Source: Brassica napus (taxonomy: Eukaryota; Streptophyta; Magnoliopsida; Brassicales; Brassicaceae). From it: a stretch of 64,000 nt of DNA. The notes under the pieces are model-generated. The model did not search any database, had not been told where the DNA came from, and worked only from the letters and a program-made list of their open reading frames with translations. The stretch spans positions 55,763,422 through 55,827,421 of the forward strand of contig NC_063445.1 in assembly GCF_020379485.1 (NCBI RefSeq). The letters run 5' to 3'. A program made the translations under genes and the position numbers. Shown here one piece after another: positions 1 to 64,000 of this stretch (position 1 is the first letter of the stretch; the number at the start of each line of letters is the position of its first letter).

Positions 1-830
1 CAGAAAAGAAAAAAAAGGAGAATGAATCTATCGAGAGAGAGAAGCCAGAGAGGAAAATAAATAAATAAATCTCAGCCTTTGATTTAATGTAATCCAACAG
101 CTGAGAAGGTGATCCTTGTACATAGATCTGATTGGCCAAAAGTATATTATCTTTCTTTTTTATTTTCTTTTGTTTTGTCTTTCTTTATTTGTTTATTTTT
201 TTGTTTGTAATTATTTTAAGTTATGTTTTATACAAAATTTATACTTTGTAGTTCATAATTTTGATTTTAAGTTATAAAATTTTAAAAATTGGGCATACAA
301 TTTTAAGATTTTAGATTTAAATAGAGAATAATAGATATTTGAAGTTTAATTTATGAGAGTTAGTGTAAGATTTGAGTTTAATTTTTCAAAATGATAAATT
401 GATAGCTTATATTAAGATTTGGTGTTTAAGTTTGAAATGTTGAACTATTATTTAGAGATGTAGAGTTTAGGGTTTGAAGTGTAATGTTAAGGGTTAATTT
501 CAGATTTTGAGAATAAATTTTGAAAATAACTAAAATTTAATTTAAGATTTGGAGCTAACGTATGAAGAGTAGGAGTGTTGAATACAATATGTTAGTATTT
601 ATAATTATAATTTAGAGTATAAGGTTTGTGTACAGAGTTTAGGGTATAGAGCTTGATAAAAAGATTTAAGGTTTATGTTTGGAAGTTAAAGATTAAGATT
701 AAAAGGAATAACTTTGAGTTTAAGTTGATGATTTCAGGTTTTTGGTATGAAAAGATTAAAGTTTTTAAGGTTTATGTTTAAAGTTTAGGGTTTATACATT
801 TTTAGAGTTTAGAATTTAAAAGATTAGAAA
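1..830. repeat. AT-rich intergenic DNA with degenerate TTTAGGGTTT-like motifs
   Basis: No credible coding region is visible. From about 300 the sequence is built of loosely repeated variants of TTTAGAGTTTAGGGTTTAAG, a low-complexity pattern common in crucifer intergenic DNA. It is too degenerate to be a functional telomere array. A similar patch lies near 14640-14815. Confidence 0.5.
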
Positions 831-1032
831 TTGATTTTTCATAGCAGCTCTCGAAACAATGCTATCATAATGTGCTATCGGAAAAAAAAATTATGTTTTG
901 GCGGGTATCTAATTTTCACTTAAATTTTGGCAGTATTAGTGATTTTTTCTTCCCGCTTACTAATTTTACACATTAACGTTAATAAACTACTATTAATATA
1001 AATCCAGATTTTTTTTGATTTTTCATAGCAGC
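831..1032. repeat. 18-bp direct repeat flanking a 166-bp AT-rich segment
   Basis: The 18-mer TTGATTTTTCATAGCAGC occurs at 831-848 and again at 1015-1032. It could be a target duplication of a small element or an internal subrepeat. No clear terminal inverted repeats were found in between. Confidence 0.4.
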
Positions 1033-1345
1033 ACCGGGTGAAACTAATATTTTATCGGGTTGAAAGCAGCCTTAATTCATAACTAAGTCAGACAGCACAT
1101 TCCATCTATAACATGTAGGAGAAAGATTTAGTTGATTATCAAGCTATAAATATACAAAAGTACATGAAATTCAAATTAAAAGTCCGTGTTCAATGCATCT
1201 CCATTTTTAATAAAATTCAAATTATGTACAATAAAAATCATATATCCAAAATGTAACTTCAAGCCAAAGAGGCAGTCACAAATGTCGCACCATTGTCCAA
1301 TAATTCACCGAGTAAAAAAAAGAGAAACATGCCTATATATATATA

Positions 1346-4300
1346 CTAGGGTCGGTCCGCCCTACGGGCGGGAATCTAGATTATTATAATTTTTATGATT
1401 TTGTAGTTTGTATTTTAGGTTTACATTCATAAGAAATGTGTATAATGTCTTTTAAAACGTTTTAGGTGAGAAAAAATTACATGTGATAAAATATATTTTG
1501 CTTGTTTACAATATTTTCTTTTATATTAAAAGGTTATATACACTGATATGCCGTAACGACCTCAAATGGTCTTCATGTTATTTCTTTTTACAAATATTTG
1601 ATTCCATATTTGATGTGTTATTTATGGTACGTAATATTTAGGTTCAGAAGAATTGGATTGTGGATAATTTTTTTGTATATGTTATAAGATTATTTATTTT
1701 TTATGTTGGAATCATAGTCTTTTGACATGTTATTGGAGTTAAAGTGGTGATTATTTGAACTTGCATTTCTACTCTTATTAAAAATAGAATGTTATACTGA
1801 ATGAGAAGAAGGTAATAATGCAAAGCTAATCAAAGTAAAATTCCAGTGATAAAAAATAAACAAATTTATTTGTTAAATGTGGTTTGCTGTATATTTTGGG
1901 CTCGGAAGAATGGATTTGTGAGTGTTATGATTAACATTTATATGAATAGTTTGGGCTGTAGAGGATTGCATTTGGTTGAGATAGGATATTCATAAATGAT
2001 ATGTTTGTCGTTGGTTATTGTTCAAAAGAACTGATTGCAGCTTCATATGGTTATCATTTGTAACTCGTGACAAAACTAATAGTTCTACAGATAAAAAAAA
2101 ATACATAGAAATCATCAGTCACATATCAAGAGATTATATATACTTCAATCATCATCTGAGGTCATCTGCCAAGATCACTGAAATAATAGTCATTGTCCCC
2201 AAAAGCTTTGAATATCTTTTTCTAAAACAACTTTATGCTCTTTCCCCAAAATAAAATACATTTTTCTTTGCCTTAGCATTATTTTAGAACATAAATCAAT
2301 CTCTAGTAGAGAAAAACAGAATAAATATATTTTTTTCAGCAAAAATCAACATTCCATGTCAAATAATTATTGGCTAGGTAGATCACCAGAACAGAAATAA
2401 AACAACAGAAATAGAAAAAATGTCAAATATAAGCATATGCATATGAGAACGTAGAAACTACATATGGAATTTAGACTCTAAATTGCATGAGCCTATGAGG
2501 GAACAAATATACGTTAAGAAAGCATTCAAATTCCTGCATAGAAAAATGCCGCACTTTTAATGTCTAGGAGAAGCTGTGTGGAAAATAAGAAGCTAGCCTT
2601 CTCCACAGAGTTGGGATCAACAACGAACTCCTCAATGATACATTGTCGACTTCGTATAAAGATGTTGCTCCTAGCTGCGCAAAATAGGATCCTCTCTAAC
2701 ACCATAGACTTTCGCGTGGCACCAGCCCGATGAGGAATCCAAGCTTTACTTGCTTTGTTGGACCAACAGACTGCTCCTGTTAAAAAAATGGCAGTTTGTA
2801 AAGCTATTTGTGGAAAACACAACTTGAAGAAGTAAAACAGTCGCAGATTTCGTACTTCCTGCAGCAAAAAGCCTCGAGTGCGTCTTACTCTTCACCCACT
2901 TGTTGTGATTCTATCTCACTCTGTTGAGCGGTAAGACTTCTGGCTGAAGCAAAAAATCACCAGCCTAAAGGACACACAACAGAGACATGAATGCATGAGA
3001 AACATACCAAGAATTTAGGATAACAGTCATTAATTGTGTTAACCAAAGATCATCTATAATAGTATATTTTACAGAACCACAAAGCTGTAAAATTAGTTAC
3101 AAACCAATTCAGGACTCTCTGTGTAATAATAAGGGGAAGCACTACAAAGACTGAGTAAAATGATAACATATTACCTTGTCAAGAATGAGCTTGTACTCCA
3201 CAAGTTCATTGTAAAAGTGCTGCAACTTGATTTCAGAAAAGGTGAGAGAAATTAAGCATAGGGCTGAAGAAATGGGAAGTAATGACTGTCCCAGAAATTA
3301 AAAAAAAAACAGACAGAGCAGTTATTGGGTTTATGCCGGCATTAGACTCCAACCTAAAGCACTGTGGTGTCGAGTTCAGGTTATGATCTGGTGTTTAATA
3401 ATCTAATGTAGCATATAAACTGCAGAATGTATTATGGAAGTATACATACCTCCGAAAATAATTGTTGCCAGCTGCTGCCACCTTGTCAAAGTAGAGATAG
3501 GTGCGAGAAGTTGCGTTCGGGAATAACCAACATGCATATGAATTGTATATCAGTTACAGAGAGTTGTAGAGATTGTTTGATATGTAATTAAATAAATAAA
3601 AACATATAAGCAATTCTCTGAAAAACCAGCAATCAAACAACATAAGTATAACTACCTCCAACAATTTTTGGGCTGACACAATAACCTTTGGGTCTAGGCC
3701 CTAGCTCTGTAATTTTCAAGAAATGCAGTAGCCAATTCATTGAACACACGAAGCCAACCCGATACATCCCTGTACATGTATATTGTTTGGACTGATGTTA
3801 AAAGTTTTATTCTTTTAATTAATGTAAGAACAGACGCCAATAAAGAAACTTTTGGATATGAGAATGAGGCTGACCTTTGAATTTTTGGTTGCTACGTGTA
3901 ACGTTGAACCCAGTAACAGAGTACATCGAGCCTTCCTGTTTGAAGGTGTTGAGCCAGTGTGCGTTAACAGAACCTTAAATCATGGTCAAAAACAAAAGGG
4001 ATTTGAATCTCTGGTTTGAGTTTAAAAAAAGTAGTGAAAGGAGGAAGAAAGAGTTACGGGATTTCTGAAAGTGATGTTTATGGGATGAAAGCTAACCTTT
4101 TTATAGCTATAGAGCCACCGCCGCCTTGTGATGAGGGAAGATGAATTGAATGAGGAATCTTGTTTGGATTGGGTCAAAGGAGTTAAGACGGTAGTTAATG
4201 ACGATGAATCAATGCATTCCATAACGGTTTGTACGAGATGAATCTAAGACGAAACGGTTTCGATTCATAGATTCATCATGAAGAACCCTCTCGAGGACAC

Positions 4301-4579
4301 CATTGTTGCTTGAGCTAGACAGAGATCGCAGAACGATGAACCCTAGATGTCGACATCCCCATTCTTGAAGAAGATGAATGCAAGAGGCGTACGTTGTTTT
4401 TTTAACAGCCCAAGAAAATAAGAAAGAAGCCCATAAATAAAACCGTAAACCCCACTTTTAAGCAAATTAAACGAAAGCAAGGGAAACTCAATAATTAAGA
4501 GACACGTGTTGCTCTTTCATCTCTCTATTTGATGACGTGTCTCTCTCACAGGAGAGAAACATATTTATATATATATAGA
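1346..4579 (-). mobile_element. Helitron (3.2 kb, minus strand) carrying RPA-like remnants
   Basis: Read on the minus strand, the element starts with TCTATATATATATAAATATG at 4579 and ends with CTAG at 1349-1346. Just inside the 3' end is a GC-rich hairpin (CCCGCCC-gta-GGGCGG). A 5' TC, a 3' CTRR and a terminal hairpin define Helitrons. Insertion is between A (1345) and T (4580), as Helitrons require. Inside, on the same strand, are fragments of an RPA/DUF223-type OB-fold gene, a usual passenger of plant Helitrons. No Rep/helicase sequence was recognised, so the copy is non-autonomous. Confidence 0.7.
2526..4222 (-). pseudogene. RPA1-like/DUF223 OB-fold protein remnant inside the Helitron
   Basis: A minus-strand start at 4222 opens a short exon with a possible donor after LYSYKK (about 4098). 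Further along, 3895-3975 reads WLNTFKQEGSMYSVTGFNVT, typical of the DUF223/RPA1-like OB-fold family. 3660-3770 reads GWLRVFNELATAFLENYRA and then, after a stop and frame change, DPKVIV. 3445-3510 reads SRTYLYFDKV. The last open stretch (2867-2526) ends with a hydrophobic tail I could not assign. In-frame stops and shifted frames make it a pseudogene. RPA-like proteins bind single-stranded DNA and are frequent Helitron cargo. Exon borders are uncertain. Confidence 0.5.
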
Positions 4580-4836
4580 TATGCCATGAAAAGAATTAAT
4601 TCAAATAACTTCCACCAAACCAATTAACACATTCAATCAAACGTAGCCGTTGTTAGACACAAATTTTAAAAGTGAATTGAGCGCCACGACTTCAAAAGGA
4701 TAATGATATATATGCCAAAATCCCAGGACAAGTAGTTTCATACAACCAAATTATCCAACAAAGTAGACCACACAAATACTTTTGCCCCAACACCAACCAA
4801 AGTAAACATCCCGCGCGAAGCGCGGGCCGACCCTAG
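4580..4836 (+). mobile_element. 3' end of a second Helitron (plus strand)
   Basis: The hairpin CCCGCGC-gaa-GCGCGGG at 4810-4826 is followed by CCGACC and a terminal CTAG at 4833-4836, then T. This is a canonical Helitron 3' terminus. The 5' end is not certain. A TC-start followed by AAAAGAGAAACATG lies near 1305, which would make the 1346-4579 Helitron a nested insertion in a roughly 300-bp host element. Confidence 0.6.
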
Positions 4837-5347
4837 TACAGAATATAATAATGATTTCTTAGTTAATTGATAGCATTAACTGATTTGTGTGACTGCGACG
4901 AATTAGGAAAAGAAATCATAATGTTGTTTTGATATTTTTAAAAGGAGAGTGCATAGAATTAGGAAATGATGTTGAGTTTTAGGAAGGAAATAAGTATGAT
5001 TATGTTCGATTTTGTACTCACATTAAATATAATGATATCCAAAATCGGCTAAACCGTAAAATCCTTAAACCATGATGATTAAACCATTTCTCTGCGTACA
5101 TGTCAACCTAAACCATCTAATCTATACAGACTGTTACTAAAAGGCCAAACATATCTGAACTTTTATTTCTAACCAAACACCCGAAATTATGGGCTTCTAA
5201 ACGGACTGGATTTTGAACTTGATTATAGGGTTAAATTAATAAATGTATTTAAGCGACAGAGTTTTAATCAGAGTGGCATGATAAGGTAATTTTTGAGGAA
5301 AACTTAGAGCTAAGTACAAAATGTACTTCAGTTTTAATAGATTAGAT
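4837..5347. other. AT-rich spacer upstream of the CNL cluster
   Basis: No gene, hairpin or element boundary could be supported here. Confidence 0.4.
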
Positions 5348-6357
5348 ACAACAAACTCGTACTATTAGAGGCCCTACGTACTAACTATCTCCTTATCTTT
5401 TTAGCAAAAAAATGTAAGTGGCTACAATAGAATCACTCATCGTTGTAAATACAGCTGGTTTGTGTGGTTTGGTGTTGACTGAGAATAATCAACTCTTTGT
5501 ATGAATAGGTCTTCACCTGCGTTCTAACTAAAACACATTCGCATATTTTCGTTATACAGATCGGTTGGTCGAAAAGCGATCGATTTTCAAGAGGTGATTT
5601 TTATTTTTTGTATTTTACATATTTATTTCATCTCAATTGTTCATATCATTCATAGATTAAATCCAAAAGAATAGTATATATTATCTAGGCTGGAATTTGC
5701 AGAAAAATATTATCAGGACTATGAATTCAAAGATCTGCTCTCTAGCTGTTATTGATTACTTATTTCATGTTTGAGCAGGAGACTTATGGCTGAGCTAGCA
5801 GTGGCACTTTTACCGTTTGCAGTCGAGAGGCTTTGGAACCTCCTTGTCCGAGAAACTGAGCGATTTCAAGGAGTTGAAGAGCAGTTCAAGGGATTAAAAA
5901 ATGATGTGAAAACGTTAAGGTGCTTTTTGAAAGATGCGGAGGCCAAGAAACATTCAAGTGAAATGGTGAAAAAAGTTATCAAAGACATCAAAGAAATTGT
6001 TTTTGATGCAGAAGATATCATAGAAACCTTTCTTCTGAAGAAAGAACTCGGAGAATCAAGCAGCAGCAGCGTCAAAAGATTTGCATACGTTAAGGTGAAA
6101 AGCATGGTGCTTGGGTTTGATATGAAACCTATAAGTAAGAGGATCTCTAAGGTGATCCTTGATATGCAGAATCTTGACGTACAGAAGTTCATTGTCAATG
6201 AAGAGGATATGCAGTCTCTACTGGTAAAAGAAAGAGAAATGCGACAAACATTTCCTACAAGTGACGAAGACCATCTTGTTGGGTTAGAGAGAAGTGTTGA
6301 GAGATTGGTTGGCTATTTGGTGGAGGAGGATAGCAGTCAAGTGGTTTCTATAACTGG
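5348..6357 (+). repeat. Direct duplication, copy 1 (promoter, 5' UTR intron and CC domain of CNL)
   Basis: This stretch matches 8316-9328 with only scattered substitutions and small indels. It spans about 440 bp of upstream DNA, the presumed 5' UTR intron and the first 190 codons. The match stops abruptly at the codons just before the P-loop. Confidence 0.85.
5475..5480 (+). promoter_or_regulatory. W-box (TTGACT) upstream of CNL copy 1
   Basis: TTGACT within GGTGTTGACTGAG lies about 310 bp before the start codon. It is conserved at 8445-8450 and 14450-14455 upstream of the two other copies. W-boxes bind WRKY factors and are common in defence promoters. Function here is inferred from motif and conservation only. 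Confidence 0.45.
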
Positions 6358-6361
6358 ATAG
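5786..6361 (+). pseudogene. Truncated CNL resistance gene (CC domain only)
   Basis: The ATG at 5786 opens 191 codons that match the coiled-coil (Rx-N type) domain of the two intact neighbours, including the EDVID-like FDAEDIIETF. The frame ends in TAG directly after VVSITG, exactly where the neighbours continue with the P-loop GMGGLGKTT. NB-ARC and LRR are absent downstream. A probable 5' UTR intron (5594-5778; AAGAG|GTGATT to TTGAGCAG|GAG) is retained. In-frame translation from TTG at 5771 is possible but ATG 5786 is the natural start. It is best called a pseudogene, yet the promoter and CC frame are undamaged, so a CC-only protein could be made. Confidence 0.8.
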
Positions 6362-6825
6362 TTTTAAATGTTGTTTTTTTTTTTTTTTTATGATGCTGAT
6401 CATGTATGTAGTGATAGAAGCCTATTAAAGGTGGAAGAATCGAAATACTGGACATTAGCACTAAGACCAAATTCAATTTAAATTTGCTTGCTTTAGATTA
6501 AACTGTTTCTTAATTACTAATGAGTTGATTCCATTCCACGAAAGATTTGCTTCTCAAATACTAACATATCATAAACTTGGGGGTAGAGTGCAATTGAAAT
6601 ATAAACTTAATGTTTATGAGAGACACTGATACATCCATCATCTTTGTTATTTTCAACTTCACATTCTTCTCTTATTATGTGTACAGTGTACATGATTAGA
6701 TATTTAGTAGAAGTGTAGGACCGTTTTCGTATAAGTACCACATAGATGACCAATATGGATGTAGTAGCTTTCAGTCAAAAAGACAGTTCATAACAAACAA
6801 TACTAACTCAATATTGAATTAGTGT
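6362..6825. other. Spacer after the truncated CNL
   Basis: A T-run follows the TAG stop. The rest is AT-rich DNA with no recognisable NB-ARC homology, element end or gene. Confidence 0.4.
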
Positions 6826-8130
6826 ATGCCTTTCACAATTCTTTTGTTTTTCAATCGATTACAGAAGAAGACTACAGAAGTTGAAAATTTCAGTGGCTTG
6901 ATCACCAAGCAAGGCAGACCTAAGGTAGACAAGTATTGTAGCCCAAAGCCTGACTTGGGGACAGACTATCGTCCCGTAAGACAGCTATTAATGCATTCAG
7001 GGCTTAAGATAAGATGCTCAGAAGATGACAGAGGTTAACAAGGTTCACCTCTATTAATCCGAAACAATGGAACAAAGAAACGTGTCCTTCCTTGTTTCCG
7101 TTGAAAGTCGACTCTAACAACCTCTTCTTGCCACTCTTCTTCTGACACGTGGTCTTTGTATCAGAAGAGTTTACTTCCTGCATCTCATCAGCTAACCTTG
7201 TCCAAAATTTAATCAGTAAGGTGAGACATTCTTTCCACGTACAACTACCAAGGATATGCACATAGGGACACATTTGGAGGTAAAACTAAGATGAAATGCC
7301 GTTTCATGATCTCCAGAGACTGTAAAGGTTCCAAAACCCTGATATATACTCTAGACTTGGAAACTCTATCCACTTCCAAAATCAATATCTCTTCTACTTT
7401 CCAGTGTATCTAACAAATTCATAATGTATATTGTCTGTAGACATCTTGCCAGGAAATGTGTGAATTCTCCGTGAAGAAGCCACTGAGTTTCTCTACCATC
7501 TTGGCCAAAGCTTCCAAGTTCATCTTATTGATGCGGGCATGGACTTCATTGTTGGAGGCTATCATTGTTGGAACTTCATTTTTGAAATCTAGTAAGCATC
7601 TTTTTGGATGCAAAATGTTTTTTTGGTTTGAATAAATTTAACATTTATACAAAAAATTTTTTTTTTTGGAAATCCAAAGATATGCGAGACTCTACTGCAT
7701 TCCTGCTTAAGGATGTTATGCATTTTTGATAACCAAACGAAAGAACCATGTTGCATTAATGATGATTCTTCCTTGCTTTCTTCCAAGCAAATGCTTTCGA
7801 GAACTTACATCCATGTGCTCAAGTGCAGGACCTCTTGCTATATTGCAGCACCTAAATCCCAAATAGGACCACGCCCCTTTTTGGTTAGAACAAGGCATAG
7901 ATCAAAACGCCAGCTGCAGATCGCCTGCAACTGCAGCTTCTCTAGACTCTAGCAATAGCTTCTTCAACAGATGATATCTCTTCTGAAGAATTCAACCCTA
8001 GAATTTTTGCAACCTCAATTAGCTCTTCAACGTGAAGATAAGCCCCAGGATGCCCTGTGATTGCCATCTTGATAATCTCTGCCTCAGCTTTTAACAGTCC
8101 GGCGGCTACTAGAAAATATATTCAAGCACT
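6826..8130 (-). pseudogene. MIP2: MIP2/NBAS-like (Sec39 domain) gene fragments between CNL copies
   Basis: Several minus-strand stretches read as one protein family in order. 8108-7946 gives AAGLLKAEAEIIKMAITGHP and later EISSVEEAIAR. About 7850-7790 gives ARGPALEHMDVSSRKHLLG. About 7530-7420 gives KMNLEALAKMVEKLSGFF and ISWQDVY. About 7215-7170 gives LIKFWTRLADEMQE. The first two closely resemble the Sec39-type region of plant MAG2-interacting protein 2 (At5g24350), a subunit of the Dsl1/NRZ-like ER tethering complex for Golgi-to-ER vesicles. Frames change between pieces and exons are missing, so this is a relic. Its position, next to ATXR6 and exonuclease copies as in Arabidopsis, supports the identity. 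Confidence 0.65.
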
Positions 8131-8315
8131 CCCTTGTTTTCCTAACAGTAACTGCATCAATGGTATCGGCCGGCCACATCTTTATTTTAACTAAATACAC
8201 AACATCAACAATCTTAACACCAATTATAATTTATTTTACCAAGATTATAACCTTTTCACAGCGTTTAAAGAAAATGTTACAACATTTATTTCACTAGACA
8301 GATCAAATCATTGTA
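8131..8315. other. Spacer before CNL copy 2
   Basis: AT-rich spacer up to the start of the duplicated CNL promoter. Nothing else is recognised. Confidence 0.4.
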
Positions 8316-9328
8316 ATACAACAAACTCGTAGTATTAGAGGCCCTACGTACTAACTATCTCCTTATCTTTTTAGCAAAAAAATGTAAGTGGCTACAATAG
8401 AATCACTCATCGTTGTAAATACAGCTGGTTTGTGTCGTTTGGTGTTGACTGAGAATAATCAACTCTTTGTATGAATAGGTCTTCACCTGCGTTCTAACTA
8501 AAACACATTCGCATATTTTCGTTATACAGATCGGTTGGTCGAAAAGCGATCGATTTTCAAGAGGTGATTTTTATTTTTTGTATTTTACATATTTATTTCA
8601 TCTCAATTGTTCATATCATTCATAGATTAAATCCAAAAGAATAGTATATATTATCTAGACTGGAATTTGCAGAAAAAATATTATCAGGACTATGAACTCA
8701 AAGATCTGCTCTCTAGCGGTTATTGATTACTTATTTCATGTTTGAGCAGGAGACTTATGGCTGAGCTAGCAGTGGCACTTTTACCGTTTGCAGTCGAGAG
8801 GCTTTGGAACCTCCTTGTCCGAGAAACTAAGCAATTTCAAGGAGTTAAAGAGCAGTTTGAGGGATTAAAAAATGATGTGGATACGTTAAGGTGCTTTTTG
8901 AAAGATGCGGAGGCCAAGAAACATTCAAGTGAAATGGTGAGAAAAGTTATCAAAGACATCAAAGAAATTGTTTTTGATGCAGAAGATATCATAGAAACCT
9001 TTCTTCTGAAGAAAGAACTCGGAGAATCAAGCAGCAGCAGCGTGAAAAGATTTGCATACGTTACTGTGAAAAGCATGGTGCTTGGGTTTGATATGAAACC
9101 TATAAGTAAGAGGATCTCTAAGGTGATCCTTGATATGCAGAATCTTGACGTACAGAAGTTCATTGTCAATGAAGAGGATATGCAGTCTCTACTGGTAAAA
9201 GAAAGAGAACTGCGACAAACATTTCCTACAAGTGACGAAGACCATCTTGTTGGGTTAGAGAGAAGTGTTGAGAGATTGGTTGGCTATTTGGTGGAGGAGG
9301 ATGGCAGTCAAGTGGTTTCTATAACTGG
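8316..9328 (+). repeat. Direct duplication, copy 2 (promoter to CC domain of CNL)
   Basis: This is the partner of 5348-6357. It includes the W-box TTGACT at 8445-8450 and a probable 5' UTR intron at 8564-8749. Beyond 9328 this copy goes on into NB-ARC whereas copy 1 stops. Confidence 0.85.
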
Positions 9329-12300
9329 GATGGGAGGTCTTGGTAAAACCACACTCGCAAGACAAGTTTATAATCATGAGACGATAAAAAGTCATTTTCC
9401 AAAAGGATTAGTGTGGGTTTGTGTTTCGCAACAGTTTGAAAGGAAGTGTGTCTGGCAGACAATCTTGCGACAGCTCTGGCCAGAATGCGATGTGTCAAAG
9501 ATGATGGAACAAGAACTTCGGGAGAAGATTGTTCGAGTGTTGGAAACAAAAAAGGCTTTGATCGTCATTGATGATATATGGAGAGAAGGAGACTGGGATC
9601 TAATCAAGGATGTGTTTCTGCCGAGAAAAGGTGAATCTCCTTATGTTACATACATTAGGTTGTGTTTTAAAAGTCACAATTTGATAAAAAAAAATATTAA
9701 GAAATATGAATGTGTTGCAGGATGGAAGGTATTAATTACTTCTCGCAATGAGGAAGTGGCATTACATGCTGATAAACAATGTGTCACCTTCAAACCAGAA
9801 TGCCTAACTTTTGAAGACAGTTGGGATCTTTTTCAAAGAATAGCATTTCCTATTAAAGACACAACTGGTAAGTTTTAAAAGGCGGCCTACTTGGATTTTT
9901 TTTTCTGTTATAATAAATTAATGAAAAATGACTACCATATTTGCAAGACATATGATCCTTTCACATTCGTGTAACTGATGTGCAGAATTTAAGATTGAAA
10001 AAGACATGAAAGAAATCGGTATGGAGATAATTAGACATTGTGGAGGTCTACCACTGGCTATTAAGGTGTTAGGGGCGTTGTTAGGTAATAAATACACATT
10101 GCACGAGTGGAAACGGGTACGTGAGAATATTAAAGCTCCGACCCTTAGAGGGAGTGGCTCTGACGACAGAAATTTCAATTTGAAGGTTTATTGTGTTTTG
10201 TATCAGAGTTTCGAAGAGCTGCCTGCCTATTTGAAGCAGTGCTTCCTTTACCTTGCTTGTTTTCCAGAAGATTCTAAAATAGATGTGGAGAAATTGTCAT
10301 ATTATTGGGCTGCAGAAGGAATACTAATGTCAATGGATTTCGATGGAGCCAGTATTCGAGAGGTTGCAGATGGATACATACAAGAATTGGTGAAGAGAAA
10401 CATGGTTATTTCTAAAAGAGACGTTGATAATTCAAGATTTGAAACACTTCAGTTGCATGACATGATGAGAGAAGTTTGTTTACGCAAAGCTGAAGAAGAG
10501 AATTTCGTAGAAACCATCGACACATCAACCGAAAATTCAAAATCTCCTTGTAAATCTCGCAGACTTGCTGTTGTACCTTGGCCTGGTGAAACATTTAGTG
10601 TTGATAAAGAGGTGAAGAATCCAAGCCTTAGAACTCTCTTGTTTCTCGAGAGAAAAACACTGATGGCAACAAGTTTATTGTTTACAAGGCATAAGCTGAT
10701 GAGAGTGTTAGATCTCCCTTCGGTCGAGTTTAAAGGAGGGTTTAAGGTACCCTCTAGCATCGGGAAGCTCATCCACTTGAGATATCTTAGTTTAGTGGCG
10801 TCAGATGTAACTCAACTGCCTTCTTCTATGCGGAATCTGAAGAAGCTGATCTATTTAAACCTATATATATGTTGGCCAAATTCAGTCTACATGCCCAATA
10901 TCTTGAATGAGATGCGAGAATTGACATTCTTGTGTTTGCCGAAGAGCTTACATGATAAGACAAAGTTGGAATTGGGAAATCTGGTCAAGCTGGAGACGTT
11001 GAAGAATTTCAGCACAAAGCACGGGAGATTGACGGATCTACAGGGTATGACACGGCTCAGATATCTCTGTATCTTTATTACGGACGAGAGGTATACTATA
11101 GAAACTCTATCTTCATCTCTAAGTAAACTTTCACACCTGGAGAGTCTTACAATATATAACGACAACAAGTTTTATACTCCCACGAATGATGATGAAGAAG
11201 GATTTGTTTGGGATTTTGTTAATCTCAAAGAGCTCAAGTTGGAGATATATATGCCAAAGTTACCTGATGCGCAACGCTTTCCTTCTCACCTTACAACCAT
11301 AAGTCTTAAGCAGTCTCGTTTGAAGAAGGATCCAATGCCTATTCTAGAGAAGTTGATTCACTTGAAAGAGATTTGTTTAGGGGGTACATCTTTCTGTGGG
11401 AGAAGAATGGCTTGCTCGAGGGATGGGTTTCCTCAACTGCAGAAGCTAGAATTTTGGGGATTAGAGGAGTGGGAAGAGTGGATAGTAGAACAAGGCTCCA
11501 TGCCCCTTCTCCATACTCTCGAAATTAAGAATTGCAGAAAATTAAAGGAGCTTCCTGATGGGCTCCGATTCATCACTAACTTGGAGGATCTGAGTGTTAA
11601 GTATATGGGAGATGAGTTCAATTTGAGATTATCAGAAGGATACTTGCCTTCTCACCTTACAACCATCTGTCTAAGTGGTTGTCATTTGACAGAGGACCCA
11701 ATGCCTATTTTAGAGAAGCTTCTTCAGTTGAAAGAGATTAGTTTACATGAAGGATCTTTCTGTGGGAGGAGAATAGTTTGCTCGAGGGATGGGTTTCCTC
11801 AATTGCAGAAGCTACTATTTTGGGGATTAAAGGAGTGGGAAGAGTGGATAATAGAAGAAGGCTCTATGCCCGTTCTCCATACTCTCTCTATTCAGAATTG
11901 CAGAAAATTAAAGGAGCTTCCTGATGGGCTGCGATTCATCACTTCCTTAAACGATCTTACTGTTGGTGACTCAAGTATTAGATTGTCGGAAACCTGCTTG
12001 CCTTCTTTCCTTACAACCATATCTCTAGTTGGTTTGACAGAGGATCAGATGATGATTCTAGAGAAGTTGCTTCACTTGAAAGTCGTTAGTTTATGTACTT
12101 CTATCTGTGGGAGGAGAATGGTTTGCTCAAGGGATGGGTTTCCTCAATTGCAGTACCTTCAATTTTATGGATTAGAGGAGTGGGAAGAGTGGATAATAGA
12201 AGAAGGCTCTATGCCCCTTCTCCATACTCTCGATATTCAGAATTGCAGAAAATTAAAGGAGATTCCTGATGGGCTGCGATTCATTACTTCCTTGAAATGT

Positions 12301-12408
12301 CTGACCTGTTATGGTATGGCAGAGGCATGGGAGAAGAGACTGTCGGAAGGAGGAGAAGATTATTACAAAGTCCAACACATCCCCTCTGTTAAACTCTGTT
12401 GTTATTGA
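8757..12408 (+). CDS. CC-NBS-LRR disease resistance protein (RPP8/RF45-like), intact
   Basis: Exons 8757-9630, 9721-9867 and 9986-12408 join in frame to 1147 aa. Both introns are GT-AG; the first splits GESP-like read-through from the codons for GWKVL. Residues 1-180 are the Rx-N coiled coil with EDVID-like FDAEDIIE (73-80). NB-ARC shows P-loop GMGGLGKTT (191-199), kinase-2 ALIVIDDIW (267-275), RNBS-B WKVLITSRNE (about 293), GLPLAI (about 361) and an MHD-type LHDMM (about 497). The LRR region from about 570 ends in three copies of a roughly 115-aa block beginning LPSHLTT. Such proteins are intracellular NLR receptors for pathogen effectors. The start is the ATG after a 5' UTR intron acceptor; the upstream TTG is not needed. 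Loop HFPKGLVW carries two extra residues compared with copy 3. Confidence 0.93.
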
Positions 12409-12880
12409 TCTCGGCAATGCTCAGTCAGTCAGCAGCTGAAGAAGACTCTCAGCAATTACGGACTATCAGGTACTATCCAGGCCTTAACTTCTCGGCAACT
12501 TCTTTGGATTTTCATAAACTACAACTTCTTCTGATGATATGTGTTTTACCAATTGGTTTGATATAGTGGCAAACAGAGATTTCCATGGCACACAAGGAGT
12601 GGATGATGCGGTGAAGCTGTTAGACAAAATGTCTTACTGAGGACATTTGATCTCATGTACCGTTGTTGACTGAGAGAGGTGAAATATGTTAAGATTCTTA
12701 TATATAAGATTTCTCTTTACATTTTCTTCTATTTGTTCTTCTCAAGCGACTAGGCTTTGAAAATTTCCGTATAGAACTGTGATGAAACTCTTTGCTTGCC
12801 TCTCTATAAAAGATTTATGGATTTGATTTCACAGAATAGTTGATCTTAGTCGTTGATTTTTTCAGTAAATACTATTTGAA
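12409..12880. other. 3' region of CNL copy 2, duplicated after copy 3
   Basis: This stretch is closely repeated at about 19452-20035 downstream of copy 3, showing that the duplicated unit runs past the stop codon. A short conserved frame near 12570-12640 (GVDDAVKLLDKMSY, then stop) is too short to assign. Confidence 0.5.
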
Positions 12881-13840
12881 TTATGAACTCATGAATCCTC
12901 CTCCTCTGGTGTTTGAGACACTTTTGTGTCCCCAAAAACATGACAAAGACTGTCCCTCAGAACTTGTATTTGCTTCTGGAATTCCCGAGATATCATTCCA
13001 ATCATCATCATCTCCCCACTCATTTTCCTCATTACGCTGCACTAGTTCAGCTTTCTTAGCTTCAAACATTTCTTCCCATCCTTCTAAAATCGCCTGAAGA
13101 GCTTCAGCTTTTGAAACGGATGTTTCAACACTCGATTGATCCTCTGGCGAGATCTCTAACCTTGGAGAAATAGACGCCGCAGCGATCTGAGATGATTTAA
13201 GTGCCACCAGAGTGTTTGTGAGTCTGCTGGAGCCATCAGCTACCTGGTCAGGCAACGCTTGGTTAAGTTTGGCTTCAGTCTTCAGGCAACGCTTGGTTAA
13301 CATATATGGACAAAAGGAAACTTACAAGCATGATGTTTGCAAACCAATCGTCATCTTGCATGAGTCCTAATACTAATGAAGAAACATTCAAATTTCGTTT
13401 TGTGACTTTGACTTATTTCTTCACCATTTGCTATCATCCACAAGACCAAGAAAGTCATGATTTTCGGACCATATTCCAGCAAGTAAATGATCCTGATATG
13501 CTGGCTGATACAGAGAACAAAAGTCGGAAGACCATAGTAAGGTTCGCAAAAAGATGAATAATCCACATGCCAAATTTGAAGAAAAACGCAAATGCATTTA
13601 TAAAGCAAGGGGAGATAACCTGTAAAACTTCTTGTAATCATCATCCTTCCGAAAAAACTGCAACGTGGTTCCCGAAGTGACAGCCACAAACTCTCCTCTT
13701 GGTGAGATAAATAACGAAACAAGTTTGTTATTTTTTTCTGGGATGCTAATAGTCACTCCACTTGTCCTTGAGGTTACAAATACCTTAATACCATCAAAAG
13801 GGTAGATATGAAGAAGACTGTGTCAACTGTCAACCAAAAT
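12881..13840 (-). pseudogene. MIP2: MIP2/NBAS-like relic: N-terminal propeller piece fused to a downstream piece
   Basis: At about 13785-13610 the minus strand reads HIYPFDGIKVFVTSRTSG and then LFISPRGEFVAVTSGTTLQF and FFRKDDDYKKFY, like the beta-propeller at the N-terminus of plant MIP2. A possible intron leads to GIWSENHDFLGLVDDS (about 13480-13430) with frameshifts after it. At 13303-12881 a 140-codon frame holds SKAEALQAILEGWEEMFEA and the acidic EWGDDDDWND, as in the later part of the same protein. The central Sec39 part is missing, some of it being similar to 6826-8130. This is inferred to be a deletion derivative; no start and full exon set remain. Confidence 0.65.
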
Positions 13841-14461
13841 GCGATGTACACAGAATGAACCCTACGAGCTCATCAAATAAAATAAACAAAACTCACAAGA
13901 TCTCTGAGTTTGTATATGAAAGGATAACAAATAATCATATGGGCAGTGAAATTCACCTCTATAATCTACTACATGTACTTGATAAGAAATATATAACTAA
14001 TGGAGAGAACGGGACGGAGCCCTCCTTTGGAATCAGTTCCTCTGTTATCTAGTTGATATCTCGGGAGTTCGAAGAAGCAAATACAAGTTCGGAGACATGT
14101 TTTGGGGAACTCATTTTCCCATGTTTTATCTCAGGGCTTGTAAAGGCAGACCAGAAGATATTAGCAGGGTTTTTGGTAACAAAGTTCATGCATAGCATGT
14201 TACCCATCTCTGCGTCTGATTAATGTAAATTTCTTTAAGATTATTCCTTCTGTAATCGTAAAAACCTCAGAAACACAAAACTTCAAAAGTAAAGAAAAGT
14301 GAGTAAATAATTAAATTAGTTTATTCTGTTTTGGGTCCACCACTCCCAAATTATTCAAAATTTATGATTAACTTTAAAAAAAAAAGTGTAAGTGGCTATA
14401 ATAGATTAAACTCATCATCGTGAATACAACTGGTTTGTGTCGTTTAGTGTTGACTAAGAAT
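13841..14461. other. Rearranged spacer with an inverted CNL-3'-type fragment
   Basis: About 14045-14095 matches, in reverse orientation, the sequence at 20100-20155 (acttgtatttgcttc through the following ctagataacagagg). From 14386 the distal promoter of CNL copy 3 begins, with W-box TTGACT at 14450-14455. Confidence 0.45.
14450..14455 (+). promoter_or_regulatory. W-box (TTGACT) in the CNL copy 3 distal promoter
   Basis: It corresponds to 5475-5480 and 8445-8450. It is now about 1.0 kb from the start codon rather than about 310 bp, because a MITE-like element lies in between. Confidence 0.45.
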
Positions 14462-15154
14462 AGGTTCACCAACCAATAAAATTTAGTTATTTCAAATCCG
14501 ATATCTTTTAAAAAAAGAAACAAAATATTGTCAAATTATATTACGTTTTTAAAATTAAAAAAAAGTACAAATAAATAAAAATATTAGCAGTTGCAAAAAA
14601 AAGTTTTCAAAAAAAAATTAATACCATAAACAAAACACTAAACTTTAAATCTAAACCCTAAATCCTTTGGTAAATCCTAAACCCTTGGGTAAACCCTAAA
14701 CCCTTGGATAAATCCTAAACTCTTGGATAAATCTGAAACACTTGGATCAAATCTTAAACTTTATTTATGATTTATTCAAGAGTTTAAGGTTTACCTAAAG
14801 GTTTAGGGTTTAATATTTGTTGACAGCGTTAAAAAATACTTTTGAAAAACAAATTCTTTTTTTTTTGCGATTAAAAAATCTTATTTTTGTGATTAATACA
14901 ATTTTTATTTTAAAAATATAATATAATTTGATAATATTTTTTTTTTAAAAGATACTGAATCTAAAATGACACAATTCTATTGGTTTGTGAACTTACAGAT
15001 TTATCTAGGGGTGAACCCAAAAATAATACAATTTTTATTTTAAAAATATAATATAATTTGATAATATTTTTTTTTTTAAAAGATACTGAATCTAAAATGA
15101 CACAATTCTATTGGTTTGTGAATTTACAGATTTATCTAGGGGTGAACCCAAAAA
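14462..15154. mobile_element. MITE-like foldback element with duplicated right arm, in CNL copy 3 promoter
   Basis: The left end (AGGTTCACC, AACCAATA, then TATCTTTTAAAA and a block near CAAATTATATTA) reappears inverted at the right (TATTGGTTTGTGAA and GGGGTGAACCC). Arms are roughly 100 bp. The right arm is tandemly duplicated with a period of 130 bp (14895-15024 and 15025-15154). The centre holds inverted AAACCCTAAA-type motifs. The sequence is absent at the matching point of the two other CNL promoters. Confidence 0.65.
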
Positions 15155-15475
15155 TAAGTCAAAGGGTGAACCCAAGAATAATTCAAGAATAATCAAGTAC
15201 TTGGTCTTCAGTTGCGTTCTAAGCAAAAACACATTCGCATATACAGATCAGTTGGAAGAAAAGCGATTTTCAAGAGGTGATTTTTATTTTTTGTATTTTT
15301 CATATTTATTTCATCTCGATTGTTCATATCGTCTATAGATTAGATCCACAAAATAGTATATATTATCTAGACTAGAATTTGCAGAAATAAATATTAACCG
15401 GACTATGTATGAACTCAAGGATCCTTGCTCTCGTGTGATTATTGATTACTTATTTCATGTTTGAGCAGGAGACTT

Positions 15476-18400
15476 ATGGCTGAGGCACTTTTACCGTTTG
15501 CAGTCGAGAGGCTTTGGAACCTCCTTGTCCGAGAAACTGAGCGATTTCAAGGAGTTGAAGAGCAGTTCAAGGGATTAAAAAATGATGTGGATACGTTAAG
15601 GTGTTTTCTGGAAGATGCAGAGGCCAAGAAACATTCAAGTGAAATGGTGAGAAAAACTATCAAAGACATCAACGAAATTGTTTTGGATGCAGAAGATATT
15701 GTCGAAACCTTTCTTCTGAAGAAAGAACTCGGAGAATCAAGCAGCAGCAGCGTGAAAAGATTTGCATACGTTACTGTGAAAAGCATGGTGCTTGGGTTTG
15801 ATATGAAACCTATAAGTAAGAGGATCTCTAAGGTGATCCTTGATATGCAGAATCTTGGCGTACAGAAGGTCATTGTCAATGAAGAGTATATGCAGTCTCT
15901 ACTGGTAAAAGAAAGAGAAATGCGACAAACTTTTTCTAGAGATGAGGAAGACCATCTTGTTGGGTTGGAGAGAAATATTCAGATATTGGTTGGCTATTTG
16001 TTGGAGGAGGATATCAGTCAAGTGGTGTCTATAATAGGCATGGGCGGTATCGGTAAAACCACACTCGCAAGACAAGTTTTCAATCATGAGACAATAAAAA
16101 GTCATTTTCAAGGATTGGCTTGGGTGTGTGTTTCACAACAGTTTGAAAGGAAGTGTCTATGGCAGACAATCTTGCGACAACTCTTGCCAGAATGCGATGT
16201 GTCAAAGATGATGGAAGGCGAACTTCTGGAGAAGATTGTTCGAGTGTTGGAAACACAAAAGGCTTTGATCGTCATTGATGATATATGGAGAGAAGGAGAC
16301 TGGGACCTAATCAAGCATGTGTTTCTGCCGAGAAAAGGTGAATCTCCTTATGTTACATACATTAGGCCGTCTTTTAAAAAACTCAAGATCTGATTATGAA
16401 ACATTACAAATATATGAATGTGTTGCAGGATGGAAGGTTTTACTTACTTCTCGCAATGAGGAAGTGGCAATACATGCTGATAAACAATGTGTCACCTTCA
16501 AACCAGAATGCCTAACTTTTGAAGACAGTTGGGATCTTTTTCAAAGGATAGCATTTCCTATTAAAGACACAACTGGTAAGTTTTCAAGGGCGGCCTACTT
16601 GGATTTATTTTTCTGTTATAGTACATTAATGAAAAATGACTGATGTGATCCTTTCGAACATTCTTGTAACTGATGTGCAGAATTTAAGATTGAAAAAGAC
16701 ATGAAAGAAATCGGTATGGAGATGATTAGACATTGTGGAGGTCTACCACTGGCTATTAAGGTGTTAGGGGCGTTATTAGGTAAAAAATACTCATTGCATG
16801 AGTGGAAAAGGATACGTGAGAACATTAAAGCTCCGACCCTTAGAGGGAGTGGCTCTGACGACAGAAATTTCAATTTGAAGGTTTACGGTGTTTTGTATCT
16901 GAGTTTCGAAGAGCTGCCTGCCTATTTGAAGCATTGCTTCCTTTACCTTGCTTGTTTTCCAGAAGATTATGAGATACGTACGAAGATACTTTCCTATTAC
17001 TGGGCTGCAGAAGGAATACTAAGGCCAATGGATTTTAATGGAGCGAGCATTCGAGAGGTTGTAGATGAATACATAGAAGAATTGGTGAAGAGAAACATGG
17101 TTATTTCTAAAAGAGACGTTGATACTTCAAGATTTAAAACACTTCAGTTGCATGACATGATGAGAGAGGTTTGTTTACGCAAAGCTGAAGAAGAGAATTT
17201 CGTACAAACCATTTGCAGATCAACTGCAAATTCGAAATCTCCTTGTAAATCTCGCAGACTTGCTGTTGTATGTTCGCCTAAAGAAAATTTTAATGTCGAT
17301 ACGGAGGTGAAGAATCCAAGCCTTAGAACTCTCTTGTTTATCAAGAATGGAGAATTGATGGCAACAAGTTTATTCTTTACAAGGCATAAGCTGATGAGAG
17401 TGTTAGATCTCTCTTCGATCGAGTTTGAAGGAGGGAAGGTACCCTCTAGCATCGGGAAGCTCATCCACTTGAGATATCTTAATTTAGCGTGGTCAAATGT
17501 AAGTCAACTGCCTTCTTCTATGCCGAATCTGAAGAAGCTGCTCTATTTAAACCTAGCTGTCTTTGGTGAAGTCTACATGTCCAATATCTTGAAAGAGATG
17601 CAAGAATTGACATTCTTGTGTTTGCCATGGAGATTACATGATAAAACAAAGTTGGAATTGGAAAATCTGGTCAAACTGGAGACGTTGAAGAATTTCAAAA
17701 CAAAACATGGGAGAGTGACAGATCTACAAGGTATGACACGGCTCAGATCTCTCTCTATCTATATTACAAACGAGAGTTATACCACGAAGACTCTATCTTC
17801 TTCGCTACGTGAAATGAGATGCTTAGAGAATCTTACTATAGAATATTACGATAATTCCACGAATGATGACAATGATGATGAAGAAGGATTTGTTTGGGAT
17901 TTTGTTAATCTCAAAGAGCTGTGGTTGGAGATATATATGCCAAGGTTACCTGATGCGCAACGCTTTCCTTCTCACCTTACAACCATTGAGCTAACTTATT
18001 GTTGTTTGAAGGAGGATCCAATGCTGATTCTAGAGAAGTTGCTTCACTTGAAAGAGATTAGTTTACTTGGTCGATCTTTCTGTGGGAGGAGAATGGTTTG
18101 CTCAAGGGATGGGTTTCCTCAACTGCAGAAGCTAGAATTTGAGGGATTAGAGGAGTGGGAAGAGTGGATAGTAGAAGAAGGCTCTATGCCCCTTCTCCAT
18201 ACTCTTCGGATTAACGATTGCAGAAAATTAAAGGAGCTTCCTGATGGGCTCCGATTCATCATTAACTTGGAAGATCTGAGTGTTATGTATATGGGAGATG
18301 AGTTCAATTTGAGATTATCAGAAGGATCTCACCTTACAACCATCTGTCTACGTGAGTGTCATCTGAAAGAGGATCCAATGCCTATTTTAGAGAAGTTGCT

Positions 18401-19451
18401 TCACTTGAAAGAGATTAGTTTACAGGATCGATCTTTCTCTGGGAGAAGAATGGTTTGCTCAAGGGATGGGTTTCCTCAATTGCAGAAGCTAAAATTTGAT
18501 GGATTAAAGGAGTGGGAAGAATGGATAGTAGAAGAAGGCTCCATGCCCCTTCTCCGTACTCTCGAAATTTGGGATTGTCCAAAGTTAAAGGAGATTCCTG
18601 ATGGACTGCGATTCATCACTAACTTGGAGGATCTGAGGGTTTATAATATGGGGGACGAATTCGATTTGAGATTGTCGGAAGGATACTTGCCTTCTCACCT
18701 TACAACCATATCTCTAAGTGGTTGTCGTTTGACAGAGGACCCAATGCCTATTTTAGAGAAGCTTCTTCACTTGAAAGAGATTAGTTTACTTGATCGATCT
18801 TTCTGTGGGAGGAGAATGGTTTGCTCGAGGGATGGGTTTCCTCAATTGCAGAATCTAGAATTTTGGAGATTAGGGGGGTGGGAAGAGTGGATAATAGAAG
18901 AAGGCTCTATGCCCCTTCTCCATACTCTCTCTATTCGGTCTTGCATAAAATTAAAAGAGATTCCTGATGGGCTGCGATTCATCACTTCCTTAGACTATCT
19001 TACTGTTGGTGAATCAAGTATTAGATTGTCGGAAACATGCTTGCCTTCGTTCCTTACAACCATATGTCTACTTGATTTTCGTTTGACAGAGGATCATATG
19101 ATGATTCTAGAGAAGTTGCTTCACTTGAAAGTTGTTAAGTTAAATGGTTGTTTCGGTGTGAGGAGAATGGTTTGCTCGAGGGATGGGTTTCCTCAATTGC
19201 AGAATCTAGTATTTAAGAGATTAGAGTGGGAAGAGTGGATAATAGAAGAAGGCTCCATGCCCCTTCTCCATACTCTCAAAATTCAACATTGCGAAAACTT
19301 AAAGGAGCTTCCTGATGGGCTGCGATTCATCTCTTCTTTGAAGAGACTGGAATTGGTTGAAATGGCAAAGGGATGGGAGAAGAGACTGTCGGAAGGAGGA
19401 AAAGATTATTACAAAGTCCAACACATCCTTTCTGTTAAATTCAATTATTAA
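15476..19451 (+). CDS. CC-NBS-LRR disease resistance protein (RPP8/RF45-like), intact, extended LRR
   Basis: Exons 15476-16337, 16429-16575 and 16681-19451 join in frame to 1259 aa. A probable 5' UTR intron spans 15277-15468. Domains are as in the neighbour: Rx-N coiled coil, P-loop GMGGIGKTT (from GIG rather than GLG), kinase-2 [35 protein letters not shown], then LRRs. The N-terminus lacks four residues (MAEALLP versus MAELAVALLP). The C-terminal LRR holds four copies of the roughly 115-aa block, one more than copy 2; this accounts for most of the extra length. The predicted role is an intracellular NLR receptor. Specificity cannot be read from sequence. Confidence 0.93.
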
Positions 19452-20034
19452 TGATCTCGGCAATGATGAGTTAGATAGCAGCTGAAGGAGACTCTCAGCA
19501 ATTACGGACTATCAGGTATATATTATCTAGGAATCAACTTCTTTGGATTTTCTTAAACTACACTTTAGTTAGACTATTTCGTTGAAATGTCTCTGATGAT
19601 ATGTGTTTTACCAATTGCTTTAATATAGTGGCAAACAGAGATTTCCATGGCACACAAAGAGTGGATGACGCAGTGAAGCTGTTCGACAAAATGTCTTACT
19701 GAGGACACTTGATCTCCTGCACTGCTTTTAGTTTGTCAAGAGAGATAGAGAGATGTATTTAGGGAAGTGAAGCTGTTCCATGAAGGTTCTCATGTACCGT
19801 TGTTGACTGAGAGAGGTGAAATATGTTAAAGATTCTTATATATTAGATTTCTCTTTACATTTTCTTGTATTTGTTCTTCTCAAGCGACTAGGCTTTTTGT
19901 AAATTTTCCGTATAGAATTGTGTTAAAACTCTTTGCTTGCCTCTGTATAAAAGATTTATGGATTTGATTTAACAGAATAGTTGATCTTAGTCGTTTAATT
20001 TTTCAGTAAATATTATTTGAATTATGAACTCATG
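19452..20034. other. 3' region of CNL copy 3 (duplicate of 12409-12880)
   Basis: It is homologous to the DNA after copy 2 with small indels, including an extra segment near 19730-19800. It probably includes the 3' UTR. Confidence 0.5.
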
Positions 20035-20800
20035 AATCCTCCTCCTCTGGTGTTTGAGACACTTTTGTGTTCCCCAAACCGTGAAAAAGACTGTCTCTCA
20101 GAACTTGTATTTGCTTCTTGGAATTCCCCAGATAACTTTCCAACTAGATAACAGAGGAAAGAGAAGAGTGAGCCATAGCTAGAACTTTGTGATTGTTCTA
20201 ACTTGATAGCTCTGGAAGGCCTTGTTGCTTTAACTTGTATTCAACAACACTGAGGCACTGAGATCTAATCCGTTCGTCGGGTAACAACAGAGAAATATGA
20301 AGTGGGAGAAACGGGCCAGCCATGCTATCTATAAGTGAAGAACGTTTTCAGGCATGCCCAAAGCAATGTATTTGCTGCAGCCAACAAGCATGTAAAGGAT
20401 GAGCTGAGACTACATATTGTTCTAAGTCCTGAAGTGTTTCAATCTAAGTCTTGAGACTACATAAGGTTAACTGAAGCTTCAGTTTTCAGGCAACGCTTGG
20501 TTAACATACAAGGACAAAAGCAAACTTACATGAATGATGTTTTCAAACCATCGTCATCCTCCTAGGAGTCCTAATAATACTGATGAAGAAACCTTCAGAC
20601 TTTCGTATTGTGACTTGACTTATTTCTTCACCATTAGCTTTGATGAAAAATAGGGTCTCCCTACCATCCACAAGACCAAGAACATAATGATTCTCGGACC
20701 ATATTCCAGAAGTAAATGATCTTGATATGCTGGCAGATACAGAGAACCAATGTTAGAAGACCATAGTAAGGTTTCACAAAACGATGAATCCACATACTAT
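20035..20800 (-). pseudogene. MIP2: Second, more decayed MIP2/NBAS-like relic
   Basis: Parts match 12881-13560: the ends around 20035-20130 and the block 20470-20790 (for example the reverse of FCEPYYGLPT becomes VKPYYGLLTL near 20790). Internal deletions and added DNA (20150-20470) remove any long frame. It travelled with the CNL duplication. Confidence 0.5.
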
Positions 20801-20849
20801 GTGTATCAATGTAATAACTATATTTATTTAAAGTACACATTTGCATAAA

Positions 20850-21067
20850 ATCACAAAAGCTGGAAACAGGCAGGTTAATTTATTGTTTACCAATATCAGT
20901 TATTTAAGTATGAGATAAAAATGATTAAATTTCAGTTAAAACAAACTAAAATTCAAAATTACAAAAGACAGCTAAATATATAAAAGTTTTATCTAGATTC
21001 TTAAAACAATGTAACTTGATTTCAGTTGTTACAAATTAGTATCTAATAGACAATGAAAAAGAGTGAG
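20850..21067. repeat. Flank of the decayed exonuclease block (homologous to 29340-29520)
   Basis: The stretch taagtatgagataaaaatg and the following 150 bp match about 29365-29520, located at the same distance 3' of the intact exonuclease gene. This marks the two blocks as duplicates. Confidence 0.6.
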
Positions 21068-21545
21068 TGGTGCTGCGTGATGGTGGTGGTGAGTGGTGTG
21101 GTGGATTTGCTCTCAATATAGGGAGGTGCTCTGCACCTCTGGCGGAGTTTTGGGAGGTCTACTATGGCCTTGTGATTGCTTGGATAAAAAGCATAAGTAT
21201 GCTGGAGGTGGAGGTTGATTCTAAAATGGCGGTGGGCTTTCTTATGACAGGGATCGAGAATACTCACCTGCTGTCTTTTCTGATACGTCTGTGCCATGGC
21301 TTCTTGACGAGGGACTGGTTGGTCAGAATTGTTCATGTGTATAGGGAAGCTAAGCTGATGGTTTAGCTAACCTTGCTATTTCTCTTCTTTTTGGTTTTCA
21401 TCATTTTGATATTGTTCCGATAGAGCTTGTTAGTTTGATACGAGAAGACGTTGATGGCTCATTACGGCCACGACAAGTTCAAGAAGTTTGAAGTTTTCCT
21501 TTTAATAAAATTGGGAGGTTTTTTCCCATCTTCCTACCAAAAAAA
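21068..21545 (+). mobile_element. 5'-truncated LINE insertion with RNase H remnant
   Basis: The plus strand encodes an RNase H-like (RVT_3) segment: APLAEFWEVYYGLVIAW, LEVEVDSKMAVGFL, then VRIVHVYREA. A small deletion after YREA shifts the frame; LADGLANLA is visible in the next frame (about 21355-21380). The copy ends in an A-rich tail at about 21540-21547. An imperfect direct repeat of about 20 bp (AATAGACAATGAAAAAGAGTG at the left, AATAGACACTGAAAAAAAGTG at the right) is a target duplication typical of LINEs. The empty site is seen at about 29505-29525 in the sister block. Confidence 0.75.
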
Positions 21546-22116
21546 ATAGACACTGAAAAAAAGTGGGAGAAGATGAAAAATATAAGGCTATAAGCTAATC
21601 AACAGAAATGATTAGTTTTATTTTATTCTAGTGAGCTTACTTTTTTCCTGGAAATATTTTAAAGAATTTAATTTAGCTAATATATTCTAGTTTTCTATAC
21701 ATTTATTAGTTTATAATTGAATTCAAAAATGAAATAATGTTAGTTAATCCTAACACAAAAAAATTTAATAAAAAACTAAACTAATTTTCAAATTGTATGG
21801 GGTCAGATGACTTCCTCTTAACGTCCTGCCAAGTAGGTAAATAACATATCTAATGGTTCTTGCCTAGCTTCACAAGATTTTAAGATTATTGTCATCAGGT
21901 GATGTACGCCACTTCTATTATCGACTTGATATCATTTCTGTTTTGGTTAATGAGTAAATACTTTCATGTCCTGTTTCTTTGTTAAAAGTTTTTCTTTTCT
22001 AAACCAAAATAATTATTATTACAAAACACATCTTGTTTGCTCAGACATGACGAGGGAACCAAGGCCAAGAGAAAGTAAAATGAAACTCTTCAGCAAAAGA
22101 AAGAAAAAAACATGAA
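21546..22116. other. Spacer homologous to 29510-30203
   Basis: AT-rich DNA matching the 3' flank of the intact exonuclease gene. No gene is seen. Confidence 0.5.
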
Positions 22117-23708
22117 TCATTCACTCAACTTGCATACATCCATGAACTTCTGGACTGCGTTATGATACTGAGTTCCCTGCAACCATACAACAAACATTAA
22201 GCATCTCCTCAAACAGTTTATGTATCTTCTTGAACTCGTAGTTAAATTTCTGATTTGATAAATATTCATGGGCAAATGATATATAACATCAATAAATGGA
22301 TGTAGACTACGTTGACATGGCAAGACGGTAAGAGATTGGAACTTTACCTCCCAGTAGAGCTGATGGCAGTTCTTGCACTGCCAAAACTCCATTTTTTTGT
22401 TAACTAAGCAGTTTGATATTCTTTGAAAAACCCTTTGCTGCTTCAATAGCTTCTTCAATGGTCAGCGGTTTCTGAATAAATCTCCCACTGCATTTCGTGC
22501 ATCTTGACATCAATTGATTCTCGCTGATCTTTAGCTGGAAAGTCTCTATCACCTGTTCAGCTTAATTGTTTCAGTGGTAACTCTCAGATTATATCCACAA
22601 CTATTCCACTGAATATAAGAAAACTGGTTCCACAATGAATGCAGGAGACTCTATTGGCCAAGTATGAATCCAAGAATGCCCATGAAATAAATTATCAAGC
22701 AAGGAAGCAAGGTGGTAGTGGATAAAGATCAACTAGTTATTTGTAGCTATTTCATAATTAGATGTCTTAAGAAAGATCCTACTCTCTAAGGAAAAACTTG
22801 CAGGTCAGCCTCCTTTTTAATAAATAAATCCAGACAATCAAAACATGCCGCATCACAGTTCAGAAGAATTAACATTGTTGTTCCTCAAGAATCTGCTCAT
22901 TTAAGAAGCCTCTTGACTCTATATATTTGATGCTTAGCCAAATCTTGGTGTCTCAACAATTTAGTATCTCTTGTCAATAGAACTATGTTTTCTTTCAATG
23001 CTTGATCAAGCAACTCCCTACGTCAACAAATCAACAACGAAGTTAATTAACTCAGAAAGATATTGTGATCAACCCCATGCCATCAAAATTTATTAATACT
23101 AGCTTAGGGGAAAGTACCTTGAATCTGGCTTCTTTGAGGGTGGAACTGCAGCATCAATCCCCACACAACGCACATGTTTCGCCAAACCTTTAACCTAGAG
23201 AGTTTTTTTATAAGCATATAGTATGATTACCACATGGACAATATCAAAATGGTTGAACTCAGAAACTATATTTCACAAATATAGAAGAGTCACATTATAT
23301 AATTCTATTTAGTGAAATAAATCTAGGATCAGTAGTTTAATAAATACAAGTTTGGCAGAGATTTGTCCAATCACCATCACATCCAAGAAAAATTTAGGGC
23401 AGCCATCACCTCCTAAAGATGAATCCCAAACCAAATGCTTATCTGTGTTCACATTTTTCAACTAGGCACCACGTCTTCTTGTTTTCTTCTTGGAGATCCT
23501 TGGTAGAAGATCAGACTCCTTCAACATGATCCTTTCTCCATACTTTCTGACGATCTTCAACAGATTCTCATCCATTGGCATTGTGTTTAGTGTCGTTTTT
23601 CTACAAACCACTCCATTGGCAATGTTCTGTCCATTTTCCGTCATTTCCCTGATTACATCTGCAGCATTGCAGAGTTTGGCCGCGAGAATCTTACTGGTAC
23701 AACTCATG
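22117..23708 (-). pseudogene. Truncated exonuclease/Mut7-C pseudogene
   Basis: It corresponds to exons 3 (partial) to 7 of the intact gene at 30204-33157. Exon 7 (22117-22176) ends in the same VCKLSE and stop. Exon 6 has an extra T in AAGGGTTTTTC (about 22430) that shifts the frame. Exon 5 has lost two bases, turning LLKNEQ into LLK-stop (about 22900). Exon 3 has TAG in place of the serine codon in RGAS (about 23465). The copy stops at about 23708 inside exon 3, where it joins an F-box/DUF295 relic; the DEDDy exonuclease half is therefore gone. Confidence 0.85.
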
Positions 23709-24625
23709 TAAGTGGTTCCTTGTGGTAGATTCTAGATCTGATCTCTACATCATAGACGTGTTTAGGCGTTAGCCACCAGAGGATTGTACTCCCACGTCTA
23801 GAGACACCCAGAGGTGGCCCTCATGAGATTAAACGTGGGGGAGAAAACAAATTCAAGGAGAATTTAATTAAGCTAGGTACTGCTTTTGCTTGGGGTCATC
23901 ACACTAGCAAAGACCTTAGGGGTCTCATGTGGGTAGACGATAAGAATAGAGACTATGTTGTGGTGAGGAGAGTTTCGAACTGCCAGTACTTAGGGTTTTT
24001 TAAGAAAGGCGATGTTCATTACCGTGAGATTACATTACATATGGATGTTCGCAGGGAGTTATAAGGCGTTTATGATTTGGTTCTCAAAGGTTATAATCTT
24101 TACTTCCTCTCCACACGTAAGTACATAAGTTTCCAATGGCGATGCCAAGAATGAGTGAGGCTGATGAGAAAGCAATGTATGCAGATAAGGCCTTCTCATA
24201 TAGCTTTAACATTGGTGTTCCAACATCAGGGGATCCCTTGTTTCTCTATATCAGAGCTTACGAGCCAACCTCTTGAAAGCCTAGGATCTTTCGCCTGTAC
24301 AAGAGGGATGCTAAAGATCTAGACCCGGGGACCTTAGATACATGGCTTGTTGAGGTTGATTCTCTAGGTGATGAGGCTTTGTTTTTTTTTGATTTGGGTA
24401 TCACTGTGCCTGCTGACCACAGCCTTGGTATTGAGCCAAACTCCATCTACTTCACCCGTCACGACCGCCGTTTTAATCACATGAAACGTTCAACTCCATG
24501 CATCAACGTATGTGTGTACAATCTTGCAACAAAGAACATCAAACGCTTTGCCAGTCTCTCCAACTTAAAAAATCAAGGATGCCATGTGGTTTCTCCCCTC
24601 TTGATCATTTGTTTCATTCTTGCTT
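23709..24625 (+). pseudogene. F-box/DUF295 pseudogene, 5'-truncated
   Basis: It begins mid-gene with KWFLVVDSRSDLYIIDVF and decays by frameshift and stops (TTAG at about 23769). Matching pieces include MWVDDKNRDYVVVRR (about 23935) and, in one long late frame, FLYIRAYEPTS-stop, KPRIFRLYKRDAKDLDPG, then DLGITVPADHSLGIEPNSIY (about 24390). The family at 57876-59021 shows the intact form. The F-box half is missing because of the junction with the exonuclease pseudogene at 23708/23709. Confidence 0.8.
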
Positions 24626-25001
24626 TGTTATTTTCATTCCCGTGTTTAATCTTTGTAACGTTAGCTTTCCCATGATGTCGCTCACTCGGTCCTTGCTTTG
24701 CACGTGGCTTGTGTTGTTTTAGAAATTCCCACACTCTTCTTTCTTATCCTCTTTTTCTTTTGATGTATATAATCTTTGACATTGCTAACTATCTCAAGAC
24801 TCGTGTTCCAAATTTGAAACTATCAGTCCACATCAAATTATCATACACTCGGGGTATGCCCTAAATACAATTTCAATTTAATTTTTTTTTATTGATGCCA
24901 AAAATGACTGTGCTGGGCCGGGGTCCATATATAAAGACCGTCGACTTTCCCCCTCATCTAACCCTAATTCGTTTTTCATGTCAAATTCATCCTTGGAAAC
25001 C
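24626..25001. other. Spacer upstream of NYN gene 1
   Basis: No gene is seen. It presumably includes the NYN1 promoter; a TATATAAA lies at about 24927-24934. Confidence 0.35.
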
Positions 25002-25750
25002 ATGGTCAACAACTTCTACGGTAAGATGTTACCTCTTGCTTGGGTTTTGTTTGTCTTGTACCTCTCTAATATTAATCGATCGATCGATCTAATGCTTTCG
25101 TAATTTTTGTTTCGGATCGTAGAGGCGGACACAGAGGTCTTCTGGGACGTGACTGACTTCCCTATCCGTACCGATCGCTCTTATCTCGAGACTCTCAGAT
25201 CAGTTCTTGTCAGCAATGGTTATACTGGTGAGCTAAAAATCAGGGCTTATGGTGAGAAGAAACCGCACAATCTGGGTGATGGAGTCACCTTCCTACTTAA
25301 AAGTTTGCTTCGAACCCCCACCCCCCCCCCCCCTAGCTCCTTTCTTTTCTTATTTCATGTGCTATTTATTTATTTATTTATTTTTATGTATTTACAGCGG
25401 AGAAATTTTCGAGACTTGGTAGGATGTTAGTGGACATTGGTCTATGGGAATTGGACACAACTCGCTTGTTTGCTTGTACCCCAAAAAATGTGATGGTAAT
25501 CGCAGAAAACATAGACGAAGATACAGACTTTGTCTACGTTTCTAGGAATTTGAGATCACCTGCTAATAATTGTCTCTGGGTACTGCCTGATGATTACGAA
25601 AAGGAGAAAATAAAGCGTGTGAAGCTTCCTAGTGCAAGCTTTATATGGATATGGAAAGATCTACTGGCTGGAAAAAAGCCCATGTCCTCAGAGAAGTTAT
25701 CTTCATTGCGTTGCAAGGCTCCCTTTGAGCGCGCCTGGGCTGAGATTTGA
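25002..25750 (+). CDS. NYN-domain putative ribonuclease (copy 1)
   Basis: Proposed exons are 25002-25020, 25123-25275 and 25398-25750, giving 174 aa in frame. The protein starts MVNNFYEADTEVFWDVTDFP. The FWDVTDFP stretch resembles the first acidic strand of NYN (PIN-like) nucleases, and KNVMVIAENIDEDTDF is the expected later strand. Plant NYN proteins of this type form clusters and are thought to be RNA-processing or endonuclease-like; activity is unproved. The second donor is ambiguous (CTG G|GTGATG chosen; AAAA|GTTTGC at about 25298 also keeps frame). Intron 2 holds a C-run. The gene converges on copy 2. Confidence 0.7.
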
Positions 25751-26240
25751 TTCCAAGAATAATAATGTATCTGAACTTAAATGTTTGATTCCAAGAACAA
25801 TGTGTATCTTTGTGTAATAATCTCTCATCTGCAACAACTATGTGGGTTCAATTTGATGATTTTGCAGTTGCAACCTTTTTTTTCCCATTTTCTGCTTGTG
25901 TAATTTCATAGAGCCAGATACTTTTTTCTGCTCCCATTAATTGAAGAATTTATAACTGTTAAATCAAAACAAACGAGTGCGTAAATGGCAAGTTAAAGAC
26001 GATCTACAACAAATATAGCTCACAGATTATATTATGTAACATATGTTTTATGCCAAAGATGTTGGTATATGATTAAAGCATTAGGAGCTTCTGGAAGCAA
26101 ATCATTTCAACACAAAACCTTAGAGTTTACGCAAAAGCAAGAAGACAGCGTTAGAAGCAACAGCTACAAGAACACAGCGTTAGAAAAGCACAACAACAAA
26201 CCAAATTTTGATATAAACAAAAGTATTTATCATCTGCTAA
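25751..26240. other. Spacer between convergent NYN genes
   Basis: 3' flanks of the two convergent genes. No coding signal is seen. Confidence 0.4.
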
Positions 26241-26923
26241 CTAGTTCTGAAGAAGTTTCCTAGCAGAACCAGCAGCATGAGTTTCACTTGCACGTTTCAC
26301 ACCTGGTCCGTCATCATCATCATAATCATCATCATCATCATCAGTAGGATATGCAGAAGAAAGGTCGATGGACCTGTTTCCAGAACATAAGTCTGACCAA
26401 TACCAAGCTAAAATTGGCTCAGGATAATCAAAATTTTCTGGTGAGCAACCCTCAGGAACTACTGTGAAAACATTATGATCTCTAACAATCATTTCGTCAA
26501 GAAAACTGATCAGGTTAATGTTATCTTCCCCTGGCATAGCCTTTGCAATCACCAACAAATTTTTTTTGCCTCCATACTGTTGACGTTTGTGAACCCAGTT
26601 AAGCATGCGATGTATCAAACGATAAAACCTTGAACGTTTACCGACAACTTTAGCTGGAGTGAAGGACATGGACTCGAGATATCGACCATAATCAAAGGAA
26701 TCCGAACTACTATAAGCAAAGAACTCCACTTCACCAAGAGCGCCCGCATTCGATATAGCTAACTCGACATTCTTAACAAACTGATCTACATCGAGACCAG
26801 GAGGGAGTGGGAACTCATCCATGTCCCAGAACACGCCTGTCCAACCATCTGCATGAATGCGCGAGCGAGCGAGCGAGGGTGATTATTAACAAATAAGCAA
26901 ATCAGATCTAATTAATAACTACC

Positions 26924-27017
<94 letters not shown>

Positions 27018-27033
27018 TCTTACGGACGACCAT
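26241..27033 (-). CDS. NYN-domain putative ribonuclease (copy 2)
   Basis: Exon 1 is 27033-27024 (ATGGTCGTCC) and exon 2 is 26848-26241, giving 205 aa. The protein begins MVVHGWTGVFWDMDEFPLPP. FWDMDEFP corresponds to the first NYN acidic strand, KKNLLVIAKAMPGED to the later strand, and YPEPILAWYWSDL is near the end of the domain. The C-terminus has an aspartate run (about 25 residues from DDDDDDYDDDD onwards) and a polar tail. The first exon is only 10 bases, as in copy 1 where it is 19. A GA microsatellite fills half of the 175-bp intron and begins about 10 bases after the donor. Confidence 0.75.
26929..27015. repeat. (GA)n microsatellite, about 42 units, within the NYN2 intron
   Basis: A nearly perfect dinucleotide run, reading CT on the gene's strand. 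It lies close to the 5' splice site of the NYN2 first intron. Length polymorphism between accessions is expected. Confidence 0.95.
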
Positions 27034-29340
27034 GATTTCGACGGATATGGATCGGAACTTATTAGACTCAGACAAGGAGGAAAGGGGAATTCTAGGGTTA
27101 GATTTGTGGCTGTCGATAAAAGGAGTGGGTGTTTTTTTATTCTAGTGTTTTTACCTCCATCTTTACGTACGTCCTTGATGGGAAATTAAGGTTTCTAAAA
27201 TAAATAAAAACACACATGTTTTGTTAGTTTTTGTTTTGCCTAAACATGGTTTTTATTCATTTATTAGAAAAACATGATTTTATACCCAATTTTATTATTT
27301 TAACAGAAAATATGGTCTAGAATTTTGTAGGAAAAAAAAACATAATTTTGCAATCTCTATACTATATAGTCAACACTATAATAATACAAAATGTCTTTTC
27401 ACATCAACATTTTAATTTCTCTATAGAGTTGACACGTCTATTTTAAAGCATTTTAATCATCAACAAAAAAAATTTTAATTGACTAATATTTTTTTGGTAT
27501 TTTTTATGCACACTTATAATTTACTTTAACATATATATACATATAAATATGGTATATAAATTAATGTAAAATATAATGTAGTTGTATTTGCTTTATTTTT
27601 AATTAGTGTGATATACATATACATATATATATATATATGTTACTAATATATTTCAAAAATTCTTGCCAAAAATAAATATACAGATATAAAATTTTACTTT
27701 ATAATGGTTTATGAGTTAATAATCATTACGATGTTTTATAACTTTTCCCAAAAACATAATTTTCTATAAAGAAATCTTCCATAGCACATGTTCTATAACG
27801 CAATACAACACCAACATCTCTTCTTTCATCTTCCCAAGTAGTGCAATCTCGCCACTCTTAATCCTCATCTTATCTTCTATATTTTCAAACCCTTTCTTTT
27901 GCAATTCAAATTGATCCGTCATGTTTTTCTTTTTTTGTAGCTCTTTCACAATATATATCTACAAGTACCTTATGTTTTGAACCTACCATTCCATCTCATC
28001 TAGCAAAGCTTCATCAATCCATTTGAACAAGTGACACTCTTTTTTTTCTCTACAACGAAAGACAAACAAAAATGTTTCTTAACATGTGAGAGCAATAATC
28101 CAAGTCAAAATCAGTGTTTTACTCATTGCTCTCTCTATAATATATATCTATACAATTATTTACCAAATGATTTTTCAAAACAGAGCTCTCACGTTAAAAT
28201 TTAAAGCGGTTAGTATCGTTTAACCCTTAGTTAATCAAATATATAAATTACTTACAAAATAAAAACGAATTTGAATGATTTTGATTAGATAAATGATTAA
28301 AATATATAACAATAAGAATTATCCAAAGTCTAAAAATATAATTTGAATTAAAAGATAATTCTCATACATATATATATATATATATATTGTGTTTTTTTAC
28401 GGAGAATATCATTTAATAAAAATGTTAGAAATTAAAAAGCAGAAAACACATAACTAGATATTAATGAAGTAAAATTTTTAATTTTATAGAATTGAAAATA
28501 AAATATTGAGTGATTTTTAAGATTAATAATAATAAGAATTATTCAAAATCTAAAAATACATTTTAAAATAAAAAGATAATTCCTATATATACTGTGTTGT
28601 TATCTTAAAATTATATTTTAATAAAAAAGTAAAAAAAACATATATTAATTTAGATAATAGTTGCATATATTATCTCTAATGATCTATTGAATAGGTCAAA
28701 GATTTTTACAACTTTTTAAAGAAAATAGTTGCATAAGGATTCACAGATTTTCACATTGGTTTCGTGGCTTCCTATAAGTGTAATGACACAAAGTTTATTT
28801 GCAAGAAAATGGTTTAGAGCGTCGAAAAGAAAGAAATCATTTTGTTAGTTCAAATAATCATATTTATAATCGACTTATTAGATTAGCATTAGAAAACATA
28901 AGGAAAAATAGGAAAAAATAAAAAATATATTAATAACAGCTACACATTTAACATTTTTTTGTTCTTAACAATTTTCATTTATTGTTAGCAATATAAAATA
29001 ATATAACTGCTACATGTTGAGATTTAAAGTCTTTTATGTTTCTCTAAACTATAGTACCATTTATATTTAAAATAAGTTCATTTTTTACAATATGAAATTA
29101 CTAAAACTAGAACAACTAAAAAATAACATTTTTAGTGTAGGGTTACCATGGTAGAGCTAGAAAATTATTTATGAGGGTCACAAAAATTGTTTTTAAAATA
29201 TATCATAATCATTTTATTACTAATTTGAAATCTACGAGAAATTTTAATTTAATATATGTGTATCAATTAAATAAATATATTTATTCAAACTAATCATTTT
29301 ATAGAATAAAAAAGCTGAAAACATGCGGTGTAATTTTTTT
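27034..29340. other. Long AT-rich intergenic region
   Basis: About 2.3 kb with TA-rich runs (27620-27640, 28365-28386) and no long frame of credible composition. A short minus-strand frame at 27764-27949 has no recognisable features. Element ends could not be defined. Confidence 0.4.
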
Positions 29341-30203
29341 TTCTTGTTACAACTTAGGTCTTTAAGTATGAGATAAAAAGGATTAAATTTTAGATAAAAG
29401 AAACTAAACTTCAAAATTAAATGAAAAACAGTTTAAAAATATATAAGTTTTATCTAGATTTCTAAAATAAATCTAACTTGATTGCAATTGTTAAAAATCA
29501 ATATCCAATACACACTGAAAAAGAGTGGAAAAAGATGAAAATGTAAGCTAATCAATAGAAATAATTAGGTTTATTTTCTTTTAGTAAGTTTACTTTTTCC
29601 TGGAATTATTTTAATTTTTTTTGTTGGACTAATATATTCTAGATTTTGTATATGTTTATTAGTTTAGAATTGAATAAAAATTGATAGGGATCAATAATGT
29701 TGATAGGTACTAAAATAATCAAAATATTGATAGGTACTAATATATTCAAAAAAAAATATTTTCGCTTTGTAGTTCCATATAGTTAATCGTCTCCTTCTCC
29801 TCCTTGTAATAAGTTGCTTTAAGACTATGTAAAACAGAAAAAAGTATTCGGAATGAGTTTAATATTCACATCCAAAAAAACATAACATATACAAAGGTGA
29901 CCTCCCTCCCAACATCTAAAGGTTTCTTGCCTAGTGTCTCAAGATTATAAGATCATTGTCCTCGGGTGACCTACGCCACTTCCTAATCGAGTTGATGTTG
30001 TAAGTAGATATCATTTCTGTTTTAGTTAAGAGTAAACTGTAAATACTTTCATTTCTTTCTCTTTCTATTTGTTAATTTTTTTCTTTTCTAAACAAGAAAA
30101 AAAATATTATAAAAACACATCTTGTTTGCTCAGACATGACCATCACACAAGGTCAACAAAAAGTAACCTGAAACTCTCCAACACAAGAAAGAAAGAAAAT
30201 GAA
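29341..30203. repeat. 3' flank of the intact exonuclease gene, duplicated at 20850-22116
   Basis: Homologous to the flank of the exonuclease pseudogene but without the LINE. It includes the empty LINE target near 29505-29525. Confidence 0.6.
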
Positions 30204-33157
30204 TCACTCACTCAACTTGCATACGTCCATGAACTTCTGGACTGCATTATGATACTGAGTTCCCTGCAACCATACAACAAACATTTAGCATCTCCCCATC
30301 TATATTTCTCATTAAACAGTGAATTAAAGAGCCGAATAAAAGACCAAAGCTTTTAAAAAATCATGCATCTAGTTGAGAACTTATCCAATCAAATTTTATG
30401 AATCTTCTTGAACTCCTAGTTAAATTTTTTTTATTTTGATAAATCTTCATGGGCAACTGATAAATAACTTATGGATAAATGGATGCAGACTATGTTATAT
30501 ATGCAAAAAGGTAGAAGATGGGGTAAGTGACTTCACCTCCCAGTAGAGCTGATGACAGTTCATGCACTGCCAAAATTCCAAATTTTTGTTAAATAAGCAA
30601 TTTGGTATTCTTTGGAAACCCTTTGCTGCTTCAATAGCTTCTTCAATGGTCAGCGGTTTCTGGATAAATTTTCCATTGCATTTCGTGCATCGTGACATCA
30701 ACTGATTCTCGCTGATCTTTAGCTGGAAAGTCTCTATCACCTATACAACTTATTTACTTCAGTGGTAACTCAGAATAAATTCATATATCAGAAAAGTGGT
30801 TCCACAATGAATGCATGAGGCTCTATTGGCTAAGTATGAATCCAAGCATGCCCATGAAAAAAACTATCAAGATCAGTAGCTGATGTCTTCACTAGAAGCC
30901 AAAGCTTGAATTACTAACATGTCTTAACTTAAGACTCTTAAGAGAGATCCTGCTCTTTAAGGCAAAACTTGCAGGTTCGGTCCAGGCATAATACAGCTCA
31001 CATACTAGTGATTTCGTTTTATTGTATTGTACCTCAAGAAGCTGCTCATTTTTCAGAAGGCTCTTGACTCGATATATTTGATGCTTAGCCAAATCCTGAT
31101 GTCTCAACAGTTTTGTATCTCTTGTCAACAGAACTCTCTTCTCTTTCAACGCCTGATCAAGCAACTCCCTGGCAATTATGTCAAAAAAAGCAACACCGAA
31201 ACTAATAAACACAAAAAGATATTGTGATCAACGAACCACATGCCATCAAAATTTTATAATTGTAGCTTAGAGAAAAAAGTACCTTGAATCCGGCTTCTTT
31301 GAGGGTGGAACTGCAGCATCAATCCCCACACAGCGTAGATGTTTCGCCAAACCTTCAACCTAGAGAGTTGTTTTATAAGCATCTGGTAGGATAAAATAAA
31401 TTTAACACAAGACTGGCAGAGATTATAAAATTACCATCACATCCAAGAGAAACTTAGGGCAGCCATCACCGCCTAAAGAAGAATCCCATGGTGGTGGACC
31501 TTGCCAGTCCACAGAACAAACCAAATGCTTATCAGCGTTCACATTCTTCAACGAGGCACCACGTCTTCTTGTTTTCTTCTTGGAGATCCTCGGTAGAAGA
31601 TCAGACTCCTTCAGCAAGATCCTTTCTCCATACTTCCTGACGATCTTCAACAGATTCTCATCCATCGGCATTGTGTTTAGAGTTGTTTTTCTAGAAACCA
31701 TTCCGTTGGCAATGTTTTGACCATTTTGGGTCATTGCTCTGATAACATCTGCAGCCTTGCACAGTTTGGCCGTCACAATCTTACTGGTGAAATCTGATCC
31801 ATTGAGAATATCTTTTAAGCCAACGTTTATGTGTTTAGGATCTTGCAATGTGATTTCTTCAACGAGATTTGACTTGAATACATCGAATATTTGGAGCAAG
31901 CAGTGAGCATCTGTTGCAGCGTATAGTTTCTGTTCTTCTGTTAGAGGACGGTGTGACCAGTCACTACATTGAAGCTCCTAAAAACAAAACCTGTACATTA
32001 ATGCAGGCAAATGTAATAATATAACTCCAGAAAAACTAAGCTACTCTCTTGAATTGTAATTTAAATAAAAGATGATTTTAATTTTCACCAAAAAGGCAAG
32101 TTCTTTAAGGAATCAATAACAAACCTTTGACAAAGAAATGTCTAGCAGTTCCTTGCATATAGCTGCCAAGCTTTTGATATCCTTTGGTGCCTTTCTACCA
32201 AACCGCTTATGTTGTAGATGATTGTATATGCCTGTGATATCCATGTATTGCTTCACCTATTCATATTAAAAAAAGAAATAAAAACACACAAGTCAACAAT
32301 CCAATTTCAAAATAAAAGAAAGTAAAAAACAAATCAAAGGCTCTCTACTCTCTAAGTGCTCAACATTCAAAACAACTGCAAACTGGGAAACCAAACACTA
32401 TATACTAAAACTTTTGCATGCATATCTGGAACTTACTATAAGTAGAGTTATCTTACTATAAGCAGTATGCACCACCCATGATCTAAAAAAAAGAAACTCA
32501 ACAAAGCTAAAGGTAAAACCTTTTGGCAGCAATTGGACTACACCTATCTTGAATGCAATCAAAACCTAAAACTAAGATTGAAAGTTCAAATCTTTCAAAT
32601 GCCTTGGTGTAGTTCTAGCTCATCAGAACACACAAAACAGGGGAGAGAACAAGAAAGACACAAGCTTTAACCTCATGGAACTACTAAGAAGAGTTTCAAC
32701 TTTCAAACAAAGATTAAAAGTTCAAAACTTTCAACCCCTTAGTGTATTTTCACCTCTTCACAAACACAAAACAGAGGAAGAGAACAAGAAAGACACAAGC
32801 TTTCACCTCATTGAACCTCCCCACACAACCACCCTGAGTGAACGTCGAGGACAAGTAAACCAAGTCCTGCTTAAACCGAAACCCAAGCTTCAACACATCA
32901 GGAGACACGAACATATCGTTCAAGAGCTCCCACACGGAAGGGAGATGAATCGAAGTCAAGTCAATAAGGAAAACATCATCCGAGTCGTGACCGAGTCGGC
33001 ACGCCACTTGGAGGAGAGTAACGATCGGAAACGACGACGTACTAGAGCGCTGCGGCTTCCACTCCGCGTCCAAGGCGATCACCGTGGAACGAGCGAAGGA
33101 GCATTTTAGGCGAGTGAACTCGGGCGAGTCGGTGGAGGAAACAAGATAGATCTTCAT
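30204..33157 (-). CDS. 3'-5' exonuclease (DEDDy) with Mut7-C RNase domain
   Basis: Seven exons on the minus strand join in frame to 500 aa: 33157-32807, 32256-32125, 31977-31435, 31359-31283, 31168-31033, 30740-30537 and 30263-30204. All introns are GT-AG. Exo I is VIALDAEWKP (about residue 26), Exo II RFKQDLVYL (about 97), and Exo III YAATDAHCLL with the tyrosine typical of DEDDy enzymes (about 180). The Mut7-C half (from FLLDVMVEGLAKHLR) contains VLLTRDTKLL, and two CxxC pairs (CTKC, CMNC) form a zinc ribbon. The family trims RNA or DNA 3' ends; the substrate is unknown. It corresponds to Arabidopsis At5g24340 by content and neighbours. It shares a promoter with ATXR6. Confidence 0.93.
32541..32816 (-). 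repeat. 137-bp tandem duplication covering the exon 1 donor of the exonuclease gene
   Basis: The sequence ending in GAACAAGAAAGACACAAGC and the splice region occurs at about 32625-32679 and again at 32762-32816. The true donor is GAG|GTGAAAGC at 32807/32806. The copy in the intron reads GAG|GTTAAAGC. Confidence 0.75.
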
Positions 33158-33403
33158 TAATGTGAAGAGACATTACTGTAAAGTCTCTCCGGTTGGTTTT
33201 AATGTCTTTTTAGGTTATGCCGGTTTATGAAAACCAATGTAAACCGGAATGTAATCGAAAACCGTAATAATGGCGCTAAATTAAACCCGGTTGGATGAAA
33301 ACCAATTTAAACCGGGATTTAATCGTAAACCGTTACAGTGGCGCCAAATTAAACCCGGTTATTGTTTTTCCCCGCGAAAAACTCGTTGAAACAGAGATTT
33401 ATC

Positions 33404-33439
<36 letters not shown>

Positions 33440-33441
33440 GA
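33158..33441. promoter_or_regulatory. Bidirectional promoter of exonuclease and ATXR6, with E2F-like sites
   Basis: The start codons are 284 bp apart and divergent. A 68-bp unit is tandemly repeated (33227-33294 and 33295-33362). Each copy carries an E2F-type core on the minus strand: TTTAGCGCC (33280-33272, weaker) and TTTGGCGCC (33348-33340, consensus). A CT microsatellite (33409-33434) precedes the ATXR6 ATG. E2F control fits the S-phase role known for ATXR6; binding here is inferred. Confidence 0.65.
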
Positions 33442-35116
33442 ATGGTGGTGTCGCGGCGGAGGAGAACTCAGGTGACCAACCTTAGATCCATGGCGGATGA
33501 TTCTGATTCGGAATTGGATACGGTCTGCGAGGAATGCAGCTCAGGGAAACAACCAGCGAAGCTGCTTCTTTGCGACAAATGCGACAAAGGGTTTCATCTG
33601 TTCTGTCTCAGACCGATTCTAGTTTCGGTTCCTAAAGGCTCTTGGTTCTGCCCCTCGTGTTCTAAACACCAGAACCTTAAAGGTAAGATCTTTTTAATCG
33701 GTTCGTTATGCTTGAGCTGTAGATTTTGATTTGATACTTAAAAAATGAATACTTTATTGCAGCTTTCCCTCTTGTTCAGACCAAACTCCTAGACTTCTTT
33801 CGGATTAAACGGTCCTCTTCAGACGCATCTTACATCTCATGTTCTCCTCCAGGTAAAAAGTTTACATCATATATTCAAAAAAAAAAAAAGTTTGCATCTT
33901 TGTAGTTTTTTTAGATTGGATGTTAAGATTCCGACAAAATGTTGTATGTGTTGTGTTTGGTAATATTTATCAAAAGTTTTGATTTTTTTTGCAGATAATA
34001 TTGGGAAGAAAAGGAAAAGGACAAGCTTGGTGATGTCAAAGAAGAAGAGGAAGCTTCTTCCATACAACCCAACCGTTGATCCTCAAAGAAGACTCGAGCA
34101 AATGGCCTCTCTAGCCACTGCGTTGAGAGCATCCAACACTGAGTTCAGCAACAAGCTCACTTATGTACATAGCAAGGCTCTAAGATCTGCAAACAAAGCT
34201 GTCCTTGAGAAAGGAGGCATGCAGGTATGGATAGACTAATGTTCTTCACTCACATCTTCTTATGTTTTAGTATCAACTGAAGAAGATGATTGTGTATTCA
34301 ATGCAATATTCAAGAAATCGCTAAGTGGTGGTTAGGCGTTTAAGAGGAGATTCTTGTTTATTTAGGCATCTAAGCCGATTTTTTGAATGCCTAGATAGTT
34401 TTTTTTTTAAATCGTTTTGTCTAGACCGATTTTTAAAACACAGATTCAATGTCACACAGGTTCTGTCTAAACAAGATGCAGAGACATTAGCCTTGTGCAA
34501 GAACATGATGGTTCGTGGTGAATGTCCACCTCTTATGGTCGTCTTTGATCCTTATGAAGGGTACTTTAACGTTCCTATTAGCTTCTCTTTTTTTTTTTAC
34601 TTTTATAATCTAAAATGATTATTGAATTAGATTGGTTTTAAAACTGTGACAGGTTCACAGTAGAGGCTGATAGGTGTATTAAAGACTTGACTATAATCAC
34701 AGAGTATGTTGGTGATGTTGATTATCTGAGCAACAGAGAAAATAACTATGATGGAGACAGCATGATGACTCTCCTCCATGCCTCTGATCCTTCGCAATGC
34801 CTCGTTATTTGCCCTGACAAACGCAGTAACATCGCACGTTTCATCAGCGGCATCAACAACCACACTCCGTGAGTTTCTCTTATGAGCTTGAAACGTTTTT
34901 AATATTAGCTTGTCCTCATTTGTTTTTTTTTTGTGGGCGTTTTGTGAAATGTGCAGAGAAGGGAGGAAGAAGCAGAACCTGAAGTGTGTGAGGTTCAACA
35001 TCAACGGAGAAGCTAGGGTTCTTCTCGTAGCTAATAGAGATATTTCTAAAGGGGAGCGATTGTATTATGACTACAACGGATATGAACATGAATATCCAAC
35101 TGAAAATTTTGTATAA
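33442..35116 (+). CDS. ATXR6: H3K27 monomethyltransferase ATXR6 (PHD-SET)
   Basis: Six exons (33442-33682, 33763-33852, 33995-34224, 34460-34560, 34653-34868 and 34957-35116) join to 345 aa, close to the Arabidopsis length. The PHD finger runs from CEECSSG (about 29) through LLLCDKCDKGFHLFC to WFCPSC. A PCNA-interacting box, QTKLLDFF (86-93), follows. The SET domain includes LTIITEYVGDVDYLS, NIARFISGINNH and RLYYDYNGYEHEYPTENFV at the C-terminus. ATXR5/6 deposit H3K27me1 on replication-coupled H3.1 and prevent heterochromatin over-replication. No damage is visible. The divergent exonuclease gene and E2F-like sites match the Arabidopsis neighbourhood at At5g24330. Confidence 0.97.
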
Positions 35117-35570
35117 CCCTAAAAGTATACATATAAACTTGTTCAGCAAGAAACCAAAATGGTGTCTGGTCTTCTTGTCTTCCCATGAATCAAGCCTTAT
35201 TTTTCACAAGTTGTACCACAACAACGCTGTTAAATTATCTTTCTATACTTTTATTTAAAATTATATAAGAATAATTATTATGAAATCAATCATTATTTTT
35301 TATTCTATTTTGGCAATTTTCCCTTTTTAAAATTGGTTTATGTGGTCATAGTCGGAATGTGTGCAAATCGGTTAAAAAATGATTTTTTCTAAAAAAAATA
35401 GTTTTTTTTTTAAAGTGATTTTTTTGAAACAGTTCTTTTAACATTGATTGCTTCAACATTGAGTATCTTATTTCTAAACTAAATATAGAATGATGCAAAA
35501 AAAAATTATAGAAAAGGATTTTGACTATATAATTAATCTCGTAATGAATTTTATTTAAATAAAAAGAAAC
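35117..35570. other. AT-rich spacer after ATXR6
   Basis: 3' flank of ATXR6, rich in A and T runs. No gene is seen. Confidence 0.4.
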
Positions 35571-38271
35571 ATGGATATTTTTACAAGTAAAAAATGGTTC
35601 CGGCAACATTCGAACTGGTACTTGTGTTCCAAGCAAACTTTGCGGCCAAAATTCAGATCACCGTTGGTGATTCTATGTCCAAAAGAGGGTGGTTGTCGTC
35701 TCTACAACCCAGAAAAAGACATGGTTTACGTGGCGAAGAGTGACCTTTCGGGGTATCAATTCCTAGGAAACTCACGTAAGTGGTTTTTTGTGGTAGATTC
35801 TAGATCTGATCTCTACATCATAGACGCCACGAGAGGATGCTACTCCCACGTCTAGAGACACTCAAAGGTGGCACTCATGTGATTAAGCGTATAATGGCCC
35901 TCACGAACTAATGAATTTTTGGTCGAGAAAAATTCTACACGGCCAGTTTGAAATTGGTTCGACCGGAACTAAAAATAAAAATCGACCCGGTAAACTAATG
36001 TCTCGACGGAACTGTTTTGTGGTCGAGTCTTAAATATTTTGGTCGAATTTTTATTAAGCTGGACGAGATTTTCCGAGGGCAAAACAAGAACCAAAGAGAA
36101 GGAACATTTGGTTAAAATTTTATTTAAAATTATCGACCAACTTCTAAATAGTTTTTGAACTAAGTTATGCCCTCCACCAGCCTACTTGTGCACTTATTCA
36201 GTCACATGTTATGCACATGCCTACTTGCCTAGCATTTTCAGTAGGCACATGACAATCACAATCTACCTGCTTGCCTTGTTTCTTAGGTTGTCATGTGACA
36301 AACACATGAAAGGGCTAGAGTTTCTTTAGGGTAAGGACATGACAGCAACTTATGCTGAGAGTGCTGAAGCAGCTGGTGAGCTGTCCACACTCAGCCTAAC
36401 TTTGTCCTAAGTGAAATCATCACCTAAAGCAAGCTCACTTCATATTTAACCCTTTCCAGCTGTTTTCCACGTCCTGAAATCTAAAGAAAAATCAAGAGAG
36501 TTTCAGAAATTTTAAGAGAGAAAGAAGAAGAGAAAACTGAAAAAAATTCAGAAACTAAAATCAAGAGAAAAAGTATGGTTGAATCTTTGGTAAAGTTCAT
36601 CCATCAGTTGTTTCAGTCTGTTATTGAGAGTAAGATCAGACGGTGAGACTTTTAAATAAAACCCTAGACCTAGTTCAGTTCAGATCATGATCAAACCCAC
36701 ATCTCTCTTTCTGTTCAGTTCAGCCGCAAGCTAACCTTGGAGAAGAGGATCAGCTGAGACCATCTAGTCCTTTGGTTCGTCTTGGTAAGCTTTGGTCTCC
36801 TTGCTTCAGTCAATATCTGATCAGAACAGTTCATGGCTATCTTAGATCTTGGTCGGATCAGTTGTATAAGTTGTGATACAGTTCAGTTATTGTTTAGTTT
36901 CAGTTTGAATCCATCTCTTAAAACATTTAGCTAAGCTGTTATGGATTGATTGGAGTTAAACCGAACTGAACTCAATCTGATATTGTCCTGAACTGTTGTT
37001 AACTGAATATAACTGAGCTGATCTGATCTTGTATGAGAAGAACCGAGCTTGAACTGAATTGATTTAAGTTGTTTAACGTTAACCGAATTGTCGGATTGTT
37101 GATGTTCTGAACCGAACCTTGCTCTGTTTTGATCAGCTAAGGTGTGGAGCTTTACTAGTCCAACTCTGTCCATTCAGTCTCTTGGTAAGCCACAATCAAG
37201 TGAGTCGGATGAGTTGTTGAGTTAATCATAGTAACCGATCAGAACCTTGTCCACTCTTAGGTCCATTCAGCTTTGTTCAAGAGGAACTCAAGTCTTGTTC
37301 AAGCCAGTTTCAAGACTGTTTTTTAGGTGAGTCTAGACAGATGATGAGATAGATCATGAATGAGTACATGATTGAGTTTAATTGTAATATCTTAATTAGA
37401 TAGTAAAGTCTTTGAATCCTTTAAGAAGTGTATGGTGTTTACTTAGTGAAAACACTTACACTTAAAGAATAATGAAAATGTTATAGTGAGGTTAATACTA
37501 ATCTTAATACTTGTTCTCAAGTAATAATCTTAATTATGAAATAATCTTGATTTAATTAAGAATTAACTTTAGATTAATTAAGAATTAATTTGGGACTAAT
37601 TGAAAATTAATTATGATTAATTTTGGATTAATTTTGAAACAATCGTAGAAGTGAAAATCATGTGAAGTCTTATTATATTCACTATCTTTAAAGTCTCCGC
37701 ATTATCGTGACTTGGTCCTGTAAAGGGAACAAGGTCATAAAAACACGATGATGGGGTAGCTTCCTAGAGACCGTATACTGCATGACGATGCAGTGTATCA
37801 TAAGTTTCCTATGTCGATATATCAATAGCTGATGAGAAAGCAATGAATGCATATAAAGCCATCTCAGCTGGCTATAAAATCGTTGTTACAACACCAGGAG
37901 AGGTTTTGTTTCTCTATACCAGAGCTTACGAGCCAGCCTCTGGAAAGCCTAGGATCTTTCGTCTGTACAAAAGGGATGCTAAAGATCTAGACCCGGGAAC
38001 CTTAGATACATGGCTTGTTAAGGTGGATTCTATAGGTGATGAGGCTTTGTTTTTTGATTTGGGTATCACCGTTCCTGCTGACCACACCCTTGGTATTGAG
38101 CCAAGCTCCATCTACTTCACCCGTAACGACCGCCGTTTCAGTCACACGAAACGTTTAACTACATGCATCGACGTATGTGTGTACAAACTTGCAACAAAGA
38201 CCATCAAACGCGTCCCCGGTCTCTCCTCCAACTTCAGACTCAAGGTTGCCATGTGGTTTCTCCCCTCTTGA
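35571..38271 (+). pseudogene. F-box/DUF295 pseudogene interrupted by a 1.9-kb insertion
   Basis: The 5' piece (35600-35880) reads NWYLCSKQTLRPKFRSPL, then YNPEKDMVYVAKSDLSGYQF and KWFFVVDSRSDLYIIDA. It lacks the start and most of the F-box seen in the intact homologue. Coding homology breaks at about 35890. It resumes at about 37828 and runs openly to the stop at 38271 through RIFRLYKRDAKDLDPGTLD, DLGITVPADHTLGIEPSSIY and the family ending WFLPS. The middle third (roughly 330 bp in copy 23709-24625) is missing as well, so insertion came with a deletion. Confidence 0.85.
35891..37827. mobile_element. Insertion of unknown class in the F-box pseudogene
   Basis: These 1.94 kb have no counterpart in the sister copy. 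They contain noncoding sequence with repeated GAACTGAA/CCGAACTGAAC-type motifs and an AATTAATTAAG-rich patch (37540-37640). The last 130 bp (GTCCTGTAAAGGGAACAAGG onwards) look like a retroelement leader or LTR edge. Terminal repeats and a clean target duplication were not identified, so the class is open. Confidence 0.45.
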
Positions 38272-39097
38272 TTGGTTTCTTGCGTTGTTATTTTCATTCA
38301 TGTGTTCAATCTTGCAACAAAGATACTAACCGCTTCCCCATGATGTCTCCCTTTGATGTATAATCTTTTGACACTGCTAAGTGTTTTAACTTTAAGCATC
38401 TTAAGACTTATGTTTCAAATTTCAATCACTTCAAGTAAGCTAGAGAGGCTGATTGTGGAAGAATCTCAATTCAAGATGATTGAAATGGAGCAGTAATTGT
38501 TGTTAGATTGAGATAAGATTTGGTATAAACGAAACTATGGGAATAGCATTGATGCAGAAGGAAAAGCCATGTTAATGCATATGCAGAATACTTGGAGCAT
38601 GGGGGTTTAAGAAGATATGTTTTGAAGGGAAACATTTTATTCTCTATCTCGAGTACATATTTTGGGTTATGTTTGTATTGATAGTTGTTAGAGTTACATT
38701 TGTATCAATGTTAATGCGATGGATTATTTTTTATAAAGGTGAATCTTAGTGGCAAGTATAATTGTTTTAGAGTAACCACACATCCTAGATTTACTTTTAC
38801 TTTCTTAAACTAGTTTTTAAAGCAATTTGGTCCCAATCCTAGAAAAACTCGAATAATTCGAAGGCTAAAGCTATTTGAGTTTAGTATGAGGTAAACAAAA
38901 ATACAATTTTTTTTTAACTGACAATGGTACATCTTCCAGCGCAGGATTGACAGCGAGGCATGGAGAACCATTTCTTCCATCTCTGTGGTTCCTCAAACTT
39001 ATTGGTAAAATGCGAAGAACAGGTAACTTGGGTGAGATGATTTTTAAAATGAGACAAAAATAGATTAAATGTTGAGACTAAACAGTTCTATTATAAA
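38272..39097. other. Spacer between F-box pseudogene and DUF26 cluster
   Basis: No gene or element boundary can be supported. The part just after 38272 resembles the F-box 3' flank at 24626. Confidence 0.4.
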
Positions 39098-40463
39098 TTA
39101 TCCATTTATATAGTCCCACAACAAATAAAATAGAGATAGAACAAAAGAAACATAAAAAGTGTATATCAATAATGACTGAAATTTATATACTAAAAATTGT
39201 TGCCCTCGGTGATAAAAACTCTTGGTTCCGTCCCTGAGTTGGGCTGGCGTCATACCCGGTAACGTTTTCTTATACGCTGCAATCAAACAATATGAGTATC
39301 AAAATATTACATCTGTAATTATAGCATCTACATGTAACAACTGAAGATATAGAAATAAAATTCTAAGAAAAAGACTTGTATATAAAGTCCACGTCAATCA
39401 AAATAACCAATGAAAATATTTTAACTACTAACATACGACATGGTGAGTAGTCTAATCTTAACCTATGCTGAATATGTATTCCACTGATTCAAGAGTAACT
39501 ACATCATATAACCTATGCTGAATATGTGTACCACTGATTCAAGCGTATCTACATCATATAAGCGATAACTCTTACCTTAACTAACATTAAATTTGATTGA
39601 TACTAATCAAGGTAACATAATATCAATTTGATTCAAGTAGAAAAGCAAGGCATTACCGTGGCCAGTGGCTCCACGCGACCAGTAACGCACGTAACACTTG
39701 GCTAAGTGCACTTCACCCCAAGCAGTTATTCCACACAACGACTTCAGCTGTTTGTTCGCTTCCTTCAAACAGTCGTTACAGTCACTCGCACTAAGATCTC
39801 CAGTACACTGAGCCACAGCTTGCGCTCCCTCTTGATGTTAGGAGTTTTCAAGGCTCCTAAGACAAATGCTGTAGTTTAAATGATTGTCGAACCAGTTCTG
39901 AGAGATATCAAAGCACCGAGAATGCAAGTAATCACTTAATCTAAGTGCAACCAATGATTTAGATGGGGTTTTAAACTATGACTAATTAAAAGAAATAACT
40001 AAATGATACTTTCTTAACTATTGGAAAAGAGAACTCATGGATATAGGGATTAGACCTCGGGTGATCAAGTTTCGAACTAAAGATGGCAAACGATCAATCA
40101 ATCTATTAACCTTAAGCTTGGACACAATCCTAAACAAACTCTATGTCTAGATGAATGTTCATTTACTTAACACAATTCAAACATCAAATGTCTTTGGTTG
40201 AATAATATGAAAGCAATCATAACTAGCAAGTCCAATGGCTATCTTAGTACCTCTAACAACAAATGTCTTTGGCAAAGTATGCTAAAAGCTAAGAAGAGCT
40301 GTCTCGGGCATTTCCTCGAACACCTTTCGGGGGGAAATGCCTAAGGATCAACTACTGAGTGGCCAACTCAGAAGATGCATTATACTCACTCAACTAGCAA
40401 GGAAATATGAATGATCTACACTAAAACATCCTAGTTCTAACCTAATCACCCTCAATCTCCCTA

Positions 40464-43028
40464 CACTACAAGAAAACACGCCGAATTCCGACGGAGGTTC
40501 CGACGGATTAAAATTCGTCGGACGTTTGTGACGGATTTCCGACCAATTTCCGACGAAAACAAAAAATTTGAAGTCGTCGGAATTCCGTCGGCCATTTCCG
40601 ACGAATTTCAGAGGAAAAATGGCTCGTCGGAATATTCCGACGACTTTTCGACGACATTCTGATAAAACATATAACCGTTGTAGTCGTCGGAAATTCGTCG
40701 GAATATACCGACGAACTTCCGACGACATTCCGATTGAGAGATATAAATGTTACCGTCGTCGGTATTCCGTCGGAATTTTCTGACGAATTTCCGACGAACC
40801 ATGTTTCCGTCGGAAATCCCTCGCAAAATACCGACGACATAGCGACGACAAAGGGTTCCATTGAAGTTTGGAAATGTCCTCGGTAATTCGTCAGAATTTA
40901 CCGACGACATTCCGACGAACTAGACAAGTTCGTCGGAATGTCGTCGGTATATTCCGACGAATTACCGAGGACATGTGTTTCTAAAAAATTTCAAACATAA
41001 AAATCTATAAATTTAGATGCCAAAACTATGAAAATAACACATAATAAGTGTTTAGTATAGAATTAGATCACAACCGTTCAAATATAACAACTCATTAAAA
41101 TATTTATGTATGCATATCATTGTTTTCATAACATCTCATCTTAACACTCATATACTTATACAATCATATTCATCTAATCTTACACTACAAAAAATGTTGT
41201 TGTGTAAAATCGTGTTATAAAAACATTTTTATTGTTAAATCTTTATGCAAATACTATATATATTATCAAAGATTTGGATTTTGCATTTAGAAACTTGTAA
41301 TCAACCCCTAAACACTAAGTCGTCGGAATTCGGTCAGAAAAAGTCGTCAGTATTCCGTCGGAATCTACTGACGGACACCAATTCCGTCGGAATTTCAATT
41401 TACCCGGGAAAACCAAACCGCGTGAAAATTTTCGCGAACCGCCAATTGGTATATATTTAATTATCCCGACGGAATACTGACGAACCTGTGTCCGTCGGAA
41501 ACATTAAATATAATTACCCTTCTTCTTCCTTCTTCGTTATTTCCGCCTCCGCCTCTCTCTCAATCCTCTCCGCGATTTCTCTCCCTTTCACGGCGATTCC
41601 GACCATTCTCGAGCTCCTATCACCGGCGAATCCTCTTCTCACCCTCATATCTCTTCCCCAAACCCCAAATCATGTAAGAATCATCCCAACCTTGTTTTAT
41701 CTCATTTTTTTAGGGTTTTGGAAGTTAGATCTCGGATTTTAGGTTGTTTGATTGAAAATTTTAGGATTGAATGGATAGTTTAGGATATATAAGTTAGGAT
41801 TGTTGTTTGGATTGTTGTTTTAGTTTTTCTTGGAATTATTTTGTGTGTTTGTTAAAATTCAAAACGTTTTACTATTTCTAAAACGTTTTTTTTATTTTTA
41901 AAAACGTTTTTCAAGTTTCCAGTAATAAACTATGTATAATAAAATGTTTTTTAAAAATTTTAAAAATATTTAACAACATTTTTCTATATTTATAAAAATT
42001 TTATAATTTTGTATACATATATATATATATATATATATAAATCATGTATAATAAAAAATTTTAAAATTTTTATAATTTTTTATAAGTTTCCTGTAATAAA
42101 CTATGTATAAAAAAGGTTTAATAGTTTTTTTTAAAACGTTTATAAAACCTTTTGTAAATATATAAATGAAAACATTAAAAATAGAAATGATTTGAAAAGA
42201 TTTTTGATGTATTAATTTTTTTTTTAGGTCTGAGGATGTACCCCGCCCCGCAGCCCGTCTTCGACGTAGTTTGGTGAGCAGTTCCCGTGCATCGGGATCG
42301 TCTCACGAACAAAACTCGGTTCCCGCATATATTCCCGCTCCAGAAGAAGTTCAGCGCCGAGATAATGCAGAAGCTAGATCGTTTGATGTCTTCGAGTTCT
42401 TAGTTTTTTCTGCTTTTTAAAACTTTCTGAATGTTTTTTTTCTATTTCGGTTTGTATGAATTTTTAACTTTCTGAATGTTTTTTTTTCTATTTCGGTTTG
42501 TATGAATTTAAATTCTATAATATTATTAGTTTTAAATTTCAGATTTTATTTATTTATTAATTAACTTTTAATATAAAAAAATATATAAAAATGCAAAATT
42601 AATTCGTATTTAAAATTGATATATTCCGACGAATTGAGGGCGTCGGAATATACCGACGAACGAAGTCGTCGGAAAATACCGACGGAGAAGGTTCCTCGGA
42701 AAATTCCGACGAACCATAGTCCGTCGGTATTTTCCGAGGACTCGGTTCGTCGGTATAGTCCGAGGAATGTGCTCCTTCGGTATATAGTTTTTCCGATGAA
42801 CTCTGGTCTCGTGTGTCCGCATCGGAATATCGTCGGAAGTTCGTCAGAATGACGTTTCTCGGTATTCGTCAGAAAGTCGTCGGAAGGTCTGACGAAATTC
42901 CGACGAATCTTTTTTTTCCGACGAAATTATACCGACGGACTGGTTCGTCAGAAATTCGTCAAGATCGGTCTATTCCGACGAATTTCTGACGATTTCGGCC
43001 ATCAGAATCCCCCTGTTTTCTTGTAGTG
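40464..43028. mobile_element. Non-autonomous CACTA (En/Spm) transposon, 2565 bp
   Basis: It begins CACTACAAGAAAAC and ends GTTTTCTTGTAGTG, with 3-bp target duplication CTA (40461-40463 and 43029-43031). Both subterminal regions (40484-40975 and 42625-43010) are dense in TTCCGACGAA/TTCGTCGG motifs, the presumed transposase-binding repeats. The interior keeps a GC-richer leader (41520-41680) and a short stretch reading NSVPAYIPAPEEVQRRDN (about 42311-42365) that seems to be the start of the parent ORF. Transposase is absent. Open frames within the repeats are by-products of the motif. Confidence 0.93.
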
Positions 43029-43337
43029 CTATCCCATGAATTCAAAAGGTGATTACTCACTAATCTCCATGATTCCTCTTAAACCCATGTTGGATTTCAG
43101 ATTAATCATGTAGAGAAACACAGGAAATAGATAAGAACACAGAATTCTCAATAATAAACTGATCAATTGATTCAAAGAGATGACTTTCCAAAGGTTTTTG
43201 GTGGTTTTTCTAAGAACAAAGATGATCCCCCTCTTGGTGGCTCCTAGAGTATTAAAACATAGGTTTAGAAAATAAAAACGTGCATAATGAAATGACCAAA
43301 AGGCCCTTGAGAAATCACAAATTCGAGTAGAAATAAA

Positions 43338-43665
43338 ACGCGCAGCGACCTCAGCCCGTCGCTCCGACAAGTCGCTCCAGGCTTCGGGAGCGACCTCGCT
43401 GTGTCGCTGCGAGAGGTCGCTCCGGGCTCGTTCTCGCGTCTCCGGGTGATGAAACCGCGAGCGACTTCTCCCTGTCGCTCCCATAACGTCGCTCCCAGCT
43501 GGAGCGACCTCGCTGTGTCGCTCCGAGAGGTCGCTCCGGGCTTGTTCTCGCATCTCCGAGTGATGAAACCGCGAGCGACTTCTCCCTGTCGCTCTGGTTA
43601 GGTCGCTCCAGTAGGGTGATCAGAGCGACCTCGCTGTGTCGCTCCGGACTGGTCGCTCCCATGCC
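43338..43665. repeat. GC-rich imperfect repeats inside the LTR
   Basis: Variants of GCGACCTCGCTGTGTCGCT and GAGCGACTTCTCCCTGTCGC recur about ten times. There is also a larger period of roughly 125 bp (GTCGCTCCGGGC, TTCTCGC, CTCCG, GTGATGAAACCGCGAGCGAC occurs twice). The region contrasts sharply in base composition with its surroundings. Confidence 0.8.
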
Positions 43666-44444
43666 TTGCTCGCCCAATGACCATTCTAAACACTCCTTTT
43701 TGAGCTCCAAATGCCTCCAAGTGTCTCCAAGAACTCCATGTGGTACTCCAATACCTGATAAGGACTCATGTATGCAAAATGCAACCTAAACATGGCTAAA
43801 TCCTAATCTATATGATCAAAATACACATGGATGAATGGATAAAACAATAGAAATATGCAAGATATCACCTCTCCTATTGAAGCTCTGTAAGGTACGCTAT
43901 CGGCGTCCACTACGAAACTCACCATCTTACTGGTCTTAGTCAACTCGTCCGGGCTATACCCCCACGGTGTCCCGCATATCCTAGCCAGCAACGTCTTATT
44001 CGCCACGCCTAGGAACTTAGTGTTCTTATACTCCACGAAACAACCTTCAAGCAGCAACGCGCCGCCGGACGCGCCCCCGCAGAGACTTTGTAGTATGCGA
44101 GCAGCTTGCGCGACGCATCTAGCGCAATCATCGGAACGTGTGGAGAGGTCGCTGCGGCAGTGGTGCATCCCGTGGACGGTTTTGCCGTAGGTTCCGACAG
44201 TGAAATGGTCGTATGTAAAGATATTAGCTGAGTTTACGAGCGAGGTGAGTAGCGAGTTGACATTTGAGTCGTAAGATGATCCGGGAAGGTACTTGGAGCA
44301 AAAAGACGATCCTCGAAAGTAGTTTGGTTGCGTACAATGGTGGTAGTAAAGAAAAGTATTGTCGGAAGGAGATGAGAAGTTTCTGATAAGAGATGCGGCT
44401 GCGATGACGACGGAGATGGCAATAATTGTGTTTATCGGTGACAT

Positions 44445-45489
44445 GACGTTCTCTTTCGCTAATGTGCTGCTTTCGAGTGTTTTAGAAAATATTTAAGTAA
44501 TTATGAGATAATGGCAAGCAACTCGTTATTCTTTGGTGGCTTTTCTATATAAGTAAATAAATAATTTTCAGAAAATTATTAAATTACATGACATCTCACC
44601 AACTTACACGATTATGAAAGTGTTTCAACTACAAAAGTAGTCATCGGAACTAAAAAAATAATAATCAAATTAAAATATCAAGTTTCTGATTTAATAAAAG
44701 GTTAGAGAGGTGATGCTAATGGAGGAAGGATCGAAATGGAGATGGATATTGTTCTACCAAAAGTACAACAACGTTATGAATGCAACTTAAAAAACTATAA
44801 TAATTACTTTAAATGAAAATTGAGAGAAGTAGTATTACATCACTTACAAAATTGACATAAATGTTAATATCATTTCATAGAATTGATATATATTGATATC
44901 ATTTAAATAATTGATGCAAATAGTTGTCATTTTTGCATCAATTATTAACAAAATGATGCAAATTATTTGTATCATCACTTTCAGAGTCATTTAAATAAGT
45001 GATGCAAATTTATTTTACATCATTTAACACTGATGCAAATATTTAAAATAACTGATGTTAAACAATCATTTTTTTTAGTGTGAGTATATAAATAAATGGG
45101 CTGTTTAAAAGTTAAAGAATTAATGCTTTTGAAATTATTAGAGGGTTAAAGTGTGCTGGGAGAAAATTAAACTTTAAAATAAATTAAAACCACAACAGCT
45201 TTAAAAGATTAAACTCTAATCATGGTTTTTAGTTTGGCAATAGGACAACAATAAAAGCTGTGAATTACATTCAACTCCTCTTGTTGTAGACTTGTAGTAT
45301 GTCATATGGAAGAGTTCCCTTTGGAGATTTGGAAATAGACAAGTATAAACATTCTTTTATAAATAATTTAGGATGGTTAGTTTAGTTTTTCTTTCAAAAC
45401 TTAAAATATTTACAAAACTGGTCTTTTAAAGATAAATTAGAAAGTGATATCAAATTTGTGAAAAAATTTCCAAATTTTAATTTAAATAT
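44445..45489. other. Spacer with TGATGCAAAT-type short repeats
   Basis: 44650-44790 resembles the 3' UTR-like segment repeated upstream of other DUF26 genes (48304-48473, 57000-57180). 44840-45070 holds several copies of GATGCAAAT and its complement. No gene is seen. Confidence 0.4.
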
Positions 45490-45610
45490 TTAACGTTATG
45501 AATTATCTAATCTTTCTTCAAATAGCCATGTTCGCATTGTAAAGATCTTATTCGACATAAGCTTTCATAACATCAAAGCCGAGATCATTCACACGGTTGC
45601 TCATAATACG
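45490..45610 (-). pseudogene. Relic of an unidentified last exon (copy 1)
   Basis: The minus strand reads MSNRVNDLGFDVMKAYVE then a stop. It matches LSNRVNDLCFDRPEAYAEV at 57217-57360. It is diverged and shortened. The gene family was not recognised. Confidence 0.5.
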
Positions 45611-45814
45611 AATATGCAAAAAAAAAAATAGCATATCTTAACTTAATATGGATAGGATGTATAAGTTATTTTCTTAATTATCCATTTGATCCAAACTTTT
45701 CTATATAAACTCACATATTAACTAATTAAAACAGCTCAAAGATAAATCACTAGTTGAAATAAAATTTTGAGAATAATAGTAAGAATTTTTCGTCAATTCT
45801 GCTCAGTTTTATAT

Positions 45815-47083
45815 TCACGAGAGAAAAAGATCATACACTATTTTTAACATAACAATAGCAAAAAAATACAAAACGTAGGTCAATAGTGATTTAAGTTTAG
45901 ATAGTACATATGATGTCTTCTGATAAAAGAGGTTCCTTTGGGTGGCCACGTGCTTAGCCCGTATCCCTTTCTTAAACTCTACATTGAAAAAACATTTATC
46001 ATATATAAATCTTTTAACTAAATTATATATTAGAAGAAACTCATGCATAAGAGAGAATGTTGAATAAGTTAGACTGTGGTTACCATTTTTAGACAAAATA
46101 TTACATGTGAAAAAAAATTTATACTTTCACATGTAAATTTTTTTTACCAATCAAAGATATTTTAATTCATTTTTATTTACTTTAGTAACTTTAGTCACTG
46201 TGATTCCCCCATTTTCTCTCTTTCACTCCCACCTTTTATGCTTCTTCCTTTTTTATAGAAATTACCAGCACAGGCTCACAGCTTTATAATCATTCTATGA
46301 CTTTCTCTTATTATTTCCAAAATTAATATTCGACCTTTAAAAAAGAAACCAAACAGAGAAGGCTTTATAGTTACCTTGGCCGATGGATCCACTTGACGAG
46401 TAACCAACGTAGCACTTGGCTAAGTAAACGTCACTCCAAGTGCTTGTTCCGCAAAACGGTTGAAGTTTCAGCCGTTGGATCGCTTCCATCAAACAGTCTT
46501 GACAATCCGTTGCACTGAGATCTCCGGTGCACTGCGCTACAGCTTGCGCTTTCCCTGACCTCTCCACTCTGTAGGACGTACCACTACTTGCAACCACGTC
46601 CACCAACACCTTAGCCTGAGTCAACTCGTCCGACTTATACTTATACCCAGCCGGTTTTCCGCAACTCATAACCATAGCCGTCGTATCCGCCACTCCAAAG
46701 AACATAACGTTATCGTACTTCACTAAGCAGCCTTCGAGCTGTAAAGCGCAGCCGCTCTCACCAAAGCTGTCACTTCGGAGCAGGCTAACAGCTTGCGTGA
46801 CACAACTAACGCACTCATTGGAGGAGAGATCACCCCGGCACTGGTGTAGCCCGTAGTTTCCGTTGACGGTGAGGTTGTTGTATGAGTAGATAGAAGCTGA
46901 GTTTACGAACATGTTGAGTAGCGAGTCGACATTTGACCTGGAAGACGATCCTGGAAAGTACTTTGGTGGAGAGCAGTAGTGGTAGTAGACTAACGGCTCT
47001 ACGGTGGGAAATGCAAAATTTGTGAGAAGATATACGGCTGCGATGACGACGGAGATCGAGATAATTGCTATTGTCGCTGACAT
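45815..47083 (-). CDS. DUF26 cysteine-rich repeat protein B with C-terminal membrane segment
   Basis: Exon 1 47083-46375 and exon 2 45978-45815 join to 290 aa. The ATG at 47083 (MSATIAIISISVVIAAVYLL) is preferred over an upstream GTG. The N-terminal hydrophobic stretch is a signal peptide or anchor. Domain 1 holds CRGDLSSNECVSC and domain 2 CTGDLSATDCQDC, both C-x8-C-x2-C. Exon 2 adds FKKGIRAKHVATQRN and a membrane segment (LLTYVLYFFAIVMLKIVYDL). Two DUF26 domains plus a C-terminal membrane span resemble plasmodesmata-located proteins, but with only a few residues after the span. Likely secretory pathway or plasma membrane. Paralogue of gene C, about 80 percent alike by eye. Confidence 0.85.
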
Positions 47084-47168
47084 GATCACTTTCGCCGATG
47101 TGTTACCTTTTGGCCTTTGGGTGTATATGTCTGTATCACAAAATATGAGTATGTATGCATGAGAAAGG

Positions 47169-47790
47169 GGCAGGCAATTCTATATGCTCAGTGCGTTGAG
47201 ACATATATCCTTAGTGAAGTCTTTGCAATACGTTATTCGGTTACATAAAATATATGAAAAATTGATAAAGTGGCAGGCATCTCTTTATGTTCGGTGCGTT
47301 AATATATGCATATACATATATCATTATGAAGCATTTGCAATACGTTATTAGGTTATAATATATAAAATATTCTTAGCATTCGTACCAGAAAAGGTTATAC
47401 AAATATATGAAAACATGATAAAGTGGCAGGCATCTCTTTATGCTCGGTGAATTAATATATGCATTAGACATTTATCATTATGAAGCATTTGCATAACTTT
47501 ATATGGCTATATAAAATATAACATTCGTACCAAGGAAAGGTTATAAAAACATATGAAAACTTGATAAAAGTGGCAGGCATCTCTTTATGCTCAGTGTGTA
47601 TAATATATGTCAATGAAAGAAACATTAGCAATCGATTATTAATTCATAAAATATATGAAACACATAAATACATCATTATATAACTGGTAGGCAGCTCCTT
47701 ATGCTCGGTATATCATTATGAAAACATTCGCAACAGAGTTTTAGATTGTATAAAATATATGGAAACTGCTTAATTAATCTAACTAGTTGG
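47169..47790. repeat. Imperfect tandem array upstream of DUF26 gene B
   Basis: Five units begin GGCAGGCA(t/a)(c/t)TC or similar at 47169, 47272, 47425, 47572 and 47686, with lengths of 103-153 bp. Each carries ctttatgctcggtg, catttgcaa and ataaaatatatgaaa. One related unit lies upstream of gene C at about 54190-54300. Confidence 0.75.
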
Positions 47791-48303
47791 TAACTATCCC
47801 TCCATGAGAAATTTCAAAAAAACAAACTATCCATCCATGAGGGGTTTTCTATATAAATTAATATATTACAAAATCTCACCATAACATTAGTTTTAATTAA
47901 ACACACTGAAAATTAATATTTCCTCTATTTCTGAAAGATTAAAATTAAAAAAAAAATATTTTAAATAAGATATATGTTTAAAGTTCGTATATAATTTTTT
48001 TAATTAATAATATTAAATTATAAATTTTGAAAATGCTGATTTTAATTACTGAAATACCATTATATTTAAATAATTAGACATAAATAACCATAAATTTATG
48101 CATTTATAATATTAATATATTGTTTCAATATGTGAAACGCCAAAAAAAACGATACAGCTTTTTAAAAAGAGGGAGTATAACTTTGTTGATAATATTCAAT
48201 ATTTACTTCATTAGGTCTATAATAACAAATGTCAAACATCTGGAGTATCAAACAAGTATGCATGACTTTCAACAACTTGCACGATTTTAGAACTGTTATA
48301 ATA
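47791..48303. other. AT-rich spacer
   Basis: Intergenic DNA upstream of the gene B array. No gene is seen. Confidence 0.4.
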
Positions 48304-48831
48304 CTATATCATGAGGAATCGAAATAATTTAGTAACAATAAAGATCAACTTGCTGAAGTAAAAAGGTTTAACAGGTGGGTGACTAATGGAGGAAGAATCA
48401 TTTCTGAAGATGGACATTGTTTGACCAAAATTACAGGAACAAAGTTGTGATTGCATTAACTTGATTTGGTAATTTTGTAGTATGCGAGCAGCTTGCGCGA
48501 CGCATCTAGCGCAATCATCGGAACGTGTGGAGAGGTCGCTGCGGCAGTGGTGCATCCCGTGGACGGTTTTGCCGTAGGTTCCGACAGTGAAATGGTTGTA
48601 TGTAAAGACATTAGCTGAGTTTACGATCGAGGTGAGTAGCGTGTTGACATTTGAGTCGTAAGATGATCCGGGAAGGTACTTGGAGAAAAAAGACGATCCT
48701 CGAAAGTAGTTTGGTTGCGTACAATGGTGGTAGTAAAGAAAAGTATTGTCGGAAGGAGATGAGAAGTTTCTGATAAGAGATGCGGCTGCGATGACGACGG
48801 AGATGGCAATAATTGTGTTTATGGGTGACAT
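48304..48831 (-). pseudogene. Truncated DUF26 gene fused to cluster flank
   Basis: From ATG 48831 to about 48474 the frame is nearly identical to gene A (MSPINTIIAISVV to QAARILQ). It then switches to sequence that elsewhere in the cluster is noncoding flank (48304-48473, like 57040-57180), giving a 175-codon chimera with an unrelated tail that ends LFRFLMI. Domain 1 is cut just after CARC and domain 2 and exon 2 are lost. A deletion joining two cluster units explains this. Confidence 0.85.
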
Positions 48832-49411
48832 GATTTTCTCTTTCGCTGATGTGCTGCTTAATTATGATTTATTTATAAATAAAGTTTTAAATTATTTTTA
48901 GTAGGTATGAAAAGTTAAAACGTCTATTAATTTAAAATAAATAAATTTTAGTAATTACGACATGGAGGCAGATTTGACAGCTTCTCTGTATAAATAAATA
49001 AATAAATGCCAAAAATTATTAAATTACATGACATATCAACAACTTTAAATCCGTTTTTTTTTGTTCAAAAGTTGTTGTGCACTGGTTACAAATTGTACAC
49101 CTAGAAAAGTAGCCATCGGATCTAAAAATAAAAATCCAGTAAAATATCAAGTTGTTGATTTAATAAGGTTAAAAATCTATAGCGATCAAGATAATTGTTT
49201 TCGTCGATGACATGATCACTTTCGCCGATGTGCTGCTTTTTGGCCTTCTTGGGGTATCATATGGAATTATCATATGTCTATCATATATAGTATGTATATC
49301 ATTATGAAAACATATGCAATGCTATATAAAACATATGAAAATTTGTATAGTTATTGTAACAAATTAGTAAATATCATTTTTTGACCTTTTTTTTACAAAA
49401 AATATTGTAAT
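48832..49411. other. Spacer upstream of the truncated DUF26 gene
   Basis: About 49190-49260 carries a second copy of the region around a DUF26 start codon (CGATGACATGATCACTTTCG, like 47078-47100), a further relic of the tandem unit. Confidence 0.45.
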
Positions 49412-49712
49412 CAAGGGCGGCGGACCACAAGCCAAAAAAAAAGGAACTCATATAGAAACATAAAAAATTTGAAAATGAGAAGAAATTCAAATTATGGTGA
49501 TCAAAACTAATATCTCTTTTTTTTATTTTTTATTAGCCTCATTGAAATGATGATATTTTTGTTATGACAAGTTTCTAACTTTATTCAATAACCTTTTTTT
49601 GTATCGTAAATCTTTAAAAATATAAAATTAATATTTTTAAAAAAAAATGGGGGCCCAAAAGATTTGGGGATCCAAGACCTAAGCTCAACTCGTCGTGTTC
49701 AGGGAGGCCCTG
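49412..49712. mobile_element. hAT-type MITE, 301 bp
   Basis: It is flanked by an exact 8-bp duplication ATTGTAAT (49404-49411 and 49713-49720). The ends CAAGGGCGGCGG and (inverted) CAGGGCCTCCCTG are short, imperfect and hAT-like. It has no coding capacity. Confidence 0.7.
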
Positions 49713-49849
49713 ATTGTAATCCCTGTTCGGGATCGCGCTACGCGTAACGCGTACTGCTGGTTCAGACCTAGCGAATTGAGAAAAAAATCGGAGATTGATC
49801 GGAAATTAATTTTAAATGTTTTTATTATATATATTAATATTTGTAAGTA

Positions 49850-49935
49850 AATACTGTAGTTGTAGTGTAGTCTAGTAGTTTGTGTGCTTAACTTGTGCTA
49901 TGAAGTTGTTGGTTCGAACAGAGGAGTGGTTGTTT
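49850..49935 (+). repeat. tRNA-like/SINE-like segment
   Basis: GTGTAGTCTAGTAGTTTGTG resembles a pol III box A region, and GGTTCGAAC about 45 bp later is a box B match. A cloverleaf cannot be closed convincingly, so a tRNA-derived SINE remnant is more likely than a tRNA gene. Confidence 0.35.
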
Positions 49936-50531
49936 TTGCTTTATTTTTCTATTTTTATTTTTAATGACTGAAAATTTACGGAAATGCTCTTATCTTAAAC
50001 TTCACCACTACGACATGTAAATCCTAATTTCTGCTTCTTATCATTTTTTTCAAGATTCACGCCACTTTGACCTCTTTTCTTGTAAGTTTGTTCAATTTTA
50101 ATACGGTTTCAACCATACACATGATATTAACCTCGTAATTTAGTAAAAACAATTCTTTTTGGAAAATCTGAATTTTTGAGCGAGTTAGTTCAATCCGCCA
50201 TGGTTTACTGTCGAACAACGTTTAAGCGCTGTGTAATCGGCCGATTTATCGGCGTTTTCGAACAGGATTGTAACATTAGTACTGGTCACTGGAAATTAGT
50301 ATAACTTTGCTCGATAATATTTTGTATTTATAATTAGGTCTATCGTTGAACAATTAATTTAACTATTTTATATAATAATAATAATAATAACGAATGTCAG
50401 ACATTTTGAAGTGTATCAAACAAGTATGGATGACTTATCAACAACTTATACGAGTTTAGAAAGTGTTATAATATTGATTTTACTACAATGCATCGAAATA
50501 ATTAAGAAACAATAAAGATCAACTTATTCTC

Positions 50532-51498
50532 TGGGAAAATGATATTTTATTCCTCAACTATTTAAAATCAAAACATTTAATACACAAATATTGATTACGC
50601 AAAATTATTTCCAAATTAATTGTTGACTGTTAACGGTTAACTATTTCAAAACTTCTCGCAAATAATACTTAGATATTAAATGTGATGATTTCAAACGGTT
50701 GCAAAATAAAAAGCTATATATCTTTTTGTTTTGAATTTCTAAATCAATGTACCAGTCAATTTTTTAAAAATAGAGTTAAGAAAATTTATCAAAGAAACCA
50801 ATTAGAGATGTTTCTAATGCACACCATAGATTGTCTAAATCTGAGATCCATAACAATCTATAAAAGTGATTTTACTTTAATTTTGTTAATTTTGAAGATA
50901 AATATTTAAATTGTGAAAGCTTGTACACATTTATGTTATATGTAAGTACTGGAAAACATCTAATATTATCAGTCTTATATGTCTACATATAGTTTGTATT
51001 ATGACCGATATATATGTCTGTATAAGGTTTTACAAAAAAACTATAGTGATAAAAAAACCTTATGTAAATCATAATAAAAGCTTATACACATTGAGAAATT
51101 GAGTACAAAATAAATAAATAATTTATATTCATCCAACTTGATAAATTTTCTTAACTCAAATTTTTGAAAATGATTGATTTTTATTTAAAAACTCAAAATA
51201 AAAATATATGTTTTTATTCTTCAAATATTTGAAATCAGCACATTTTATATCTAAGTATTGTTTGCGCAAAATTATTTCCGAACCAATTTTTTAATGCGAA
51301 AAATTGGGTTTGAAATAATCAACCGTACAAAATTGAACGAAAATTGTTAGTTTTCCATTTATACTTTAACGGTTGATTATTTTATGTTTAATTTTATGCA
51401 GTCAATAATTAGTTCGAGAATAATTATACACAATAAAACTTAAGTATATTAAATATACTGATTTCAAATAGTTCGAAAATAAAATACTCATTTTCCCA
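50532..51498. mobile_element. Inverted-repeat DNA element, about 967 bp
   Basis: The left end TGGGAAAATGATATTTTATT and the right end, inverted, TGGGAAAATGAGTATTTTAT continue into long diverged arms (ACTATTTAAAATC/ACTATTTGAAATC). Near-matching 9-mers CTTATTCTC and CCTATTCTC flank it, suggesting a Mutator-like MITE. A 17-bp direct repeat, ACAATAAAGATCAACTT, also lies outside both ends. An extra arm copy is present at 51200-51290. Confidence 0.5.
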
Positions 51499-51895
51499 CC
51501 TATTCTCACAAAAGAACACAATAAAGATCAACTTGCTGATTTAAAAAGGTTTAATAGATACGAGTGGAGGAGGAAGGATCAATTCCGAAGATGGACCCAA
51601 TTAGTTATTACTTATTATCTTATCCATAATCTATATAAAGAGCAACTTATCCATCCATCCACTAATATTACGAAGTAATTACGTATATAACGACGTAATT
51701 CAACTACATATTTTTCTCTTTTACAAAAAAAAACTAAATACTCTTCTCTAATTTTTTGTGCCATCAGTAGTATTCTCTAATTAAAATTCACTTATTAGCT
51801 AATTAAAAAGCTCAAAAATAAACAACCAGTTGAAATAAAATGTTGAAAATGATAGTAAAGATGAGTTATATTGTCAGATCTCCGCATATTTATAT

Positions 51896-54041
51896 TCATT
51901 CGAGCAAAAAAACACACATAAAAAATAATATACCCAAAACCAAAACATAAAAAAAGTATGACCATAATGATTTAATTAGATCAAATAAACTTGTTGTCCT
52001 CATATATAACAAATTCCTTTGGGCCGCCACGTGCTTAGCCCGAATCCCTTTCTTGAACTCTACATTGAAACCATACAATTATCAAATATACGTCTATACT
52101 TAAATTATAGGATAATAGATTTTGATAACAAAAAAAAAAATATGATAAATAGCACATAAAGAATCTTTTATTTTAAGATAACACTAATTAAAAGGTAAAA
52201 TGACTAAGTTATTCTAAACTCTAAAGCCTTATCTTAGTTTCACCTCTTAAATATTAAACCTTAAATCCTAATAACTAAACGTACTCAAATATAAAATAAA
52301 ACTAGATATTAACCCGCACATCCGTGCGGATATATTTATATTTTAAAATTAATATTTAAAATATAAAATATGTTATAAAGATATATATCTAATATCAATT
52401 TTATGTATATAATTTTTATTTTAAAAATTTATATTTGTTGAAATTTGTTTGATGATATTGTACAAATCATATATTAATGAAGTATTTTTGTTTATTTATT
52501 TAAAATGCAAGATCAATATTAATAGTTTAATTTTAAACATTAGTTTTATATGAATTAATAAAAAAAATTATTAGCTTCTTTGTTTAGAAATTTTTATTCT
52601 CGAAATATTTTTATGTGAATAAATTAAATTATTTTTGTTATATTTTAAAATATTATTTTATTTAATATTTTATATTTCAGTTTAATGTTTTTATTTTTAC
52701 TAAACATATCAACATAAAATGTTACAACCAATAAAATATTTTTTATTTTGTTTTATTTAAAAATTTTATTTGATAATTTAAAAAGAATTGGACTATACTT
52801 TTTAATTTTAAAATTAGTTACTGAAATATATAAAATATGGTCTATATTAAATATGAGAAGCAGTCAAATGATGATTACCTGATGACAATATATTTATATT
52901 TTTTAAAAATGTTATTGTTTAGATATATATTGTTTTTGTTAGGAGAATATCATATATGAGTAATTTTAGGATGTTTAGTTAAATTTCTAATGAATGGTCT
53001 AACATAGACTTGTGTATGATAGATAAAAAATAGGACTTTATTTTAATAGAGTAGATAAAAAAATTAGTTTTTCAACTGATGCTATTTTTGGGAACGGATT
53101 ATTTTGGTGATATTCTAGACTACTTCTCTAAATTATATACATCAAAACAAAATAACGCATGACAGAAAATGTTCAAAAATATAGTAATTAATATGCTTTC
53201 TACATTAAAAAAAATATGCTTCTACATATATGACCTTACTTTATTTTTAGTTCTCCAGAATATATATCGAATCTTTAAAAAAGGCAACGGAGCAGAAAAG
53301 GATGTAACTACCTTCACCGACGGCTCCATGCGACGAGTAACCAACGTAGCACTTGGCTAAGTAGACGTCACCCCAAGTGCTTGTTCCGCAAAACGGTTGA
53401 AGTTTCAGCCGTTGGATCGCTTCCATCAAACAGTCTTGACAATCGGTTGCACTAAGATCACCGGTGCACTGCGCTACAGCTTGCGCTTCCCCTGACCTCT
53501 CCACTCTGTATGACGTACCACTATTTGCAACCACTTTATCAACCAACGCATTAGCCTGAGCCAACTCGTCCGACTTATATTTATACCCAGCCGGTGTCCC
53601 GCAACTCATAACCATGGCCGTCTTATCGGCCACGCCAAAGAACACAACGTTGTCGTACTTCACTAAACAGCCTTCGAGCTGCAATGCGCAGCCGGTCTCG
53701 CCTACGCTGTTACTTTGGAGCAGGCGAACAGCTTGAGTTACACAACTTACGCACTCATCGGAGGTTAGATCACCCCGGCACTGGTGCAGTCCGTAGTTTC
53801 CGTTGACAGTGAGATTGTTGTATGTGTAGATAGAAGCTGAGTTTACGAACATGCTGAGTAGCGAGTTGACATTTGGCTTGATAGCCGCTCCGGTGAAGTA
53901 CTTTGGTGCAGAGCATTGGTGGTAGTAGACTAATGGATTCACAGAGGGATATAGCCAGTTTGTGAGAAAATATACGGCTACGATGGCGACAGCGATCGAG
54001 ATAACTGGTTTTATCAATGACATCTCTTTCGGCGATGCCAT
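51896..54041 (-). CDS. DUF26 cysteine-rich repeat protein C with C-terminal membrane segment
   Basis: Exon 1 54041-53312 and exon 2 52059-51896 join to 297 aa. The start MASPKEMSLIKPV is followed by a hydrophobic stretch (VISIAVAIVAVYFL). Domain 1 carries CRGDLTSDECVSC and domain 2 CTGDLSATDCQDC. Exon 2 encodes FKKGIRAKHVAAQRN then a membrane segment (YFFYVLVLGILFFMCVFLL). The 1252-bp intron holds a Helitron of 754 bp (52302-53055); without it the intron would be close in size to the 396 bp of gene B. A second in-frame ATG seven codons in corresponds to the start of gene B. Membership and likely location are as for gene B. Confidence 0.85.
52302..53055 (-). mobile_element. Helitron, 754 bp, in the intron of DUF26 gene C
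   Basis: On the minus strand it starts TCTACTCTATTAAAATAAAG at 53055 and ends, after hairpin CCGCAC-ggat-GTGCGG, with CTAG at 52305-52302. The flanks are A (52301) and T (53056). It is non-coding and lies in the same orientation as the gene. Confidence 0.8.
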
Positions 54042-54294
54042 ACCTTTTGGCCTTATGGGGTATGTCTAAATCACAAAATATGTGTAAACATGAGAAATTG
54101 TATATATATACACATACACATATATCATTATGAAAATATTTGCAAATTGCAGTAGATTGTTTAGATTATATAAAATTAATGAAAATAGGAGGAAGTGGTA
54201 GGCAACTACTCTCTATGTTCGTTGCGTTACTACTTAATATATGCTATCATTATGAAAATATTTAACAGATTATATTAGATAAAATATATGAAAA

Positions 54295-56604
54295 CTAGCT
54301 TAAGACCCGCTCAATTGCGCAGAATAAATCTTATATATAAAACTAATTTTAATTTATTATTATCTATTTGTATTTGTATACGTATTATGTATATAATTAA
54401 ATTAGAGTAAAGACATAAATCAAAATAATACATCTTTTTTAACTACGATAACTTTTTTGATAAATAAATCAAAACAATCATTTTATTTATTTTATATGGT
54501 ATATAACTAAATTTCAATGACATAGACATAGATATATATTATGTTTTAATATAAATATTTATTATTGTGAATTCATACTCATATGATAAACACACAATTT
54601 CTAATGTGCGATTTTTTAATGCAAATTTTAAAATTAAAATATTAAGATTTTAATACTTTTACAATACAAATTTAAAATTATCATATTTAAGTATTTGCTA
54701 TGTTATAATTAAACTAGATTAATATATAATATGGATGTCTAGTAAATGAGACTTCTTATTCGTACGATTTATGATTATTTGTATCTTGTTATTACCAAAA
54801 CAAATCAAACCATTGATCACAAAATTTTAGTATGAGACATTTAACGTTTTTAATAATTTACTAGATTTTGACCCGCGCTTTCAAAGCGCGGAATTATTTT
54901 CGAAACATTCCAAATTTATTTGATATAAATTTGTATTTTAATTGTATCTACACTTAGATATTACAAATGAAAAATTATATTCAATGTTTTGAAATTCGAC
55001 CCGACCCGTAGTTAAATTGCCAAATTCGATGGTTCATATGTAATGCATTTTAGTTTTCAAAAAAAAAACTGTTATTTAAAAATTCTATAAAACCCGTAAC
55101 AACCGTTAAAACCCGAGATCTGGTTATCGGTTGAACTGATAGATGATCCAATATATAATCCGGTTTGATTTATTATTATATTTAGAGTATTGTAATATAT
55201 ATTCATGAACGTTCAGATGAATAGTAAATATATTATGAAATTGATATTCCAATTTTAATACAATTTTAGTCCAACTAAAATTCTATATTGTTAATGGATT
55301 AATATTTGAGTGGATGCATACTAAAAATAAAATAGATTTGAGCATCAATAATGTGTATACGTCTATTACAAATTAATGATTTACATTTGCAAAAAAATAT
55401 ATAATTGTTTATTTAGTTAGTTTACTTTTGTTATTCACATATTATTAGATACTTTTTGATGTTTTGTCTATGGCTTATTTTAAATTTAAAAGTTAATTTC
55501 ATTATTCGCATTAGAAATGTAAATATTTATTATTTTAATTTTGATATATATTTTTATTATATTTAGTTCTTAATTTTTATAATTTATAGATATAATTATA
55601 TTTTTAAGCAATTAAAATATTAACTCTTACTCTCTAGCTTCGATTTATGTTAATGTAATGTTTTATGATATATTTGTGTTAATATATTTGTTCAATTGGT
55701 TTATATTTAATATATATATTACATGTCTGTTTGAGTAACCCGTAAAAAATATATTCATTAAACTATCAATAGTAACATGTTTCATCATATAATTACTATT
55801 AATATTTATTTTATAATATATATTTATATACATATTAATACTCTAACTATAAGAATTATATTTTTATGTATTTGGTGAGGGTTTTGAACAATTTGTTTTT
55901 TTTTTGCATTTGGATTAATATATAGTTGTATATATACGAATGAATAGATATATATATATATATATATAATTATTTATTACATTAATAACTAAAATATAAT
56001 TGATTAGTTATTTGAATTTCGAATTAATATAAATTAAATTCATTAGCTTAAAAAATAATAGATTAGTTAGTTAGTTCCTTAATTTTAGGTATGATATATA
56101 TTTAACAATTAAATTAGATATGAGTAGAAATAATAGGAAATATAATTAAATATAATGGTCCAATCTAGACTATTTGTAAGTAGATAAAAATTGCTTCTGT
56201 TTTAATAGTATTGATAGTCGTTTTAAAAAATCAAAATATAACATATAAGAACAAATTTATTATTTTATTATATAGTTAATGTGGTTGTTTAATATTTTTT
56301 ATTAATATAAAATTAAACAAAAAATAGCTAAGATACAAAAATTATCATCAAATATTTATCATTTATAATCATTACTTGTCATATATACGTTAATCATATT
56401 AGACAATTCCGTAGTTTTTATTTAAGGAAAGTATGAGAATATTCTTTTGTACACTATTTATCAATTTAATAGTTAGTTTAATAAAAAATATAATATAAGT
56501 TAAGATGGACCAACCTATTTCTCTAAAAAATCTAAATTTCATTCTCATGGTGACACATGACTACAAAATAATGTTGTAATGTTTTTCAATTAATATATAA
56601 AGGA
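54295..56604 (-). mobile_element. Helitron (host) interrupted by another Helitron
   Basis: It starts on the minus strand with TCCTTTATATATTAATTG at 56604 and ends CTAG at 54298-54295 after a degenerate hairpin (CTGCGC, GAGCGGG). The paralogous site at about 47755-47775 (ATATATGGAAA then CTGCTTAATTAATCTAACT) lacks it and reads straight through, which confirms the borders. Without the nested element it is about 956 bp. Confidence 0.75.
54861..56214 (-). mobile_element. Nested Helitron, 1354 bp
   Basis: It starts TCAATACTATTAAAACAGAA at 56214 and ends after hairpin CCGCGC-tttgaaa-GCGCGG with CTAG at 54864-54861. Flanks are A and T. It is non-coding and very AT-rich. Confidence 0.8.
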
Positions 56605-57216
56605 TTGCTTAATTAATGTAACTAATTAGTAAGTACTCCTCATTTGACGTGGTTTTCTATATAAATAATCTTTCCGTTTCAAATTAGTTGTCATTGTAGG
56701 GTAAACTTTTCGTTTTAAAATAAGTGTTGTTTTATAATTTTAATGCAAAATTTATTAATTTTAGATTTTTATTGATTGAAATGTGGTTAGGTGTACTGGT
56801 AACGATGTTTTTATCTAGTAAATATACAAAATTAAATATTTTCTTTGCTCAAATCTAAATCGACAATTAAAATGAAAAAGATTAGAATAGATATAACTGA
56901 GTTCGATATTCTATATTTACTTAATTATGTCTATCGTTGAACAGTTAAATTAACTATTTTTATAAATCGAATGTCAAACATTTTGAAGCGTACCAAACAA
57001 GTAAGCATGACTTTTCAACAACTTGCTGAAGTAAATTAGTAAACAATAAAGATCAACTTGCTGATTGAAAAAGGTTTAAGAGGTGGTGACGAGTAGAGGA
57101 AGGATCAATTCCAAAGATGGACATTGTTCTACCAAAACTACAAGAACAAAATTGTGAATGCATTGACATGATTTGGTAAATACTACAGCAACATGAGCTG
57201 TGCAGTTACATTCAAC
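56605..57216. other. Cluster flank with the repeated 3'-UTR-like segment
   Basis: About 57000-57180 matches 48304-48473, 44650-44790 and part of 51530-51600. It probably was the 3' UTR of the gene whose last exon lies at 57217-57360. Confidence 0.5.
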
Positions 57217-57360
57217 TCATGTGTAGTACTCCTCTAAGTAGCCAGGACCGGGTTTGTAAGAATCAACTTCGGCATAAGCTTCTGGTCGATCAAAGCAGAG
57301 GTCGTTGACACGGTTACTCAGAACATGAAAGATAACTTTTTGGAACCTCCATAATGGATA
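57217..57360 (-). pseudogene. Unidentified conserved last exon (copy 2)
   Basis: On the minus strand an open stretch reads YPLWRFQKVIFHVLSNRV, then NDLCFDRPEAYAEVDSYKPG and PGYLEEYYT before TGA (57219-57217). Its good protein-like composition and the diverged copy at 45490-45610 suggest a true exon of a gene that was duplicated with the DUF26 genes. The upstream exons were not found and the family was not recognised. Confidence 0.5.
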
Positions 57361-57875
57361 CGTTACCAACAACGAATTGATTTAGTGGTTAAACTACGTA
57401 GCCTGAGCCTCACTTTAGGGGAATGTACGGGTCTACACGATCCCAAGACCTCTTCATTAAAAATGGTCTTAGCAAAGCCAAAATATATAGCCTTGCAAAA
57501 TCATAAACAAGAAACAAGCTCAACCTTCACCAAAGAAACTTTGAGAGTAGTTGGAAACTACATTTGAAATGTTGAGATCAAAGTTAAGTTATAGTCGATG
57601 GCGTGGCTAAAAGTAACTTTTAACTATTGACTGATGCTTCCAACGAATGTGATGATTTGGAATATGGAACATAGGCGGCTAACCTATTTTAAACACTTGA
57701 CAAGCATTTTCATAGATTATATATATATATATCCAAAGAAATAGGATAACACGGCAGAGTTTGGAAATGTATCAAGAACACAAGAATGCACCAGAAATAA
57801 ACAAAGCAAGGAAACACCAACGCAAGATAATCTCTCATAGAACACCAAGACTATGCAAGACGGAAAAAAAATAAA
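57361..57875. other. Spacer with possible SINE-like segment
   Basis: 57380-57460 contains TTTAGTGGTTAAACTACG and CGATCCCAAGACC, loosely like tRNA-derived SINE boxes. Otherwise this is the 3' flank of the F-box gene, with TA repeats at 57718-57731. Confidence 0.35.
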
Positions 57876-59021
57876 TCAAGAGGGGAGAAACCATTGAGCA
57901 TCCTTGAGCTTTAAGTTATAGAGACTAGGGAAGCGTTTGATGGTCTTTGTTGCAAGATTGTAGACACATATGTCAATACATGAAACTCTCTTGTGACGGA
58001 AACGGTCATCACGGGTGAAATAGATGGAGTTTGGCTCAATACCAAGGGTGTGGTCAGCAGGCACGGTGATACCAAAATCGAGAAACAAGGCCTCATCGCC
58101 TAGAGAATCCACCTTAATAAGCTTGGTGTCTTGCTTCTTGTAGAGGTGGAACGTCCTATTCCTTTCAAAGCTAGACTCGGAAGTTATTGCAAGGACCGAC
58201 AAAACCTCTCCTGATGTTGTAACAGCAAAGTTATTGCTAAATGAGATGATCCTGTATCCTCCCATTCTCACTGGATGCCAATTGATCACCCACACATCCT
58301 CAAAACTATGTTGTCCCGACAAATCCAGGTGTCGAATGTAGCCATGTTCCGTTTGGACGTAAAGACTGTTACCTTTAAGTACCACATCTTTTAGGCCTCC
58401 GGACTGTACATCGAACCGTGTTGAAATCTCATGGTAATGAACATCCCCTTTCTTGCAAAATCTTAGATACGGACATTCTTCAAAACGCCACACAACAAAG
58501 TAGTCACCCTTCTTCTCGTCTACCCACAACACAGCTCTCAGATCTTCAGCAGTTACTAGATTCCCAGAAGAGAACTTCTCATGTTCAATAATAATAAACT
58601 CATTGAACCCCTTATCTCCTCCTAATCGCTCAATCTTATAAAGAGAACTCTTGACTGTCTCTAGAGGTGGAAGACGGATCCTCTCATTGCTAAACACGTT
58701 TATGATATGTAGATCTGATCTGGAATCTACAACAAGGAACCACTTACCTGAGCTTCCTAGGAATCGATAGTTACTTTTCGCCTCATAAACCCTATCTTCC
58801 TCTGGGTTGTACAGACGATAACTACCCTCTTTTTCAGACATTATCAGCATTGGAGATCCGGCTTTTGACCCCAACGTCTGCTTGGAACACAAGTACCAGT
58901 TCGAACACACCATCTTAGCACAGTGGAAATCTACAAAACTCAAACGTTCCAACAGGCATCTCAACAAGTCCATTGGGAGCTCCGACCAATGCCCGCGGTC
59001 GCAGTTAGGAGGAGTATCCAT
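57876..59021 (-). CDS. F-box protein with DUF295 domain, intact
   Basis: A single-exon frame of 381 aa starts at ATG 59021. Residues 11-50 (HWSELPMDLLRCLLERLSFV onwards) form the F-box, the SKP1-binding part of SCF ubiquitin ligases. The rest is a DUF295 region with RLYNPEEDRVYEAKS, KWFLVVDSRSDLHIINVF and, near the end, DFGITVPADHTLGIEPNSIY and the family ending WFLPS. Length and architecture are normal for the very large crucifer F-box/DUF295 family. Substrate is unknown. It is the intact relative of the pseudogenes at 23709 and 35571 and serves as reference for them. Confidence 0.93.
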   Translation of the reverse strand: MDTPPNCDRGHWSELPMDLLRCLLERLSFVDFHCAKMVCSNWYLCSKQTLGSKAGSPMLIMSEKEGSYRLYNPEEDRVYEAKSNYRFLGSSGKWFLVVDSRSDLHIINVFSNERIRLPPLETVKSSLYKIERLGGDKGFNEFIIIEHEKFSSGNLVTAEDLRAVLWVDEKKGDYFVVWRFEECPYLRFCKKGDVHYHEISTRFDVQSGGLKDVVLKGNSLYVQTEHGYIRHLDLSGQHSFEDVWVINWHPVRMGGYRIISFSNNFAVTTSGEVLSVLAITSESSFERNRTFHLYKKQDTKLIKVDSLGDEALFLDFGITVPADHTLGIEPNSIYFTRDDRFRHKRVSCIDICVYNLATKTIKRFPSLYNLKLKDAQWFLPS

Positions 59022-59334
59022 GGTTTCTCGCTGGAATCGTTTCTCCGTGATTTACTTAGATGGAATGATCATTTCAAAATATATATATATTTCATGGAAT
59101 GATTTTTTTACCTGTTTACTTTTTTCCAAGAAAATTAATCACGAATCTAAATTCTATAGTCAAATTAAGTTTTTTATTTTTCTTGAAAATTGGTTAAGAA
59201 GTAAAATAATTATTAATTTAAACATGATAAGTATTTAAAAAGTTTTAAATTAAGATACATATTCCAAAGAAAATCACAAGTACACGATTATAAAATAATA
59301 AATTAATTATTATGATCCTTTGCTCTAACGAAAA
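59022..59334. other. Upstream region of the F-box gene
   Basis: AT-rich upstream DNA, no further gene. The F-box promoter presumably lies here. Confidence 0.4.
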
Positions 59335-59823
59335 TCCCTTATATATTAAAGGAGAAGCATTGTAATAAATGCATTCACACTATAATAGACACGTGGCAGC
59401 CTCACAATGATTTGATAATAAATATGTTAACGCGTTCACACTATATTCATAAATATGTTCACACTATATTCATAAATATGTTCACACTATATACTTTGTA
59501 TTTTTTTTTGAATATAAAACTCATATGCATGGTTCCAATAAAACTTTGGATTTTTCGGTTCGAATCAAAACAAATAACGAATCAAAAGCTAAACTATATA
59601 TATATTATTTTTATTGTTTACCGATAAAGTTGGGCAAAATATTTATAAGTTTTGATTCAATTCGTTATCCTTTTTGAATTGAACCAAAAAATATGGATAT
59701 CCGTAACTTTACGAAGCAAATCAACTAATACAATTAAAGAAAAGCAAATCACAAATACCAATATTTTTAGGAGCGATTATCAAATTCGATCTATTATATG
59801 CATATATATACATATATGTACAG

Positions 59824-59860
<37 letters not shown>

Positions 59861-60743
59861 ATATATATTATAGTTTATATAAGTTTTACAATATTTTTAT
59901 AAATTAAATTTATTATATTAGGTATTAAAATTTAAAAAGTAAATAATATTTTATTTTTGTAATAAAACGTTATTATTAAATTTTCAATTATTTTTTAAAT
60001 TTTATTTACGGATCAAATCGGATATTCTTTAAAATTCTAAATCATTTCGAATATCACAGTCACCGACTATCCAAGTGGCTAAAGATTGAATCGACATGAA
60101 TGCCTCCAAATACTCGGATATTCGATCTGTGCCCACAACTATTTATGGATACAGTTGAGTTTTTTATATAAAAAAATTCACTAATGTCAAGGCCTTTTAA
60201 TTTTTAATTAATTTTAATTTTATCTTTCATGTATTATTTAGAACAAAAATGTCATTAATATTAATTAACAATATCTTTATATATTTGTCATTTATTTTTA
60301 TATACTTTTACATACACATACATGTGCACCTTGAGGTGAGCACTTTATAAGTGTTTACCACTAGTGAAGTATCTATTTTTTTTCTGGAAGTTGAAATATA
60401 TTTTTTCTTAATGCTTCTTTCACTACCGACCAAATTGTAGTGAAATGATTAGTCTTAATAATTTTATTTTCTTTTTCTTGAACTATTATCCGTTTACAAA
60501 CTATAATATGAAACTATTGATTCGACATGACGATTATCTAAAATTTATAACATAAAAATAAACAAATAATAATAGTTTTTTGTTTTTACCAAAAAAAACT
60601 AAAAAATCAAACATTCTAACAGAATAAACCAAAAAATAAGTTAAAACTGAACCAATATCCAGATTAAACAGATTTAATGTGTTTTTATTAAAAATAACGA
60701 AACTACTAATCACATCCCGCGCAAGGCGCGGGTTATTACCTAG
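59335..60743 (+). mobile_element. Helitron, 1409 bp
   Basis: It begins TCCCTTATATATTAAAGGAG and ends after hairpin CCCGCGC-aag-GCGCGGG with TTATTACCTAG at 60743, followed by T. The base before it is A. It contains a TA microsatellite (59829-59857) and no recognisable coding sequence. Confidence 0.85.
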
Positions 60744-61694
60744 TCAATAGTTATAAGTGCAAATCTTCTAATTAACACATTTTTTTCTTAAATAGTTCTT
60801 AAAGATCTTTAAGATCTAAATGACCAAATTAAGTTTTGTTAAAAAGGTAAATGACAATTATATCCTAATATATAATTTTATTTAGGGATAATTTAAAAAG
60901 AGTCATTTTGGTGAATATACATAGAAATACCTTATTTATGAACCATATTTTGAAAAATACATCTCTGTTTTTCACTTTTGAAAACTGCACTTCCTTATAT
61001 GTAAAATGACATTTTTATCCTGATATTATTGTGAAATATTTTTAAGTATTTTTATTGTTAGTTTTTACCTATATAAACAAAAAGTTGTTGTTGGTATTAT
61101 CTATCCGATTAATACTGTAAAATTGGAGACTCACTTGTAACAAGATCGTAAATTAATTTGAGTCTCTCTTGCTATTAGTAGATACAAAACCCAGATGGTG
61201 CTTTTGAAGATGCTCCATCTCTGATATTCTTATTTGTTAATATTTACTTTGTACTTTAATGTCATTGTTAAAAATAGACATGATAGAATTCCATAGACCA
61301 AACAAAATTGATGTTGGCAAGAGACAGAGACGAATTCGACCAGATCAAAAGGAAAATATACAAAATCAAATTACGTTCAGGAATATATTAGTGAAGAATT
61401 AAGAACTATGTACATGGAATTAATTATGTATATTGGTTAAAAATAAAGAACGAGAAAACAAATGTTAGCCACGCCTATTGCTTTTGAAAAACTTTTTTAT
61501 GAAAAGAAATATAAAATTGTATTTAATAGGATTTTGTCAACAATATGATATTATAGAATAAAAATATTAATTAAAATTAGTTAAGACGATCAATGTTAAA
61601 AAGTTAAAAATAATTTAAATGCATAAGTCTAAAGTTAATCACCTTTTAGCAGAATATTAAATATATTTTTTTGAAATACAGATTAAATAAAAGA
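60744..61694. other. AT-rich intergenic DNA
   Basis: No gene, hairpin or repeat could be supported. Confidence 0.4.
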
Positions 61695-61778
61695 GGTTAG
61701 TTGGGGCCAATAAGGCCTCCACAACCACCAACGTTTCCGCTACATTCAAAGCATCCTTAGCTAATCTATCAGCTATGG
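61695..61778 (-). mobile_element. Short RNase H-type retroelement remnant
   Basis: The minus strand reads IADRLAKDALNVAETLVVV, the usual end of LINE-type RNase H domains. Only this scrap remains, with no tail or target duplication identified. Confidence 0.5.
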
Positions 61779-62502
61779 AATATTAAATAATTATATATAC
61801 ATTTCAAAGGGATACATTAGTTAATCTACTTAGATAAAAATGTAGTTTTCAAAAATTATAAATAAGAATGTAGTTTTCAAATTAAAATCTTATACCGAAG
61901 TATTTATCCAAAATTTCCCTTAATATTTAACTATTTATTAAATATATAAAAATAAATAACTAAAAATAATAAAATTGAAAATTCCTTTTTCAAATAACAA
62001 AACCGGTGTCAAGAACTACAAGTTTTTTTCAGCTTTCTCAGTTTCTTTGGTTAGCGTAATTCTACTCGGTATGATCCGAAAACCTCCTAACATGCATGAA
62101 TCACCTAAACTTTATCTCAAATCTGCGCTTACTGTACATCTATTGTGGTACTTTCCCTCTCAAAAGTCTCATAAAGCTCCCACCTTTCCACCACTTAGGA
62201 CGCTTCATTCAGTCCCCAATTCAGTTCATCATCTATTGTTGTTGCCTCTTCCGGAATTTCATACGTTGTTGCCTTGTTGGAGATATCTTTGGAGAGTATA
62301 TAAGAAAGCTCGGTTGGTTTAATCTTTATACCAAATTCTACCCGGAACTGATCACCATGCACAGCCCTAATTGTATATTTCTGTTTAATAACTAGACATA
62401 TGTGTTCTTTCTTTTGGTGTATGCAAAGCGGACTTTGTAAAAACACTTATAAGATAAAACCAATGCTATTCTTGCCTTGGAGTAGAGGTCTTTCATCTTT
62501 GA
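61779..62502. other. Intergenic DNA with unassigned short frames
   Basis: Plus- and minus-strand frames near 61975-62446 overlap each other, begin at non-ATG codons or have no recognisable domain. Not called as genes. The stretch 62396-62510 is partly repeated at about 63015-63115. Confidence 0.35.
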
Positions 62503-62919
62503 GGGTTTTAATGGACCATCTCTTTGAGTTTTTGGTGGAGTTATACAACTTGAGTGTATACACATATAAACCATATGACTTATGAATCATTATTGTGTCA
62601 TTTGGTATTTACCATAAAACTAAAAAGATTCAAGATGCACTAATATCTCTTGTAGGTTATAGATGAATGATAAATCATTAATAATACCGTTGCATTGCTT
62701 CCATATATAAGGTTTTTAATGGACCATATCTTTGACTTTTTTGGTGGAGTTACTCAACTTGAGTGTATACACATATAAACCATATGACTCTTGAAGCAGT
62801 ATTGTATCATCTGGTATTTACGATAAAACTAAAACGATTCAAGATGCATGCACTAACATCTCTAGTAGGTGAAGATCAATGATAAATCATTAATAATACC
62901 GTTTTCATTGCTTCCATAA
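62503..62919. repeat. Tandem repeat, two units of about 208 bp
   Basis: Unit 1 (62503-62710) and unit 2 (62711-62919) share TTTTAATGGACCAT, TTGGTGGAGTTA, ACTTGAGTGTATACACAT and ATGATAAATCATTAATAATA with scattered differences. No coding role is visible. Confidence 0.8.
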
Positions 62920-63351
62920 AAAAATTCAATCTAGCTAAGTTACAGGCTAATATGGTCACAGGCTAGCTAAGATATGTTGACCAAAAATACAAATATAATT
63001 CGGTCTAATCGCTTAATCAACTTCTTATGTCTTTTTTTTTGGTATATGCAAAGTGGACTTTATAAAAGGTTTAAACAAATGCCATCCTTGGATTAAAGGT
63101 CTTACATCCTTTAGATTTTTATTAGGCGGTGGATATCTAGTTTAGCTTAGTCATATATATATATATATAATAGAAAATACTCTATATAATATATTTTCAA
63201 AGTTACGATATCTGTATAAATTTGGAGATTTCTAGTTTTAAATCTAAAAGAAGAAGATTCACTAGTTTGGCCCTCAGAATACAAGAGTCACAAAATAGAA
63301 AAAAAATGTGTTCTGTCACGAGTAAGTGACATAAAATTATTGACAAATATC
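62920..63351. other. AT-rich spacer
   Basis: No gene is seen. A diverged third copy of the sequence before the tandem repeat lies at 63015-63115. Confidence 0.4.
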
Positions 63352-63532
63352 CGGGGTCGGCCTAAAATTTATACAAATTTGGGGACATGTGGCGGTTTTT
63401 AAGTAAAAATTTTCTTTTTACAAATTTGGGGATTCAAAAATTTTTTTGGGGGCCTATTCATATGTAATTTTTTCAAAAAATTTGGGGGTCTTTTGCGAAT
63501 GTTTCACTCCGCATGGTCCAGGACCGGTCCTG
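63352..63532. mobile_element. hAT-type MITE, 181 bp
   Basis: An exact 8-bp duplication CAAATATC flanks it (63344-63351 and 63533-63540). The ends CGGGGTCGGCC and, inverted, CAGGACCGGTCC are imperfect inverted repeats. The interior repeats aaatttgggg motifs. Confidence 0.75.
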
Positions 63533-63540
63533 CAAATATC

Positions 63541-64000
63541 AAACATCCTAAAACATCCTAAGTATGCTGTAAATAAAGCAATTTCATAGTCAAATATGAA
63601 AATAGCACATGAGTGTAAAACTCGAAAAAGAAATAGCTAAACCTTGATTCGTGCACATATGTGAATGTTTTTTTCTATTAATTTGATGATATTTCGGATT
63701 TATGGAAGAATCTAGACTAATCATAAATGGAAGATACAACCTATGTATACTTTTTCTCGGACCTATGGAATGTTTTTAAATATTTTATGTGTTTGCATTT
63801 ATAAATGATCGAATATTTTTAATATTTGAACATGTGTTAGTTATTTATATTACGTTTAGATGTTAAAACAATTTAAGAGATAGATTTTTCTTGAATTTTT
63901 ATTTTACTTTTTGATGTAGTATTTTGTTAATGATTTGTGTATTTAACTATTAAACCTAAGTTATATTACCCTTGCGTTCAAATTTTTTATTAAGTTTTGG
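63541..64000. other. AT-rich intergenic DNA at the window end
   Basis: No feature can be supported. Confidence 0.4.

What the first reader, a model, noticed from the sequence alone, without database searches (positions are those of the whole stretch)
39828..43872. An LTR insertion in a DUF26 coding exon whose target duplication builds in-frame splice sites
The solo LTR sits between SIGE and GAQAVAQ of gene A. On the gene's strand the left copy of the 5-bp duplication plus the LTR end reads GAG|GTGATATC, a GT donor at 43868/43867. The right copy reads ATCAAGAG|GGAGCG, an AG acceptor ending at 39829. Removing 43868-39829 restores the reading frame exactly as in paralogues B and C. The rest of the gene has no stop or frameshift. 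This could be a case of a transposon becoming an intron of about 4.0 kb.
Basis: partly seen in the sequence, partly recalled or inferred. Interest (0 to 1): 0.75.

Follow-up and report, generated by a model that had tools for sequence, protein, structure and literature searches.

The report
Transposon-split plant gene, splicing unproven
A mobile DNA element, itself later hit by a second one, sits inside an exon of a cabbage-family DUF26 gene, and although its duplicated target site happens to spell exact splice signals, the right-hand signal is so poor that a broken gene is likelier than a new intron.

Summary
On the minus strand a 4035-bp TG...CA element (39833-43867) with a perfect 5-bp duplication (AGAGG on the gene strand) interrupts a coding exon of a two-domain DUF26 gene. 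GT at 43868/43867 and AG at 39830/39829 would splice back exactly to the pre-insertion frame.

Exact restoration follows from the duplication; 56 of 2157 5-mers in three local genes would give it. The donor is ordinary. The acceptor ATCAAGAG|GG is poor: 166th of 299 AGs (recalled matrix). Of 216 AGs in the element and duplication, it alone leaves the frame open. The one database protein nearly identical to A, of unnamed source, reads into the LTR; no spliced form was seen, though 90% clustering could hide one. Relatives lack the insertion, and two protein models lack part of the second DUF26 domain.

LTR elements acting as new introns in Brassica rapa exons are in print (PMC9241368). Most likely the gene is disrupted; exact splicing stays possible and testable with RNA-seq.

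The parts
43869..44444 (-). Gene A exon 1 part before the insertion: hydrophobic start (by eye) and first DUF26 domain; ends ...PYRASIGE
   Evidence: (PF01657)
43868..43872 (-). Copy of the 5-bp target duplication (AGAGG on gene strand); its last G with the LTR's T makes the putative GT donor at 43868/43867
   Evidence: donor score 6.52, rank 11 of 294 GTs with a recalled matrix
39833..43867 (.). Inserted TG...CA element, 4035 bp; solo-LTR-like (1467 bp) once the nested transposon and its CTA duplication are discounted; its left and right parts share no direct repeat
40464..43028 (.). Nested CACTA-type DNA transposon (2565 bp), termini CACTACAAGAAAACA, 3-bp TSD CTA, repeats of the TCGTCGGAA...CCGACGA kind
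43803..43868 (-). Read-through extension of exon 1 into the LTR: 21 residues VISCIFLLFYPFIHVYFDHID, then TAG
   Evidence: same tail in database protein P0004
39828..39832 (-). Other copy of the target duplication; holds the putative AG acceptor (GAG) ending at 39829, with a neighbouring AAG ending at 39831
39657..39828 (-). Remainder of the interrupted exon ('exon 2' if the element is an intron): second DUF26 domain, GAQAVAQ...GATGH
39277..39656 (-). Ordinary downstream intron of gene A (donor ACG|GTAATG, acceptor TTGATTGCAG|CG)
39098..39276 (-). Last exon of gene A: C-terminal tail AYKKTLPGM...DYING, stop TAA
   Evidence: same tail, with 4 differences, in B. carinata P0001
46374..47083 (-). 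Paralogue B, first exon, uninterrupted at the homologous site
53311..54023 (-). Paralogue C, first exon, uninterrupted at the homologous site
48472..48831 (-). A-prime: truncated recent copy of gene A's 5' part; the matched stretch (which starts a little before the ATG) is 377 of 386 bases identical and ends before the insertion site

Best explanation
A solo-LTR-like element inserted into the first coding exon of a two-domain DUF26 (cysteine-rich repeat secretory / PDLP-like) gene and later received a CACTA transposon. Shown from sequence: the insertion, both duplications, the intact flanking frame, the empty site in relatives (at protein level). Inferred: the usual transcript runs into the element and its frame stops at codon 214, giving at most a one-domain protein with a 21-residue LTR tail, or an unstable RNA; the GT...AG built by the target duplication is a coincidence of an AGG-ending target site, used rarely or not at all. 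Gene A is then effectively a disrupted member of a tandem family whose function B and C may cover.
For: Acceptor is weak: -3 G, little T tract, score -0.62, rank 166 of 299 AGs, against 8.98 (A's own intron), 7.66 (B) and 5.27 (C) (matrix recalled). In the 21 Arabidopsis NAGNAG introns of PMC2375911 Table 1 that hold a GAG, 0 of 187 ESTs used it (table, my count, sum; all 21 compete with CAG or TAG, so this does not rank GAG against AAG). Better-scoring acceptors lie just upstream in the element (39898, 39869, 39857), and joined to the donor all three give a stop. The one nearly identical protein found, P0004 (11 clustered members, source lgn), reads into the LTR with the same tail. Relatives may tolerate damage: B. 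carinata P0003 lacks part of the second domain and continues in another frame; Eruca P0002 has one residue in place of SASDCNDCLK and no homologous last exon (gene models, not checked on DNA). A versus A-prime: 5 nonsynonymous, 1 synonymous change in 348 bases.
Against: No transcript data were available. P0004 may come from DNA reads, where read-through proves nothing. The donor is good (rank 11 of 294; U1 pairing -6.8 kcal/mol, best of four donors compared). The frame is intact, and A shows as many private residues as B. carinata P0001 (7 and 7 of 25 differences, 11 unresolved), so no excess of change. The 5:1 ratio does not exclude selection (P = 0.10 at omega 0.3) and A-prime may itself be a dead copy. 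Precedents show that LTR elements can be spliced from exons.
Confidence: 0.68

Rival explanations
1. One reading: the element is removed exactly at 43868-39829 as a 4040-base intron, and gene A stays functional as a 308-aa protein.
For: GT and AG are present and splice to the ancestral frame; 39829 is the only one of 216 AGs in the element and duplication that leaves it open; donor comparable to the gene's own; intact 308-aa frame of the same length as the uninterrupted B. carinata protein P0001, 92% identical; LTR/Copia elements are reported to act as new introns in exons of BrFLOR1.2 and BraA07g030180.3.1C (PMC9241368), and one exonic ONSEN insertion was intronized (PMC12112155).
Against: Acceptor weak, with AAG two bases before it scoring nearly the same (-0.96 against -0.62); no spliced A-like protein in 3 database searches, though clustering with P0001 could hide it; intact frame expected anyway for a young insertion (about 0.7 nonsense mutations per million years over 927 bases at a recalled rate of 1.5e-8; indels not counted).
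Confidence: 0.13
2. Inexact splicing: the donor at 43868 is joined to another acceptor. One in-frame choice is the exonic GCTCAG ending at 39808, 30 bases after a CTAAC branch-point-like motif at the LTR end; it would drop only GAQAVAQ and keep the second domain's cysteines. Other choices, in the element, give a stop.
For: The 39808 junction is open in frame; CAG wins over AAG and TAG in the NAGNAG introns of PMC2375911 Table 1; CTAAC at 39841-39837 read; 215 of 216 AGs in the element and duplication give a stop if used.
Against: 39808 scores -0.47, rank 157 of 299; four AGs lie between the motif and 39808; no transcript evidence. The branch-point role is recalled and inferred.
Confidence: 0.14
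3. Gene A is not transcribed at all: DNA methylation of the LTR and CACTA silences it, so no splicing question arises.
For: PMC9241368 reports lower average expression of genes holding TE insertions; nested transposons are a likely methylation target (general knowledge).
Against: The insertion lies 576 bases into the coding sequence, away from the promoter; not testable here.
Confidence: 0.05

Closest known systems
LTR/Copia insertions acting as new introns in Brassica rapa (BrFLOR1.2 exon 1, BraA07g030180.3.1C exon 3; PMC9241368, passages and section 8 seen)
   Same: LTR element in a coding exon of a Brassica gene, said to act as an intron
   Different: Those are 4.7-4.8 kb Copia elements with population data for one and expression data for the other; here a solo-LTR-like unit with a nested CACTA, splice sites from the target duplication, and no transcript evidence. 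Whether theirs use the target duplication I did not see
Intronized exonic ONSEN insertion in Arabidopsis (PMC12112155, abstract and sections 7 and 15 seen)
   Same: LTR retrotransposon in an exon removed by splicing; for seven insertions transcripts started or ended in the element
   Different: Full-length element with long-read cDNA evidence; splice sites suggested to lie in the LTRs; the paper names the gene as AT5G32415 in one section and AT4G34215 in another
Introners (PMC9860276, passages seen)
   Same: Some families take one or both splice sites from the target duplication or insertion site, and in most families splicing leaves mRNA length unchanged
   Different: Introners are multi-copy families and that study found none in land plants; this is one LTR-like insertion without shown splicing

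Membership tests
LTR retrotransposon (solo LTR) | Ends TG...CA with a 4-6 bp target duplication | tested here: met
   TGATGTTAGG...GATATCA, CCTCT on both sides
LTR retrotransposon (solo LTR) | Single terminal repeat, no internal region between two repeats | tested here: met
   Left and right parts share no direct repeat; one 18-base inverted match at E 0.78
LTR retrotransposon (solo LTR) | Same sequence occurs as the LTR of a complete element elsewhere in the genome | not tested
   The genome search did not complete; no other full copy in the window
CACTA DNA transposon | CACTA termini in inverted orientation with 3-bp target duplication | tested here: met
   40464-43028, CTA/CTA
CACTA DNA transposon | En/Spm-type transposase | not tested
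   No transposase search was made on the 2565-bp insert
Transposon-derived intron | GT...AG boundaries whose removal restores the ancestral mRNA | tested here: met
Transposon-derived intron | Acceptor of normal strength (T tract, NAG other than GAG) | tested here: not met
   Score -0.62, rank 166 of 299; GAG triplet (recalled matrix). A weak site lowers the odds, it does not exclude splicing
Transposon-derived intron | Spliced transcript observed | not testable with these tools
   No RNA data; protein searches found none
Introner | Many near-identical copies acting as introns in the genome | not tested
DUF26 secretory protein (PF01657) | Two Stress-antifung stretches above the Pfam cut-off | tested here: met
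   Joined A 92.5 bits, two stretches; read-through form 61.1 bits, one stretch; cut-off 25

The most novel reading that the evidence does not exclude
A solo LTR, with its acceptor and half its donor supplied by a 5-bp target duplication, has become an exactly spliced 4.0-kb intron of a working DUF26 gene and has even absorbed a second transposon without loss of function: a land-plant counterpart of the Introner route, from an LTR element.
Probability: 0.1. Interest if true: 0.6.

Novelty: new member of a known kind. Interest (0 to 1): 0.3.

Why it matters
If exact splicing occurs, it would be a clean snapshot of intron birth by target-site duplication in a land plant, a group where one wide survey found no Introners (PMC9860276, passages), with the empty site known in a sister species. 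If not, it is a useful caution: GT...AG in a target duplication restores the frame by construction, about 2.6% of possible sites here would do so, and the real test is acceptor strength and transcripts.

Tried and rejected
Considered and rejected: that exact frame restoration is itself evidence of selection; it follows from the duplicated target site (56 of 2157 possible 5-mers). That the absence of stops shows function: expected nonsense mutations are about 0.7 per million years over 927 bases at a recalled rate, and the age is unknown because a solo LTR has no partner to compare. That the whole 4.0 kb is LTR: 2565 bp is a nested CACTA. That A is clearly decaying: residues private to A and to P0001 are 7 and 7, and 5:1 nonsynonymous to synonymous against A-prime is not significant.

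Led nowhere: the genome search on the window's own assembly did not complete four times. A protein search with the 116-aa second half of A gave no hit among 9 candidates; a 127-aa piece spanning the junction gave 4 hits, none a spliced copy of A. No tRNA in the window. Poly(A) motifs: 5 AATAAA on the gene strand of the element, all inside the CACTA, not conclusive. The splice matrices and the U1 sequence are from memory, rounded; under them GAG at 39829 (-0.62) and AAG at 39831 (-0.96) are nearly tied, so I do not claim that AAG must win. For the alignment I used 5 of the 69 listed database proteins as comparison rows (P0001, P0002, P0003, P0005, P0006), plus P0004 and A-prime, and cut P0003, P0005 and P0002 where their models leave the shared frame or tail; the private-residue count uses P0002, P0003 and P0005 as outgroup rows and leaves P0006 out. 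Rfam, structure prediction and transposase searches were not run.
Full report
Setting. The window is plant DNA. Paralogue B's first exon is 98.3% identical (232 of 236 residues) to a Brassica rapa subsp. trilocularis protein (P0014), and gene A's best full-length match is B. carinata P0001, so the species is probably a Brassica with an A genome (inference). Gene A lies on the minus strand in a tandem set with B and C. The joined product carries two Stress-antifung/DUF26 stretches, the read-through product one. Named relatives include cysteine-rich repeat secretory protein 12 and plasmodesmata-located protein 6.

What is in the sequence. The element spans 39833-43867, begins TGATGTTAGG and ends GATATCA on the plus strand, and has CCTCT on both sides. 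Inside it, 40464-43028 is a CACTA-type element with CACTACAAGAAAACA termini and CTA on both sides and many TCGTCGG/CCGACGA repeats. The remaining 1467 bp has no second copy of itself in the element, so it behaves as a single LTR; its two parts share only one 18-base inverted match at E 0.78. That it is an LTR rests on its ends and 5-bp duplication; complete elements could not be looked for outside the window.

The splice reading. On the gene strand, GAG|GTGATATC and ATCAAGAG|GGAGCG define an intron 43868-39829. Joining the flanks gives an open frame through 39657, and with the downstream intron 39656-39277 and exon 39276-39098 a 308-aa protein. B. carinata P0001 is also 308 aa, 92% identical over its whole length, and reads RAWIGEGAQAVAQ where A reads RASIGE/GAQAVAQ. 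P0003 reads RAWIREGSQAVAQ, and the P0005 model reads through the same place in another frame (ELGYERDRKLW against A's ELQ*ERERKLW). These are empty sites, seen at protein level, and place the insertion in A's lineage.

How surprising. For a TG...CA element, exact restoration needs a target of the form NNAGG, NAGGT, AGGTN or GGTNN. In the A, B and C coding sequence 56 of 2157 positions qualify. PMC9241368 reports 165-282 genes with polymorphic TE insertions in coding regions in each of 19 B. rapa genomes (passage), so a few such coincidences per genome are expected (inference).

Splice strength. With rounded Arabidopsis matrices from memory, the donor scores 6.52 (rank 11 of 294 GTs between 44560 and 39050); the gene's own donor scores 6.65, B's 8.35 and C's 7.64. 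U1 pairing is -6.8 kcal/mol against -5.3, -6.5 and -6.3. The acceptor scores -0.62 (rank 166 of 299), against 8.98, 7.66 and 5.27 for the inferred acceptors of the A, B and C introns. In PMC2375911 Table 1, 21 of 36 introns hold a GAG next to CAG or TAG, and 0 of 187 ESTs used the GAG (sum). Acceptors at 39898, 39869 and 39857 score 6.83, 6.06 and 4.29; joined to the donor, all three give a stop. The exon-2 frame carries TAA at 39840-39838, nine bases before the junction. Over the whole element and its 3' duplication, of 216 AGs joined to the donor only 39829 leaves the frame open. Of 14 AGs examined between 39868 and 39729, five are open: 39829, and the exonic 39808, 39763, 39748 and 39742.

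Database evidence. Of 68 proteins found with the joined A, P0004 is 99% identical over 62% of A and ends VISCIFLLFYPFIHVYFDHID, the LTR read-through tail, followed in the window by TAG. It comes from an unnamed source (lgn) on a 1447-base contig, and differs from A by one small in-frame change (FTSFGTYG for FTVGTYG). Whether it is RNA or DNA is unknown. No spliced A was seen; since the database is clustered at 90%, one could be hidden under P0001.

Constraint. A and its truncated copy A-prime differ at 6 of 116 codons, 5 nonsynonymous and 1 synonymous. P(N >= 5 of 6) is 0.56 at omega 1 and 0.10 at omega 0.3, so this leans to weak constraint without proving it. A and P0001 differ at 25 residues: 7 are private to A (C49, I75, D79, K140, P165, S189, K218), 7 to P0001, 11 unresolved with the three outgroup rows used. 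So A is no faster than P0001. P0003 (B. carinata) lacks a piece of the second domain and ends in another frame; Eruca P0002 has one residue in place of SASDCNDCLK and no homologous last exon. Either may be an annotation fault, but together they suggest that the second half of this gene can be lost.

Conclusion. I put exact splicing as the main product at 0.13, inexact splicing at 0.14, silence at 0.05 and plain disruption at 0.68; the check did not change these odds. Seven searches of the paper library were made, six on intron gain, exonic insertions or splice sites and one on DUF26 genes. None was aimed at this very gene by name, none of the listed titles is about it, and four papers were opened in part.

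Noticed in passing
48472-48831 (minus strand): A-prime, a recent truncated copy of gene A (matched stretch 377 of 386 bases identical); at its break it runs into sequence that by eye resembles the upstream region of gene A, as after unequal exchange.
   Followed up: partly
47145-47725: Dispersed imperfect repeats (GGCAGGCATCTCTTTATGCTCGGTG motif, 5 copies) upstream of paralogue B, possibly promoter repeats.
   Followed up: no
43343-43646: Short GC-rich repeats (GAGCGACCTCGCTGTGTCGCTCCG, 6 copies) inside the LTR-like part.
   Followed up: no
37804-38271 (plus strand): Open frame of 155 codons next to gene A, function not examined.
   Followed up: no
39459-39558: A 50-base unit in two tandem copies (92% identical) inside the ordinary downstream intron of gene A.
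   Followed up: no
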